A stretch of 62,485 bases of DNA, taken from the NCBI GenBank assembly GCA_011391215.1, contig JAABQX010000048.1:1-62485 (forward strand), read 5' to 3'. Shown here one piece after another: positions 1 to 62,485 of the stretch. Under the pieces are notes generated by a model, which saw only the letters and a program-made list of their open reading frames with translations, was not told where the DNA came from and ran no database searches. The translations under genes and the position numbers were made by a program. Source of the DNA: Rhodocyclaceae bacterium. Its GTDB lineage: Bacteria > Pseudomonadota > Gammaproteobacteria > Burkholderiales > Rhodocyclaceae. Each line of letters opens with the position of its first letter. The stretch's first letter is position 1.

Positions 1-214
1 GGCGCTTGATGAAACCGCCCTCCTCGCCATAGCTGCAGCGGTGGGTCTGTAGCGCCGGCAACCAGGCGGTCAGGCGGTCATTGAAGCCTGGCAGGGTGTT
101 GGAGGGAAACTCCTCCAACTCGCCAATATCGACCCAGGCTTCGAGTACCGGCCGGTAGGTCCACATGTTGGGGCCACGCAAATGCACGATCTTGAGGAAT
201 TCGATGGATTTCAT
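1..214 (-). CDS. cphA: Cyanophycin synthetase, N-terminal part (truncated by window edge)
   Basis: Reverse-strand translation MKSIEFLKIVHLRGPNMWTYRPVLEAWVDIGELEEFPSNTLPGF... resembles the CphA N-terminus (LRGPN motif); the next genes are the known cyanophycin-associated pair. Confidence 0.85.
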   Translation of the reverse strand, partial: MKSIEFLKIVHLRGPNMWTYRPVLEAWVDIGELEEFPSNTLPGFNDRLTAWLPALQTHRCSYGEEGGFIKR

Positions 215-294
215 ATCATTTGAGTTGTTTTGTTGGGCTTTCTGGATGACTAAACGCACCACCAAACAGAAAGCTGACGCTCCCGTGAAAAAAT

Positions 295-318
295 AAAAGT
301 CGGCGCTGGCGCTACGGC
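295..318 (-). repeat. Dispersed 24-bp repeat copy (2 mismatches to consensus GCCGTCCCGCCAGCGCCGACTTTT)
   Basis: AAAAGTCGGCGCTGGCGCTACGGC, between divergent cphA and the ABC transporter. Confidence 0.85.
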
Positions 319-362
319 AAGCCTTATCATTCCGGACGCTCCGCGCATCTTTTTACCTTCTT

Positions 363-2618
363 GTGACTACTATCGACACTTTACCCCAAGCTTGGCAAGG
401 CGAGTTGCCCCCCCTGGCACCTGATGAACAACTGATCGCCTGGTTGGAAATCGACCTTGATGACCAACTCGCCTTCCGTCCCGGCTTGATCGCCCTGACC
501 AGCTACCGCGTGCTGGCATCCGGTGATAACTGGGTTTCCCGATCTCTGACAACCACGCTCTCGTTGGCACATCACGATCATGCCGGTGTCGGGACGCTTG
601 AACTGGAAGACTCCAGTGGCCGTCTGGCGCGCTGGCGCTACACGCTCGGCCGCAATCCCGCCGCGCTGCGTTTCGAGCGTGAATTTACGCGTCAGCGCGA
701 CAGTGTCGCCAGCGGCCTCCCGCCGTCCCCTGCCGTCGCGGCCGCCTGCCCGATCTGCCAGATGCCACTGCCGCCGGATGAAGAAGAGTGTCCCAACTGC
801 GCACGCGAGTTGCACACGCCTCCGTCGACCTGGACATTATTGCGGCTCTGGCGCTTCGCTGAGCCCTACAAGATGCAGTTGCTGGCCGGGTTCCTGCTGA
901 CCTTGGCCGCCACCGCCGCGACACTGGTGCCGCCCTACCTCACCATGCCGCTGATGGACGATATTCTGATTCCCTTTCAGAATGGCAAGCCCATCGATAC
1001 CGTCAAAGTCGCCTGGCTACTCGCCGGACTACTGGGTTCGGCGGTCTTCGCCTGGGGCCTGAGTTGGGCGCGCACTTACATCCTCGCACTGGTTTCGGAA
1101 CGCATCGGCGCCGACCTGCGCACCACCACCTACGAGCACCTGATGAAGCTCAGCCTCGAATACTTCGGCGGCAAGCGCACCGGCGATCTGCTCGCCCGCA
1201 TCGGCACCGAAACCGACCGCATCAATGTTTTCCTGTCGCTACACTTGCTCGACTTCGCCACCGACATACTGATGATCGTGATGACGGCCATCATCCTGTT
1301 CTCGATCAATCCGTGGCTGGCGCTCGTCACACTCATTCCGCTGCCGATCATCGCCTGGATGATCCATATTGTCAGGGACAAGCTGCGGACGGGGTTTGAA
1401 CAAATCGACCGCGTCTGGTCCGAAGTCACCAGCGTGCTGGCCGATACGATTCCCGGCATCCGCGTCGTCAAGGCCTTCGCGCAGGAAGCGCGCGAGGCGC
1501 AGCGTTTCCGCGATGCCAACCGGCACAACCTCGAGGTCAACGACCGTCTCAACCGCGTCTGGTCGCTATTCGCGCCCACCGTAGGGCTGCTCACGGAAAT
1601 CGGCATCCTCGTCGTCTGGGCCTTCGGCATCTGGCTGGTGGGGCATGACCAGATCACCGTCGGCGTACTCACCGCCTTCCTCGCCTACATTTCGCGCTTC
1701 TACAACCGGCTCGACGCCATGAGCCGCATCGTTTCTGTCACGCAAAAAGCTGCGGCCGGCGCCAAGCGCATCTTCGATATCCTCGACCACGTCTCGAGCG
1801 TGCCGGAGCCCGCCAACCCCGTGGAAATGCCGCCGGTGCGCGGCGGTATCGACATCCAGAACGTCGGCTTCCGTTATGGTAATCGCGCCATCCTGCGCGG
1901 CGTCGACCTGAACATCGCCCCGGGCGAGATGATCGGCCTGGTCGGCCACAGCGGCTCGGGCAAGAGCACGCTGGTCAACCTCATCTGCCGTTTCTATGAC
2001 GTCACCGAAGGACAGATCAAGGTCGAAGGCGTCGACCTGCGTAGCGTACGCGTCGCCGATTACCGCAAGCATATCGGCTTGGTTTTGCAGGAACCCTTCC
2101 TGTTCTTCGGCACCATCGCCGAGAACATCGCCTACGGCAAGCCGGACGCCACGCGGACAGAAATTGTCGCAGCCGCCCGCGCCGCCCATGCCCATGAGTT
2201 CATCCTGCGCCAGCCCTTCGGCTACGATTCACTGGTCGGCGAACGCGGCCAGTCGCTGTCAGGCGGCGAGCGCCAGCGCATTTCCATTGCGAGAGCCTTG
2301 CTCATCGACCCGAAGATCCTCATCCTCGACGAAGCCACCTCGGCCGTCGATACGGAAACCGAGTTCGAAATTCAAAGCGCCCTGAACAACCTGATCCGCG
2401 GCCGCACCACCATCGCCATTGCCCACCGGCTGTCCACCCTGCGCCGCGCCGACCGGCTGGTGGTGATGGATCGCGGCAGGATCGTCGAGATCGGCCAGCA
2501 TGAAGACCTGATGGCGAAGGAAGGGCATTACTGGCGCCTCTATCAGGCGCAAACCAAGCAACTCGATGCCCTGCCCGCCTTGGGAGAAACCCTACCTGCA
2601 ATGGAGGTGGCCGCATGA
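363..2618 (+). CDS. Cyanophycin metabolism-associated ABC transporter (permease-ATPase fusion)
   Basis: 751 aa; ABC membrane domain, Walker A GHSGSGKST, signature LSGGERQR; GTG start; divergent from cphA; overlaps a DUF1854 gene. Confidence 0.85.
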   Translation: MTTIDTLPQAWQGELPPLAPDEQLIAWLEIDLDDQLAFRPGLIALTSYRVLASGDNWVSRSLTTTLSLAHHDHAGVGTLELEDSSGRLARWRYTLGRNPAALRFEREFTRQRDSVASGLPPSPAVAAACPICQMPLPPDEEECPNCARELHTPPSTWTLLRLWRFAEPYKMQLLAGFLLTLAATAATLVPPYLTMPLMDDILIPFQNGKPIDTVKVAWLLAGLLGSAVFAWGLSWARTYILALVSERIGADLRTTTYEHLMKLSLEYFGGKRTGDLLARIGTETDRINVFLSLHLLDFATDILMIVMTAIILFSINPWLALVTLIPLPIIAWMIHIVRDKLRTGFEQIDRVWSEVTSVLADTIPGIRVVKAFAQEAREAQRFRDANRHNLEVNDRLNRVWSLFAPTVGLLTEIGILVVWAFGIWLVGHDQITVGVLTAFLAYISRFYNRLDAMSRIVSVTQKAAAGAKRIFDILDHVSSVPEPANPVEMPPVRGGIDIQNVGFRYGNRAILRGVDLNIAPGEMIGLVGHSGSGKSTLVNLICRFYDVTEGQIKVEGVDLRSVRVADYRKHIGLVLQEPFLFFGTIAENIAYGKPDATRTEIVAAARAAHAHEFILRQPFGYDSLVGERGQSLSGGERQRISIARALLIDPKILILDEATSAVDTETEFEIQSALNNLIRGRTTIAIAHRLSTLRRADRLVVMDRGRIVEIGQHEDLMAKEGHYWRLYQAQTKQLDALPALGETLPAMEVAA

Positions 2619-3096
2619 GTCGCCCGCCCGTATCCAGCCCATTCACGCTGTCACGCAACAGCTTCGGCCGGCTCGTATTAGTCGGCGCTGACGGGACGGC
2701 GCATGACGGTGTGACCCCCATTCGCGCCTTTGCCATTTCCGCCCCCGATGACGGCATCGCGCTGCTGTCGGCCGAAGGCAAGGAATTGCAGTGGATTGAA
2801 AATCTCGCCAACCTCCCTGAAGCCTCCCGCGCCCTGATCATCGACGAACTCGCTCAGCGCGAATTCATGCCGGCAATCCACCGCATCATTTCGGTATCGA
2901 GTTACGCCACCCCCAGCACCTGGGAGGTCGAAACGGATCGTGGTGCAACCTCGCTGATTCTCAAGAGCGAAGATGATATTCGACGTTTGCGGGGCCCCGG
3001 CGCCTTGCTCGTCGCTGACAGCCAAGGCATCCATTTCCTGATCCGAGATCGCAAGATGCTCGACGCCCATAGCCAGAAAATTCTCAAGCGCTTCCT

Positions 3097-3100
<4 letters not shown>
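2615..3100 (+). CDS. Cyanophycin metabolism-associated DUF1854 family protein
   Basis: 161 aa; ATGA overlap with the ABC transporter; DUF1854-like sequence (HRIISVSSYATPSTWEVETDRG). Confidence 0.8.
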
Positions 3101-5241
<2,141 letters not shown>

Positions 5242-5249
5242 GGCAACGC

Positions 5250-7412
5250 ATGACCGACACACTGACAACCCTTGCGGATGCTTGCGGCATCGCCGACGCC
5301 TATCACGACATCTGGGGCGGCCATCATCTGACCTCGACCTATACGCGTCAGGCACTGCTGACAGCAATGCACTTTTCGCCCGACGCGGTGGTAACCAACC
5401 CCGATAAAATCCTGCGTGAACTTGAGGCCCGGGCTTGGCAACAGCGGCTTCCACCCGTCGTCGTGGTGCGCAGTGGCGAAGTCATCCGCATGGATCTGAC
5501 GCTGTCATAGGCCGAGTCAAAGCACAAATGGCATTGGTCGATCACGCTCGAAAATGACGAACGACTCGCCGGAGAAATCGTTCCGGCCACCCTTCAGAAA
5601 ATGGGGCAACAGGAAGCGCGGAGTCGCTACGTACTCGAACTGCCTGCCGTCGAGACCCTGGGTTACCACTCGCTGCAATTGCAAAAGAAAGGGGCGAAGG
5701 CCAGCCTGTCGATGCCCCTCATCGTCGTGCCGCAACGCTGCCACCAGCCGGAAGCCATCCAGCACGGCGGTCGCATCTGGGGTCTGACGGTACAACTCTA
5801 TGGGGTACGTTCGCAACGCAACTGGGGGATCGGCGACTTCAGCGATCTCGCGCAACTGGTCGAACTCACGGGCCAGGCCGGCGGCCAGATCGTCGGCGTC
5901 AATCCCCTGCACGCCCTGTTTCCCGACAATCCGGCGCACATCAGCCCTTACAGCCCGTCGCAGCGCGGCTTTGTCAATGTCCTCTATCTCGATGTCGAGG
6001 CTGTCCCCGAATTTGCCAATTGCGCACCCGCACAACGCCGTCTCGCCAGCGCCGACTTTCAGGCCCGGCTGAAGGCGGTGCGCGCGGCCGAACGGGTCGA
6101 TTACGTCGGTGTCGCCCAACTCAAATTCGAGATCCTCGAACTGCTGTTCGCGCACTTTCTGGACGAAACAGGAAAGCGTGCCGCTGCTTTCGCCGCCTGG
6201 CGCACCACCCAAGGCGCGGAACTCGAAAATCATGCTCGTTTTGCTGCGTTGCAGGCACACTTTCGCGTCACCAATGATAGTTGGGGCTGGCCGGCCTGGC
6301 CGGAGGCGTATCGCGACCCGCATTCATCCGCCGTTACAGACTTTGCCGCAGAGCACGCCGAAGCCGTCGCCTACCATGCCTGGCTGCAGTGGCTGGCCGA
6401 CGAGCAACTTTCCGCCGTCGCTGCACGCGCCGAGAAAAATGGCATGGCGGCCGGCCTCTATCAGGATCTGGCGGTCGGCACCAACCCCGGTGGCGCGGAA
6501 GCCTGGGCCTGGCAGGATGTCCTGGCCGATGGCGCCCATGCCGGTGCCCCGCCAGACGAAATCAATCTGATGGGCCAGGATTGGGGCCTGCCGCCCTTCG
6601 TGCCCCATCGTCTGCGCGATGCTGCCTATGCACCCTTGATCGACATCCTGCGCGCCAACATGAAACACGCCGGCGCGCTGCGCATCGACCATGTGATGGG
6701 CCTAATGCGCGTGTTCTGGGTGCCGGCGGGCAGCGCGGCGACGGAAGGCGCCTATGTGCATTACCCCTTTGAAGACATGCTCGGCATCGTCGCGCTCGAA
6801 AGCCAGCGCAACCGCTGCCTGGTGATCGGCGAAGATCTTGGTACCGTGCCTGACGGTTTCCGACCGCGCCTCGCCGAATGCGGCGTGCTCTCGTATCACC
6901 CGCTGATGTTCGAACGCAGCCAGGACGGCAATTTCCGCCTGCCTGCCGAAATACCACCACAGGCGCTGGTTGCTGCGGGCACGCACGACCTGCCGACCTT
7001 GTGCGGCTATTGGAAAGGCGAGGATATCGAGATCCGCACCGCGTTGAAGCTATTTCCCTGCGAAGAAGTGCGGCAACGCCTGATCACCGAACGCGGCTGG
7101 GATCGCGGCCGCATGCTCTGGGCACTGGAACGCGAAAACCTGCTGCCGTCCGACGTGAGCAAAGAAGCGGCGGAAATCAGCCCGGCCACTGTCGCGGCAC
7201 TCCACGCCTATCTGGCACGCTCGCCGGCGCAGATCATGGTGATCCAGCCGGAAGATATTTTCGGCGTGATCGAACAGCCGAATCTTCCCGGGACGCTCGA
7301 GCATCAGCACCCCAACTGGCAACGACGCCTGCCGCTATCCATTGAACAATGGGCAAGTCAGGCGAGCTTTGCCGCCATCACTACCGCAGTTCAGGCAGAA
7401 CGGCCGAAATAA
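5250..7412 (+). pseudogene. malQ: 4-alpha-glucanotransferase MalQ interrupted by an in-frame TAG at 5508-5510
   Basis: ORFs 5250-5510 and 5601-7412 share one frame; the bridging translation MDLTLS*AESKHKWHWSITLENDERLAGEIVPATLQKMGQQEA is coding-like; the C-part has GH77 features. Confidence 0.8.
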
Positions 7413-7415
7413 GTT

Positions 7416-8192
7416 TCAGGCCGGCCAGGCGGCAAGAAATTCCCGCCAGTGCGCCGCGTCAAGGGCGGCGAGGTGGTCGCGCACCACGGCCACTTCCTTT
7501 TCATGCGCCGCCGGCGTCAGGTTGCCGCGCATCTTCTGGAAACGCAGATAGACGAGGTAAGTATTCACGACGTCGGTCTCGCAGTAATCGCGGATTGCGT
7601 CAATCTGGCCGTCCAGCCAGGCGCCCCAGACTGCACCGCCGTCCATGCCGAGCTTGCCGGGTAGCCCCATCAGCTTGACCAGTTGATCGAGCGGCGCGTT
7701 GGCACGCGGCTGATACATCGCCAGCAGATCCATCAGGTCGAGATGGCGCGTGTGGTAGCGGCTGATGTAGTTGTTCCATTTGAAGTCGCGATCATCCTCA
7801 CCCAGATCCCAGTAACGCGCGGCGGTCACGCCATGGATCAGGCCGCGATAGTGCAGCACCGGCAGGTCGAAGCCGCCACCGTTCCACGACACCAGGTTGG
7901 GCGTGTATTTGGCGACACCGTCGAAGAAGCGCTGGATGATCTCGCCCTCGCCAGACTTCGGCTCGGCCAGCGACCAGACGCGGAAACCTTCGTCATTGCG
8001 CAAGGCGCAGGAAATGACGACGACGCGTTGCAGATGCAAGGGCAGAAAGTCCGAGCCGTTCTTCGCGCGTTGCTTCTGGAAGGCAAACTCAGCCACTTCA
8101 GCGTCAGCCAGCGATTCCGGCAGGTCATGGAGATGACGCAGCCCGGCGATATCGGGGATCGACTCGATGTCGAATGTCAGGGTCGGGGTCAT
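7416..8192 (-). CDS. Predicted 3'-5' exonuclease (PolB exonuclease-domain related)
   Basis: MTPTLTFDIESIPD...; LVSWNGGGFDLPVLHYR; CETDVVNTYLVYLR. Confidence 0.85.
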   Translation of the reverse strand: MTPTLTFDIESIPDIAGLRHLHDLPESLADAEVAEFAFQKQRAKNGSDFLPLHLQRVVVISCALRNDEGFRVWSLAEPKSGEGEIIQRFFDGVAKYTPNLVSWNGGGFDLPVLHYRGLIHGVTAARYWDLGEDDRDFKWNNYISRYHTRHLDLMDLLAMYQPRANAPLDQLVKLMGLPGKLGMDGGAVWGAWLDGQIDAIRDYCETDVVNTYLVYLRFQKMRGNLTPAAHEKEVAVVRDHLAALDAAHWREFLAAWPA

Positions 8193-8199
8193 CAAGCGG

Positions 8200-9111
8200 T
8201 CACGCCGGGAACACGCCGGTGGACAGATAGCGATCGCCACGGTCGCAAACAATGCTGACGATGACGGCGTTTTCTACCGTGGCGGCGATGCGCAGCGCCA
8301 CCGCGATTGCCCCGCCGGAAGAGATGCCGGCGAAGATGCCCTCCTCCGTGGCGAGGCGGTGCGTCATGTCCTCGGCCAATGGCTGACCGACGTACTCAAG
8401 CTGGTCGACCCGCGTGAAGTCGCAGATTTTCGGCAGATATTCCTGCGGCCATTTGCGGATGCCCGGAATCTGCGAGCCTTCCTCGGGCTGGCAGCCGATG
8501 ATGCGGATCGCCGGGTTCATTTCTTTCAGGTAGCGCGAGCAGCCCATGATGGTGCCTGTCGTGCCCATGCTGGAAACAAAATGCGTCACGCGTCCGCCGG
8601 TGTCGCGCCAAATTTCCGGCCCGGTACCCTCGTAGTGCGCCAGCGGGTTGTCGGGGTTGGCGAACTGGTCGAGCATGATGCCCCGGCCTTCGCTCACCAG
8701 GCGATCGGCCATGTCGCGCGCCCCTTCCATGCTCGCCTGCTTCGGCGTCAACACCAGTTTGGCACCATAGGCCTTCATGCTTTGCCGGCGCTCGATGCTC
8801 TGGTTTTCCGGCATGACCAGGATCATCTGGTAGCCGCGCATCGCCGCGACCATGGCAAGTGCGATGCCGGTGTTGCCCGAAGTCGCCTCGATCAGCGTAT
8901 CGCCGGGTTTGATGTCGCCGCGTTCCTCGGCACGCCGAATCATCGACAGCGCCGGCCGATCCTTCACCGAGCCGGCCGGATTGTTGCCTTCGAGCTTGGC
9001 CAGAATCACGTTGTTGCGGCGCGTGTTCTCCTCCCCCGCCACGTAGGGGATGCGCTGCAGGCGCACCAGCGGCGTGTTGCCGACAAAACTTTCAAGGGTG
9101 GCAATCTTCAC
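8200..9111 (-). CDS. cysM: Cysteine synthase B
   Basis: VKIATLESFVGNTPLVRLQRI, PAGSVKDRPA, EATSGNTGIALA; GTG start. Confidence 0.92.
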   Translation of the reverse strand: MKIATLESFVGNTPLVRLQRIPYVAGEENTRRNNVILAKLEGNNPAGSVKDRPALSMIRRAEERGDIKPGDTLIEATSGNTGIALAMVAAMRGYQMILVMPENQSIERRQSMKAYGAKLVLTPKQASMEGARDMADRLVSEGRGIMLDQFANPDNPLAHYEGTGPEIWRDTGGRVTHFVSSMGTTGTIMGCSRYLKEMNPAIRIIGCQPEEGSQIPGIRKWPQEYLPKICDFTRVDQLEYVGQPLAEDMTHRLATEEGIFAGISSGGAIAVALRIAATVENAVIVSIVCDRGDRYLSTGVFPA

Positions 9112-9118
9112 TTGGCCC

Positions 9119-10117
9119 TCATTTCGCCAAGTGCCCAACATATTGCGCCACACCTTCCGCGACGCTGTTGAACTCGTCCTTGTAACCGGCAGCCCTTAGC
9201 GCGGAAATATCAGCCTGCGTGAAACTCTGATACTTGCCCTTCAGCGCCTCGGGAAAATCGATGTATTCGACGATGCCCTGATCGACCATCTCGGCCAGCG
9301 ACAGGGCGGGTTTATCTTCGAGCGCACGACAAGCATTCACCGTCGCATGCGCGATATCGTTGAAAGGCTGGGCGCGTCCGGTGCCAAGATTGAAGATGCC
9401 GGATTTTTCCGGGTGGTCGAGGAAGAACATATTTACCTTGACCACATCATCGATATAAACGAAATCGCGACTTTGCGCACCGTTGGCGTAACCGTCGCAG
9501 CCTTCAAACAGTTTGACCTTGCCGGTGGCACGATACTGGTTGAAGTGATGGAAAGAGACAGAAGCCATGCGCCCCTTGTGCTGTTCGCGCGGGCCGTAGA
9601 CATTGAAGTAGCGGAAGCCGACGACCTGCGAAGAAAAGTCGGCGATAGCGAGACGGCGACGCACGATCTGATCGAAGAGAAATTTAGAGTAGCCATAGAC
9701 ATTGAGCGGCCCCTCATGTTCGCGCGACTCTTTGAAAATACTGCCACCGCCATACACCGAGGCACTGGAGGCATAGAGATACGCAACCTCCTGGTCGAGA
9801 CAGAAATCCAGCAGCGCCAGCGTGTAGCGGTAGTTGTTCTCCATCATGTAATGACCATCGGTTTCCATCGTGTCCGAGCACGCCCCTTCGTGGAAGATTG
9901 CCTCCACGGCACCATCAAAATGGCCAGTTTGCAGCATCTCGAGGAACTCGTGCTTGTCCAGATAATCGGCAATTTCGCAATCGACGAGATTCTTGAACTT
10001 GTCAGCTTTTTTCAGGTTATCGACAGCAATAACGTTGTCGATGCCGCGCTCGTTGAGCGCCTTGACGATATTTGCGCCGATAAACCCGCAAGCGCCGGTA
10101 ACAATGTGATAGGTCAT
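9119..10117 (-). CDS. hldD: ADP-L-glycero-D-manno-heptose 6-epimerase
   Basis: [54 protein letters not shown]. Confidence 0.93.
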
Positions 10118-10255
10118 TGGATTCAGGTGAGTCGTTGAGGTCGCGGGAGAATGGGTGTGGTGCCGGCAAATTCTATCAGGCCAAAACTTCCATGGCTCCT
10201 TCGATTTCCCCAAGGACAGGAGTGAGGTCGGATGCAAATCGTAGAGTCCAACGGT

Positions 10256-10640
10256 TTAAGCGGCCATCTGCATTGCATAGTATTGCTGAGTGAAAGCGGC
10301 GGGCGACAGATGGCCGAGTCGTGCCTGCTTCCGAATGCGGTTGTAGAAGATCTCGAAGTATCCCGTAATCTCGCGCTTGGCCTGTTCGCGGGTCGCGAAG
10401 CGGCGGTGATGCACCAGTTCGGTCTTCAGGGAACCCCAGCAACTTTCCATCGGTGCGTTGTCCCAGCAGTTGCCCTTGCGGCTCATTGAAGTCTGCATGC
10501 CGAACTGCCGCAGGAGTTTTTAATAGGCATGGGAGCAATACTGGCTGCCGCGATCCGAGTGGTGGATCAGCCCATTGCCAGGCCGCTTGGCGGCAACAGC
10601 CCGGAACAGCGCCTGCATCACCAGTTGCTGCGTCGTTAAC
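10256..10640 (-). pseudogene. IS3-family transposase (OrfB/rve) C-terminal remnant with an in-frame TAA
   Basis: Reverse strand: ...NGLIHHSDRGSQYCSHAY*KLLRQFGMQTSMSRKGNCWDNAPMESCWGSLKTELVHHRRF...FYNRIRKQARLGHLSP; IS3 rve core motifs. Confidence 0.88.
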
Positions 10641-10657
10641 ACCCAGAGGAGAATGGA

Positions 10658-10873
10658 ATGATCATCGAATCCGTTGAACTGGTCGCACTACCAAATGCAC
10701 CGCCGTACCAAGAGAAGATTTATCGCGCCCACATGGAAACCAGCGAAGACATGGATCTGTTCCAGGCCCATTTGGATGTTCCGTTACCCCCTCAAACCCT
10801 GGTTGGCCTGACCGTTGAAGAAGCCCTCCGGAAACGGGCGGAACGCATGCTGGCGGCAGCCGGGGCGCACTGA
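10658..10873 (+). CDS. Hypothetical protein (71 aa)
   Basis: Good SD (AGAGGAGA) before ATG; MIIESVELVALPNAPPYQEKIYRAHMETSED... Confidence 0.5.
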   Translation: MIIESVELVALPNAPPYQEKIYRAHMETSEDMDLFQAHLDVPLPPQTLVGLTVEEALRKRAERMLAAAGAH

Positions 10874-10941
10874 CCGTCTCCATTCAAGGTTTCTGCGTGG
10901 TCTCCGTAAATAGACTCTGAACCTACTGAAGCTTACGAACC

Positions 10942-11145
10942 ATGCCACACCATTCGATCACCGCCAACACCGCCGAACTCTGCCATCGCTTGCTCTCCGA
11001 TCCCCATGCGGATGTGGCATAGCAATCTGTGGCCAGGCAATTGCTCGCCTTCGTTGAGTCTTTCTGTTCTTACCGGCAGCACGATCCGTTCTACGAGGAC
11101 TGCATCCGCCATCTCGCGCTCGACATCTCGGGTCTGTCGCAGTAG
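10942..11145 (+). pseudogene. Small hypothetical ORF interrupted by an in-frame TAG at 11020-11022
   Basis: MPHHSITANTAELCHRLLSDPHADVA*QSVARQLLAFVESFCSYRQHDPFYEDCIRHLALDISGLSQ*; amphipathic and coding-like on both sides of the stop. Confidence 0.45.
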
Positions 11146-11251
11146 TCCTTGTTCCGATACTGCGGCCGCCGGGGTGGTACGACTAAAGTCACCCGACAAA
11201 CCCCCGCAAATAATAGAATCCGGCTTCAGATATATTCATTGAAGGCTGGAT

Positions 11252-11653
11252 ATGGCAAAGATCACCAAGCAACAACTTTCGTTCGGAACGGAATTTTATT
11301 TGCAACCGGATGGTGATATATGCACACCAGCGCCTGTAAGCGCAAAATCGGACAAAGCCAAAGCACCAAGAAAGTCGAAGAGGCAGGCTCCGGCGTCATT
11401 GCAACCTTTCCTTCCCGGCCTTTCCCGGCGCGGACGGCCGCGCTCCAAGAACCCAATCGCCCCCTCAGTACGGGCCAGCGCAAGCCGCAAGCGCCGCATC
11501 AATGCCGGAGTGAAGCGTATCGAATTACTCCTCGAACCGACGGTTGCGGCTGAACTAGAAGCATTGGTTGAACATTTCAAGGTGCCGCGCGTTGAGGTCA
11601 TCAGCCGTCTTGTGACCAAGGCAGCCAAGCGCATTCAGGTAGCACCGAAATGA
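11252..11653 (+). CDS. Hypothetical protein with C-terminal helix-rich (possibly RHH-like) region
   Basis: 133 aa; GRPRSKNP hook followed by IELLLEPTVAAELEALVEHFKVPRVEVISRLVTKAAKRI. Confidence 0.55.
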   Translation: MAKITKQQLSFGTEFYLQPDGDICTPAPVSAKSDKAKAPRKSKRQAPASLQPFLPGLSRRGRPRSKNPIAPSVRASASRKRRINAGVKRIELLLEPTVAAELEALVEHFKVPRVEVISRLVTKAAKRIQVAPK

Positions 11654-11907
11654 GCCCGTTTCATGATCTGGTCGGCTACGGTGCGGCCACCTTGACTACC
11701 CTCGCCTTCATCCCGCAAACGCTCAAATCGTGGCGGACCCGTGATCTTTCCGGTGTATCGCTCAGCATGTATAGCCTGTTCACGCTGGGCGTATTGCTCT
11801 GGCTGATCTACGGCATCCTGCTCGACAGCTGGCCGATCATTGCGGCCAACACGATTACCCTGGCCTTGGCGGGTACGGTGCTATTCCTCAAGCTCCGGCA
11901 CCCATGA
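11650..11907 (+). CDS. SemiSWEET/MtN3-type sugar transporter
   Basis: 85 aa, 3 TM; GYGAATLTTLAFIPQTLKSWRTRDLSGVSLSMYSLFTLGVLLWLIYGI. Confidence 0.88.
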   Translation: MSPFHDLVGYGAATLTTLAFIPQTLKSWRTRDLSGVSLSMYSLFTLGVLLWLIYGILLDSWPIIAANTITLALAGTVLFLKLRHP

Positions 11908-12450
11908 CCAGCATCCATTGCTGAATGCCACGGTCACCGTCCCGCAATTGGGGATGGCTTTCCGCACTGCTTGTTCCTGATCGATGCCGGCAATGACAAG
12001 GACAGAGCGCAGCGGGTACTCATGAGACACCGCCAGCACGGTGGCATCCGCCGGCAGGGATTCGATTGATTGAACAAAGATGCGCAGACGCTCCGTCTGT
12101 TCGAGGAAGTTTTCGCCGTGGGGCGGACAGATGTGGATCGGGTCGGGGAGAACCAGGTCGTTGAAGGTGCATGTGGGCAAACCGTCCATGCCGGATTTGC
12201 GTTCGTTCAGGCGCGCATCGATGACAAGTTCTCGGTCATGGTGCTGAAGAATGATTCGAGCGGTTTGTTGCGCACGGGGAAATTCGGAAGCGAAGGCATG
12301 ACTGAACACCATGCATCGCAAGCGCTCTGCTACGGTTGATGCCTGCTCCCGCCCTCGCTCGGTCAGACTGACGATGCGCTTCGGATCGTCGTTGATGAAG
12401 TCGGCGACGTTGGCTTCGCTTTCGCCGTGGCGGACAAAGATAATTTTCAC
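11881..12450 (-). CDS. Histidine phosphatase family protein
   Basis: MKIIFVRHGESEANVADFIND (RHGE motif), AVSHEYPLRS. Confidence 0.88.
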   Translation of the reverse strand: MKIIFVRHGESEANVADFINDDPKRIVSLTERGREQASTVAERLRCMVFSHAFASEFPRAQQTARIILQHHDRELVIDARLNERKSGMDGLPTCTFNDLVLPDPIHICPPHGENFLEQTERLRIFVQSIESLPADATVLAVSHEYPLRSVLVIAGIDQEQAVRKAIPNCGTVTVAFSNGCWSWVPELEE

Positions 12451-13115
12451 GCCGAAACCTCGATCGGCTCGATCAAGCCTGCATCATCATCCTGGGACTT
12501 GCTCACTCGGCGGCTGACCGGCCACGCTTGCAATTCGTCATCTTGGTAAGGCGCCACCAGGCCGGCAACCTTCTCGGGCATCCCGGACAACCAGGATTGC
12601 CAATTCTCGGGTGCCACGATCACGGGCATCCGGTCGTGGATGGGCTCCATCACGGCATTCGGCGATGTTGTGACGATGCACACCGTGCGCAGGATGCCGC
12701 CCTCCGGGGTTTTCCACGACTCCCACAGGCCGCCCATCGCCATGGGCTTGTCCGACTTCAGGCTGATGTAATAGGGTTGCTTGATCTTGCCATCGGTCTT
12801 CCATTCAAAGAAACCGTTTGCAGGAATCAGGCAACGCCGCCGCTTGAAGGCATCCCGAAACGAGGGTTTCTCAGCAGCGGATTCGCCGCGTGCATTGTTC
12901 AACTTTGCGCCGATACCGGGATCTTTCGACCAATGGGGCACCAGGCCCCAGCGCAGTAGATGGACGACACGTTTGCCCTCGGGGGATTGCCGGATGACGG
13001 GAATGTCGGTGCCAGGTGGGATGTTGTAGCGCATCTCGAAGTCGGCACATTCGTCCAGGCCGAATCGGCTGACAAGCTCGGCGGGGGTGGCTTTCAGGGC
13101 GTAGCGACCGCACAT
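12447..13115 (-). CDS. SOS response-associated peptidase (SRAP/YedK family)
   Basis: MCGRYALKATPAELVSRFGL...; NARGESAAEKPSFRDAFKRRRCLIPANGFFEW; HDRMPVI. Confidence 0.93.
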   Translation of the reverse strand: MCGRYALKATPAELVSRFGLDECADFEMRYNIPPGTDIPVIRQSPEGKRVVHLLRWGLVPHWSKDPGIGAKLNNARGESAAEKPSFRDAFKRRRCLIPANGFFEWKTDGKIKQPYYISLKSDKPMAMGGLWESWKTPEGGILRTVCIVTTSPNAVMEPIHDRMPVIVAPENWQSWLSGMPEKVAGLVAPYQDDELQAWPVSRRVSKSQDDDAGLIEPIEVSA

Positions 13116-13134
13116 GCTTCAACAGCGTCGGCCG

Positions 13135-14154
13135 TCAGGCCTTGAAATCTGCATCCAACACGACACGGTAACGTGCCTTGCCGGTACGCAGATGCTCCAG
13201 TGCTTCATTGACACGGCTCATCGAAAAGTGTTCCACCTGCGGCTCGATTTTGTGGCGGACGCAGAATTCCAGCATCTTCGCCATGTTGGTCGGTGAGCCG
13301 ATCGCGGAGCCTGACACGCACTTCTGCCCGTCGAGTAACGAGAACACCTTGACAGGCACCGGCTCCAGCACCGCGCCAACGAAATGCAGACGTCCATACG
13401 GCGCCAGTGTGGAAATGATGGCCGGCCAGTCGAGCGGTACATTCACCGTCACGATGACCATATCCAGCGTCTTGGCCAGTTGGGCGATTGCCTCCGGATC
13501 GGTGCTCGATACCACACGATGCGCCCCCAGCGCCTTGGCTTCCTGGGCCTTGGCCGGAGAGGACGTCAAGGCCGTCACCTCGCACCCCCACGCCTTGGCA
13601 AACTTGACCGCCAGATGGCCCAAACCGCCAATGCCGACAATGCCGACCCGACTCATGGGCGAGATGCCGTACTCAGCAAAGGGTGTGAAGACGGTGATGC
13701 CACCGCAGAACAAGGGGCCCGCGACTGCGGCAGACATCCCTTCCGGTAATGGCACTGCCCATGGCCACTGGGCGCGCACCCGTTCGGCAAAACCGCCCGG
13801 ATGGTTGGAGATGGTGGCTTTTGTGTCGGCACACTGGTGATGCGCGCCACCGATGCAGGAACCGCAATGCAGGCAACTGCTGTTGGCCCAGCCAACGCCC
13901 ACCCGTTGGCCGATCTCCAGCCCCTTGGCCTGGGCGCCCAAGGCAACAATGCGGCCGACGACTTCATGGCCAGGCACAATGGGATAGGTGGTGAAATTCC
14001 AGTCGTTGTCGATCATCGACAGGTCGGAATGACAGACCCCGCAATACTCGACGGCGATATCCACTTCGTCATCGCTCAGCGGGCCGGGATCGTACTCATA
14101 CCGTTCCAGCTTCTGGCCGGGCGCCATGGCGGCCCACGCACGTATCTTGGTCAT
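13135..14154 (-). CDS. NAD(P)-dependent zinc alcohol dehydrogenase
   Basis: VEYCGVCHSDLSMIDNDW, GHEVVGRIVALG, GIGGLGHLAVKFAKAWG. Confidence 0.9.
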   Translation of the reverse strand: MTKIRAWAAMAPGQKLERYEYDPGPLSDDEVDIAVEYCGVCHSDLSMIDNDWNFTTYPIVPGHEVVGRIVALGAQAKGLEIGQRVGVGWANSSCLHCGSCIGGAHHQCADTKATISNHPGGFAERVRAQWPWAVPLPEGMSAAVAGPLFCGGITVFTPFAEYGISPMSRVGIVGIGGLGHLAVKFAKAWGCEVTALTSSPAKAQEAKALGAHRVVSSTDPEAIAQLAKTLDMVIVTVNVPLDWPAIISTLAPYGRLHFVGAVLEPVPVKVFSLLDGQKCVSGSAIGSPTNMAKMLEFCVRHKIEPQVEHFSMSRVNEALEHLRTGKARYRVVLDADFKA

Positions 14155-14242
14155 CGAACCATTCCTTCTGCTTTGGATTGAATCAGGATAGCCAATTATC
14201 GCTTACCCTTCGGGTCATGAAATCGCGTACTGTCTTTTCCTC

Positions 14243-14701
14243 ATGAAGATTTGGGTCGATGCCGACGCCTGTCCGGGGGTCATCAAGGACATCCTTTACC
14301 GCGCCGCAGATCGTGCGCAGGTGCAACTCACCCTGATTGCCAACCAGATGTTGCGCGTACCGCCCTCCCCCTGGATCCGTGCGCTCCAAGTCCCGGCGGG
14401 ATTCGATGTGGCCGATCAGCGCATCGTCCAAGAAGCCGAGGCCGGTGACCTGGTGATCACTGCCGATATTCCTCTTGCCGCGCAGGTGGTGGCCAAAGGA
14501 GCGCATGTGCTGGATCCGCGCGGGGAACTGCTGGATGCCAACAATATCCAGGAACGTCTGACCATGCGCAATTTCATGGACAGCTTGCGTAGCAGCGGTG
14601 TCGATACCGGCGGGCCGGCGGCTTTCTCGGCAGCCGACCGCCAGGCATTTGCAAATAGACTCGACGGGCTGCTGGTAAAACTGAAACAACGCCCTTCCTG
14701 A
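14243..14701 (+). CDS. YaiI/YqxD family protein (DUF188)
   Basis: [24 protein letters not shown]...; [15 protein letters not shown]. Confidence 0.9.
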
Positions 14702-14762
14702 GGCGCGGCGGGCTACTCGATCATGCACCCCGCTCCGCTATGTGTGGCTCGATCTCGACCTC

Positions 14763-15479
14763 ATGAAAACCTACCGCGCCATCCCCATCGAAGAATGCGG
14801 TGATCCTCTGGTTGTGATTCCACCCAACCTATTTACTTTCACCGAACCCCACCCCTACGTCAAGTTCGGAGCACCGTATGGCAATGTATCCCCCTGGATG
14901 CTTCGGCAGGGTGTCCTCGATGCCTTGCTGAAAGCCCAGGCTGAGCTCAACAAGCGCAAGTCGGGCTGGTGCCTGAAGCTGTTCGATGCCTACCGACCAG
15001 TCCCGGTCCAGGCTTTCATGGTGTGGCGCGAGTTTGGCATTCAGGCAGAACTCATTGGGCACTCCTTGGCCAGCTATCAGAACCCGACTGAACTGAAAGC
15101 GGACGATCCCGGATTGTACGAAACACTGGCAATCAAGGTATTCGAATTCTGGGGTATCCCCAGTGATGATCCACGCACTCCACCGCCGCACAGCACGGGC
15201 GCGGCCATCGACTTGACCTTGCAAGACGAATCTGGGCAGGAAATCGACATGGGCTGTCCGATCGACGAGACAACCGAGCGCGCCTATCCGGATCACTACA
15301 AAGATGCTTTATTACCGGCCGCGCATGCCTTTTATGCGCTCCGTGTACTGCTCAACGATGTCATGGCTGCGGCAGGGTTCATCCGGCACGGCAACGAGTG
15401 GTGGCACTTTTCCATGGGCGACCAGATGTGGGCGTGGGCGCGGGGAGAGTCGACAGCAATTTATGGCCGGGCCGGATGA
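14763..15479 (+). CDS. D-alanyl-D-alanine dipeptidase (M15D, VanX/DdpX-like)
   Basis: KLFDAYRPVPVQ, STGAAIDLTL, GNEWWHFSMGDQMWA. Confidence 0.85.
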   Translation: MKTYRAIPIEECGDPLVVIPPNLFTFTEPHPYVKFGAPYGNVSPWMLRQGVLDALLKAQAELNKRKSGWCLKLFDAYRPVPVQAFMVWREFGIQAELIGHSLASYQNPTELKADDPGLYETLAIKVFEFWGIPSDDPRTPPPHSTGAAIDLTLQDESGQEIDMGCPIDETTERAYPDHYKDALLPAAHAFYALRVLLNDVMAAAGFIRHGNEWWHFSMGDQMWAWARGESTAIYGRAG

Positions 15480-15504
15480 CGATGCTTCAAGGAGAACCAC
15501 CCAC

Positions 15505-16041
15505 ATGACCAAACGATCACTCCCCCTCGCCAAAGTCTATGGCCTTCTCGAACCCGGGCCTGTCCTGCTGCTCACGACTGCGCACAAGGGCAAAGCCAAC
15601 GTGATGGCGATGTCGTGGCACACGATGATGGAGTTCGAGCCTCCTCTGGTGGGTTGCGTGGTCAGCGGTAATGACTTCAGCTTCGCCGCGCTCAAAACCA
15701 CGCGGGAATGCGTACTCAACATTCCGACAGTTGAACTGGCACAGCAAGTGGTTGGGTGCGGCAATACCTCAGGGCAAGACATCGACAAGTTCGCCAGATT
15801 TGGCTTGACCACGAAGCCAGCTTCTGTGGTCGCGGTTCCACTCATCACCGAATGCTTTGCCAACATGGAATGCCGGGTGGCGGATACCCGGATGGTGAAT
15901 CGTTACAACTTCTTCGTGCTTGAGGTGGTGAAGGCCTGGATTGAACCTACTTGCAAGAATCCGAGCACACTGCATCATCGCGGCAAAGGGGCCTTCATGG
16001 TTGCGGGAGAAACAATCAAGCTGCCGTCCAGGATGAAATAG
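15505..16041 (+). CDS. Flavin reductase family protein
   Basis: MTKRSLPLAKVYGLLEPGPVLLLTTAHKGKANVMAMSWHTMMEFEPPLVGCVVS. Confidence 0.85.
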   Translation: MTKRSLPLAKVYGLLEPGPVLLLTTAHKGKANVMAMSWHTMMEFEPPLVGCVVSGNDFSFAALKTTRECVLNIPTVELAQQVVGCGNTSGQDIDKFARFGLTTKPASVVAVPLITECFANMECRVADTRMVNRYNFFVLEVVKAWIEPTCKNPSTLHHRGKGAFMVAGETIKLPSRMK

Positions 16042-16110
16042 CTGCGGTCATTCAAGTCCTCCAGGATTCTGGCTTACCATCGGGTTTTACTATCCTGTTT
16101 GGCACTTTCA

Positions 16111-16521
16111 ATGAATAGTCTGCCCACTCTCGCCCGCTGGTTTCTCGTTCTTGGCGCCCTCAACATGGCCCTGACCGTCGGTTTGGGCGCTGCCGGCATG
16201 CACGGCCTGAAGGCCCAAATAGCTGTAAACGATCACGGTGGATGGTTCCAAACGGCGCTCCAATATCATCAACTCCATGCGCTGGGCTTGATGGTGATCG
16301 GTCTTGCGGTAGTCCGCGTTCCTGACAGTCGCTGGTTTGCCTTGTCAGGGCTGCTCCTGCTGATAGGCATCGTTCTATTCAGTGGCAACCTCTACCTGCG
16401 CAGCATTGCCGGCATCCATGTCTTTCATGCCGTGACGCCCTTGGGTGGCAGTGCCTTTATCCTGGGCTGGCTGATGTTTGCCCTGGGCGCATGGAGGCAT
16501 TCCTCCCCAAACACAGCATGA
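16111..16521 (+). CDS. DUF423 family membrane protein
   Basis: Four hydrophobic helices; GAAGMHGLKAQI, FSGNLYLRSIAG, TPLGGSAFILGW. Confidence 0.85.
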   Translation: MNSLPTLARWFLVLGALNMALTVGLGAAGMHGLKAQIAVNDHGGWFQTALQYHQLHALGLMVIGLAVVRVPDSRWFALSGLLLLIGIVLFSGNLYLRSIAGIHVFHAVTPLGGSAFILGWLMFALGAWRHSSPNTA

Positions 16522-16563
16522 CGAACAGCGCATATTGCGCTGGGCGTAGTTTCTTGGGCGGGT

Positions 16564-16863
16564 TCAATCCAGTTCCCGCAGAAATGCCGCTCGTGCAACC
16601 TGGAGGTCAGCTTGCCGATCTGCGGGAACCAGTGCCTCGCAATGCGCGTAGAACGCGTCGAAGGATTTGCGCACTGCCTCATTGGACAAGCCGTTTGCCT
16701 TCTTTGCGGTGACGCCAACCTCAGCGCCAATCACTTTCAAAACGGCGTACTTCGGGATCAGTCGCTGCCCCTCTGGACCTGTCGCCAGCAGAGGGCCCGT
16801 TTTAACGTATTCCTGCCCTTGGTACTCGAAGCGGGCATGCATAGGCAATTGATGGATTTTCAT
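16564..16863 (-). CDS. Hypothetical protein (99 aa)
   Basis: MKIHQLPMHARFEYQGQEYVKTGPLLATGPEGQRLIPKYAVLKV... Confidence 0.6.
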   Translation of the reverse strand: MKIHQLPMHARFEYQGQEYVKTGPLLATGPEGQRLIPKYAVLKVIGAEVGVTAKKANGLSNEAVRKSFDAFYAHCEALVPADRQADLQVARAAFLRELD

Positions 16864-17187
16864 AGGCGATTGATCTGACGATGCAAAGTTGTAGAGATCC
16901 AGCTAACGGCAGCTGCTTGGCAAATAGCGCCTCTCCAAGCCAGCAGGATCAAATCCAGCAATAACGCGACGGCGCGATTGCCATCGCCCGCAATAACCGA
17001 TGTCCGAGGGAGGCATTTTGGGTTCCTTGCGCTAGGTGTCTCTATGAACACCATGCTAGTGATCGTTTGAACACCTGTCAACCCTTTGTGCATTTTGCCG
17101 TTATTGGTAGGGTGTGCGGACTGTCATGCTGGTGTAACGCTACGAAAGCATGATGGCCGCGCAACAATAAAAAGGAGAATTGAAAAA

Positions 17188-17247
17188 ATGGAATGTGAAG
17201 AGTTTTTGGAACCAAGACAGGATCAGGAATACGACGACGACCTTTGA
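17188..17247 (+). CDS. Candidate 19-aa acidic micropeptide MECEEFLEPRQDQEYDDDL
   Basis: Strong SD (AAAAAGGAGA) before ATG; short ORF followed about 30 nt later by a terminator-like hairpin. Confidence 0.45.
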   Translation: MECEEFLEPRQDQEYDDDL

Positions 17248-17278
17248 TGGGTCAGGATATTTTTGGAAATCGATGTTG

Positions 17279-17305
17279 AAGCCGCCAATTGGCGGCTTTT
17301 TGTTT
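17279..17305 (+). terminator. Rho-independent terminator-like hairpin
   Basis: AGCCGCC-AATT-GGCGGCT followed by TTTTGTTT. Confidence 0.85.
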
Positions 17306-17555
17306 CTACTCATTACGCCCTGTTGGCCAGCAGATTGTTGTCGGTTGTGCCGTTATAGAAGGCAACAATCATGAACATGAACAACATCGGCAAGTTCGAA
17401 ATGCTCAAGATCTCCAACGAGTTCGATGCCACCTTGACCCACCTGTATGGGGTCAATATGCTGGACGCTGGAGTTTTGTGGCGACGAGACCAAGTTTTTG
17501 ACATCGCATCGTCCGCGTCAGATACTTGCTGTCAGACTATTTCCTGCTCGCCCGA

Positions 17556-17954
17556 ATGACTGACCCTCATCCCAAAGTACGCCGCCCATCCAATCCCGTC
17601 CTGGAAACGCTGATCAGTACATTTCCTGTATTCCGGGATGGCCAGCCACTATCCATCGGCATCCACAAGGCCATCAAGCTACATCTGCCGGACCTTGGCG
17701 AAACTTCCCTGCGGATGACTCTTAAGGGTTACACGGCTTCCACGAAATACCTGAAGGCTATTGCCAACGGCAAACAGCGGTTTGATCTTGACGGGAATCC
17801 TGCCGGGGAAGTTACTGCTGAGCAACGCCAGCAAGCCCTGGAAACGATCAAGGAGCGTTTCCGCAAGGCGGCTGAACGAAAGAAGGCCGAACTGGAAGAC
17901 AAGGAACGGCAGGAGAAACTGCAAAAGCTCGCCGAGAAGTTCAATCAGCGATGA
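17556..17954 (+). CDS. ProQ/FinO-domain RNA chaperone-like protein
   Basis: PVFRDGQPLSIGIHKAIKLHLPDLGETSLRMTLKGYTASTKYLKAIANGKQRFDLDGNPAGEVT. Confidence 0.9.
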   Translation: MTDPHPKVRRPSNPVLETLISTFPVFRDGQPLSIGIHKAIKLHLPDLGETSLRMTLKGYTASTKYLKAIANGKQRFDLDGNPAGEVTAEQRQQALETIKERFRKAAERKKAELEDKERQEKLQKLAEKFNQR

Positions 17955-18646
17955 GTTCTGGCCATACAACCTTGTTCATGGGCGGCATCCGCCCTCTTCC
18001 TCCGGAGAACCAGCCTACCGGGATCTTCAAGCAGGAGATCGTCATGCCGGCCTGGCTGGGGATTGAAGGATTGTCGGGGGATGCCCAAGCCGACCGACGC
18101 GTCCACGGCGGGCCCGACAAGGCCCTGCACCAGTATCCGGTCGCGCATTACGCTCGATTAGCTGCAGCCTTCCCCGCAACCAGGGACTTGCTGGTTCCCG
18201 GCTCCATCGGCGAGAACCTCTCCGTACCCGGCTGGGATGAAACGAATATCTGCATCGGCGACACGTTTCGCCTCGGGGACACCGTGATCCAGGTATCCCA
18301 ACCGCGCAATCCCTGCTGGAAGATCGACCATCGTTACGGCGTCAAAGGCATGGCCAAGCTGATCGACGAGGAAGGCATCACCGGCTGGTATTTCCGGGTG
18401 ATCGAGGAAGGCAGCGTCGAGCCCGGTTGCTCCTTTGAACTGATCGACCGCATGACGCCGGAGGTCACGGTACAGGCGCTCCTGGTTATTTGGTACGAAC
18501 ACCGGCCGGAACCGGAGCAGTTGGAACGACTGGCCGCCACGCCGGGACTTGCGGAGAACTGGGGCAGGAAACTGCTGGATCGGTCTCTACGCCTCAAATT
18601 GCTGACCGACGTACCTCCGATCAATGAGACGCCCCCGGCAAACTAA
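17951..18646 (+). CDS. MOSC domain protein (YiiM-like)
   Basis: GLSGDAQADRRVHGGPDKALHQYPVAHY, GENLSVPGWDE, QPRNPCWKID. Confidence 0.9.
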   Translation: MSSGHTTLFMGGIRPLPPENQPTGIFKQEIVMPAWLGIEGLSGDAQADRRVHGGPDKALHQYPVAHYARLAAAFPATRDLLVPGSIGENLSVPGWDETNICIGDTFRLGDTVIQVSQPRNPCWKIDHRYGVKGMAKLIDEEGITGWYFRVIEEGSVEPGCSFELIDRMTPEVTVQALLVIWYEHRPEPEQLERLAATPGLAENWGRKLLDRSLRLKLLTDVPPINETPPAN

Positions 18647-18676
18647 AATCCGGGTTTCCCAAGTACCGCCCTCACC

Positions 18677-19144
18677 ATGATCGACAGCATCAAGGACTTT
18701 TTTAGCCAGTTCATCGAACCTGGTATCGCCAGCACCACCACCGGGACTTCCGCGTTGCAGGTTGCCACGGCGGCCCTGCTGCTGGAAATGATGCGCATGG
18801 ACAACGAACTCAAGGACGAGGAACGTCAGGCCATCGCCAGCACCCTACAGACCCGATTCAATCTCGGCAGGGAGAAAATCGAAACCCTGATGGCGCTCGC
18901 GGAACAGGAAGCCCGCGAGGCCAATGACTATTACCAGTTCACCTCGCTGATCAACACGCACTGCGATCTGGTACAAAAAATCCAGATCATCGAGAATCTC
19001 TGGCATGTGGCGATGATCGACGGGCATCTCGATACCCACGAAATGCACCTGATGCGCAAACTGGCCGACCTACTCTACATCGGCCATGCCGACTATGTCG
19101 CAGCCAAGCAGCGGGCACGCGAGTCGGCCAGGCTGCCGGCGTAG
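18677..19144 (+). CDS. TerB family (tellurite-resistance-like) protein
   Basis: 155 aa; LLLEMMRMDNELKDEERQAIASTL..., VAMIDGHLDTHEMHLMRKLADLL. Confidence 0.8.
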   Translation: MIDSIKDFFSQFIEPGIASTTTGTSALQVATAALLLEMMRMDNELKDEERQAIASTLQTRFNLGREKIETLMALAEQEAREANDYYQFTSLINTHCDLVQKIQIIENLWHVAMIDGHLDTHEMHLMRKLADLLYIGHADYVAAKQRARESARLPA

Positions 19145-19173
19145 CCAGTTCCCGCGCCCACCCGTAGTTTTCG

Positions 19174-19296
19174 ATGCATCGCAGCCCTTATTTCCTGATT
19201 CAACTGTGCGTGCTGCTCTGGGGCTCTACTGCCATCCTTGGCAATTCAAAACATCCCTACTTGATGACGATTGACCACAACTATGTTGCCGCATGA
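19174..19296 (+). pseudogene. EamA-type transporter N-terminal stub
   Basis: MHRSPYFLIQLCVLLWGSTAILG resembles the first EamA TM helix, then runs into unrelated sequence overlapping the start of ung. Confidence 0.5.
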
Positions 19297-19951
19297 ACCC
19301 ATCCCGCACTGGAACACAGGCCGGTTCTTCCTTCAGGGCCGCGCCCTCGATGCCCTCGGGGCGCTTGAAGAAAACAATCTCCTCACCCGCTGCCTTCCCG
19401 CACGACCTGACATCTTCAAAGCTTTCGAGCTGTTGCCCCCGGAACAGGTCCGGGTCGTTGTGCTGGGTCAGGACCCGTATCCGAATGCGGCAGATGCCAT
19501 GGGGTTGGCCTTTTCCAGTCCGGCACCCAAGTTGCCGGCCTCCTTGCGGAACATATTCAAGGAACTCGCAAGCGATTTGAACCAGCCTGCCCCGGCAACG
19601 GGGGATTTGTCACACTGGGTTGCCCAAGGCGTCCTGCTGGCCAATACCGCACTGACAGTCGATCAGGAGGGGCGCTCCCACTTTACCTACTGGGCCGAAT
19701 TCACTCGCTCCTGGATCCAGACACTGGCCGGCAGTCATGCCATCGTGTGGATCCTGTGGGGCAAGCATGCCCAATCGTGGAAAGCGACCATTCTCGAGTC
19801 AGGCAAACCCTGTGGTCTTGAACATGCGATCCTCGAATCAGCGCATCCAAGCCCGCTGTCCGCCCATCGGGGTTTCTTTGGCAGCAAACCCTTCTCGAGG
19901 ACAAATGCCGAACTGCGCGGCTTCGGGCACCCGGAAATCGAGTGGCAATAA
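19283..19951 (+). CDS. ung: Uracil-DNA glycosylase
   Basis: VVVLGQDPYPNAADAMGLAFS, VLLANTALTVDQEG, ESAHPSPLSAHRGFFGSKPFSRTN. Confidence 0.95.
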   Translation: MLPHEPIPHWNTGRFFLQGRALDALGALEENNLLTRCLPARPDIFKAFELLPPEQVRVVVLGQDPYPNAADAMGLAFSSPAPKLPASLRNIFKELASDLNQPAPATGDLSHWVAQGVLLANTALTVDQEGRSHFTYWAEFTRSWIQTLAGSHAIVWILWGKHAQSWKATILESGKPCGLEHAILESAHPSPLSAHRGFFGSKPFSRTNAELRGFGHPEIEWQ

Positions 19952-19959
19952 TCTCGTCC

Positions 19960-20733
19960 TCAAATATTCCTGGTCTTCTGAATCAGGTCGTGCGCAAGCT
20001 GAATCTCTTTTGCCTGCTCGGTAGCCACATCAATCATATCTTTTGGAAGTCCTTGTCCGATTAGCTTGTCAGGGTGATATTGGCTCATCAGTTTGCGGTA
20101 GGCGCGTTTGATCTCCTGATCGGTATTTTCTTTCGTAACACCCAAGGCTTTGTAGGCGTCATCCAGTGCAGTGGCGGTATTGGACTTACCTCCGCCAAAG
20201 TGTGATTGATTCAGCACCATTTCCATCAGGTGCTTAAACGCCGCGTCATCGTAACCCAGCCGGTTGGCAATATTGGTCAGCAAGACTTCTTCGTCAGGAT
20301 GGAGGTGTCCATCCGTTAGGGCCATCACAATCAAGTAGACCAGCAGCACTTGTCTGAGCTGACTTGTGTGACCACAAATCGCCATGAATCTGTCGTATGT
20401 CGGTCCTATATCAGATGCTGGTACGGCACCTTGCTTGAATAAATCAATCGCTCGCAAGCGGTGCTCTGCGGTCATGCCCAGCTTTTGCATGAACGACTCA
20501 GCGTGTGCGATTTCCCCGGCAGAGATTTGCCCATCGGCTTTGGCCAACTTGCCCATCGAAATGAACAAGGTTTCGAGAAAGACGGTCTGGCGAAGCGGAT
20601 TTTTAAGCGGGTTGATCCCGCCAGTGCCATAGGCTCTCATGCGGTCGATCAATGCCCCGACAAACAGGCCAAACAGAGCCCCGAACAGCCCGAAGAAGTA
20701 GTACCCGGAGATGAATCCGATCAGTTTGAACAA
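19960..20733 (-). CDS. djlA: DjlA-like co-chaperone (TM, TerB-like and J domains)
   Basis: N-terminal TM; TerB-like middle; C-terminal YKALGVTKENTDQEIKRAYRKLMSQYHPDKLIGQG. Confidence 0.9.
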   Translation of the reverse strand: MFKLIGFISGYYFFGLFGALFGLFVGALIDRMRAYGTGGINPLKNPLRQTVFLETLFISMGKLAKADGQISAGEIAHAESFMQKLGMTAEHRLRAIDLFKQGAVPASDIGPTYDRFMAICGHTSQLRQVLLVYLIVMALTDGHLHPDEEVLLTNIANRLGYDDAAFKHLMEMVLNQSHFGGGKSNTATALDDAYKALGVTKENTDQEIKRAYRKLMSQYHPDKLIGQGLPKDMIDVATEQAKEIQLAHDLIQKTRNI

Positions 20734-20772
20734 GGGATCTCCAAACAGAAAAGGTAGAACAGTTAAATCAGA

Positions 20773-21225
20773 TCACTCGATCTCGTCGATCACGATGACT
20801 TCGACACCGGTTTCTTTGAACAACTCCCGGGTCCGGCCTTCATGGTCTTTCCAGCGCTCATGAAATGCCGCGTCGCCTGCCGGATAGATCACGCGAATGA
20901 TCCCGGCCTGGGCAATCGCGCGCGCGCAATCCATGCACGGCGGATGAGTGACCACCATGGAACATCCCTTGGTAGGAAAGCCGCTGCGTGCGGCAGTGTA
21001 AATGGCGTTTCGTTCGGCATGTTCGGCCCAGAAATACTTCTCGGGCCGCTGATGTCGAGCTTCGACGTCATCGTTTGCACCGCGCGGGAAACCGTTATAC
21101 CCCCACGGGCCACCTTCCCAGTCGGGACCGAGGATCAAGGCGCCGACCTGCGTACTGCGATCCTTCGAGAGTGCAGCAATCGATCGCGCCACCGCGAGGA
21201 ACTTCCGGGCTTTTTCAGGTTTCAT
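20773..21225 (-). CDS. Cytidine/deoxycytidylate deaminase family protein
   Basis: HAERNAIYTAARSG, MVVTHPPCMDCARAIAQAGI. Confidence 0.88.
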   Translation of the reverse strand: MKPEKARKFLAVARSIAALSKDRSTQVGALILGPDWEGGPWGYNGFPRGANDDVEARHQRPEKYFWAEHAERNAIYTAARSGFPTKGCSMVVTHPPCMDCARAIAQAGIIRVIYPAGDAAFHERWKDHEGRTRELFKETGVEVIVIDEIE

Positions 21226-21425
21226 GGTTTGGGGTTTTCATGCGATTGAATCCGGGGTGTCAGGCGTAGGTCACCTGTCTGGCAGTCCTTGGGGATATAG
21301 GCATCGACAGGTTTTCCGGACAGGAAAGCGCGCTGATCGAATAGCAGCATCTGGCCATCAGATTTTGCGCTCTTTGCCTTGAGGGGCCCGAGTAGCGGTA
21401 ATCCTTTCGGCGATCAAGCCACCGC

Positions 21426-22088
21426 TCAGGCATGATCTTTCGCATGCGGCGGATTCAACACTCGGGACAATGCGGCTTGCGCCGCATCCACCAGCACCGG
21501 ACCCGCCTTGAACACTGCGCGGATGCGCGTGTCTCCTGTCCGGTAATCGACGCCGTACGCATCGACACCGAGCAGGCCGACCCCATCAGGAAGGGATGAC
21601 TCGGTACTTTCAACCAAGCTCGCCTCGTCGTCGAGCGAGATGAAGGGGGCGTCGATCAACTGCTTTCCATCCAGCCAGCCGGCCTGGGCAAAACCACCGA
21701 CGACTCGAATCCGTAGTGGATCGATACGGAAGAAGCGGAAATCGCCGAGTTGCAGGAAACGCTCCGCTTCGGGGTGATAGCGCAGGTAGCGCGCCACCAG
21801 CAAGGCTGAGGGTTCGATCTCCGCGACATTGCCGATCAGGGAGGCGCGGGCGATTTCGCCCTCCCCCAGCGAACGCGCCACCAACAGGCTGGCACGTGGA
21901 TCGGCCAGTAGATTCCGGGTGTGTTCGGCCAGGTGGGAGATCAGCAGCAGCGGCCGATGATGCTCGTCCGTCGCAAAGGCCACTTCGGTGGCGTAAGGGA
22001 AACCGGTGACCGCAGTTGAATGTGTCGCGAGGGCAATATCGCCCGGGGCGTGCAACAGGTCGATAAGAGTCTTGAGTCGGGAGGCCAT
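21426..22088 (-). CDS. HugZ/pyridoxamine 5'-phosphate oxidase-like protein
   Basis: LATHSTAVTGFPYATEVAFATDEHHRPLLLISHLAEHTRNLLADPRASLLV. Confidence 0.8.
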   Translation of the reverse strand: MASRLKTLIDLLHAPGDIALATHSTAVTGFPYATEVAFATDEHHRPLLLISHLAEHTRNLLADPRASLLVARSLGEGEIARASLIGNVAEIEPSALLVARYLRYHPEAERFLQLGDFRFFRIDPLRIRVVGGFAQAGWLDGKQLIDAPFISLDDEASLVESTESSLPDGVGLLGVDAYGVDYRTGDTRIRAVFKAGPVLVDAAQAALSRVLNPPHAKDHA

Positions 22089-22108
22089 GGTAAATATTCG
22101 CGCCCTTG

Positions 22109-22768
22109 TTAGGATATCAGCGCATTGAGAAGAGATTTCAGTTCGGCGACCTCGGCTTCGAGGGCAGCCACCCGTTGCTCGAGATTTTCTCTGGTGGCAG
22201 TTCCGGGCGATTTCTCCACCGCTTCGCTGGCCTCTTCTACCGTCACGTCACCGCTGAAAAGATGGGCATAGCGTGATTCACGTTTGCCGGGCTCTCTGGG
22301 CAAACGCACAGTAAACGGTCCATCCTCGCGTTGCGCCAATTGATCAAGGGCTGTCTCGACTTCGGTGACATCCTTGAGCGGGCAGAGCCGATTGGCACGG
22401 CTGCGCAGTTCGCCAGGGGTTTGCAGACCCCGTAGCAGCAATTCGCACACGATGCCCAACTCCTGCGGCGAGAACTTCAGGGTGCCGTATTCCGTGTTGC
22501 AGAAGCGGTGACGATATTTGGCGACGCGACTGCCGTACCCGCTCTCTTCGCTGACCAGGTATTTTTTGTTGAGTCCATCCAGGGTTTGCTGAATCGTCGT
22601 CTCGTCAAGATCGAGCACGGGGTCACGGTTGCTTTTCTGGTTGCAGGCGTTGGTCAGGGCATTCAAGGACAACGGGTACTGTTCCGGCGTAGTGATTTCT
22701 TTCTCAATCAGGCAACCAATGACACGGGCCTCGTACGGAGAGAGTTCAATGGTCATGTGGTTTGCCAT
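22109..22768 (-). CDS. YceH family protein (DUF480)
   Basis: [43 protein letters not shown]. Confidence 0.93.
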
Positions 22769-22908
22769 GGTGTTCTGCCCTGATCATCTTTCCAAGTGGT
22801 GACTCTGCCTTGATAGCGCATTTCAATTTCTCGAGCAGGTAGCCTGCCTGCCGGGACACCTCGGAATGCGGAGTTGGGCGTCCCGGTCGGGGAACTTCAG
22901 CTTGATGG

Positions 22909-23553
22909 TCAGGCTTTGGGTACCAGGGTTGCGACCGGTACAGTGACTGCTGCTTTGGGTGCAGGCTTGGCCTTGGGTGCCGCACTCTTGGCGACGACGG
23001 CCTTGTTGACTGCGGGCTTAGCTGCCGGTTTGGCTAATGCTTTCACAGCGCTCTTTACTGCTGGCTTGACCGGTACAGCCTTCTTGGCCACAGCGACTTT
23101 CTTCGCGGCGGGTGCCTTCTTGGCTGCAGTTGGCTTGGCGGCCGGTGCAGCTTTCTTGGCGGTTGGCTTCTTCATTGCTGCGGGTTTGGCAGCTACGGAT
23201 TTCTTCGGTGCCGCTTTCTTCACTTCAGATTTCGCGGCAGCCTTGCTGATTAGAAAGTCATCGCGCTTACCCTTTTTGGTGGCTTCAACAATCCAGCCCG
23301 GTGCCTTGCCTTTGCCGCTCCAGGTCTTGCCGCTGACGGGATCCTGATACTTGGGTGGCAATGGATGCTTCATCGCCGACATTTTCTTGCCCATGTTCGT
23401 AATGCCGAGACCGAGATCCTGTACCGTCAATCCGTATTCGCTCATCAGACCGCGAATCTTGGTGATCACGCCGGCAGATTCTTTCTTGAGAAGCGCCCTT
23501 GCCTGTTCTTCGAGTTTGGATATTTTTGTTTTGAGTTCTTGGTACGTGGCCAT
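22909..23553 (-). CDS. H-NS family nucleoid protein with long Ala/Lys/Pro-rich C-terminal tail
   Basis: PPKYQDPVSGKTWSGKGKAPGWI DNA-binding motif followed by about 110 aa of AAKK/PAK repeats. Confidence 0.88.
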   Translation of the reverse strand: MATYQELKTKISKLEEQARALLKKESAGVITKIRGLMSEYGLTVQDLGLGITNMGKKMSAMKHPLPPKYQDPVSGKTWSGKGKAPGWIVEATKKGKRDDFLISKAAAKSEVKKAAPKKSVAAKPAAMKKPTAKKAAPAAKPTAAKKAPAAKKVAVAKKAVPVKPAVKSAVKALAKPAAKPAVNKAVVAKSAAPKAKPAPKAAVTVPVATLVPKA

Positions 23554-23752
23554 CGCTATTCCTCAGGGTGATTGATCGAATACCAAGCATACAGCCAAAT
23601 GCATAGTTGAATTCACATCTTCACCCAGTACTTGGCTCCGGCAGGGTTATCATGAATTGGAAACCGCACCCTCCCTCGGTCAATTGAACCTCGCGTCATT
23701 GACCGCCTTGTCTCATTACCCAAGCTGTTCTACAGGGGTGAATTCCTTCCAG

Positions 23753-24352
23753 ATGAATATTGCAAACATCGCAGGGCAGTTGACGAGCACCGGATACATC
23801 GTGCTGGATCAACCACTGCTGGTGAGTTTATCCACCCAGTTATTGGCACGTTGCCAAGATGATGGCCCTGTGCGGTTTCAGGCCGCCCGGATCGGCCGGG
23901 GTCAGGAAAATCAACAGATCAATTCGATCCGCAGCGATGTCATCAGCTGGCTGGACGACACGGACAGTACCGACCATGCCTATTTCGCCTGGATGGAGTT
24001 GCTGCGCAGCGGCCTGAATGAAGCCTTGTTCCTTGGGTTGTTCGATTACGAGTGTCACTACGCCATCTACGGGGTTGGTGCAAGTTATGCCAAGCATTCT
24101 GATGTGCTGAACGGCAACAGGAACCGCATTCTTTCCACGGTGTATTACCTGAATGAAGACTGGCAGGCCAGTGATGGGGGACAACTGGTGATCTTCGATC
24201 CCACCGGGGATACGGTCATCGCCACAGTCAATCCGACATTCGGGACGATGATCATCTTTTTGAGCGAGTCAGTTCCGCATGAAGTACTCATGGCCAATAC
24301 CAAACGGCGCAGTATTGCCGGGTGGTTTCGCGTACGCGAGCTTGCACACTGA
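23753..24352 (+). CDS. 2OG-Fe(II) oxygenase (prolyl 4-hydroxylase-like)
   Basis: YAKHSDVLNGNRNRILSTVYYLNEDWQASDGGQLVIF (HxD), PHEVLMANTKRRSIAGWFR. Confidence 0.85.
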   Translation: MNIANIAGQLTSTGYIVLDQPLLVSLSTQLLARCQDDGPVRFQAARIGRGQENQQINSIRSDVISWLDDTDSTDHAYFAWMELLRSGLNEALFLGLFDYECHYAIYGVGASYAKHSDVLNGNRNRILSTVYYLNEDWQASDGGQLVIFDPTGDTVIATVNPTFGTMIIFLSESVPHEVLMANTKRRSIAGWFRVRELAH

Positions 24353-25051
24353 TCATTTTGAAACGCAGTGTTCCAGGCCTGTGGCAATAGCCTGCGCTTG
24401 TGTTGCCGACACAACCGGATCAGTGAGCCACGCCTCCTCGGCTGGATTGACGATAACCCCCGCTTCGATAAGAACGGCAGCCCCTCGCGCCGTTCCAAGG
24501 ACCACCAGATTGTTGTTCGTGAATACTCCACGATTCCAATCCACGACGGGCCTGCTTTCTCCGAAAATGGGGTCGGCATGGTAGTGCGATGGCATGAATC
24601 CGGCCCTCAGCAACTGGTCAGCGATCAGTGTCGCGCAACGGGCACTCCCCGGGTAATCCGCATTCCGCTGTGACACCCAGAGCGAGTAACCTTTGAATTG
24701 CGGGTCGATCACCGGCTTGTAACGCTGTTTGACTGAATCATGGTGGATGCTGATGAAAAGCTGATCTATGGCGGCCTGGGTGGTTCGCTCGCCAAGAGAA
24801 CCGATATTTCCATTGGCGTTGATGAGGTGGATACTGACACCGGCAATACTCAGATTTCGCACAATAGCCAAGGCAAGCTTGCGGTTAAGCTCGATTTCTG
24901 GCACCCCGGCGGCGCTGATGACCCCTGGTTTCAGCAACGTGTGACCTACATCAATAGCAATGTCAGCAGCCCGCACAATCCCGGCATGGAGCAATATCAC
25001 AAGGAATAATAGGGGGGCCATGAGGCGAACGACCTCAGGGGTTGTGGTCAT
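24353..25051 (-). CDS. N-acetylmuramoyl-L-alanine amidase (Amidase_3)
   Basis: AIDVGHTLLKPGVISAAGVPEIELNRKLALAI, LFISIHHDSV, LIEAGVIVNPAEEAWL. Confidence 0.88.
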   Translation of the reverse strand: MTTTPEVVRLMAPLLFLVILLHAGIVRAADIAIDVGHTLLKPGVISAAGVPEIELNRKLALAIVRNLSIAGVSIHLINANGNIGSLGERTTQAAIDQLFISIHHDSVKQRYKPVIDPQFKGYSLWVSQRNADYPGSARCATLIADQLLRAGFMPSHYHADPIFGESRPVVDWNRGVFTNNNLVVLGTARGAAVLIEAGVIVNPAEEAWLTDPVVSATQAQAIATGLEHCVSK

Positions 25052-25309
25052 GAGTAATTCGGCGATCAGGAATTGGCGAGAGCGTACCGGATTGGCACAG
25101 GTTGTGCCATGAAGGTGCGAATGGATTGGAGGCCGGAGCTATCGGGATTCGGATTTACCGTTGCTGTCATCCCCGAACCTGAGAGGAGCCCATCCCATGA
25201 GTTCGGCCAAACGGCAAATAACCCACGCCGATTCCTTCGATGTGAAATCAACGCCTTTGTCGGTCAAGCCCAGGTAACACCGCTCAAGGACTTCCCTTTC
25301 GGACAAGTT

Positions 25310-25860
25310 ATGCGCCCCGAAGAAGCCATTGCTCTTCGTTGGTCCGACATCGATTGGAATCGCATGACGGTGCGAATTCAGCAGGTAAGAGCGATCAAGG
25401 GGTCAGAGCGGGATGGATCAAAAACCCACTCTGAACGTGAAGTCAATCTATTACCGCAAGCAGTCGATGCACTATTGACGATGAAGCCCTACACCTTCAT
25501 GTTGAAGATCGAGCGTGTGGGCGATAGCGATTCAGCAGCAGATATTTTTCAAAATCCAGTCACTGGGCGCGCATGGCATGACGAACGCTCGCAGCGGGAT
25601 ACCTTCTGGCGCCCTTCCCTCAAGCGACTGGAAATCCGCTAGCGCACTGCTTACAACACAAGGCATACCTTTGCCACGGTTGCCCTGATGGCCGCCGTCC
25701 CCCCGGCCTATATCGCGAACCAACTTGGTCACTCCGTGAAGATGCTTCTCGAGAAATACGCGCGCTGGATTCCGGAAAACGATGATGGATCGGCCCGTGC
25801 CAAGCTGGCTGCGGCCATGGCAGTATCCAAGCCGGAAACCACGAATTCGTCCCAAATTCG
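25310..25860 (+). pseudogene. Tyrosine recombinase/integrase catalytic-domain remnant with an in-frame TAG at 25640-25642
   Basis: MRPEEAIALRWSDIDW...LEIR*RTAYNTRHTFATVALMAAVPPAYIANQLGHSVKMLLEKYARWI; both parts in one frame; N-terminal region missing. Confidence 0.85.
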
Positions 25861-25864
25861 TCCC

Positions 25865-25900
25865 AAAAAACGAATGGGGCAGCCTAAGTTGCTGCCCCAT
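25865..25900 (-). terminator. Rho-independent terminator downstream of tRNA-Val
   Basis: Minus strand ATGGGGCAGC-AACTTAG-GCTGCCCCAT followed by TCGTTTTTT. Confidence 0.85.
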
Positions 25901-25911
25901 AAGGATAAATT

Positions 25912-25988
25912 TGGTAGGCGGTATTGGAATCGAACCAACGACCTCCACGATGTCAACGTGGCGCTCTAACCAGCTGAGCTAACCGCCT
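25912..25988 (-). tRNA. tRNA-Val (GAC)
   Basis: AGGCGGTTAGCTCAGCTGGTTAGAGCGCCACGTTGACATCGTGGAGGTCGTTGGTTCGAATCCAATACCGCCTACCA; anticodon loop TTGACAT; encoded CCA. Confidence 0.95.
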
Positions 25989-26053
25989 ACTGCTTTCTGC
26001 CAAAAAATCAGAGGAGGCATTTTATCGACAACTGCGGAAGCCGTCTACAGCTT

Positions 26054-26956
26054 TCAGCCAATCAAGCGTGCCCCTCCGGCGGCCTGGATGAGAGCCACAG
26101 CGGGATGCTGCACACGCCGCTGGGTTGAAATGGCATACCAGCTTTCGCTAACGCCGTGCAATGTTCCAACCGGAGCGGCACCGAACTGCGCCGCAATATC
26201 TTCATGCATGCCGGCCGGTGCCGGGAAGAGCCCCAGCCCGGCGCGACCGAAAGTCTTGAGCAGCGCGCTGTCGGTGAACTCGCCTACCACGAGCGGCCGC
26301 AGGTCACGGGCCGCGAACCAGGCATCGATGGCACTGCGCAACGGATCGCCGCGCGCCGGCAGGAGCAAAGGTGCGTCGTTGAGCCGGGCGGGAAAGTCGG
26401 CCGCATAACTGCTGTGTAATGCCGCGCTCGCATACAGAGCAATCTCGACGTTGGCCAGCAGATGGGAGTGCAGTTTGAGATTGGCCCGGTGCGGCGCCGA
26501 TTGATCGGCGATCAGCAGATCCAGCCGATTGAGCGCCAGTTCACCGAGCAGGTTCTCGAAGTCGCCCTCGACACACTCAAGACGCACCGACAGCGGTGGC
26601 CGCAAGACACTCTCCAGCAGACGGAAAGCCACCAGTTTCGGCACCGCATCCGTCACGCCGACGGCCAGGCGGGGGCGCGTGGTCTGGTTCTCGGCAAGCG
26701 CCTGACGCAGCTTTCCGCCCAATTGAAAGATTTGCTCCGCGTATCCCAGCGCGGTCCGCCCTGCGTCCGTCAGCACCAGCGAGCGGCCCTGAGGCGCCAG
26801 CAGTGCCTGGCCGAGCTGGCGCTCGAGCTGACCAAGTTGCGTGCTGATAGTCTGCACCGAGAGCCCCAGCCGCTCACCGGCGCGCGTGATGCTGCCTTCC
26901 TTGGCGACAGCCCAGAAGTAGAGCAGATGGCGATAGTTGAGGTCGTCAGGTGTCAT
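26054..26956 (-). CDS. NhaR-type LysR family regulator (copy 1)
   Basis: LNYRHLLYFWAVAKEGSITRAGERLGLSVQTISTQLGQLERQLG; NhaR-like effector domain. Confidence 0.85.
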   Translation of the reverse strand: MTPDDLNYRHLLYFWAVAKEGSITRAGERLGLSVQTISTQLGQLERQLGQALLAPQGRSLVLTDAGRTALGYAEQIFQLGGKLRQALAENQTTRPRLAVGVTDAVPKLVAFRLLESVLRPPLSVRLECVEGDFENLLGELALNRLDLLIADQSAPHRANLKLHSHLLANVEIALYASAALHSSYAADFPARLNDAPLLLPARGDPLRSAIDAWFAARDLRPLVVGEFTDSALLKTFGRAGLGLFPAPAGMHEDIAAQFGAAPVGTLHGVSESWYAISTQRRVQHPAVALIQAAGGARLIG

Positions 26957-26963
26957 TTTAATA

Positions 26964-26978
26964 TCCCAATTATTGGGA
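26964..26978. promoter_or_regulatory. Palindromic candidate NhaR-1 operator TCCCAAT-T-ATTGGGA
   Basis: Perfect 7-bp inverted repeat in the divergent nhaR1/terB intergenic region, 8 bp from the nhaR1 start. Confidence 0.5.
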
Positions 26979-27083
26979 ATATATTATCCATAAAATACTA
27001 TTTATTGGAAACAACATCCATCCTAAAGTGCGCCTCACACGGTGCGGATCCGCTGCACCGGCAACATCCAGGAGATATTCACC

Positions 27084-27596
27084 ATGATGACCATACAAGC
27101 TCGTGAAATGTGCGCGCCCTACACCAACCCCAATCAGGCGTTCCGCGCTTACGCGGCGAACAGCCCGCGTGCCAAGGCACGGCTGGTCGTCCTGGCCATG
27201 CTGGCGGATGGTCGCCTGGATGATGCGGAGCTGGAAAGTCTCACCCGGCAGAGCACATTTGCCGAGCTCGGCATTGCGCGTGAAGACTTCTTTGAGGTGC
27301 TCTACGATTTTTGCGCTGATATGGAGAATCTGCCCAACGGCAGCGGTGATTATCTATTATCCCCGGTCGTCCTTGAACAGCTGTTCGGGGAGATTAACAG
27401 TGCCGCCGAGCGGCAGACGCTGCTGCGTCAGATCTTCAACATGATCCGCAGCGATGGGCACCTGGCCGACAGTGAGGCCGACCTGTTCTGGCATGCTGTC
27501 GATACTTGGAAATTCCGGGCTGCCGACACGCGTACGGCATTGCGCAGTCAACAACTGCGCAGCCAACGCGGAGCGGCGGGAAAAATATCCGCATAA
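27084..27596 (+). CDS. TerB-like protein
   Basis: VVLAMLADGRLDDAELESLTRQ..., IFNMIRSDGHLADSEADLFWHAVD. Confidence 0.75.
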   Translation: MMTIQAREMCAPYTNPNQAFRAYAANSPRAKARLVVLAMLADGRLDDAELESLTRQSTFAELGIAREDFFEVLYDFCADMENLPNGSGDYLLSPVVLEQLFGEINSAAERQTLLRQIFNMIRSDGHLADSEADLFWHAVDTWKFRAADTRTALRSQQLRSQRGAAGKISA

Positions 27597-27635
27597 TTGG
27601 CGGTGTGTAGCATCTGAGTGGAAGGAGAAGCGGGC

Positions 27636-28595
27636 ATGGAAAGCATTGGCAACATCTGGTTGTGGGCGAGTTTCGGCGCCATTGTTCTCGTCATGCTGGC
27701 CATCGACCTGTTCGTGGTCGGCGGTGGCAAACAGCACCGCGTCTCCTTTCGTGAGGCCGCTACCTGGTCGGTTGTCTGGGTCTCGGTCTCCTTCCTGTTT
27801 GCTGCAGGTCTGTGGTGGTATCTCGATGGCAGCTTTGGTCGCGAACTGGCCAATCAGAAATCACTCGAGTTCATCACCGGTTACCTGATCGAAAAATCGC
27901 TGGCGGTCGATAACGTCTTTATCTGGCTGATGCTATTCGCCTTCTTCGGCATCCCGCTGGAACTGCAGAAACGCGTACTGGTGTTGGGTGTACTCGGCGC
28001 CATCATCATGCGTACCGTGATAATTTTCGCCGGCGCCTGGCTGATTGCCCAGTTCCACTGGATCCTTTACGTCTTTGGCGCTTTCCTGCTGGTCACCGGC
28101 ATCAAGATGTGGTGGTTCGCCGACGAAAAGCCTGATCTCGCCAATAATCCGCTGCTGAAGTGGCTGCGTGGCCACATGAAGATCACCGACGAACTGCACG
28201 GCGAGAAGTTCTTCGTCTGGCGCGATGGCGTGCGCTACGCCACCCCGCTGTTCCTCGCGCTGGTGCTGGTGGAAATCTCCGACCTGATCTTTGCGGTCGA
28301 TTCGATCCCGGCCATCTTCGCCATCACCGGCGACCCCTTCATCGTGCTGACCTCGAACGTGTTCGCCATCCTCGGCCTGCGCGCGATGTACTTTTTGCTC
28401 GCCGATATGGCCGATCGCTTCTCGCTGCTTAAATATGGTTTGGCGGCGGTGCTGGTGTTTATCGGCGTGAAGATGATCCTGATCGATATCTACAAGATTC
28501 CAATCGGCTTCTCGCTGGCCGTGGTTGCCACCTTCATCGGCATCTCGATCTGGCTCTCGCTACGTAAGGAGAAGCGCGAGCGCCCAGTGGGATAA
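27636..28595 (+). CDS. TerC family membrane protein (Alx-like)
   Basis: LEFITGYLIEKSLAVDNVFIWLMLF, LVEISDLIFAVDSIPAIFAIT. Confidence 0.93.
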   Translation: MESIGNIWLWASFGAIVLVMLAIDLFVVGGGKQHRVSFREAATWSVVWVSVSFLFAAGLWWYLDGSFGRELANQKSLEFITGYLIEKSLAVDNVFIWLMLFAFFGIPLELQKRVLVLGVLGAIIMRTVIIFAGAWLIAQFHWILYVFGAFLLVTGIKMWWFADEKPDLANNPLLKWLRGHMKITDELHGEKFFVWRDGVRYATPLFLALVLVEISDLIFAVDSIPAIFAITGDPFIVLTSNVFAILGLRAMYFLLADMADRFSLLKYGLAAVLVFIGVKMILIDIYKIPIGFSLAVVATFIGISIWLSLRKEKRERPVG

Positions 28596-28603
28596 GGATG
28601 GGT

Positions 28604-28628
28604 GCCGTCCCGCCAGCGCCGACTTTTT
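28604..28628 (+). repeat. Dispersed repeat copy (perfect)
   Basis: GCCGTCCCGCCAGCGCCGACTTTTT just after the terC stop. Confidence 0.95.
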
Positions 28629-28642
28629 CGGACAAGATCCCG

Positions 28643-29287
28643 ATGATGAAATCGATCACCCTGCTCTGGGCATTGAGCCTGGCCATCCTCGCGGCCGGCG
28701 CCTGGCTCGTTTGCCCGCAAGGTCAATGCGCCACGACTGCAATCGATCATGCGGGCCTCGGTCTGGCCCATGACCTGCGCGGCGCCAAGCTCGACCGCTG
28801 GATGCCGGCGCTTACCTGGCTCGGTTCGCTGGCCGTGTTGTTGCCGGTGACCGCGCTGGCAACGCTGGTCTTGTGGCGTGGCCGACACCGGCGCGAGGCG
28901 AGATTCCTTGTTCTGGCCTTGCTCGGCGCTTCTGTCTTGAGCCACCTGACCAAGCTTATGGTGATGCGTCCGCGCCCGGATCTTTTCCCGGTCTGGATAG
29001 ATATGCCTGCAGATTGGTCCTACCCCAGCGCCCACGCCATGCAGATCACGGGGCTGGCAGTGGCAGTGGTTTTCGTCGCCGCGCGACGGCGCGCGCTCTG
29101 GGTCTTGCCTTTGGGGAGTGCCGTGCTGCTGGTCGGCCTATCACGCATTTATTTGCAAGTGCATTTCCCCAGCGACGTTCTCGTCGGAACCCTGGCTGCC
29201 GCGCTGTGGGTGGGCGGCTTGCATGCCTTGATGTTTGGCCGATTGCCCGAATATGATCTGATGAAAATCAATGGGGACGCGCCATGA
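28643..29287 (+). CDS. PAP2-family phosphatase
   Basis: KLMVMRPRPDLFP, YPSAHAMQ, SRIYLQVHFPSDVLVG. Confidence 0.88.
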   Translation: MMKSITLLWALSLAILAAGAWLVCPQGQCATTAIDHAGLGLAHDLRGAKLDRWMPALTWLGSLAVLLPVTALATLVLWRGRHRREARFLVLALLGASVLSHLTKLMVMRPRPDLFPVWIDMPADWSYPSAHAMQITGLAVAVVFVAARRRALWVLPLGSAVLLVGLSRIYLQVHFPSDVLVGTLAAALWVGGLHALMFGRLPEYDLMKINGDAP

Positions 29288-29670
29288 GAAATAAATTCCT
29301 GGGTACCGGCGAGCCGGGCTATCACCCGCTGCGAAAAATTCACACAATTCTTGCCGGCTTGCGCTATGCGGTTGTTTACGACTTCAGCGTTGCCTGGAAG
29401 CTGGCCGTTTCGCTGATAGTGCTGGTGGCCGCCATGCTCGCCCGCGACTGGGTTGATGTTGTGTTGATCATCGTCGTCACCGCCCTGGTGCTGGTCGCGG
29501 AAATCTTTAACAGTGCCATCGAGGCTTTGTGTGATTTCGTCGAAACCCGCCACAACGAAAAAATCGGCATCATCAAGGACATCGCCGCCGCCGGTGTCGG
29601 CATCGCGATGCTCGCTTGGGTGTTGGTGCTGGGGTTCGAGGTGGAAGAAATGTTGCGCAATCTGACTTGA
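29284..29670 (+). CDS. dgkA: Diacylglycerol kinase
   Basis: 128 aa, 3 TM; EIFNSAIEALCDFVETRHNEKIGIIKDIAAAGVGIAM. Confidence 0.9.
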   Translation: MRNKFLGTGEPGYHPLRKIHTILAGLRYAVVYDFSVAWKLAVSLIVLVAAMLARDWVDVVLIIVVTALVLVAEIFNSAIEALCDFVETRHNEKIGIIKDIAAAGVGIAMLAWVLVLGFEVEEMLRNLT

Positions 29671-29710
29671 TTGGAAACAGGACACTTGTCAATGCTGTGA
29701 CATTCCCCAT

Positions 29711-30622
29711 TCAACCGGCCTGGGGCAGTGTTGCGAACACCCCAGCCCGTGCATTCTCGCTGACCGCCCGTGCAGCGGGGTGCGTTAGCCGCCGCTCGGC
29801 CGAAATCAGGAAAAACCGCTCGCGAATCTCCTCCGTTTCACCCAGCGTGACGACCTGGTAGTGCGCCGTCACGTCCGGCACGCTGGCTGCCGGCGCGGGA
29901 AATACTCCGGCACCGGCTTCGCCGAAGGCCTTCATCAAGGCGCTATCGTCGAATTCACCCACAATATGGGCGCGCATTCCCTGCCGCTCCAGCCAGCGCG
30001 GCAGGGCGCCGTGCAGTGCGCTGTCGCACCCGGGCAACAACAGGGGTGCGCCATCCAGGCAATCCGGGAAGCCTCCCGTCAGTCGCGCAGCCATCGCGGG
30101 CGCGGCCATGAACGCCACCCCCGATTCACCGAGCGGATGGCTGTAGCCCTTGATTTCCGTGCCCGGCGGCATGGGCCGGTCGGCCAGCACCATGTCGAGA
30201 CGGTGGATCGCCAAATCGGCCAGCAAGCGTTCCAGCCGGTCCTCCTGGCAGATCAGACGCACTGACTCGGGAAGTCCCAGCACTGGGGCCAGCAGGCGAT
30301 GGGCGATGAATTTCGGCACGACGTCGGCGATACCGACGCGGAAGGTGATGAAACGTTCCTCGGCGCCATTTTTCAGCAGGTCTTCCAATTCGGCCCCGGT
30401 CTGGAAGATTTCCTCGGCGTAGGAGAGCGCCAGTTTGCCGGTTTCGGTCAGTTCCAGCCGGCGCCCGACGCGCCGGAACAGCGCCACGCCCAGCCGTTCC
30501 TCGAACTGTGTGATCTGCCCGGAGAGCGTCTGGGGCGTCAGATGCAGGCGCTCCGCCGCGCGGATGACCCCACCCGAGCGAGCGACACTGACGAAGTAAT
30601 GCAGATGCTTATAGTTGATCAC
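29711..30622 (-). CDS. NhaR-type LysR family regulator (copy 2)
   Basis: VINYKHLHYFVSVARSGGVIRAAERLHLTPQTLSGQITQFEERLG; GTG start. Confidence 0.88.
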   Translation of the reverse strand: MINYKHLHYFVSVARSGGVIRAAERLHLTPQTLSGQITQFEERLGVALFRRVGRRLELTETGKLALSYAEEIFQTGAELEDLLKNGAEERFITFRVGIADVVPKFIAHRLLAPVLGLPESVRLICQEDRLERLLADLAIHRLDMVLADRPMPPGTEIKGYSHPLGESGVAFMAAPAMAARLTGGFPDCLDGAPLLLPGCDSALHGALPRWLERQGMRAHIVGEFDDSALMKAFGEAGAGVFPAPAASVPDVTAHYQVVTLGETEEIRERFFLISAERRLTHPAARAVSENARAGVFATLPQAG

Positions 30623-30738
30623 GCTACCTCCTATCATTCGTGTTTTTCGATCATAACCCATATGTTTATCTGTTTGTTTCGAACGATTAGCGTACCCATA
30701 ATCTAGGCGTCTTCTCCCAACCCAGCCAGAGGTATGCC

Positions 30739-31095
30739 ATGAATCTGCAAATCCAAGCGCAAGACTTCACACTGACCGACGGACTGCGCCAACATGTGAC
30801 CACGCGCCTCGCCTACGCCCTGAATCATGGTCGGGACATCATCACGCGCATCGTCGTGCGCCTTTCCGATGTCAATGGCCCACGTGGCGGCGAGGACAAG
30901 TGTTGCGGCATCGAAGTGCGCCTCAAGGGCGCTCCTGCCCTGGTCGTCGAAGATACCCAGACCGACCTTTACGTCGCCATTGATCGCGCATCCGAACGTA
31001 TTGGCCGTTCGCTTGACCGCCGTGTGGCGCGACAACGCGACTTTCCTGCTCTGTCGATGGCCCGGCAGCCCGCGACTTCGGAGGAAATCCCGTGA
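30739..31095 (+). CDS. HPF/RaiA-like ribosome-associated protein
   Basis: MNLQIQAQDFTLTDGLRQHVTTRLAYAL...DLYVAIDRASERIGRSLDRRV. Confidence 0.85.
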   Translation: MNLQIQAQDFTLTDGLRQHVTTRLAYALNHGRDIITRIVVRLSDVNGPRGGEDKCCGIEVRLKGAPALVVEDTQTDLYVAIDRASERIGRSLDRRVARQRDFPALSMARQPATSEEIP

Positions 31096-31280
31096 AGCAC
31101 CGTGTCGAAACAACGCCCCTGATTGGCGTCGTGCTTGATCCCGACCCTGACAGCCTGGCCGGCCGGATTGCCAACGAACTTCTCGCCACCGCTTACGACG
31201 CTGCCGGCGATATGCAAAAGTCGGCGCTGGCGGGACGGCTCGCCATCGGTATTCAAGGCCCTGTTAGGGAGATGGCATGA
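31092..31280 (+). CDS. Hypothetical 62-aa protein containing a dispersed repeat copy
   Basis: GTG start overlaps the previous stop; ATGA overlap with the next ORF (translational coupling). Confidence 0.5.
   Translation: MKHRVETTPLIGVVLDPDPDSLAGRIANELLATAYDAAGDMQKSALAGRLAIGIQGPVREMA
31216..31239 (-). repeat. Dispersed repeat copy (perfect)
   Basis: AAAAGTCGGCGCTGGCGGGACGGC inside ORF 31092-31280. Confidence 0.93.
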
Positions 31281-31864
31281 ACAATCCTGCGTTTGCCGCG
31301 CTGGCCGCACAGTTCGCCCCCCGCTTCCTTCAAGTCCGTCGCGGCACATGGATTTCCATCGGCCTCGGCCTGATGACACTTTTCGTCATGCTGATATGGG
31401 CAGCAGTTTCGCTGTTCGGGTGGCTGTGGGGCCAAGGCAAATCGCTCACCGAAGGCGCGCCGGAGGCGGTGCGCATCATCGCATCGCAGCTAGAACAGGC
31501 CGTTCCCGGCGCACGCGAGACGCTCGGCGACCTGGTGCCGGCGCTCAAGCCCGAACCACCGCCACGTGATGTATCGGGCACGGACATCGGCCCCGTGACG
31601 CGCTATCCCAGCTTGGTGCGCTCGCACTGGCATCGCGACGGCCCCGAGATCACGGTACGCTACGCGGGTCGCGCCAACTACACCACCGTGCTCGACCACT
31701 ACACCCAGAGCTTCGCCACGCAGGGCTACGCGCAGAGCGTGATGTCAGCCACGCCCGAGGCAGAGGCGCATGAATACCGCAAGGGCGACGACCGGGTGCG
31801 CTTCGAAATCACGCGGCTACCGCAAGGCAAGGTCAAGGCGACCATCGTCGCCATCCTGCCATGA
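31277..31864 (+). CDS. Hypothetical membrane-anchored protein (195 aa)
   Basis: N-terminal TM helix; coupled to neighbouring ORFs. Confidence 0.6.
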   Translation: MNNPAFAALAAQFAPRFLQVRRGTWISIGLGLMTLFVMLIWAAVSLFGWLWGQGKSLTEGAPEAVRIIASQLEQAVPGARETLGDLVPALKPEPPPRDVSGTDIGPVTRYPSLVRSHWHRDGPEITVRYAGRANYTTVLDHYTQSFATQGYAQSVMSATPEAEAHEYRKGDDRVRFEITRLPQGKVKATIVAILP

Positions 31865-31886
31865 CCGACTTTTCAGGAAAAGACAC

Positions 31887-32837
31887 ATGACACCTCAGGA
31901 ACAGAAAGCGATTCTCGCCATCGCCATCCATGCCGCCTTCGCCGATGGTGCGAAGGATAAGCGCGAGCGCGAGGAAGTGCGCCGCGTCGCCGAGAATCTG
32001 GCCGACGAGAGCGGAACCCCCGACCTGCCTCGCCTGTATCAGGACGTGTTGCTCAAGCGCCTGCCGCTGGCCACCATTACGGCGATGCTCACCGATACCG
32101 GCCAGCGCCAGTTCGCCTATGAAATGGCGCTCTGCGTCTGCGAAGTTGACGGGCGATTGGCCGACGGCGAGCGGCGCTTCCTCGATGAACTGAAGCGCCT
32201 GCTTGCGCTGCCGGCGACCGAGACCGATCTGATCGAGGGAGAAGTCGACACGCTGATCGACCAGACCAAATTCGTGCCACCGCAGCCTACAACCACATCT
32301 GCGCCCGCCGCCCTGTCGGCAGTTTCCGCTGCCGAGCATGACCAGTCCATCCTCAATGTCGCACTGTTGGCCGGCGCGCTGGAACTATTGCCGCAGTCCT
32401 GGGCCTCGATGGCCATCATCCCGTTGCAGATCAAGATGGTCTATGGCATCGGCCAGGCACACGGGGTGGCGCTCGATCAGGGCCACATCAAGGAGTTCAT
32501 CGCTGCTGCCGGGGTCGGGCTGACCTCGCAGTATCTGGAGCAATTCGGCCGCAAGCTGCTGGGTGGCCTGCTCGGCAAAGCCGCGGGCAAGACCTTCGGC
32601 AAGCTCGGCGGCGCGGCGACCGGCATGGCCTTCTCCTTCGCCACCACCTACGCGCTCGGTCAGGCCGCCAAACGCTATTACGCCGGCGGACGAACGATGA
32701 ACACGGCCCTGCTGAGCGAAACCTTCCAGAGCCTGCTCGGCCCGGCCAAGCAAATGCAGGCCGAGTACCTGCCACAGATTCAACAGAAGGCCGCCACGCT
32801 CGACGCCGGCCAGATCATGGCGCTCGTGCGCGCCTGA
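31887..32837 (+). CDS. TerB-like N-domain plus DUF697/YcjF-like C-domain protein
   Basis: AIHAAFADGAKDKREREEVRR..., CEVDGRLADGERRFLDELKRLL; C-terminal Gly/Ala hydrophobic region. Confidence 0.7.
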   Translation: MTPQEQKAILAIAIHAAFADGAKDKREREEVRRVAENLADESGTPDLPRLYQDVLLKRLPLATITAMLTDTGQRQFAYEMALCVCEVDGRLADGERRFLDELKRLLALPATETDLIEGEVDTLIDQTKFVPPQPTTTSAPAALSAVSAAEHDQSILNVALLAGALELLPQSWASMAIIPLQIKMVYGIGQAHGVALDQGHIKEFIAAAGVGLTSQYLEQFGRKLLGGLLGKAAGKTFGKLGGAATGMAFSFATTYALGQAAKRYYAGGRTMNTALLSETFQSLLGPAKQMQAEYLPQIQQKAATLDAGQIMALVRA

Positions 32838-32853
32838 GGGAACCCACATGAAC

Positions 32854-32877
32854 GCCGTCCCGCCAGCGCCGACTTTT
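32854..32877 (+). repeat. Dispersed repeat copy (perfect)
   Basis: GCCGTCCCGCCAGCGCCGACTTTT, intergenic. Confidence 0.95.
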
Positions 32878-32909
32878 GAGAAACTTTTCTTTAACCACAG
32901 GAGACCAAA

Positions 32910-33590
32910 ATGAACTATCCAAGAACCCAAGCGATCGCCCTGCCGCACAGCGGCGCGGAATCCGTCCTCGCCACCAACAAGGTGATCCGCAACACCTACA
33001 TGTTGCTGTCGATGACGCTGCTTTTTGCCGCCGTTACCGCAGCCGTATCGGTGGTGCTGAAACTGCCGCATCCCGGACTGGTCATTACCTTGGTGGGCTA
33101 CTTCGGCCTGCTCTTCGCCACACACAAGCTGAAGAACAGCGGCTGGGGTCTGGTCTCGGTGTTCGCCCTGACCGGTTTCATGGGCTATACGCTAGGCCCC
33201 ATCATCAGCCGCTATCTCGGCCTGCCCAACGGCGGCGAGATCGTCATGCAAGCAATGGGGGGCACGGCGGCGATCTTCGTCGGCCTCTCAGCCTACGCGC
33301 TGAGCACGAAAAAGGACTTCAGCTTCATGGGCGGCTTCCTGATGGTCGGCATCCTGCTGGCCTTCCTCGCCGGCCTGGCGGCGATCTTCTTCGAGATTCC
33401 GGCGCTCTCCCTGACCGTCTCGGCCGCCTTTGTGCTGCTGATGTCCGGCCTCATTCTCTTTGAAACCAGCAACATCATCCACGGTGGCGAGACCAACTAC
33501 GTGATGGCCACGGTGACCCTGTTCGTCTCCATCTTCAACCTCTTCACCAGCCTGCTGCAATTGCTGGGTTTTGTAGGTAGCAACGAGTAA
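32910..33590 (+). CDS. Bax inhibitor-1/YccA family membrane protein
   Basis: NKVIRNTYMLLSMTLLFAAVTAA..., LILFETSNIIHGGETNYVMATVTLFVSIFNLFTSLLQLLG. Confidence 0.93.
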   Translation: MNYPRTQAIALPHSGAESVLATNKVIRNTYMLLSMTLLFAAVTAAVSVVLKLPHPGLVITLVGYFGLLFATHKLKNSGWGLVSVFALTGFMGYTLGPIISRYLGLPNGGEIVMQAMGGTAAIFVGLSAYALSTKKDFSFMGGFLMVGILLAFLAGLAAIFFEIPALSLTVSAAFVLLMSGLILFETSNIIHGGETNYVMATVTLFVSIFNLFTSLLQLLGFVGSNE

Positions 33591-33637
33591 GTCGGCACCA
33601 TGGCATTTGCCGCCAATAGTCACTGAAGGAGAAACCA

Positions 33638-34027
33638 ATGTTCAACCCCATTACCATCCCGTTCGGTAGCAAGATGTTGTTTAACGGAGTCAAGCTGAAA
33701 CCCGGCGTCACCGTGGCCGACATCGAGTTGGCGCTCGGCGAGATGTGTCATGTCGTGAAGGAGACCTATGGCAACGAGTCCGGCGGTTTCATTGCCGGTC
33801 AGGTATTCGCGTTTTCAGGCTTCATCAGCAAGGAAGGCTCCGTAAAATCGGTCAAGGAGCCAGATTACGACATTGCCATCGTCACTTACTGGACTTCCTT
33901 CGAACAGCATGAAAAGTCCCATGCGGACAAGGCATTCAAGGATAAATTCAATGTCTTGGCCGAGATGAGCAATGATACTTTCGAACTTGGCTTCGACATG
34001 CTGTGGCAAGGCATCCCCGAAGAATAG
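33638..34027 (+). CDS. Hypothetical protein (129 aa)
   Basis: SD AAGGAGA; MFNPITIPFGSKMLFNGVKLKPGVTVADIE... Confidence 0.65.
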   Translation: MFNPITIPFGSKMLFNGVKLKPGVTVADIELALGEMCHVVKETYGNESGGFIAGQVFAFSGFISKEGSVKSVKEPDYDIAIVTYWTSFEQHEKSHADKAFKDKFNVLAEMSNDTFELGFDMLWQGIPEE

Positions 34028-34036
34028 GAGACGTCC

Positions 34037-34660
34037 ATGTTTTCCGTCTACGGCGTTACCGAACAGGTATTTAGCGGCACGTTGGAGGCGATGAATCGCG
34101 TGCACCGGTTGGCGCGCGCACGTTCTGTGCGCGCGATCGACCAAGACGGCGATGAGTTCGGCGTCGAGGCAGTTGTTACGCACCCGACGCAGGAGGCGGT
34201 GCGAGCCTATCGCAACATGCTGCCGGAGGAACTGGAGCGTGGCCCGCTTGTCCATGCAGCGCAGGTAATGACTCGCCCGGCTGTTACGGTGCGGGACGAT
34301 GCAACGGCCGCCGAAGCCTGGCGCACCTTGCACGACCGACATATCCGCCAGGCGCCGGTGCTTGACGCTGACAGTAATCTGATTGGCATCGTCAGCGAGC
34401 GCGACCTGCTGACGGCCATCGATGTGGACGGCGGCGAAGTCATTGAGAACCTGCGCCGCAGGGTGCGTGACGTGATGACGACGCCCGTCGTGGCCGCCGC
34501 CCCCGTCACCGATATCCGGCGGGTCGCGGCCGCGATGCTGGCGGGCGGTGTCGATGGTGTCTCCGTCGTCGGCAATGACGGCCGGCTGCTGGGTTTAGTT
34601 TCGCGCAGCGACGTGATGCGCGCCGTAATCCAGGACCCTCCGTTGAGCTTATGGCGGTGA
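34037..34660 (+). CDS. Tandem CBS domain protein
   Basis: AQVMTRPAVTVRDDATAAEAWRTLHDRHIRQAPVLDADSNLIGIVSERDLL..., VRDVMTTPVVAAAPVTDIRRVAAAMLAGGVDGVSVVG. Confidence 0.9.
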   Translation: MFSVYGVTEQVFSGTLEAMNRVHRLARARSVRAIDQDGDEFGVEAVVTHPTQEAVRAYRNMLPEELERGPLVHAAQVMTRPAVTVRDDATAAEAWRTLHDRHIRQAPVLDADSNLIGIVSERDLLTAIDVDGGEVIENLRRRVRDVMTTPVVAAAPVTDIRRVAAAMLAGGVDGVSVVGNDGRLLGLVSRSDVMRAVIQDPPLSLWR

Positions 34661-34679
34661 AGCCAATAGAAAGCACCAT

Positions 34680-35525
34680 ATGAACGAAGAAACGACGATG
34701 CTCCTTCGCCAGCACGTGCGCCGCTGGATCGAGCAGCCACGCGTCCAGAGTGCCGTCATCGGGCTGATTCTCATCAACGCCGCACTGTTGGGAATGGAAA
34801 CTTCACCTGCCGCGATGGCGGCAGCGGGCGGCCTGATTGTTGCCCTCGACCAGGCCATCCTTGTGGTATTTGTCGTCGAGATTGCGCTGCGCCTTTACGC
34901 CCACCGCACCGCCTTCTGGCGCGACCCATGGAGCGTCTTTGATTTCGCTGTCGTCGCCATTGCTTTGCTGCCCGCCACCGGGCCATTGGCAGTCCTGCGC
35001 GCCCTGCGTGTCTTGCGCGTGTTGCGCCTGCTGACCATGGTCCCGTCGATGCGTCGTGTCGTCGGCGCATTGCTGGCGGCGATTCCGGGGCTGGGCTCGA
35101 TCGCCATGGTACTGCTGATCATCTACTACGTCTTCGCCGTCATCGCCACCAAATTGTTCGCCGCCACCCACCCGGAATGGTTTGGCGACATTGGCCGGTC
35201 CCTCTACACGCTGTTTCAGATCATGACGCTGGAAAGCTGGTCGATGGGCATCGCCCGTCCCGTGATGGAGCACTTTCCCTACGCCTGGACCTTTTTCATC
35301 CCGTTCATCCTGGTGGCGACCTTCACGATGCTCAACCTGTTTATCGCCATCATCGTCAATGCCATGCAAAGCTACAACGAGGCGGAGCAGCACAATGCGA
35401 AACAGGCCGTGGACATGGCGCGCCAACACATCGAAGCTGATCTGCATGCCGAAATGCGTGGCCTGCGCGCCGAAATCCGCGAACTGAAAGCGCTGCTGCC
35501 GACTACCCCCGCATCGCCACACTGA
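34680..35525 (+). CDS. Voltage-gated ion channel (bacterial Nav-type, one repeat)
   Basis: S4-like LRALRVLRVLRLLTMVPSMRRVV; pore region LFQIMTLESWSMGIARPVME. Confidence 0.9.
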   Translation: MNEETTMLLRQHVRRWIEQPRVQSAVIGLILINAALLGMETSPAAMAAAGGLIVALDQAILVVFVVEIALRLYAHRTAFWRDPWSVFDFAVVAIALLPATGPLAVLRALRVLRVLRLLTMVPSMRRVVGALLAAIPGLGSIAMVLLIIYYVFAVIATKLFAATHPEWFGDIGRSLYTLFQIMTLESWSMGIARPVMEHFPYAWTFFIPFILVATFTMLNLFIAIIVNAMQSYNEAEQHNAKQAVDMARQHIEADLHAEMRGLRAEIRELKALLPTTPASPH

Positions 35526-35546
35526 ACTTATCGCCAAGGAGAACCC

Positions 35547-36428
35547 GTGAAACGCATATTCCTCTTCCTCGCCACCAACATGGCCATCGTGCTGGTGCTG
35601 TCCGTCACCATGCGCCTCCTGGGCGTCGAACCCTACCTCAACGCAAACGGCCTGAATCTCACCTCCCTGCTGATCTTCGCCGCGGTCATGGGCTTTGGCG
35701 GTTCCTTCATTTCGCTGGCCATCTCCAAGTGGTCGGCGAAGAAGGCGATGGGCGTGCAGGTGATCGAAGCGCCGGCAAATACGACCGAATTCTGGCTGAT
35801 CGAAACGGTGCGCAAATACTCGACCGCAGCGGGCATAAAGATGCCCGAGGTCGGCATTTTCGACACGCCCGAGGTCAACGCCTTCGCCACCGGCATGAGC
35901 AAGAACAGCTCGCTGGTAGCCGTCTCCAGCGGTCTGTTGCAGCAGATGTCTAAAAGCGAAGCCGAGGCCGTCATCGGTCACGAAATCGCCCACGTCGCCA
36001 ACGGCGACATGGTGACGCTGGCGCTGATTCAGGGCGTGGTGAACACCTTCGTCATGTTCCTCTCGCGCGTCATCGGTCACATGGTGGATCGGATCGTGTT
36101 CAAGACCGAGCGCGGCCAAGGGCCGGCCTTCTTCGTCACCATGATCGTCGCCGAACTGGTGCTGGGCGTACTGGCCTCGATCATTGTTATGTACTTCTCG
36201 CGCCAGCGCGAATTCCGCGCTGACCGCGGCGGCGCCAGCCTCGCCGGGCGCCAGAACATGATCGCCGCGCTGGAACGGCTGAACTCGCTGCATCCAGCGC
36301 CCCTGCCGGAAAAGCTGGCGGCCTTCGGCATCAGTGGCGGTGGCGGTGGTGGCATCAAGCGCCTGTTCATGACGCATCCACCTCTGGAAGAACGCATCGC
36401 GGCGCTGCGCCAGGAAGCCCATTCATGA
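35547..36428 (+). CDS. htpX: Protease HtpX
   Basis: [25 protein letters not shown] zinc motif; [15 protein letters not shown]. Confidence 0.95.
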
Positions 36429-36724
36429 AAGACATTGCCAACTTCATCGCCAGTTTCCGGCGCTTCCAGGAAAAGTACTTCAGCGCGGACCGCGAACTGT
36501 TCTATCAACTGCGACAGGGGCAACGCCCCAAAGCCGCGATCAGCGCCTGCGCCGATTCCCGTGTTGATCCGGCCCAGGTTACCGACGTCATGCAACTCGA
36601 CGCGGAATTGCTCGATGTCAGCGACGAAGCCGGCCGGGCCATGGCGAGCGTGCGCTTTTCAGGCCAGATAAGGGAAGAGGCAACTGCTGTGCCGTGTCGC
36701 CGACGTGTTCCGCGCCAGCGGTGA
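36425..36724 (+). pseudogene. Chimeric remnant: beta-carbonic anhydrase N-terminus joined in frame to a Tim44-like C-terminal segment
   Basis: [50 protein letters not shown] (carbonic anhydrase-like), then QVTDVMQLDAELLDVSDEAGRAMASVRFSGQIREEA (Tim44-like), then low-similarity tail. Confidence 0.65.
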
Positions 36725-36805
36725 TTGAACGCGGTTGCCGGTGTCAGTGGTACTCTCCGCAACAGGACGCAGATTTCCATGGTCCATTGCGAAAGGTAGA
36801 TATCC

Positions 36806-37312
36806 ATGCCGCAAAGATGGCTGCAAATCAAAGGGGATCCCTCGGTACGCGCTTTCCTTTTCGAGCAACAGCGCGTGGAGAGTCTTTTTGACACCTCTAT
36901 CGATCAGGTACATGCGCTTGTTACGGCGCTACTGACGCGCAAGGGGGTGTTCCACGCGAAGATTCATTACTCGTCGAGCCAGCTGACCTGCTGGTTTGCC
37001 CGCGACCCTTTCTGCTATGAAAAGTTTCTCCGGGAGGAGGTACTTGAGGAAGGTTTCCTTGACCGTTTCCCGGATGCCGATCACGCCGGACGCACTCCAG
37101 TGATCGATGCTGCGGGGATCGACCGCCTGCTCGGCGAGTTCCGGCGCCTGCGGCTGACCGATGAAACGATCTACCTGCGCAATGTGGCAGTGAATCTTAT
37201 CAACGGCATGATCAACATGTCCTTCTCATGCGACGGCACCCATTACATCGACCATAAGACGTTTTTTGCAAAGCTCGACAATTTTGAAACCTTGGACACG
37301 GAGATCCCATGA
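36806..37312 (+). CDS. Hypothetical protein (168 aa)
   Basis: Coupled (ATGA) to the next ORF; coding-like composition. Confidence 0.65.
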   Translation: MPQRWLQIKGDPSVRAFLFEQQRVESLFDTSIDQVHALVTALLTRKGVFHAKIHYSSSQLTCWFARDPFCYEKFLREEVLEEGFLDRFPDADHAGRTPVIDAAGIDRLLGEFRRLRLTDETIYLRNVAVNLINGMINMSFSCDGTHYIDHKTFFAKLDNFETLDTEIP

Positions 37313-38079
37313 CCGAACAGACCTCTCCCACCCCGGAGCACCCGCCCTTTCCAACCATTCGTACCGTACCGCCAGAGCGCCCGCTGCTCTGGCTCAAGCT
37401 GGGTTGGGCCGACCTGATGGCCTGCCCGGGGTCGAGCCTGTTCTACGGCTTGTGCTTCGTGGCCGGCGGACTGCTCATGGTTGCCACCCTCGGCGGAGCA
37501 CCCGAGTACATCGCCGCCGTTACGTCGGGCTTTCTGATCGGCGGCCCGTTCCTTGCTATCGGACTCTACGAGATCAGCCGCCGCCGCATACAACAACTGC
37601 CCTGCAATCTCGTCGCGACCATGACCGCATGGAAAAGCAACGTCTCCAATCTGGCTATCTTCGCTGCCGTGCTGCTGGTGCTCTTTCTCGTCTGGGCGCG
37701 CGCCTCGCTGGTTGTCTTTGCCCTGTTCTATTCAGGGGAGGTTCCGACCATGGCGACCTTCATGCGCCATGTCATTTCCACCGATCACATCGACTTTCTG
37801 ATCGCCTATTTTGCGGTCGGCGGAATCTTCGCCCTGATCGCCTTCGCCATCAGCCTGGTCTCGATCCCGCTCATGCTTGACCGCGGCCACGATGCCATCA
37901 CTGCGGCCATCGTCAGTGTGCGCGCCCTGCTGGCGAACATCCCGGCAATGTTCGTCTGGGCCGGCATCATCGCGTTGTTTGGCGGCATCGGGCTGGTAAC
38001 CTTCTTCGTGGGCATTCTGATCGCGGGGCCGCTCCTGGGGCATGCCACGTGGCACGCCTATCGCGACCTGGTGGAATAG
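37309..38079 (+). CDS. DUF2189 family membrane protein
   Basis: LKLGWADLMACPGSSLFYGLCFVAGGLLM..., GPFLAIGLYEISRRR, GPLLGHATWHAYRDLV. Confidence 0.88.
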   Translation: MTEQTSPTPEHPPFPTIRTVPPERPLLWLKLGWADLMACPGSSLFYGLCFVAGGLLMVATLGGAPEYIAAVTSGFLIGGPFLAIGLYEISRRRIQQLPCNLVATMTAWKSNVSNLAIFAAVLLVLFLVWARASLVVFALFYSGEVPTMATFMRHVISTDHIDFLIAYFAVGGIFALIAFAISLVSIPLMLDRGHDAITAAIVSVRALLANIPAMFVWAGIIALFGGIGLVTFFVGILIAGPLLGHATWHAYRDLVE

Positions 38080-38087
38080 CCAAAATT

Positions 38088-38112
38088 GCCGTCCCGCCAG
38101 AGCAGACTTTTT
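38088..38112 (+). repeat. Dispersed repeat copy (2 mismatches)
   Basis: GCCGTCCCGCCAGAGCAGACTTTTT between convergent DUF2189 and psiE-like genes. Confidence 0.85.
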
Positions 38113-38159
38113 GCGTCCGGTATTCTGATCATGCAGCGGGCCCTTCTCACTGCCGGAGC

Positions 38160-38624
38160 TCACTCACGGACTAAGGGCTTTGCGGAGCCTTCACTGGCGT
38201 CCTCGTTATAGGGGAAGCGCACATGGCCATAGCGGATGATCAACACACCCAGCGTCAGCAGGAAAATTGCCGCCGCCACGGCCAGCATCCGCCACTCGGT
38301 CATTTCCTTGATATCGAGAATCAGGTAGCGCGCCAGCGCCACCATGGCGATGTACATCGGGAAGCGTACGGGCAGCTGTCCGGACTTGAAGTACTGGCCG
38401 ATCATTGCCAGCACTTCGAGATAAAGGAACATCAGCAGCAGGTCGGCGAGTTGCACCCGGTGGGCGCTGATCATGGCCATGACCTCGTGGTACATGGCCA
38501 CGGTGGTGGCAATGCCGATGGCCAGCAGGCCGAGATATTCGACGATATCGAGACCGCCGCTGAAGACGCGGCGCAGGCGGTCGAAGGTGTGGGAGCGGAT
38601 ATCCATAGGGAGGTGCAGGGGCAA
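38160..38624 (-). CDS. Phosphate-starvation-inducible PsiE family protein
   Basis: Four TM; LLLMFLYLEVLAMIGQYFKSGQLPVRFPMYIAMVALARYLILD. Confidence 0.85.
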   Translation of the reverse strand: MPLHLPMDIRSHTFDRLRRVFSGGLDIVEYLGLLAIGIATTVAMYHEVMAMISAHRVQLADLLLMFLYLEVLAMIGQYFKSGQLPVRFPMYIAMVALARYLILDIKEMTEWRMLAVAAAIFLLTLGVLIIRYGHVRFPYNEDASEGSAKPLVRE

Positions 38625-38787
38625 GTAGCACTACTACGCTGCGACAGTGGAACTCTACCGCAAATGGCCTGTCGCCGGTATTCTCCCGACGGCAAGCCAA
38701 CATCGGGGTCAGGGTTGTTGTCCGACAAACAAAGCAGGATAATCAGTACCTGCTGATGCACGCTCCCGCGCATGGCCATCACACAAC

Positions 38788-39372
38788 ATGACCAGCTACC
38801 TTTTCATCATTCTCGGCGCCGTTCTCGTCAATAACGTCGTCTTCGTCCGCATCCTCGGGCTGTGCCCTTTCATGGGGGTGTCGAAAAAGCTGGAAACCGC
38901 CATCGGCATGGGTGCCGCGACGACCTTCGTGCTGACGCTGGCCAGCGGCACCAGCTACGTGATCGACAACTGGCTGCTGATCCCGAACGACCTGACTTAT
39001 CTGCGCACGCTGTCGTTCATCGTCACCATCGCCTCGATAGTTCAGTTAACCGAGCTGATCATCCAGAAAACCAGCCCCTTGCTGCATCAGGTGCTGGGCA
39101 TCTACCTGCCGCTCATTACCACCAACTGCGCGGTGCTGGGCGTGCCACTCTTGAACATCGGCATGCGCCATAACTTCGTCGAGTCGATGATGTTCGGTTT
39201 CGGCTCGGCGATCGGTTTCACCCTGGCCCTGGTGATGTTCGCCGGCATCCGCGAGCGCCTCGAAGGCGCCGACGTGCCGGTGCATTTTCGCGGCACGGCC
39301 ATTGCCATGATCACCGCCGGCATCATGAGCCTGGCCTTCATGGGCTTCGCGGGTCTGGACAAATACAAGTAA
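38788..39372 (+). CDS. rnfA: Rnf electron transport complex subunit A
   Basis: [35 protein letters not shown]. Confidence 0.95.
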
Positions 39373-39385
39373 TGGCTCCCAACGC

Positions 39386-39946
39386 ATGATCGCAGCGATT
39401 CTCGTCATGGCCATCGGCGCCGTGCTGCTGGGCGCGGCGCTGGGTTATGCCGCCATCAAATTCAAGGTCGAAGGCGACCCGCTGGTCGAGAAGATCGACG
39501 CCATCCTGCCACAGACGCAATGCGGCCAGTGCGGCTACCCCGGCTGCAAGCCTTACGCCGAAGCCATCGCCAAGGGCGACGCGGAAATCAACTGCTGCCC
39601 GCCCGGCGGCGAGGAAGGCATCAAGAAGCTCGCCGACCTGCTCGGCCGCGAATTCAAGGAATTGTCGGGCGAGCACGGCATCGAAAAGCCCAAAAGCGTT
39701 GCCTTTATCGACGAACAGACCTGCATCGGCTGCACCTTGTGCATCCAGGCCTGCCCGGTGGATGCCATCGTCGGTGCGGCCAAGCAAATGCACACCATCA
39801 TCGCCAGCCAATGCACGGGCTGTGAGCTATGCCTGCCGCCCTGCCCGGTGAACTGCATCACGATGGAACCGATCACCGAAAACGTCGAAACCTGGAAGTG
39901 GAAGTATCCGGTGTTTCCGCTGCATCCTGCTGGTACAACCCACTGA
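39386..39946 (+). CDS. rnfB: Rnf complex subunit B
   Basis: [36 protein letters not shown]; two 4Fe-4S motifs. Confidence 0.95.
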
Positions 39947-41703
39947 TGCTGCGCGAACTCTTCAACTTCCATGGCGGCGTCAAGCCGGCTTACAACAAGG
40001 AAGCCTCGAACGGTCTGCCGATCGCCGATGCCTTTACGCTGGCGCCCCCCGCCGAACTGGCGATTCCGTTGCACCAGAGTATCGGCGGCGTACCGCACCC
40101 GCTGGTCAAGGCGGGCGACCGGGTACTGAAGGGCCAGCTGATCGGCGCACCTGACGGCAATGTCACCTCGTCTGTCCATGCTTCCACCTCCGGCCTCGTC
40201 AAGGCCCTCGAGCCACGCCTGATGCCACACACATCAGGGCTCGAAGCTTTGTGCGTCATCCTTGCACCGGATGGCAAGGATGAATGGATCGAGCGCCAGC
40301 CGGTGCTCTGGCGCGAGATGAGTTCGGATGCCGTGCGCGATGCCCTGCGCGATGCCGGCGTCGTCGGGCTCGGTGGTGCGGTATTCCCCTCCTACCTGAA
40401 GATCAGCCCGGGCAAGAAAGGGTATCTCGACACGCTGGTGATCAACGGCGCCGAATGCGAGCCCTTCATCACCTGCGACGACCTGCAGATGCGCGAACGG
40501 CCCGAGTGCATCCTGCGCGGTGCGGGTATCCTGCGCGACTTGACGCAGGCCAAACAGGTGCTGATCGGCATCGAAGACAACAAGCCGGAAGCCATCGCCG
40601 CGATGCGCGCCGCAGTAATCGCCACCGGCGAGGCGCGCATCGAGATCGTGCCGGTGCCGACACGCTATCCGGCCGGCGGCGCCAAGCAGTTGATCCGCGT
40701 ACTGACCGGCATCGAAGTGCCGCATGGCAAACGCTCCACCGACTACGGCGTGCAGTGTTTCAACACCGGTACGGCCTGCGCCGTGTATGAGGCGCTCGAA
40801 CTCGGCCAGCCGCTGATCTCGCGCATCGTCACCGTCGCCGGCAACGTGGCACAGCCGCGCAACTACAGCGTGCGTTTCGGTACGTCGATGCGCGAACTGA
40901 TCGCACTGGCCGGACCGAAGCCGGATAGCGACCGCGTCATCATGGGCGGCCCGATGATGGGTTTCCGCATGCCGGCCGACACCGTGCCGGTGGTCAAGGC
41001 GACCAACTGCGTGCTGGTCGGATCGAAGCTGATGTTCCCGCCGCCACCGCCCGAAATGCCCTGCATCCGCTGCGGCGAATGCGCCAAGGCCTGCCCGGCC
41101 GACCTGGCGCCGTTCGAGATGTACTGGTTCTCCAAGGCAAAGATATTCGGCAAGGCGCAGGAGTACAACCTCTTCGACTGCATTGAATGCGGCTGTTGCG
41201 CCTACGTCTGCCCGTCGCGCATCCCGCTGGTGGATTACTATCGTTTCGCCAAGAGCGAAATCTGGGCGCGCGAAAACGAAAAGGCTGCCGCCGAAGCCGC
41301 CCGCGAACGCTACGAATTCCGCCAACAGCGCGAAGAACGTGAAAAGATAGAGAAAGCCGCCAAACTCGCTGCCAAGGCCGCCGAAACCAAAGCCAAGCTG
41401 GCGCAAGAAGAAGCGGCGAAGGCCGCTGCAGCAGCGGCAGCGGCCGATCCAGAAAAAGTCGGCGCTGGCGGTACGGCACAAGCCGCTAATCCACCCGCTA
41501 CAGAAGCACAAACAACGCCTGCCCCGGCCGCAACCGATGACAAGCTCGCGCTGATCGCTGCCGCGCAAGCGCGTGCCGCAGCAAAGAAAGCGGCCGTGGC
41601 ACCGCAAAATACCGAGCAGCTCACGCCCGCCCAGCAGGCCGAAGTTGCTAAAGCCGAAGCCCGGCGCGCCCTGGCCGAAAAACTCGAGGACGGCGCCGCA
41701 TGA
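39946..41703 (+). CDS. rnfC: Rnf complex subunit C
   Basis: LRELFNFHGGVKPAYNKE..., 4Fe-4S motifs CIRCGECAKACPADL and CIECGCCAYVCPSRI; Ala/Lys/Glu-rich tail. Confidence 0.95.
   Translation: MLRELFNFHGGVKPAYNKEASNGLPIADAFTLAPPAELAIPLHQSIGGVPHPLVKAGDRVLKGQLIGAPDGNVTSSVHASTSGLVKALEPRLMPHTSGLEALCVILAPDGKDEWIERQPVLWREMSSDAVRDALRDAGVVGLGGAVFPSYLKISPGKKGYLDTLVINGAECEPFITCDDLQMRERPECILRGAGILRDLTQAKQVLIGIEDNKPEAIAAMRAAVIATGEARIEIVPVPTRYPAGGAKQLIRVLTGIEVPHGKRSTDYGVQCFNTGTACAVYEALELGQPLISRIVTVAGNVAQPRNYSVRFGTSMRELIALAGPKPDSDRVIMGGPMMGFRMPADTVPVVKATNCVLVGSKLMFPPPPPEMPCIRCGECAKACPADLAPFEMYWFSKAKIFGKAQEYNLFDCIECGCCAYVCPSRIPLVDYYRFAKSEIWARENEKAAAEAARERYEFRQQREEREKIEKAAKLAAKAAETKAKLAQEEAAKAAAAAAAADPEKVGAGGTAQAANPPATEAQTTPAPAATDDKLALIAAAQARAAAKKAAVAPQNTEQLTPAQQAEVAKAEARRALAEKLEDGAA
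41453..41477 (-). repeat. Dispersed repeat copy inside rnfC (1 mismatch), encoding KVGAGGTA
   Basis: AAAAAGTCGGCGCTGGCGGTACGGC. Confidence 0.92.
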
Positions 41704-42740
41704 AGAACTCTCCGCATTTACTCAAGCCGACCAGCGTGCGCAGCGTGATGCTGCGGGTACTGCTCGCCTTGATGCCCGGTATCGCCGCCTATGTCTGGTT
41801 CTTTGGCGGCGCCATTCTCGTGCAACTGGCGCTCGCCTCGACGACGGCCCTGCTTGCCGAGGCGCTGATGCTCAAGCTGCGTGGCAAACCCGTGTTCCTT
41901 TTCGTCAGCGACGGCAGCGCGCTGGTCGCCGCCTGGCTGGTCGCCCTCACTTTCCCGCCCATCGCCCCCTGGTGGCTTACCGTCAGTGGTGTACTGATCG
42001 CCATCGTCGTCGCCAAGCATTTGTATGGCGGGCTCGGGCAAAACCCCTTCAACCCGGCAATGGTGGCGTTTTGCACGATGATCGTCGCCTACCCGCAACT
42101 CATGTCGCAATGGCCGCGCGCCGAATTCACCGACCTCTCCGCGCAACTCAACGCGATTTTCGGCAGCCTGTTCGGCATCGACCGCCAACTCGACGCCATC
42201 ATCATGGCCACGCCGCTCGACGCCCTGCGCACCGTCCTCAGGGATGCCGAACAGAATGCGACCATCGCCGGCATCCTCGGCTCACATGCCACTTTCGGCA
42301 ATATCGGCGGACGCGGCTGGGAATGGATTGCCGGTGGTTATCTGCTGGGCGGGCTCTGGCTGATCCAGCAACGCATCATCACCTGGCACATCCCGGCAGC
42401 TTTCCTCTTCACCCTGGCGATCATTTCCGCCACGTTCAACATCGCCAATCCGGACCAGTTCGTCGGCGCCAATTTCCACCTGTTCACCGGCGGTGCGATG
42501 CTCGGCGCCTTCTTCATTGCCACCGATCCTGTCTCTGGCGCCACCACGCCGCTGGGCAAGCTGATCTTCGCTGCCGGCGCAGCCCTCTTGACCTGGATCA
42601 TCCGCAGTTTCGGTGCCTACCCAGACGGCATGGCTTTCGCCATCCTGCTGATGAACCTGCTGGTACCGCTGATTGACATGCACACCCAACCCAAGGTGTT
42701 CGGCCACAAGCGGAAAGCCGAGCCACGAGCGATGCCATGA
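41700..42740 (+). CDS. rnfD: Rnf complex subunit D
   Basis: GGLGQNPFNPAMVAFCTMIVAYP; FMN-attachment-like GGAMLGAFFIATDPVSGATTPLG. Confidence 0.95.
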   Translation: MKNSPHLLKPTSVRSVMLRVLLALMPGIAAYVWFFGGAILVQLALASTTALLAEALMLKLRGKPVFLFVSDGSALVAAWLVALTFPPIAPWWLTVSGVLIAIVVAKHLYGGLGQNPFNPAMVAFCTMIVAYPQLMSQWPRAEFTDLSAQLNAIFGSLFGIDRQLDAIIMATPLDALRTVLRDAEQNATIAGILGSHATFGNIGGRGWEWIAGGYLLGGLWLIQQRIITWHIPAAFLFTLAIISATFNIANPDQFVGANFHLFTGGAMLGAFFIATDPVSGATTPLGKLIFAAGAALLTWIIRSFGAYPDGMAFAILLMNLLVPLIDMHTQPKVFGHKRKAEPRAMP

Positions 42741-43450
42741 ATTTCCCTGACTCGGCTCCGGTCACACCACCAACACCGCCCACGACGGGTGCCATGCGCA
42801 TTTCGGTGCACACGTCCGCCACCCTGCTGGTATTCACCTTGCTGTTCACCGCGTTCATGGCAGGCGTCTATCAGCTCACCAAACCGGTGCTGGAAGCCAC
42901 CGCACTGGACGCCAAGCGTCGCATGATTGCCGAAGTTCTACCGATGGCAAGTTACGACAACGACCTGCTCGCCGATGCCATCGAACTGCCCGCCAACGCC
43001 GAACTCAACCTGAGCGAGCCCACCCGCATCTATCGCGCCCGCAAGAACGGCCAGCCGGCCGCCCTCGTTTTCGAGGCCGCTGCGCTGAATGGTTATTCGG
43101 GCGAGATCCGCCTGATCCTCGCCGTACAGGCCGATGGCCGGCTCGCGGCGGTACGCGTTACCCAACACAAGGAAACCCCCGGACTCGGCGACTACATCGA
43201 CCCGAAAAAGGACAAGAACAAGGCTCAGCCCTGGATCAGCCAGTTCAACAACCGCAACTTCAGCGATACCCCGCGCGAAAAGTGGCGCGTGAAGAAGGAC
43301 GGCGGCAGCTTCGACCAGCATGTCGGCGCCACCATCTCGGCACGCGCCGTCACCAACACCACCGGCCGCGCGCTGGCCTGGGCGCTGGAACGCGCCGCTG
43401 CACTCTACGCCCTGCCCGACAATGCACGCTATGAGGAAAAAAACCCATGA
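42737..43450 (+). CDS. rnfG: Rnf complex subunit G
   Basis: HKETPGLGDYIDPKKDKNKAQPWISQF, GATISARAVTNTT. Confidence 0.93.
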   Translation: MNFPDSAPVTPPTPPTTGAMRISVHTSATLLVFTLLFTAFMAGVYQLTKPVLEATALDAKRRMIAEVLPMASYDNDLLADAIELPANAELNLSEPTRIYRARKNGQPAALVFEAAALNGYSGEIRLILAVQADGRLAAVRVTQHKETPGLGDYIDPKKDKNKAQPWISQFNNRNFSDTPREKWRVKKDGGSFDQHVGATISARAVTNTTGRALAWALERAAALYALPDNARYEEKNP

Positions 43451-44142
43451 GCGCCCCCGTGAATGTCTATCGTGAAATCACCCACAACGGCCTGTGGAAG
43501 CAGAACGCCATCCTCGCCCAGTTACTCGGGCTGTGCCCCTTGCTGGCGGTCAGCACCTCGCTGGTGAATGCCGTCAGTCTGGGACTCGCCACCATCGTCG
43601 TCATGGGCCTGTCGAATTTCGCCGTCTCGGCATTGCGCAGCTTCATTCCGCACGAGGTGCGCATTCCCGTGTTCGTCCTGATCATCGCCGCACTGGTCAC
43701 CGTCGTCGACCTCGCCTTCAATGCCTTCCTGCATGACCTGTATCTCGTCCTCGGCATCTTCATCCCGCTGATCGTCACCAACTGCATCGTGCTGGCGCGG
43801 GTTGAAGCCTTCGCCGCCAAGAACCCTGCCGGCCTCTCGGCTTTCGACGGCGTGATGATGGGCATCGGTTTTGTCTGGGTCATCGGCCTGCTGGGCGCGA
43901 TTCGCGAGTTCATCGGCCAGGGCACGCTGTTCTCCGGCATCGAGATGATCATCCCCGGCGCCAGCGCCTGGCAGATCCTGCCTGATGACTATCCCGGTTT
44001 CCTGCTCGCCATCCTGCCGCCGGGCGCCTTCTTCGTCCTGGGATTGATGATCGCCGGCCGCAACTGGATCGAGCATCGCGCCAACGAACGGGCCCGCGCG
44101 CGCATGCGCGTGCAGCAGCAGAGCGCAGCAGCCGCTGCATGA
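43447..44142 (+). CDS. rnfE: Rnf complex subunit E
   Basis: NGLWKQNAILAQLLGLCPLLAVSTSLVNAVSLGLAT. Confidence 0.95.
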   Translation: MSAPVNVYREITHNGLWKQNAILAQLLGLCPLLAVSTSLVNAVSLGLATIVVMGLSNFAVSALRSFIPHEVRIPVFVLIIAALVTVVDLAFNAFLHDLYLVLGIFIPLIVTNCIVLARVEAFAAKNPAGLSAFDGVMMGIGFVWVIGLLGAIREFIGQGTLFSGIEMIIPGASAWQILPDDYPGFLLAILPPGAFFVLGLMIAGRNWIEHRANERARARMRVQQQSAAAAA

Positions 44143-44774
44143 AGCCGGCTGATCGCGTCGAATTCTTCCGCCGCCTGGCCGCTGTCGATCCGGCGCCGAA
44201 AACCGAGCTGGCGTACGCCACGCCTTTCCAGTTGCTGGTCGCGGTGATCCTCTCGGCGCAAGCAACCGACAAAAGCGTCAACCTCGCCACACGCGAACTG
44301 TTTCAGCACGCCCCCACGCCACAGGCCATGGCCGCGCTTGGTGAGGAAAAACTCGCCGACGCCATCAAGACCATCGGCCTTTACAAAACGAAAGCGAAGA
44401 ATGTCGCCGCCACGGCACGCCTGCTGCTGGAACGGCATAACGGGGAAGTGCCGCACGACCGCGCCGCACTCGAAGCCCTGCCGGGCGTCGGGCGCAAGAC
44501 GGCGAATGTCGTGCTGAATATCGTCTTCGGCGAGCCGACCATCGCCGTCGACACCCACATCTTCCGGCTGGGCAACCGTACCGGCCTCGCCCCCGGCAAG
44601 AATGTCGTCACTGTCGAAAAGAAACTGCTGAAGGCCGTTCCGGTGGAATACCGGCTGCATGCCCATCACTGGCTGATCCTGCATGGACGCTATGTCTGCA
44701 AGGCGCGCAAACCGGAATGCTGGCGCTGCATCGTGCGCGACCTGTGCGATTTCAAGGATAAAACCGATGTTTAA
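44139..44774 (+). CDS. nth: Endonuclease III
   Basis: LLVAVILSAQATDKSVN, ALPGVGRKTANVVLN, CxnC-type cluster KPECWRCIVRDLC. Confidence 0.95.
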   Translation: MKPADRVEFFRRLAAVDPAPKTELAYATPFQLLVAVILSAQATDKSVNLATRELFQHAPTPQAMAALGEEKLADAIKTIGLYKTKAKNVAATARLLLERHNGEVPHDRAALEALPGVGRKTANVVLNIVFGEPTIAVDTHIFRLGNRTGLAPGKNVVTVEKKLLKAVPVEYRLHAHHWLILHGRYVCKARKPECWRCIVRDLCDFKDKTDV

Positions 44775-45186
44775 CCCCAGCCGCGACCAGGCACGCCGTT
44801 TCCTCATCGATGCCTGGCAAAAACGGCTGGCCAAGCTGCCCGCCACGCCGCTCGAAACCGTTGCCGCCGACATCGTCGCACTGCACCCGGAATACCACGC
44901 CCTGATTGAAAGCACCGATGCGCTGACGCGCGAGTGGACGCCCGAGGATGGCGCAACCAACCCTTTCCTGCACCTCTCGCTACACCTCGCCATTGAGGAG
45001 CAACTCTCGATCGACCAGCCGCCCGGCATCCGCGCCTCCTACGAAAGTCGGCTGAAGCGGGACGGCGACCGCCATGCTGCCCTGCATGACCTGCTCGACT
45101 GCCTGGGCGAGACACTTTGGCGCGCGCAACGTGACAGGCAGCCCCTCGATGCTGTAGCGTATCTCGACTGTATCCGCCGGAAATAA
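44767..45186 (+). CDS. DUF1841 family protein
   Basis: MFNPSRDQARRFLIDAWQKRLAKLPATPLE..., NPFLHLSLHLAIEEQLSIDQPPGIR. Confidence 0.9.
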   Translation: MFNPSRDQARRFLIDAWQKRLAKLPATPLETVAADIVALHPEYHALIESTDALTREWTPEDGATNPFLHLSLHLAIEEQLSIDQPPGIRASYESRLKRDGDRHAALHDLLDCLGETLWRAQRDRQPLDAVAYLDCIRRK

Positions 45187-45196
45187 GGAACTCGCC

Positions 45197-45895
45197 ATGA
45201 AGCGCCGTCAGTTACTGCAACAACTCGCCGCCGCCGGCCTGCTCGCCAATGGCGGCATCATGGGTTTCCTGCAGCGTGCCCTCGCCAACGGCGCCAATCC
45301 CGTACCGCCGGGACTGCACAAGCTCAAGGGCAAGGTTACGGTCAACGGTGATGCTGCGCGCGAAGGGCAACTCGTCAAACCGGGCGACACAGTCGTTACC
45401 GGCAAGGATGGCGAGGCAATCTTTGTCATCCAGCAGGACGCGTTTCTGCAACGCGGCGACACGACAGTCAGCTTCGGCAAAACGACTGCCGACTTCATGC
45501 GCGTCGCCACCGGACGCATTCTTTCGGTATTCGGCAAGGGCGAACGCCAGATCAAGTTCGCCACCGCCGTCATCGGCATTCGCGGCACCGCTTGCTACAT
45601 CGAAACCGGCGAGGCGCAGCGAAAAGTCGGTTCTGGCGGGACGGCAAGTGAAAATGCTTACTTCTGCCTCTGCTACGGGTCAGCGCAAGTCACGCCCACC
45701 GCCGCGCCGGCGCAGAGCGAACTACTTAGCACCAACTACCACGACCATCCACTCTACATTTCCGACGACATGCAGATGCCGTCGGTGATGGTCAGTGCAC
45801 CGGTGATCAACCATACCGATGCCGAACTGATCCTGCTGGAAAACCTTGTCGGACGCTGGCCGCCGTTTTACGGGAAAAGTGATTACACCTACTGA
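45197..45895 (+). CDS. FecR-domain periplasmic protein with signal-like N-terminus
   Basis: MKRRQLLQQLAAAGLLANGG; LVKPGDTVVTGKDGEAIFVIQQDAFLQRG; ATAVIGIRGTACYIET. Confidence 0.8.
   Translation: MKRRQLLQQLAAAGLLANGGIMGFLQRALANGANPVPPGLHKLKGKVTVNGDAAREGQLVKPGDTVVTGKDGEAIFVIQQDAFLQRGDTTVSFGKTTADFMRVATGRILSVFGKGERQIKFATAVIGIRGTACYIETGEAQRKVGSGGTASENAYFCLCYGSAQVTPTAAPAQSELLSTNYHDHPLYISDDMQMPSVMVSAPVINHTDAELILLENLVGRWPPFYGKSDYTY
45622..45645 (-). repeat. Dispersed repeat copy inside the FecR-like gene (2 mismatches), encoding KVGSGGTA
   Basis: AAAAGTCGGTTCTGGCGGGACGGC. Confidence 0.85.
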
Positions 45896-47706
45896 GTCTG
45901 ACCCAGATCCTGCTGGGGCGGTGCCACCTTGAGAACTTCCGCGATGGTCGTCAGGCCGGCCGCCACCTTGCGCGCGCCGGCGATGCGCAGCGGCTGCATG
46001 CCCCCCTTCATGGCCCGTTCGCGCAGGGTCGCCAAGTCGGTATTGGCGTTGATCTGCACCTTGATCTCATGCGTCATCGGCATGATCTCGTAGAGACCCA
46101 AACGCCCCATGTAACCGGTTCTGCGGCATTCGAGGCAACCCACCGGGTGATACAACTGGGCGGGTTTCTTCGCCTTCCATGGCGCCACCAGCCCCTGCCA
46201 GAGCACCTCGTCTTCCGCGCGCCGATCCTCCGCCCGCTTGCAATGAGGGCAGAGCGTGCGCACCAGACGCTGCGCCATCACCCCCAGCACAGTGGATTGC
46301 AGCAGGTAGGGTGGCACGCCAAGATCGAGCAGGCGCGTAATCGCCGTCGGCGCATCGTTGGTATGCAGGGTGGACAACACCAGGTGACCGGTCAGCGCCG
46401 CCTGCACCGCCATTTCCGCCGTTTCAATGTCGCGGATCTCGCCGACCATGAGGATGTCGGGATCCTGCCGCATCAGGGCGCGGATGCCAGAGGCGAAATC
46501 CATGCCGATATCCGGCAACACCTGCACCTGGTTGAAGGCCGGCTCGATCATCTCGATCGGGTCTTCCAGCGTGCAGACATTCACCTCCTGCGTCGCCAGC
46601 TGCTTGAGCGTCGAATACAACGTGGTGGTCTTGCCGGAACCGGTGGGGCCAGTGACGAGGATGATGCCGTTCGGCTTGGACGTCATGCCATGCCAGCGCG
46701 CCGCATCCTCGGGGGAAAAGCCCAGATCGGCAAAATCGCGCACCAGCACTTCGGGATCGAAAATGCGCATCACCAGCTTCTCGCCGAAAGCGGTCGGCAA
46801 GGTCGACAGGCGCAACTCGATCTCCTGGCCATTCGGCGCACGCGTCTTGATGCGCCCGTCCTGTGGGCGGCGTTTTTCCACCACGTCCATGCGGCCGAGA
46901 ATCTTGATACGGCTGGTCATGGCGTTCAGCACCGCCATGGGAATCTGGTAGACCTGATGCAGCACACCGTCGATGCGGAAGCGCACGATGCCCATGTCGC
47001 GGCGCGGTTCGACGTGGATATCCGAGGCACGCTGTTCGAAGGCATACTGCCAGAGCCAGTCGACGATCATCACCACATGCTGGTCGTTGGCATCGAGTGA
47101 AGCCTTGCCCTTGCCCAGTTCGACGAGTTGCTCGAAATTGGAAATGCCGGTGCGCGCAACGTCACCGCGCGCCATCGCACCCTTGATCGACCGGGCGAGG
47201 TTGTAGAACTCGACCTGATAGCGGGAAATGTCCTCGGGGTTGGCGATGACGAGCCGGATATCCTTCTTCAGGATCGTCTTGAGCTCCGGTTCCCAACTGC
47301 GGATAAACGGCTCGGCGGTGGCAATCACCACTTCGTTCGGACGCACCTCTACCGGCAGGATGCGGAAACGCGTCGCGTAGGCGCTGCTCATCACGTCGGT
47401 GACGGCACTCAGATTTACCTTGAGCGGGTCGATGTGATAGTAGGCCAGCCCGGTCCATTCGGCCAGCCACTCGGTGAGCACATCCAGATCAAGGATCCGG
47501 TTCGGCGCCGTGGATGAAGGAGGCGACTTCCAGCGCTGTTCGGCGATGACCACGAGGGGATGCGCGGCACCACGGAAAAAACGGCGTTCCTGACGAAAAG
47601 CCTCGGCCTCTTCGCGCGGTACGCGACCAGCGTCAATCAGGGCATCAATGACCTCCGCCAGGGTCAGGCGGTGCTCTTGTGGCTTGCTATCGGCTTTGGC
47701 GTTCAT
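45889..47706 (-). CDS. GspE/PilB-family secretion/pilus ATPase
   Basis: ILVTGPTGSGKTTTLYSTL, RQDPDILMVGEIRDIETAEMAVQAALTGHLVLSTLHTNDAP. Confidence 0.92.
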   Translation of the reverse strand: MNAKADSKPQEHRLTLAEVIDALIDAGRVPREEAEAFRQERRFFRGAAHPLVVIAEQRWKSPPSSTAPNRILDLDVLTEWLAEWTGLAYYHIDPLKVNLSAVTDVMSSAYATRFRILPVEVRPNEVVIATAEPFIRSWEPELKTILKKDIRLVIANPEDISRYQVEFYNLARSIKGAMARGDVARTGISNFEQLVELGKGKASLDANDQHVVMIVDWLWQYAFEQRASDIHVEPRRDMGIVRFRIDGVLHQVYQIPMAVLNAMTSRIKILGRMDVVEKRRPQDGRIKTRAPNGQEIELRLSTLPTAFGEKLVMRIFDPEVLVRDFADLGFSPEDAARWHGMTSKPNGIILVTGPTGSGKTTTLYSTLKQLATQEVNVCTLEDPIEMIEPAFNQVQVLPDIGMDFASGIRALMRQDPDILMVGEIRDIETAEMAVQAALTGHLVLSTLHTNDAPTAITRLLDLGVPPYLLQSTVLGVMAQRLVRTLCPHCKRAEDRRAEDEVLWQGLVAPWKAKKPAQLYHPVGCLECRRTGYMGRLGLYEIMPMTHEIKVQINANTDLATLRERAMKGGMQPLRIAGARKVAAGLTTIAEVLKVAPPQQDLGQTQ

Positions 47707-47725
47707 GAAGCGCGACTATACCGAT

Positions 47726-47749
47726 AAAAGTCGGCGCTGGCGGGACGGC
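47726..47749 (-). repeat. Dispersed repeat copy (perfect)
   Basis: AAAAGTCGGCGCTGGCGGGACGGC upstream of the PilB-like gene. Confidence 0.95.
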
Positions 47750-47823
47750 TATTCACCGCAGTATTGCAAACCATGGCGGGGGCACGTATTCTTTTACGCT
47801 ACTTCACTCGCCTCGACAGCGCA

Positions 47824-48909
47824 ATGCAATCACTAGGTTTACAGATACGGACTGCCTTAGTGGCCTTAGTGGTAATCGCCGCGCTGTTGTGTTCGTGCAC
47901 CGCCATTGCGGCGCCCCCCGCCGAAGACTCGTATTCGTTCATTGATCTCCCGACCGACTACCAGGACGACCATCCGGACTGGTTCAAGGCCAGTTTCTCC
48001 AATCTGCCCGAGGATCTAGATGACGCGCTCTCCTCCGGGAAGCAAGGACTGATCGTCTATTTCGGTCAGAAGCATTGCTCATACTGCCAAGCGCTCATGA
48101 GAGACAACCTGTCGAAGGGCGATCTGGTGCGTTACCTGCGCTTGCACTTCGACATGGTCGGGCTGAACACACACAGCATTGAGAAAATCACCGGCATGGA
48201 TGGCAAGACCAAGCCGATCAACGAATTCGCGATCGCTCAGAAAGCGCAACTTACACCGACGCTATTGTTTTATGTCAAGGGGCGCAAACTGGCACTGAAA
48301 CTGGTCGGCTACCATCCCCCCTACAAGATGCGCGCGGCACTTGAGTATGTCGCCGATGGGCACTACAAGACCAAGAGTTTCGGCGAGTACCTGGAACACG
48401 CAGCCCCGCCCCCGCTGTTCGCCGATGAAACGCTGAACCCGGACCCGCTATTCAGCTCACCGCCGTATGCGCTCGACCGCAGCCGTTTCGCGGCCCGCAA
48501 ACCCCTCCTCGTGATCTTTGAACAGCCGCGCTGCCACGCCTGCGACGTTCTGCATTCGGAGCCGCTCCAGAACCCCCTCGTACGCAAGCGCCTGCAGGCC
48601 TTCGAGGTGGTGCAGCTCAACGTCTGGGATGACTCGACGCCGGTGCTGACACCGGACGGCAGACGCATGACTGCGCGCAAGTGGGCACGCCATCTCAAGT
48701 TGTTCTATGCGCCGACGCTGATCATGTTCGACGAACACGGCAAGGAAGTCTTTCGCGTCGATTCGGTGGTGCAGTTTTTCCGGCTGGCTAACGTGTTGCG
48801 CTACGTGGCCGACAAGGCGTACCTGAAATACCCGCTATTTCAGTTGTGGAACCGCGACCATGCCAACGAGGAAGTCGGTTTGCAGCGCGCTACGGGAGTG
48901 ACCAAGTGA
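47824..48909 (+). CDS. Tandem thioredoxin-fold protein (SoxW-like, two CxxC motifs)
   Basis: IVYFGQKHCSYCQALM and LVIFEQPRCHACDVLH; N-terminal hydrophobic segment. Confidence 0.82.
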   Translation: MQSLGLQIRTALVALVVIAALLCSCTAIAAPPAEDSYSFIDLPTDYQDDHPDWFKASFSNLPEDLDDALSSGKQGLIVYFGQKHCSYCQALMRDNLSKGDLVRYLRLHFDMVGLNTHSIEKITGMDGKTKPINEFAIAQKAQLTPTLLFYVKGRKLALKLVGYHPPYKMRAALEYVADGHYKTKSFGEYLEHAAPPPLFADETLNPDPLFSSPPYALDRSRFAARKPLLVIFEQPRCHACDVLHSEPLQNPLVRKRLQAFEVVQLNVWDDSTPVLTPDGRRMTARKWARHLKLFYAPTLIMFDEHGKEVFRVDSVVQFFRLANVLRYVADKAYLKYPLFQLWNRDHANEEVGLQRATGVTK

Positions 48910-48950
48910 TGAAGACAGACCGTTCCTTGGCTACCGGCGGCTCAGATGTT

Positions 48951-49913
48951 TCAAAGAACTTGGTCAAAAATCGGCGCGGGCGGGACGGCGTGTCCCGCAT
49001 GGGGTACGGCGCCCTGCCGCCACGGCGCATTGCCAAACTCTTCCACGAGGAAATCCACCATGGCCCGCACCTTGGGCGACAGGTTGCGGCCGCTCGGATA
49101 GGTCGCGTACAAGGGCACCGGTTCGACGTGGTGCCAGTCGCTGAGAATCGGCATCAGTGCGCCGCTGCGTAGCGCATCGCCGGCGATGACGTCGGTCAGG
49201 CGCGTAATGCCGACACCGGCCATCGCAAGTTGCAGCACGGTCTCGGCATTGTTGGCCACCACATTGCCACTCACATTCACCACGCGGATGCCCTCGTCGG
49301 TATCGAATGGCCAGCGGCGCAGCGCCGGCAGGCTGGTAATCCACAGGCAGTTGTGCTGCTGCAGATCATCCGGCGTGCGCGGCGTACCGCAACGCTGCAA
49401 GTAGCCCGGCGCCGCGCAGATCACCCGTTGCATGTTGCAGATGCGTCGCGCCACCATCGATGACTCGTCAAGCGGTCCCGAGCGGATCGCCAGGTCGATG
49501 CCCTCCTCCAGCGTATCCGGCGCCTGGTCGCTGATGGTGATATCCAATTCGACCTGCGGATAAAGGCTCTGGAAGCGCGGGATGGCAGCGGCCAATTGAT
49601 GCAGTCCGAAAGCTGACCCGCAATGCAGGCGCAACAAGCCGCGCGGGCTGCCCCCCGCCTGGGTAACCTCGGCTTCCGCCTCGTCCATGGCCGCCAGGAT
49701 AAGACGGGCACGGGCGAAAAAGGACTCGCCTTCAGCCGTCATTTTCAGCCGGCGTGTGGTGCGATGCAGCAAGCGCGCGCCCAACCGGTCTTCCAGGCGC
49801 GTTATCAGTTTGGAGACGGCAGATGACGTCAAACCGATATCCCGCGCCGCAGCAGAAAACCCGCCGGTTTCCACGGTGCGCACAAATGCAGTCATCTCGG
49901 CAGCACGATCCAT
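48951..49913 (-). CDS. LysR family regulator; C-terminus encoded by repeat DNA
   Basis: MDRAAEMTAFVRTVETGGFSAAARDIGLTSSAVSKLITRLEDRLGARLLHRTTRR; ends AVPPAPIFDQVL. Confidence 0.9.
   Translation of the reverse strand: MDRAAEMTAFVRTVETGGFSAAARDIGLTSSAVSKLITRLEDRLGARLLHRTTRRLKMTAEGESFFARARLILAAMDEAEAEVTQAGGSPRGLLRLHCGSAFGLHQLAAAIPRFQSLYPQVELDITISDQAPDTLEEGIDLAIRSGPLDESSMVARRICNMQRVICAAPGYLQRCGTPRTPDDLQQHNCLWITSLPALRRWPFDTDEGIRVVNVSGNVVANNAETVLQLAMAGVGITRLTDVIAGDALRSGALMPILSDWHHVEPVPLYATYPSGRNLSPKVRAMVDFLVEEFGNAPWRQGAVPHAGHAVPPAPIFDQVL
48966..48989 (-). repeat. Dispersed repeat copy (2 mismatches) at the LysR C-terminus
   Basis: AAAAATCGGCGCGGGCGGGACGGC. Confidence 0.82.
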
Positions 49914-50034
49914 CTGGCTATTCCTGAATAATATTCATCAAAGTTGTTCCAATAATACGTATTGTAGATTAAATGAAACGTAATTATAGTTCGATGATCT
50001 TGTATTGCACCGCAACATTTCAAAGGAAATCATC

Positions 50035-50259
50035 ATGCTACCCCTCGACATTACAGCCATTGATCAACACGCCCGCCACCTACGGGCCGCAGACATGCAG
50101 CGCAATCCAGATCGCATGTCAGCGCAAATGCGTTTGTATGGTCAGCTACTGGCCGCCTCGCTACTGACAGGCCTGATCTCCCTCAGCGAAATCCTGCGCC
50201 CCTTGTTCTCCTGGAATCCACAAGCGGCGTTTTCGCGCCGCCACGCTCCCCAGCCCTGA
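50035..50259 (+). CDS. Hypothetical small protein (74 aa)
   Basis: MLPLDITAIDQHARHLRAADMQRNPDRMSAQMRLYGQLLAASLLTGLISLSEILRPLF. Confidence 0.55.
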   Translation: MLPLDITAIDQHARHLRAADMQRNPDRMSAQMRLYGQLLAASLLTGLISLSEILRPLFSWNPQAAFSRRHAPQP

Positions 50260-50336
50260 AGAAAAGCTTTAGCCATGGCATGTCGGCACATAGCCGACAT
50301 AGCCGGCGCACGAATTTTTATTATCAGGAGTCGTTC

Positions 50337-50528
50337 ATGCTGTTACTTATCGTCGCCCTCTCCGGTGCAACCGTCTGGCTGATCATGGTGCTCGCCCACT
50401 ACAACGGGTGGAAAAGATACGATGCCGAAAACCACACGGCCTTTCGTTTCAACGAAGGTGTCTGTTCCGATTGCGCGATTTTCAAGGTCCCCAAATGGCT
50501 ACAGCGCATTTTGTTGAAGTTTGAGTAA
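50337..50528 (+). CDS. Hypothetical small membrane protein (63 aa)
   Basis: SD CAGGAG; MLLLIVALSGATVWLIMVLAHYNGWKRYDAENHTAFRFNEGVCSDCAIFKVPKWLQ. Confidence 0.5.
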   Translation: MLLLIVALSGATVWLIMVLAHYNGWKRYDAENHTAFRFNEGVCSDCAIFKVPKWLQRILLKFE

Positions 50529-51047
50529 TCACGGCATACCGATTCCGGATAGATCCAGGCCTTCCCGCCACGCCACCAGTTTGCGCTCGAAGCTCCAGCT
50601 GGCATTGGCCGGGCTGGTGGAAGGCAGAACAAGGGTTTCGTAGCCGGATTTCTGTAAGGTTTCGACAAAGCGTCCGGCCATTTGTCCGTTGAAACAAACC
50701 CGCCCTAGCGCCGGCGCCGACTTTTTCAGCCGCGAAAAATCATTCGGCTCAGCGCCGCGAATGGCCGCGTCGAGGCTGCCTTCCCGGGTGCAGGCGGCAA
50801 ACACATCCCAGATGCCCACGCCGGCGGCCAACACAGCCGCTTGCCGCCCCGCATAATCCATTTCAGACAGCGGCAGTTCCAGCAGCATGCCGAGAATCTT
50901 CCAGAACTGGTTTTGCTTGTGGGCGTAATACTGCTGAGCCGCCAGCGAAGCCGCAGACGGGAAAGAACCTAGAATCAGCACCCGGGATCGCGCATCCATC
51001 AATGGGGGAAGACCCTGCAACCTGTCCCTGTTGTGATTCTCCGCCAC
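50529..51047 (-). CDS. DNA-deoxyinosine glycosylase (uracil-DNA glycosylase superfamily)
   Basis: LILGSFPSAASLAAQQYYAHKQNQFWKILG, GIWDVFAACTREGSLDAAIRGAEPNDF, VLPSTSPANA. Confidence 0.88.
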   Translation of the reverse strand: MAENHNRDRLQGLPPLMDARSRVLILGSFPSAASLAAQQYYAHKQNQFWKILGMLLELPLSEMDYAGRQAAVLAAGVGIWDVFAACTREGSLDAAIRGAEPNDFSRLKKSAPALGRVCFNGQMAGRFVETLQKSGYETLVLPSTSPANASWSFERKLVAWREGLDLSGIGMP

Positions 51048-51125
51048 ACACTCTCCCGTTTATCCTGCTTGCAGGAAGAATATCAATACAACGCAAGAAT
51101 ACAAACAGATCGAAAGGATAGCCCT

Positions 51126-51710
51126 GTGAACCCGGCAAAAATGAATCAACTCTTCGACATCCTGCGGGCGGCGTGCGCCCGCCAGTTCGCCTTCAATCCG
51201 CGCCGCATTACGGCGGAAATGCGCTACGTCGGCACGGAAGGTCACGGTAAGGATCTGCTGCACATCTTCCGGGCCGCCGGCAGCCATTCGCAGATAGCGC
51301 TGAAAAACACCTACGCGACCTTGCGCGAGCAGCACGGTGAGAAACCCCACTGGACCGAAGCCGAGAAAGCCCACTTCAAGAATACCGATGCCGAGATCGA
51401 TGCGGAGATCGAAGCGAAGCATGCCGAACTCGAATACATCCGCCATTGCCCGCTCTATCAGGATCATCGCGCACAACTGCTGTCGCACTACAAGGATTGG
51501 CCGGGCTATCAGGCCGACGGTCCCCATCCACGCGAAGCGGCGAGAACCCTGATCCAGGCCTTGGCCGATACCCAAGATGCGCGGCTGGCCGATTTTTCAG
51601 AACATCTGCATACGAACGATTCCGAGCAACTGGCGCATCTGCTGTTGTCGCCCTGCCACCTTGAAATCGAAGCTGCCAGAAGCGGGGCAGATCACCCGAT
51701 CCCGGAGTAA
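51126..51710 (+). CDS. Hypothetical protein (about 194 aa)
   Basis: Long coding-like ORF, GTG or internal ATG start. Confidence 0.6.
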   Translation: MNPAKMNQLFDILRAACARQFAFNPRRITAEMRYVGTEGHGKDLLHIFRAAGSHSQIALKNTYATLREQHGEKPHWTEAEKAHFKNTDAEIDAEIEAKHAELEYIRHCPLYQDHRAQLLSHYKDWPGYQADGPHPREAARTLIQALADTQDARLADFSEHLHTNDSEQLAHLLLSPCHLEIEAARSGADHPIPE

Positions 51711-51712
51711 TC

Positions 51713-51738
51713 GGCGCCAGCCCTTCCAGACTGGCGCC
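51713..51738. terminator. Hairpin between convergent genes (GGCGCCAG-N10-CTGGCGCC)
   Basis: Perfect 8-bp stem located between the stops of the 51126 ORF and htpG; no clear T-tract. Confidence 0.5.
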
Positions 51739-51750
51739 TTGCTCGATGAT

Positions 51751-53679
51751 TTAGCTGCCGGAAAGGCTCATGGTCATCATCAACTCGTTGATGCGCTTGA
51801 CGAAAGTGGCCGGATCATCGAGTTGTCCGCCTTCGGCGAGCAGCGCCTGATCGAACAACACGGCCGCCCAGTCGTCAAATTTCTTTTCCTCGTATTTCAG
51901 ACGTAGCACCACGGGGTGACGCGGATTGATTTCGAGGATAGGCTTGGCCATCGGCGCAGATTGCCCCGCCGCCTTGAGGATGCGCGAGAGGTTGCCGGAT
52001 ACGTCGTGCTCGTCGGCTACCAGGCAGGCGGGGCTGTCGGTCAGGCGGTGCGTGACGCGTACTTCCTTGACGCGCTCGGTGAGCGACTTGCCGATCCTGT
52101 CGGTAAGCTCCTTGAACTCGTCGGCATCCTTGGCCTGTTCCTGCTTCTCGGCCTCGTCTTCGAGCTTGCCGAGATCGAGGCCGCCTTTGGCGACAGAAAC
52201 AAGCTGCTTGCCTTCAAACTCGGTCAGGTGGCTGACCACCCATTCATCGACGCGATCTGACAACAGGATCACCTCGATGCCCTTCTTGCGGAAGACTTCC
52301 AGATGCGGGCTGTTCTTCGCGGCGTTGAAAGTCTCGGCGGTGACGTAGTAGATCTTTTCCTGCTCGGGCTTCATGCGGCCGATGTAGTCGGCCAGTGACA
52401 CGGTTTCGTCCCGGGTGTCGGCCTGCGTCGAGGCGAAACGCAGCAGGCCGGCAATCTTTTCCTTGTTGGAGAAATCCTCGCCGACGCCTTCCTTGAGCAC
52501 CTTGCCGAATTCACCCCAGAACTTGGCGTACTTTTCCTTTTCGGCGCTGTCTTCACTATTCGCCATATCGGCCAGCAGACCCAGCACCTTGTTCGTGCAA
52601 CCCTTGCGGATGGCTTCGATGTCCTTCGATTCCTGCAGGATTTCGCGCGAGACGTTGAGCGGCAGGTCGGCACTATCCACCACGCCGCGCACGAAGCGCA
52701 GATAGAGCGGCATCAGCTGCTCGGCATCGTCCATGATGAAAACGCGCCGCACATAGAGCTTGATGCCGTGGCGCGCATTGCGGTCCCACAGGTCGAAGGG
52801 CGCACGGGCGGGGATATAGAGCAGCTGCGTGTATTCGCTCTTGCCCTCGACGCGGGCATGCGTCCAGGCTAGCGGGTCGTCGTAATCGTGGCCGACGTGC
52901 TTGTAGAAAGCCTTGTAGTCTTCTTCAGTGATGTCGTTTTTGGATTTGGCCCACAGGGCGGACGCCTGGTTGACGGTCTCGTCCTCGTCGCTCTCCACCT
53001 GCGCTTTTTTCTCTTCGTCCCACTTCTCGCCTTTCATCACGATGGGCTGGACGATGTGGTCGGAATACTTGCGGATGATGGTCTTGAGCTTCCAGCCGGA
53101 GAGCAGGTCATCCTGCCCTTCGCGCAGGTGCAGGGTGATCTCGGTACCACGCGCGCTGCGGTCGATCATGGCGATGTTGTACTCGCCACCACCGTCGGAA
53201 GACCACTCGACGCCCTGCTCGGCGCTCTCGCCGGCCCGGCGGGTGCGCACCGTCACCTTGTCGGCGACGATGAATGAGGAGTAAAAACCGACGCCGAACT
53301 GGCCGATCAGGTGAGCATCCTTTTGCTGGTCGCCGGTAAGCTGCGAGAAGAATTCGCGCGTGCCGGATTTGGCGATCGTGCCGAGGTTGGCGATCACCTC
53401 GTCGCGATTCATGCCGATGCCGCTGTCAGCGATGGTCAGCGTGCGCGCGTCCTTGTCATAGCCGATGCGGATCTGGAAGTCGCCGCCGCCTTCGAGCAGG
53501 CTGGCATTGTGCAGCGATTCGAAACGCAGCTTGTCACAAGCATCCGAGGCGTTGGAAATCAACTCGCGCAGGAAGATCTCGCGGTTGCTGTAAAGGGAAT
53601 GGATCATGAGGTGCAGCAGTTGCTTCACCTCGGTCTGGAAACCCAGCGTTTCCTGACGGCTATCTACAGTAGTGGTCAT
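51751..53679 (-). CDS. htpG: Chaperone HtpG
   Basis: [62 protein letters not shown]. Confidence 0.97.
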
Positions 53680-53786
53680 GCAATTTCCTCCGAACCGACA
53701 AACGAATAAATGAGTCGGAGAAATAGGGTCGTGAATAGGGTTTTCAAGTCCGGGATACAGCTAATCGTCGATTATCGGCACTTGGA

Positions 53787-55013
53787 TCAGGCCAGGCGCC
53801 CCAGCTTGCGCGACTCATCGACCCATTGCAAGATGGCCTGCAAGCTTAAGGGCATGGAATAGAGATAGCCCTGCGCAATGTCACAGCCCATGGTGGCGAG
53901 CAGGTTTGCCGTGTTTTCGTCTTCGATCCCTTCGGCAATCGTCAGCAGACCGAGCGATTTGGCAAGCTGTAGCGAAGACTGTACGATCTCGCGGCTGCGC
54001 GCTGAACTGCTCAGTTCCTGGATGAAGGATTTGTCGATCTTGACACAGGAGACAGGCAGGGTCTTGAGGTAATCGAAGCTCGAGTAGCCCGTTCCAAAGT
54101 CGTCGAGCGCAACCGCTACCCCCTTCTTGGCGAGCTTGTCGAGCACCACACCCACCGTTTCCATGTCTTCGATGATGGCGGTTTCAGTGAGTTCGACCTT
54201 GAGCTCCTGCGGACTCATGCCGGCGGCTGTCAGAAGGTCGTCTATGGTTTCCACAATCTGCGGATTGGCCAATTCGGCACCCGACAAGTTGACGCTGATG
54301 AAGACCGGTGTGCCGGCAGTAGCCTGGCAATAACTGCGCAGGGTCGGCCAATCGCGGACGGCGCGCTGCAAGACCCAGAGACCGAGCGGCCGGATCAGCC
54401 CGGTTTTTTCGGCCAGGCTGATCAGCTTGGTAGGCAGAATGCTCCCCAGCAAGGGATGCTGCCAGCGGATCAGCGCTTCGAAACCGATCAGATTATGTTC
54501 ATCCAGTCTGACCAGCGGCTGATACGCCAGCTCGAGTTGGCCGTTTTCCAGGGCAAACGTCAAATCCTGGGCCAATATCAGGGTCAACATGGCGGCTTCC
54601 ATATCACCTGACTCGTCTTGCTCGGGCGTGGCACAGATCACCCCGTGAACACCACTGCGGTTACGGAAACGTTCGAGCAACAGCACCAGCAAGTGGCGAA
54701 TCACCGGATCAGTGCGTTTCAAGAGCTCCTGGACCAGCTCGCGTTCGATCCGTAGCAGGGTCGTCGGCTCAAGCGTGCGCACCGTTGCAGTACGTGGCAT
54801 TTGATCGAGTAGCGCAATCTCGCCGAAGATTTCGCCGGCCCGCATGACGGCAATGCGCTGCCCATCCTTGGCCAAAACCTCTACCGACCCAGACTCGAGG
54901 AGGTAAGCCGCATCTCCCGGATCGCCGATGCCGCAGACCAGATGGTTGGCCGGCAACTGCTCGCGCGGCAGGGAGGCCTGCGTGGCACTCGTCTGTTGAG
55001 CGTTTATCTGCAT
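53787..55013 (-). CDS. Cyclic nucleotide-binding domain plus EAL domain protein
   Basis: VMRAGEIFGEIALLDQMPRTATVRT; QPLVRLDEHNLIGFEALIRWQHP, DDFGTGYSSFDYLKTLPVSCVKIDKSFI. Confidence 0.92.
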   Translation of the reverse strand: MQINAQQTSATQASLPREQLPANHLVCGIGDPGDAAYLLESGSVEVLAKDGQRIAVMRAGEIFGEIALLDQMPRTATVRTLEPTTLLRIERELVQELLKRTDPVIRHLLVLLLERFRNRSGVHGVICATPEQDESGDMEAAMLTLILAQDLTFALENGQLELAYQPLVRLDEHNLIGFEALIRWQHPLLGSILPTKLISLAEKTGLIRPLGLWVLQRAVRDWPTLRSYCQATAGTPVFISVNLSGAELANPQIVETIDDLLTAAGMSPQELKVELTETAIIEDMETVGVVLDKLAKKGVAVALDDFGTGYSSFDYLKTLPVSCVKIDKSFIQELSSSARSREIVQSSLQLAKSLGLLTIAEGIEDENTANLLATMGCDIAQGYLYSMPLSLQAILQWVDESRKLGRLA

Positions 55014-55107
55014 TACAAGCACATCCTTGATGTTCGTGGTGAGTCTAACCTGCGAAGTTCTACTGGCAACCTGCGCCTGCCGTTTTCCGCCGGACTCACT
55101 GGAATTC

Positions 55108-55695
55108 TCAGGAGCGGTGGGCGGTAATTTCCTTCAACAACCGCTCATTCGTATCCGCGAGTTCGCGATTCTGTTCGGCGAGCAGGCGGTAGAGCGTTTG
55201 CACCGCCAGCAACAGGGCGGCGGAGCTGTTGTCCTTGGGCTGGGATTCGATTTCATAGGCGGCGGTCGTCGTTTCGCCGGCATGTATCCGCTCCATCTGG
55301 CGCGCCATGACCTGGTCCTCGCCGAGGATATGGAAGGTCAGCCAGGCCGACAGAAAGTCATAAAAGGTTTCACAGGGATGCTTCATCGCGGCGCGCGCAC
55401 GCCACATCGCGGTCAGCTGCTCGACAAACAGATGGTGGTGCCGGACATGAGGATCGACATGGCGCGCATCCAGGCCGGCTTTGCGCATCAAAGCCTCTTC
55501 ATCGTGAAAATGCTCGCGTGCATAATCGGACAACTGCTTGAAGAGAATCTGCATTCTGCCTTCCGACATCCCTTCGCGGGCGATGTTGACATCCCCCAAC
55601 TCGTTAACGAGATCAACCAGGCGGTGATGTTGGGCGTCGACACTGTCGATACCTGTCTCAAATAACTGTCCCCAAGCGAAGGCTTCCACGTTCAT
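55108..55695 (-). CDS. Bacteriohemerythrin
   Basis: DSVDAQHHRLVDLVNELG, HFHDEEALMRKAG, HHHLFVEQL, FLSAWLTFHILGED. Confidence 0.9.
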   Translation of the reverse strand: MNVEAFAWGQLFETGIDSVDAQHHRLVDLVNELGDVNIAREGMSEGRMQILFKQLSDYAREHFHDEEALMRKAGLDARHVDPHVRHHHLFVEQLTAMWRARAAMKHPCETFYDFLSAWLTFHILGEDQVMARQMERIHAGETTTAAYEIESQPKDNSSAALLLAVQTLYRLLAEQNRELADTNERLLKEITAHRS

Positions 55696-56258
55696 CCCCC
55701 CTCATAACTGATTTCGATGATTTCGATCTCGCGCAACCCCGCCGGACTCTGAAAACGCACCACATCGCCTTCACGCGCTTTCAGCAACGCCCGCGCCAGC
55801 GGCGAAATCCAGCTGACCGCACCCACCGCAGGATCGGCTTCATCCACGCCGACAATACGGTAGGTTACATCACCGGCCGCTTCCGGGCCCAGGTCCATCA
55901 CCGTAACGCGGGCGCCAAAGAACACCTGGTCCAGATTCGCCTGCCGCGCCGCATCGACGACCTCGGCATTGTCGAGCCGTTTGGTGAGATAGCGCAAACG
56001 CCGGTCGATTTCGCGCAATTTTTTCTTGCCATAGATGTAGTCGCCGTTTTCCGAGCGGTCGCCATTACTGGCCGCCCAGGACACGACTTGCACCAGATGC
56101 GGCCGCTCCACCTTCACCAGGCGCTCGAACTCCTCGCGTAATGCGGCGTGACCGGCAGGCGTCATGTAATTCTTGGTGCCGACGGGCAAAGAGGGCACAC
56201 CGACGGGATCTTCGTCGTCCTCATCGGCATCGCTTTCCTTGACAAAGGCTTTGTTCAT
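55692..56258 (-). CDS. greB: Transcription elongation factor GreB
   Basis: NYMTPAGHAALREEFERLVKVERPHLVQVVSWAASNGDRSENGDYIYGKKKLREIDRRLRYL. Confidence 0.95.
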   Translation of the reverse strand: MNKAFVKESDADEDDEDPVGVPSLPVGTKNYMTPAGHAALREEFERLVKVERPHLVQVVSWAASNGDRSENGDYIYGKKKLREIDRRLRYLTKRLDNAEVVDAARQANLDQVFFGARVTVMDLGPEAAGDVTYRIVGVDEADPAVGAVSWISPLARALLKAREGDVVRFQSPAGLREIEIIEISYEGG

Positions 56259-56440
56259 TCAGCGGAGTCTTGTCCATCCATGGAGAGATTGGATGGCACC
56301 TGTCCATGCAACGGGGTCTCCCATCGGAACCAACTCTTGTTTGCGTAATTGCATTTTCAACTCCTGTCAGGTAACACCTTCGATACTACACAGAGCATAG
56401 CTAATGCTCAACAAAGGAAACCGCTACCCGCGTATGAAGC

Positions 56441-56465
56441 GCCGTCCTGCCAGAGCCGACTTTTT
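56441..56465 (+). repeat. Dispersed repeat copy (2 mismatches)
   Basis: GCCGTCCTGCCAGAGCCGACTTTTT, intergenic. Confidence 0.85.
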
Positions 56466-56543
56466 ACATGCAGAAACCTCATCTGCGACGGCCTGCCGAT
56501 CGACCAGCGCCCCGTGGGGCGCCTGACCCGGCAACTGACCTGA

Positions 56544-58961
56544 TCACATGGTCTGCTTGATCGCCAGCAGCGCCTGGTTGCGCAGCGTCTTCAGCAGCGA
56601 CAGCTCCTTCTCGGGAACGGTGATCGAGCCGGCCTTGTCACGGTCGCAGTAGATCAGCGCCACCGGGCGCCCCTTGATGTTGAGCGGAAAGAGCACGAAG
56701 GTCTTGGCGGGAATGCGTTCGCGAAACCACTGCGGCACCTTGTCGGCAATCTTCGGATCGTCGATGTCGTTGATGATGATGTCGACGCCCTTGCCGGTGG
56801 CCAGCAGGAACACATCATTCACCTGGCTGCTCATCGGAAATCGGAACTGCCGCGTCAACTCGCCCACCTCCGGCCCCAGCCCGAAACGGCCAGTCATGTT
56901 GCCGGTCTTGCCGTCGCGCAAGGCCAGAAGGACGCGCTTGAAGCCCATCGCCCGGTACATGGTCTCGAGGATGATGCGCAGGATGTCGTTCAGCGCAAAA
57001 TCATCGACCAGCGAATTGCTGATGTCCTGGATGCCGGCCGTCAGCACCGCCTGGGCATCCTCGGGAACCGCTGCCGTATCGTCCTCCTCCCCGGGTAGCG
57101 GCGCATCGCCCAGCAAGGTCTCGGCCAGCGCATCGTTGGCACCGCTGACGCCATGAACGTGCGGCGTCAGCGCCGCATCCACGGTTGCAGCGCCGCCGAC
57201 GAAGGCGGCTGTCTGGCGCGCAAACATGCTCTGTTTGAGGTTTACATGCAGGATCGAGGCAACTTCGGCCAGATCCTCCACCACCTTTTCCATGTTGTCC
57301 TGCAACTGGCGGTCGGTCATCTGCAAACTGCTACCGAAGCGCCGGGAAATCCTGGCGAGTGCCTTGCCACGCTGTTCGGGCGGTGTGGCAGCGACCATTG
57401 CACACATCTCGTTGGCGAACCCGGCCATGACGTGCAGCGCCTCATCGGTAGTATTCGGCTTACGCACATCGCCCGCAGGCAGCGGCCGCATGCTGGCGAT
57501 GATGTTTGACGGGAATCCCCAGTTTTTGGCGATCCCCATGCCCAGCGCTTCGAGTGAAATACCCAACACCTGGGTGGCAGCCGCCTTGACGGAAAGCTTC
57601 TTGAACTCCATCAGCTTATAAATTTCGGCGACCTCTTCGGGGAAGTAGTATCGGGCGAGTAACTGGCCCAGGTCGTGGAACATGGCACAGATGAACGCTT
57701 CCTCGCCCTGGCGCCGCAGCAGCGGGCCATGACTGCTCTCGCGCGCCAGCAGACCGGCGAAATTCGCGCGCAGGAAAGCCTCTTTCAGATCTTTGGCATT
57801 TCCCTTGTCCTGCATGTGTTCGAACAACAGCACCGTAATGGCGATGTTACGAATCGTATCGAAGCCGAGCACGATCACCGCACGCGACACGGTGCTGATG
57901 TTGCCGCCGCCAGCCTGACGATAGAAAGCCGAATTCACCAGCCGGAGGATCTTGTTGGTCAGCGCGTAATCCTTGAGGATGGTACTGGACAATGAGTTGA
58001 CGCTCTCGCCCTCGGCAGAGGTGAGCTTGTTGATCGCCGAGACCGAATCGGAAAGCGCCGGGAAATCAGATTTGTGGCGCATGCGCCGCAGCAGGAACTC
58101 CAGCGTGTCCTGCTGCGCAATCGCCGCCTGACCCTCGGCGCGTTCGCTTTCGCCCTCACTCAAATAACCGGTCAGCGCCTCGCACAACTCGGTGGCGCTG
58201 GCATAGCGCTGCGCGGGGTCGAGCGCGCAGGCGCGCAGGATGATGCCGCCCAGCCGGGGATCGATTGGCGGCTCCTTGGGCAACACCACGCTTTCGGTGG
58301 CGATGCGATAGAGAATCGACTCTACCGAGCTGCCGTCGAAAACGCGCTGGCCGGTGAGCATTTCCAGCAGCACCAGGCCGGCGGCAAACACATCGACCTG
58401 CGGACTGATCCGGTGCAGGGTAACGTACTCGGGCGCCATGTAGGCGGGCGTACCGGTCAGGCCCTCACCCGCCTCTTGCCCTTCAGCCGACACGCGCAAG
58501 GCGATGCCGAAATCCATCACGCGCGGTGCGCCATCACGAGCATCGATCAAGATGTTCGAAGGTTTGAGGTCACGGTGGATGATGCCTTGCGCGTGCGCCT
58601 GGGCCAGCGCGTCGGCCACCTGGCGTAGCAGCGCCGCCGCCTTGATCGGCGAGAGCGGGCCTTCTGTCTTAAGGAGATCCGCGAGATTGCGGCCATCGAC
58701 CCGTTCAAAGACCAGATAAGGATCACCCTCCTGCTCGCCTGCATCAAAGATGGGAACCACATTCTGGTGGCGGAACTTGCTGGCCGTGCGCGCCTCGTCG
58801 AGCAGCAAGGCGTTGCGCGCCGCATCGGCACGCGAAAAATGCAGCGTTTTGATCGCCACCTCGCGCTGCAGTTGCGGATCCCACGCCAGATAAACGACGC
58901 TCTGCGCGCCACGCCCCAGTTCGCCGCGAATCTCGAAGCGGCCGATATGCTTGTCTACCAT
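56544..58961 (-). CDS. Ser/Thr protein kinase - HDOD - GAF-like fusion
   Basis: GRFEIRGELGRGAQSVVYLAWDPQLQREVAIK, IIHRDLKPSNILID, MDFGIA; HDOD middle (LPALSDSVSAINKLTS...FICAMFHDLGQLLARYYF); GAF-like C-terminus. Confidence 0.88.
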   Translation of the reverse strand: MVDKHIGRFEIRGELGRGAQSVVYLAWDPQLQREVAIKTLHFSRADAARNALLLDEARTASKFRHQNVVPIFDAGEQEGDPYLVFERVDGRNLADLLKTEGPLSPIKAAALLRQVADALAQAHAQGIIHRDLKPSNILIDARDGAPRVMDFGIALRVSAEGQEAGEGLTGTPAYMAPEYVTLHRISPQVDVFAAGLVLLEMLTGQRVFDGSSVESILYRIATESVVLPKEPPIDPRLGGIILRACALDPAQRYASATELCEALTGYLSEGESERAEGQAAIAQQDTLEFLLRRMRHKSDFPALSDSVSAINKLTSAEGESVNSLSSTILKDYALTNKILRLVNSAFYRQAGGGNISTVSRAVIVLGFDTIRNIAITVLLFEHMQDKGNAKDLKEAFLRANFAGLLARESSHGPLLRRQGEEAFICAMFHDLGQLLARYYFPEEVAEIYKLMEFKKLSVKAAATQVLGISLEALGMGIAKNWGFPSNIIASMRPLPAGDVRKPNTTDEALHVMAGFANEMCAMVAATPPEQRGKALARISRRFGSSLQMTDRQLQDNMEKVVEDLAEVASILHVNLKQSMFARQTAAFVGGAATVDAALTPHVHGVSGANDALAETLLGDAPLPGEEDDTAAVPEDAQAVLTAGIQDISNSLVDDFALNDILRIILETMYRAMGFKRVLLALRDGKTGNMTGRFGLGPEVGELTRQFRFPMSSQVNDVFLLATGKGVDIIINDIDDPKIADKVPQWFRERIPAKTFVLFPLNIKGRPVALIYCDRDKAGSITVPEKELSLLKTLRNQALLAIKQTM

Positions 58962-59019
58962 CGTGGCATTTTAGCCTCGGCATTGCCAATAGCGGAGTGC
59001 AGGCATAAGATTCCGCCCC

Positions 59020-59229
59020 ATGACGCTCCCTGACGACACCGACGCCCTGCAGGCCCAGCTGACCGAACTCAAGGTCGAACACCACGATCTTGACGCGATG
59101 ATTGCGCGCGTCGAAGAAACCCCGCCGCATGACGAACTGGCGCTACGCCGCCTGAAGAAACGCAAGCTCCAACTCAAGGATCGCATCGCCGCCATCGAGC
59201 GCCTGCTCGGCCCCGACCTGCTCGCCTGA
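59020..59229 (+). CDS. YdcH/DUF465 family small protein
   Basis: LQAQLTELKVEHHDLDAMIARVEETPPHDELALRRLKKRKLQLKDRIAAIER. Confidence 0.9.
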   Translation: MTLPDDTDALQAQLTELKVEHHDLDAMIARVEETPPHDELALRRLKKRKLQLKDRIAAIERLLGPDLLA

Positions 59230-59251
59230 CGACGACTCCCTCTGCACTTGC

Positions 59252-59275
59252 AAAAGTCGGCGCTGGCAGCACGGC
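59252..59275 (-). repeat. Dispersed repeat copy (2 mismatches)
   Basis: AAAAGTCGGCGCTGGCAGCACGGC between convergent genes. Confidence 0.85.
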
Positions 59276-59297
59276 ACCGCCAGCCGGCGCGACGTGC

Positions 59298-61850
59298 TCA
59301 GGTTGACGCGGGCAAGGCCCTGACCGCCGCCTCAAGCTCGGCCAGCAGTTCCCGCAACTCCGGCTGCCGTGCCAAAAACGCCGCGAGTTGCTTGTCGCGC
59401 ACCGCATATTCCATCACCCGTGCCAGCGCAGAAAGTCGTAGTGCGCCGAGTTGGGCGCTCGATGACTTGATGCTGTGAGTGAGGCGGCGCATGTCGTCCA
59501 TGCGCTGTTCCGCACTGGCCGTTTCGAGTTCTGCCGCCATGCGCTGGATGTCGGCGAACAACATCGCTACCAGTTCGGCAACGCTCATGCCGGTGCCCAG
59601 GGACAGATCGTCGAGCACCCGGATATCCAAAGTGGCCAGACCGGCCGCTTCGTTTGTCGTACCCGCTGCGGGGATTTTCATCGTGCCGGCACCGACTGTT
59701 TCACCACTGCCCGCTGGGGCCGGTACGGCGTCCGTGCCCACTTTGACGCCCAGCCAACGCTGCAGCACGGCCACCATGTCGTTCTGGCGGAAGGGCTTGG
59801 CAATGAAATCGTTCATGCCGGCGGCAAAACAGCGTTCGCGATCTTCGGGCTGCACGTTGGCGGTCAGCGCGACGATGGGCGTCAGGCCATTGACGGAATC
59901 AGCTTGCAGGGCGCGCATCCTTTTCGTCGCTTCGATCCCGTCCATTTCGGGCATCTGCATGTCCATCAGCACCAGGTCGAAGTGCTGAGCGGCGAATTGC
60001 TCAACGCCGATGCGGCCATTTTCGGCACTACTCACCTCGACGCCGAGGCGCGACAGGAGTTGGTGTGCTACCTGAAGGTTGACCGGATTATCTTCGACCA
60101 GCAGGACCCGACCGTGAAATTTCGCACCTGGCTCACCAGCCTTGGCGATGTCATGCACAGCGCGGCGCAAGGGGGCCGGCTGTGCTGCAGAGCAGACCGG
60201 CAGCGTGAGTTCGCACCAGAAGCAGGCGCCTTCATCGGGTGCACTGACCACGCCGATGCGGCCTTGCATGGCTTCGATGAGGCGCTTGGAGATCGTCAGG
60301 CCCAGGCCCGTGCCGCCAAAGCGGCGCGTCGTGGAAGCATCGACCTGGGAAAATATATTGAACAGCCGCGTCTGCGCTTCGGCTGCGATGCCGATGCCGG
60401 TATCGCGCACTGCAAGGCGCACCAGCGCGCTGCCGGCCTCCACCTCGTGCCAGCTCACCTCGACGGTAATGCGCCCTATGCGGGTAAACTTGACGGCATT
60501 GCCGACCAGATTCACCAATACCTGACGGATACGCAGCGCGTCGCCGCGCAAACAGGCAGGCAGATCCGCAGGGCAATCCAGCACCAGCAGGACATCCTTT
60601 TCAAGGGTGCGCGGCCGCAGCAGATCACAGACTTCGGCAGCCAGCCCGGCCAGGTCGAAATCGATCGCCTCGAGGGTCAGCCGGCCCGCTTCTATTTTCG
60701 AAAAATCGAGGATGTCGTTAATGATCCCGAGCAGCGAGCGACCGGAACTTTGCAGGGTGGCGACAAAGCCTCTCTGCTCGTCGTTCAGTGGCGTCATCAA
60801 CAGCAGGTCGGCCATGCCAAGCACACCATTCATCGGCGTACGGATTTCATGGCTCATGGTGGCGAGAAACTCGCTTTTCGCGCGCGAACCGGCTTCGGCC
60901 GCTACGCGTGCGGCTTCCAGGTCAACCAGCATGCGTGCCTCGCTGATTGCCGTCTGCGCTGCGGCGCGCCGCTGGCGCGCGTCGAACAGGGCCAGCAACA
61001 GCATCGGGCCAAGAATCAGCAGTGCCGCAAGGATGAAACCCAGACGGATGCTGCCAAGATTATCCGGCTGGTAAGACCAGCCGCCCTTGGGCCGCGCCGC
61101 CAACTGCCATGTTCCCATTGGCAAGGCGACGTGGGCCTGCAACGCGTCGGCGGAAAACAGGCCGGCATCACCGAAAAATACTTCGCCCGACGCCCCCTCT
61201 CCATCCTTGCCGCGCAGCGCAATCTCGACCGGCAGATCGGCATCGAGCAGGCCGCTCTCCCGGTAAAGCCGTTCGGCATCGATCACTGCGGAAATCAGGC
61301 CCCAGAAGCGGGACGCGCCATTGGGATCTTCGACGAATACCGGAATGCGGCCGATCAAGCCCGTGCCGCCTTGCGCCAGCGTGAGCGGCCCGGCCAGCAC
61401 AAGCTCGCGGGTCTCGCGGGCGCGCTCGGCGGAGGCGAGTTGCGCCGGCGTCTTGCGGAAGTCGAGCCCGATGGCTTTTTCGTTGCCGGCCAGCGGAAAC
61501 ATGAAACGGATCACCATGTCGGGCGCTGCGCCGATATTGCGCAAACCGGATTGCCCTTCGAACAACGGTCGCGCAAAACGCTCGAATGTCGCCTGATCGA
61601 GATTGGGATAGGCGGCCACGACACTCACCAGACCTCGCACCAGCAAGATATTGCTGCGCAGGTTGCCTTCGAGACGGCTCTGCAACAGCAACAGGCGCTC
61701 GCGCACCAGGCTTTGCTCGCGCACGCGATGCGCGTCGACCACCTGGCGCTCGACAAACAGCGCCGCCAGCCACAGGCCGATGGCGGTCACTCCCGCCGTC
61801 AGCAGGATCAGCCAGGTGCGCTTGCCGGACGAGCCCATTCTCTCTCTCAT
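59298..61850 (-). CDS. Hybrid sensor histidine kinase (CHASE-like, HisKA, HATPase, REC, HPt)
   Basis: [75 protein letters not shown]. Confidence 0.95.
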
Positions 61851-61978
61851 GACGTCGCTGATTTTACGGGCAAACCTTCATCAGCCAGGTTCGGGAAACG
61901 GGTAAATTGCAACGTCGCCGGTTGAAACCGGTCCGGTCGGCGCAAACTAACGACGACCCTAATCTGCAGGAGTCCTCC

Positions 61979-62485
61979 ATGAAACTCGACGCCGCTGCCC
62001 TTGATCAACTCTTCCGCAACGCCCGCACCCATAACGGTTGGCAGGACAAACCCGTACCAGACAGCCTGCTCACCGAGTTGCACGACATCATGAAATGGGG
62101 CCCGACCAGCGCCAACTGCTGGCCGCTACGTGTCATCTATGTCAAATCCCCCGAGGCCAGGGCCCGCCTCATGCCGCTGCTGATGGAGGGCAACCGTGCC
62201 AAGACGGCAGCGGCGCCCGTCATCGCCCTGCTCGGCATGGACATGGCATTCTATGAGGAACTCCCGCGCCTTTTCCCGCATACCGATGCCAAAGCCTGGT
62301 TCGTCGGCAACGACGCGCTGATCGCAGCCACTGCCTTCCGCAACAGCAGCCTGCAAGGCGCCTACTTCATGCTCGCCGCCCGCGCCCTGGGCCTCGACTG
62401 TGGCCCGATGTCCGGGTTCGATGCCACCGCGGTCGACGCCGAATTCTTCGCCGGTACGCAGATCAAGAGCAACTTCATCTGCAGC
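61979..62485 (+). CDS. RutE/malonic semialdehyde reductase-like nitroreductase (truncated by window edge)
   Basis: [47 protein letters not shown]. Confidence 0.9.

Follow-up and report, generated by a model that had tools for sequence, protein, structure and literature searches.

A 19-codon open reading frame (ORF), preceded by a ribosome site and followed by an intrinsic terminator, lies between genes for DUF423 and ProQ-domain proteins in contig C48 of a Rhodocyclaceae bacterium MAG (G000; 2.33 Mb, 76% complete; GCA_011391215.1, contig JAABQX010000048.1; locations in Table 1). The 62,485-nt stretch of DNA analysed is referred to as the window; its source has close relatives in the public genome collection that bear the titles Rhodocyclaceae bacterium and Propionivibrio. 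The initial annotation had proposed here an acidic micropeptide gene complete with ribosome site and terminator, ending about 30 nt before a hairpin with a U-tract, and all of these elements are present, with 30 nt between the TGA and the hairpin. No second plausible gene was found in the gap, in agreement with its description as otherwise non-coding, and a 19-aa product falls below what annotation pipelines report, as had been anticipated. The ProQ-domain gene begins at 17526 on the same strand, ~220 nt past the terminator. On the other side, the minus strand carries a 99-aa ORF adjoining the micropeptide gene (16564-16863; MKIHQLPMHARFEYQGQEYVKTGPLLATG...) with no Pfam match, and a promoter-like TTGACA-N17-TAGCAT lies at 17081-17053 of the same strand.

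Table 1. Features of the micropeptide locus (window positions, 5' to 3')
Feature	Position	Strand	Sequence and basis
Predicted PhoB site (Pho box)	17121..17138	+	CTGTCAT / GTGTAAC, 7-nt direct repeats with GCTG between, 11-nt period
-10 hexamer	17149..17154	+	CATGAT, 10 bp past the Pho box; PhoB activator geometry
Whole promoter element	17121-17154	+	CTGTCAT-N4-GTGTAAC-N10-CATGAT
Predicted monocistronic transcript	17161..17303	+	~141 nt; 5' end placed from the -10 hexamer, 3' end from the terminator
Ribosome-site stretch	17169-17178	+	AAAAAGGAGA; direct reading
Shine-Dalgarno	17172..17178	+	AAGGAGA, ~10 nt 5' of the ATG
Micropeptide CDS	17188..17247 (with stop)	+	MECEEFLEPRQDQEYDDDL, 19 aa; ATG at 17188, 19 codons, TGA at 17245-17247; direct reading and homology
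Intrinsic terminator	17278..17303	+	GAAGCCGCCAATTGGCGGCTTTTTG; terminator scan and comparison of homologues
Terminator stem	17278-17299	+	GAAGCCGCC-AATT-GGCGGCTTT, 9 pairs, followed by a T tract

Homologues were sought by DNA, peptide-pattern and profile searches, which together define a family of 13 loci in 11 genomes: the window copy, one other in the source MAG, and 11 in ten other genomes. A DNA search with 17090-17320 against 61 relatives gave clear matches in five other members of the genus and at the second copy in the source MAG (C84), and weaker matches in a second genus; the matches span promoter and ORF, and every one encodes the same peptide with variant ends (...PKQDQEYDDDL, ...PHQDQEYDDDL, ...PDQDQDYDDDLL, ...PIQEQEYDDDL, ...PKQDQEYDDL) or as the further variant MECEDFLEQQ[DA]DDLDYDDDI. 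A back-translated pattern, run on one genome per species for 84,980 species, returned 16 stretches, ten with the family peptide (two from one genome) and six in unrelated frames. A search of 250 genomes of the family contributed G123 (MECEDFLEPLEGPEYDDDL) as a new member, with G141 (MECEEFLESEPDIEYDDDQ) and G278 (MECEEFLEPVEDEEYDDDL) confirmed. Profile search E values were 4e-11 to 8e-7 for carriers and 0.16 for the next best match, and the weak matches at E >= 0.16 were unrelated or internal to long frames; the DNA and profile searches thus exclude the homology being an artefact of pattern searching. The family consensus is M-E-C-E-[DE]-F-L-E ... [DE]-Y-D-D-[D]-[LIQ] over 18-20 aa, with M1, E2, C3, E4, F6, L7, E8 and the terminal Y, D and D fixed across the 13 loci.

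This family is narrow and patchy, since of 399 order genomes only the source matches the strict peptide pattern (0 of 398 others), and among the 19 genus genomes sampled 6 have a clear copy. So low a frequency also argues that the Pho response does not require the micropeptide. Searches of Pfam and NCBIfam with two 20-aa homologues as queries returned no family up to E 10, and the PDB holds no related chain. No match was found in plasmid and phage collections or IMG/VR, so there is no sign of a mobile-element origin. Within the genus, PhnJ is found in 0 of 6 carriers vs 3 of 13 others.

A relaxed peptide pattern applied to 399 genomes of the family gave five extra loci, one in an unrelated frame and four at the C-terminal end of a longer protein (MSC[DE]EFLDR...). 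The latter terminus, MSC[DE]EFLDR[QK]GDFWS (L167, L168, L170, L171), is conserved in several family genomes and lies ~1.9 kb upstream of pstS in G141; it was rejected as a relative of the micropeptide because its Met is internal to the longer protein.

The reading frame is under purifying selection across species. Nine 19-codon members have a mean pS of 0.81 vs a mean pN of 0.11, so that synonymous change is ~7-fold the non-synonymous (pN/pS ~0.14), with pN biased in the first eight codons of G123, G141, G278 and L052, which were chosen by the search pattern; the genus loci, which came from the DNA search and are free of this bias, show the same pattern, with for example pS 0.38-0.90 and pN 0.04-0.07 against the window copy. 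Variable nucleotide columns at codon positions 1, 2 and 3 number 1, 0 and 9 over 12 alignable conserved codons. The same frame is open in all loci with its stop in the same place, length variants differ by whole codons, and most homologues have a Shine-Dalgarno AGGAG or a near variant. A hairpin and T-tract terminator is found in 10 of the 13 loci, so that peptide and terminator are both conserved, the check that had been suggested for the initial annotation.

Taken alone, an ORF of 19 codons with a terminator behind it might arise by chance, and a simple scan found 3 terminator-like sites vs 2.0 +/- 1.4 in shuffles. That this is a chance ORF above a conserved promoter and terminator element has its small size in its favour and nothing more; the 12 further loci, the shared open frame, the excess of pS over pN, the changes in length by whole codons and the recurring terminator lead us to dismiss it, and conservation in different genera with unalignable flanks makes it hardly credible. 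On these comparisons, the micropeptide gene is a real gene.

Regional conservation among six genus loci indicates which product is conserved. Identity is 81% in the CDS (shuffled, 25%), 56% in the terminator (26%), 48% in the 5' leader (32%) and 23% in the stop-to-terminator spacer, the same as shuffled (23%), and this last value argues that the conserved product is the peptide and not an RNA. The initial annotation had raised a dual-function sRNA, and in the fuller form of this alternative a ~141-nt Pho-induced transcript, dual-function or mainly non-coding, would pair with target mRNAs while the peptide is secondary. Transcript length, a promoter of its own and the intrinsic terminator fit such an RNA, as does the somewhat conserved leader. 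However, the non-coding parts are barely conserved save for the ribosome site and terminator, codons rather than bases are conserved within the CDS, and Rfam, which reports one tRNA only across the window, has no family at gathering threshold at the micropeptide transcript. The sRNA idea is thus not supported by conservation, and we consider it rather unlikely.

ORF maps and Pfam searches show neighbours that differ in almost every genome and are often convergent, with no conserved gene neighbour across the homologous loci. Elsewhere the neighbours include NlpB/DapX with a DUF3108-like gene, an M20 peptidase with LysE, an S24 peptidase with a cupin, a PNPOx-like gene followed by ProQ, a glyoxalase, a sigma70 gene, a nitroreductase and a YchF GTPase. 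This variety supports a stand-alone unit as opposed to a leader peptide and, combined with the terminators present at 10 of 13 loci, excludes a role as operon partner or leader peptide in most genomes. An attenuator, in which translation of the Asp/Glu-rich ORF would control the terminator and hence the downstream gene (here proQ), draws on the terminator 30 nt past the ORF, the same-strand ProQ gene 220 nt further and a same-strand ProQ gene downstream in G013 also. In G014, G012, G001, G123, G278, G141 and G026 (C12), however, the next gene is unrelated or on the opposite strand; with no conserved partner gene, and no conserved antiterminator since the spacer is not conserved, the attenuator is largely refuted by synteny and very improbable.

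Two genomes carry the gene twice. The second copy in the source MAG (G000:C84:948; L045/L090) encodes MECEDFLEPKQDQEYDDL, shorter by one Asp, and has a Pho box (score 22.5; scoring as below) and a terminator in an unrelated neighbourhood. The two copies in G026, a Propionivibrio-titled MAG (L037 and L038, on C12 and C8), have long upstream flanks in common, which points to a probable recent duplication, and an evident intrinsic terminator is lacking at both.

Upstream of the ORF lies a Pho box, absent from the initial annotation, which gives the gene its physiological context. PHO boxes consist of two 7-nt repeats with 4-nt gaps, with CTGTCAT as the E. coli motif (PMC4415409; E. coli sites in PMC10294691). 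In the same genomes the pattern TGTCAYN5TGTCAY is found upstream of both pstS and the micropeptide gene; with at most one mismatch it precedes pstS in 7 of 9 carrier genomes, and its sole exact match in the source MAG, which encodes PstS and a PhoB equivalog above the NCBIfam cut-off, is the pstS promoter. Eight pst-type promoters (G141 included) with the layout of box, 10 bp and hexamer were used to train a promoter matrix, with the genome under test left out. As a positive control, the phoB promoter was correctly picked up in six genomes, 27-32 nt upstream of the ATG, and pstS promoters score ~30-32.

When applied to the micropeptide promoters, the pst-trained matrix finds a site of the same geometry between -73 and -58 relative to the ATG in 12 of 13. 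Nine genus or family loci score 15.2 to 25.1 and G278 12.3, both G026 copies score a weak 8.0, and L052 has no Pho box within 160 nt. With its own genome left out, the window site scores 25.1, which 0 of ~507,000 background positions reach. The source MAG's pstS scores 31.9, the DUF47 gene adjoining pstS 14.1 and phoB 24.8, so the micropeptide's Pho box is as good as that of phoB. The boxes of G123, G141 and G278 are independent support since these loci were found by the peptide pattern alone. A Pho-box promoter is therefore supported by the motif comparisons, which make membership of the gene in the Pho regulon very likely. The exception, L052 (CAIRBC010000082.1), is a 4.8-kb contig of a Nitrosomonadales-titled MAG in which the peptide adjoins a weak calcineurin-like phosphoesterase gene; it may have another type of promoter or be a misbinned contig.

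We consider it probable that this is a stand-alone Pho-regulon micropeptide gene whose soluble acidic product is a protein-binding modulator in phosphate starvation. In low phosphate, PhoR would phosphorylate PhoB, and PhoB~P would bind the direct repeat and recruit sigma70 RNA polymerase to the -10 hexamer, producing the ~141-nt mRNA; the ribosome site would then drive translation of the peptide, and the hairpin would stop transcription before the unrelated ProQ gene. The window peptide has nine acidic residues vs one Arg (net ~-8) and is non-hydrophobic, without a hydrophobic stretch. Given also that Cys3, Phe6, Leu7 and the [DE]YDD end are kept in the family, a short binding motif fits better than a membrane insert. 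By analogy, the peptide may act as a soluble modulator of a protein in the starvation response, and it is in this sense that we infer the small regulatory protein envisaged by the initial annotation. For the binding partner, PhoR, PhoU or another protein of the Pho pathway would be the obvious candidate to begin with, but this is a rather doubtful guess. It is possible, though doubtful, that the family is a new one of soluble acidic micropeptides in Rhodocyclaceae which feeds back on phosphate signalling or storage (e.g. with PhoR, PhoU or a polyphosphate enzyme as the binding target); if so, few functional PhoB-regulated proteins would be shorter than its members. An alternative is that phosphate starvation induces a peptide that is later modified or secreted as a signal, in the manner of a RiPP or pheromone. 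Such a precursor would also be short and Pho-controlled, with invariant Cys and Tyr, but no genome has a linked gene for a modifying enzyme, exporter or receptor, the peptide has no signal sequence, and it is conserved throughout without a division into leader and core, all of which make a precursor improbable.

Other small proteins offer comparisons. YoaI of E. coli, a 34-aa protein regulated by PhoR-PhoB, is a reported activator of EnvZ-OmpR (PMC10294691, PMC11853020). Both are small stand-alone protein genes with a TGTCAT-type Pho box, under direct PhoB control for YoaI and predicted to be so here, but YoaI is nearly twice as long with no apparent sequence relation. YoaI is reported among the membrane-type small proteins, whereas the micropeptide, strongly acidic, is predicted to be soluble. 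Both YjiS and small DUF1127 proteins bind PhoR (PMC12501420) and so act on phosphate control by protein-protein contact, a precedent for such a mechanism, but DUF1127 is a Pfam family (under ~50 aa) and the micropeptide matches no Pfam or NCBIfam model; YoaI and the DUF1127 proteins are analogies, not homologues. SpfP, a 15-aa peptide encoded by Spot 42 RNA, acts on CRP according to the article that cites it (cited in PMC11955535); as described there, it is similar in length, comes from a short single-gene transcript and modulates a protein, as is proposed here, but Spot 42 is also a base-pairing sRNA and the micropeptide locus has no conserved RNA part. The 7-4-7 direct repeat and 10-bp spacing to the -10 are shared with the genomes' own pst and phoB promoters, which precede a transporter or regulator and not a micropeptide. 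In the literature on Betaproteobacteria, we found no Pho-controlled small RNA or peptide.

The gene family, unannotated and below the annotation size limit, is tied by its promoter to a bacterial stress response that is among the most thoroughly studied, and would add a soluble 19-aa form to the few small proteins under PhoB control. Phosphate limitation is a clear condition in which to seek the micropeptide, and micropeptide genes overlooked by ORF callers can be recovered with a pst-trained matrix. Among the Rhodocyclaceae are phosphorus-removing sludge bacteria, and Pho control in such sludge is of practical interest.

Pho-box promoters were also observed before other genes. An exact match to the pattern precedes phnE in G014. 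In the source MAG, a promoter scoring 20.7 (L174; G000:C43) lies 7 nt before a PlsC-type acyltransferase gene whose product resembles the lyso-ornithine lipid acyltransferase OlsA, below cut-off, with lipid remodelling in low phosphate as a possible role. Exact matches lie directly upstream of a response-regulator/SpoIIE phosphatase gene (L142; G012:C7:103241) and of a STAS-domain gene (L153; G014:C438:2140), the latter also with the 10-bp spacing to a TAGCAT hexamer. Coming from two different genomes, this pair of sites suggests Pho control of a partner-switching pathway.
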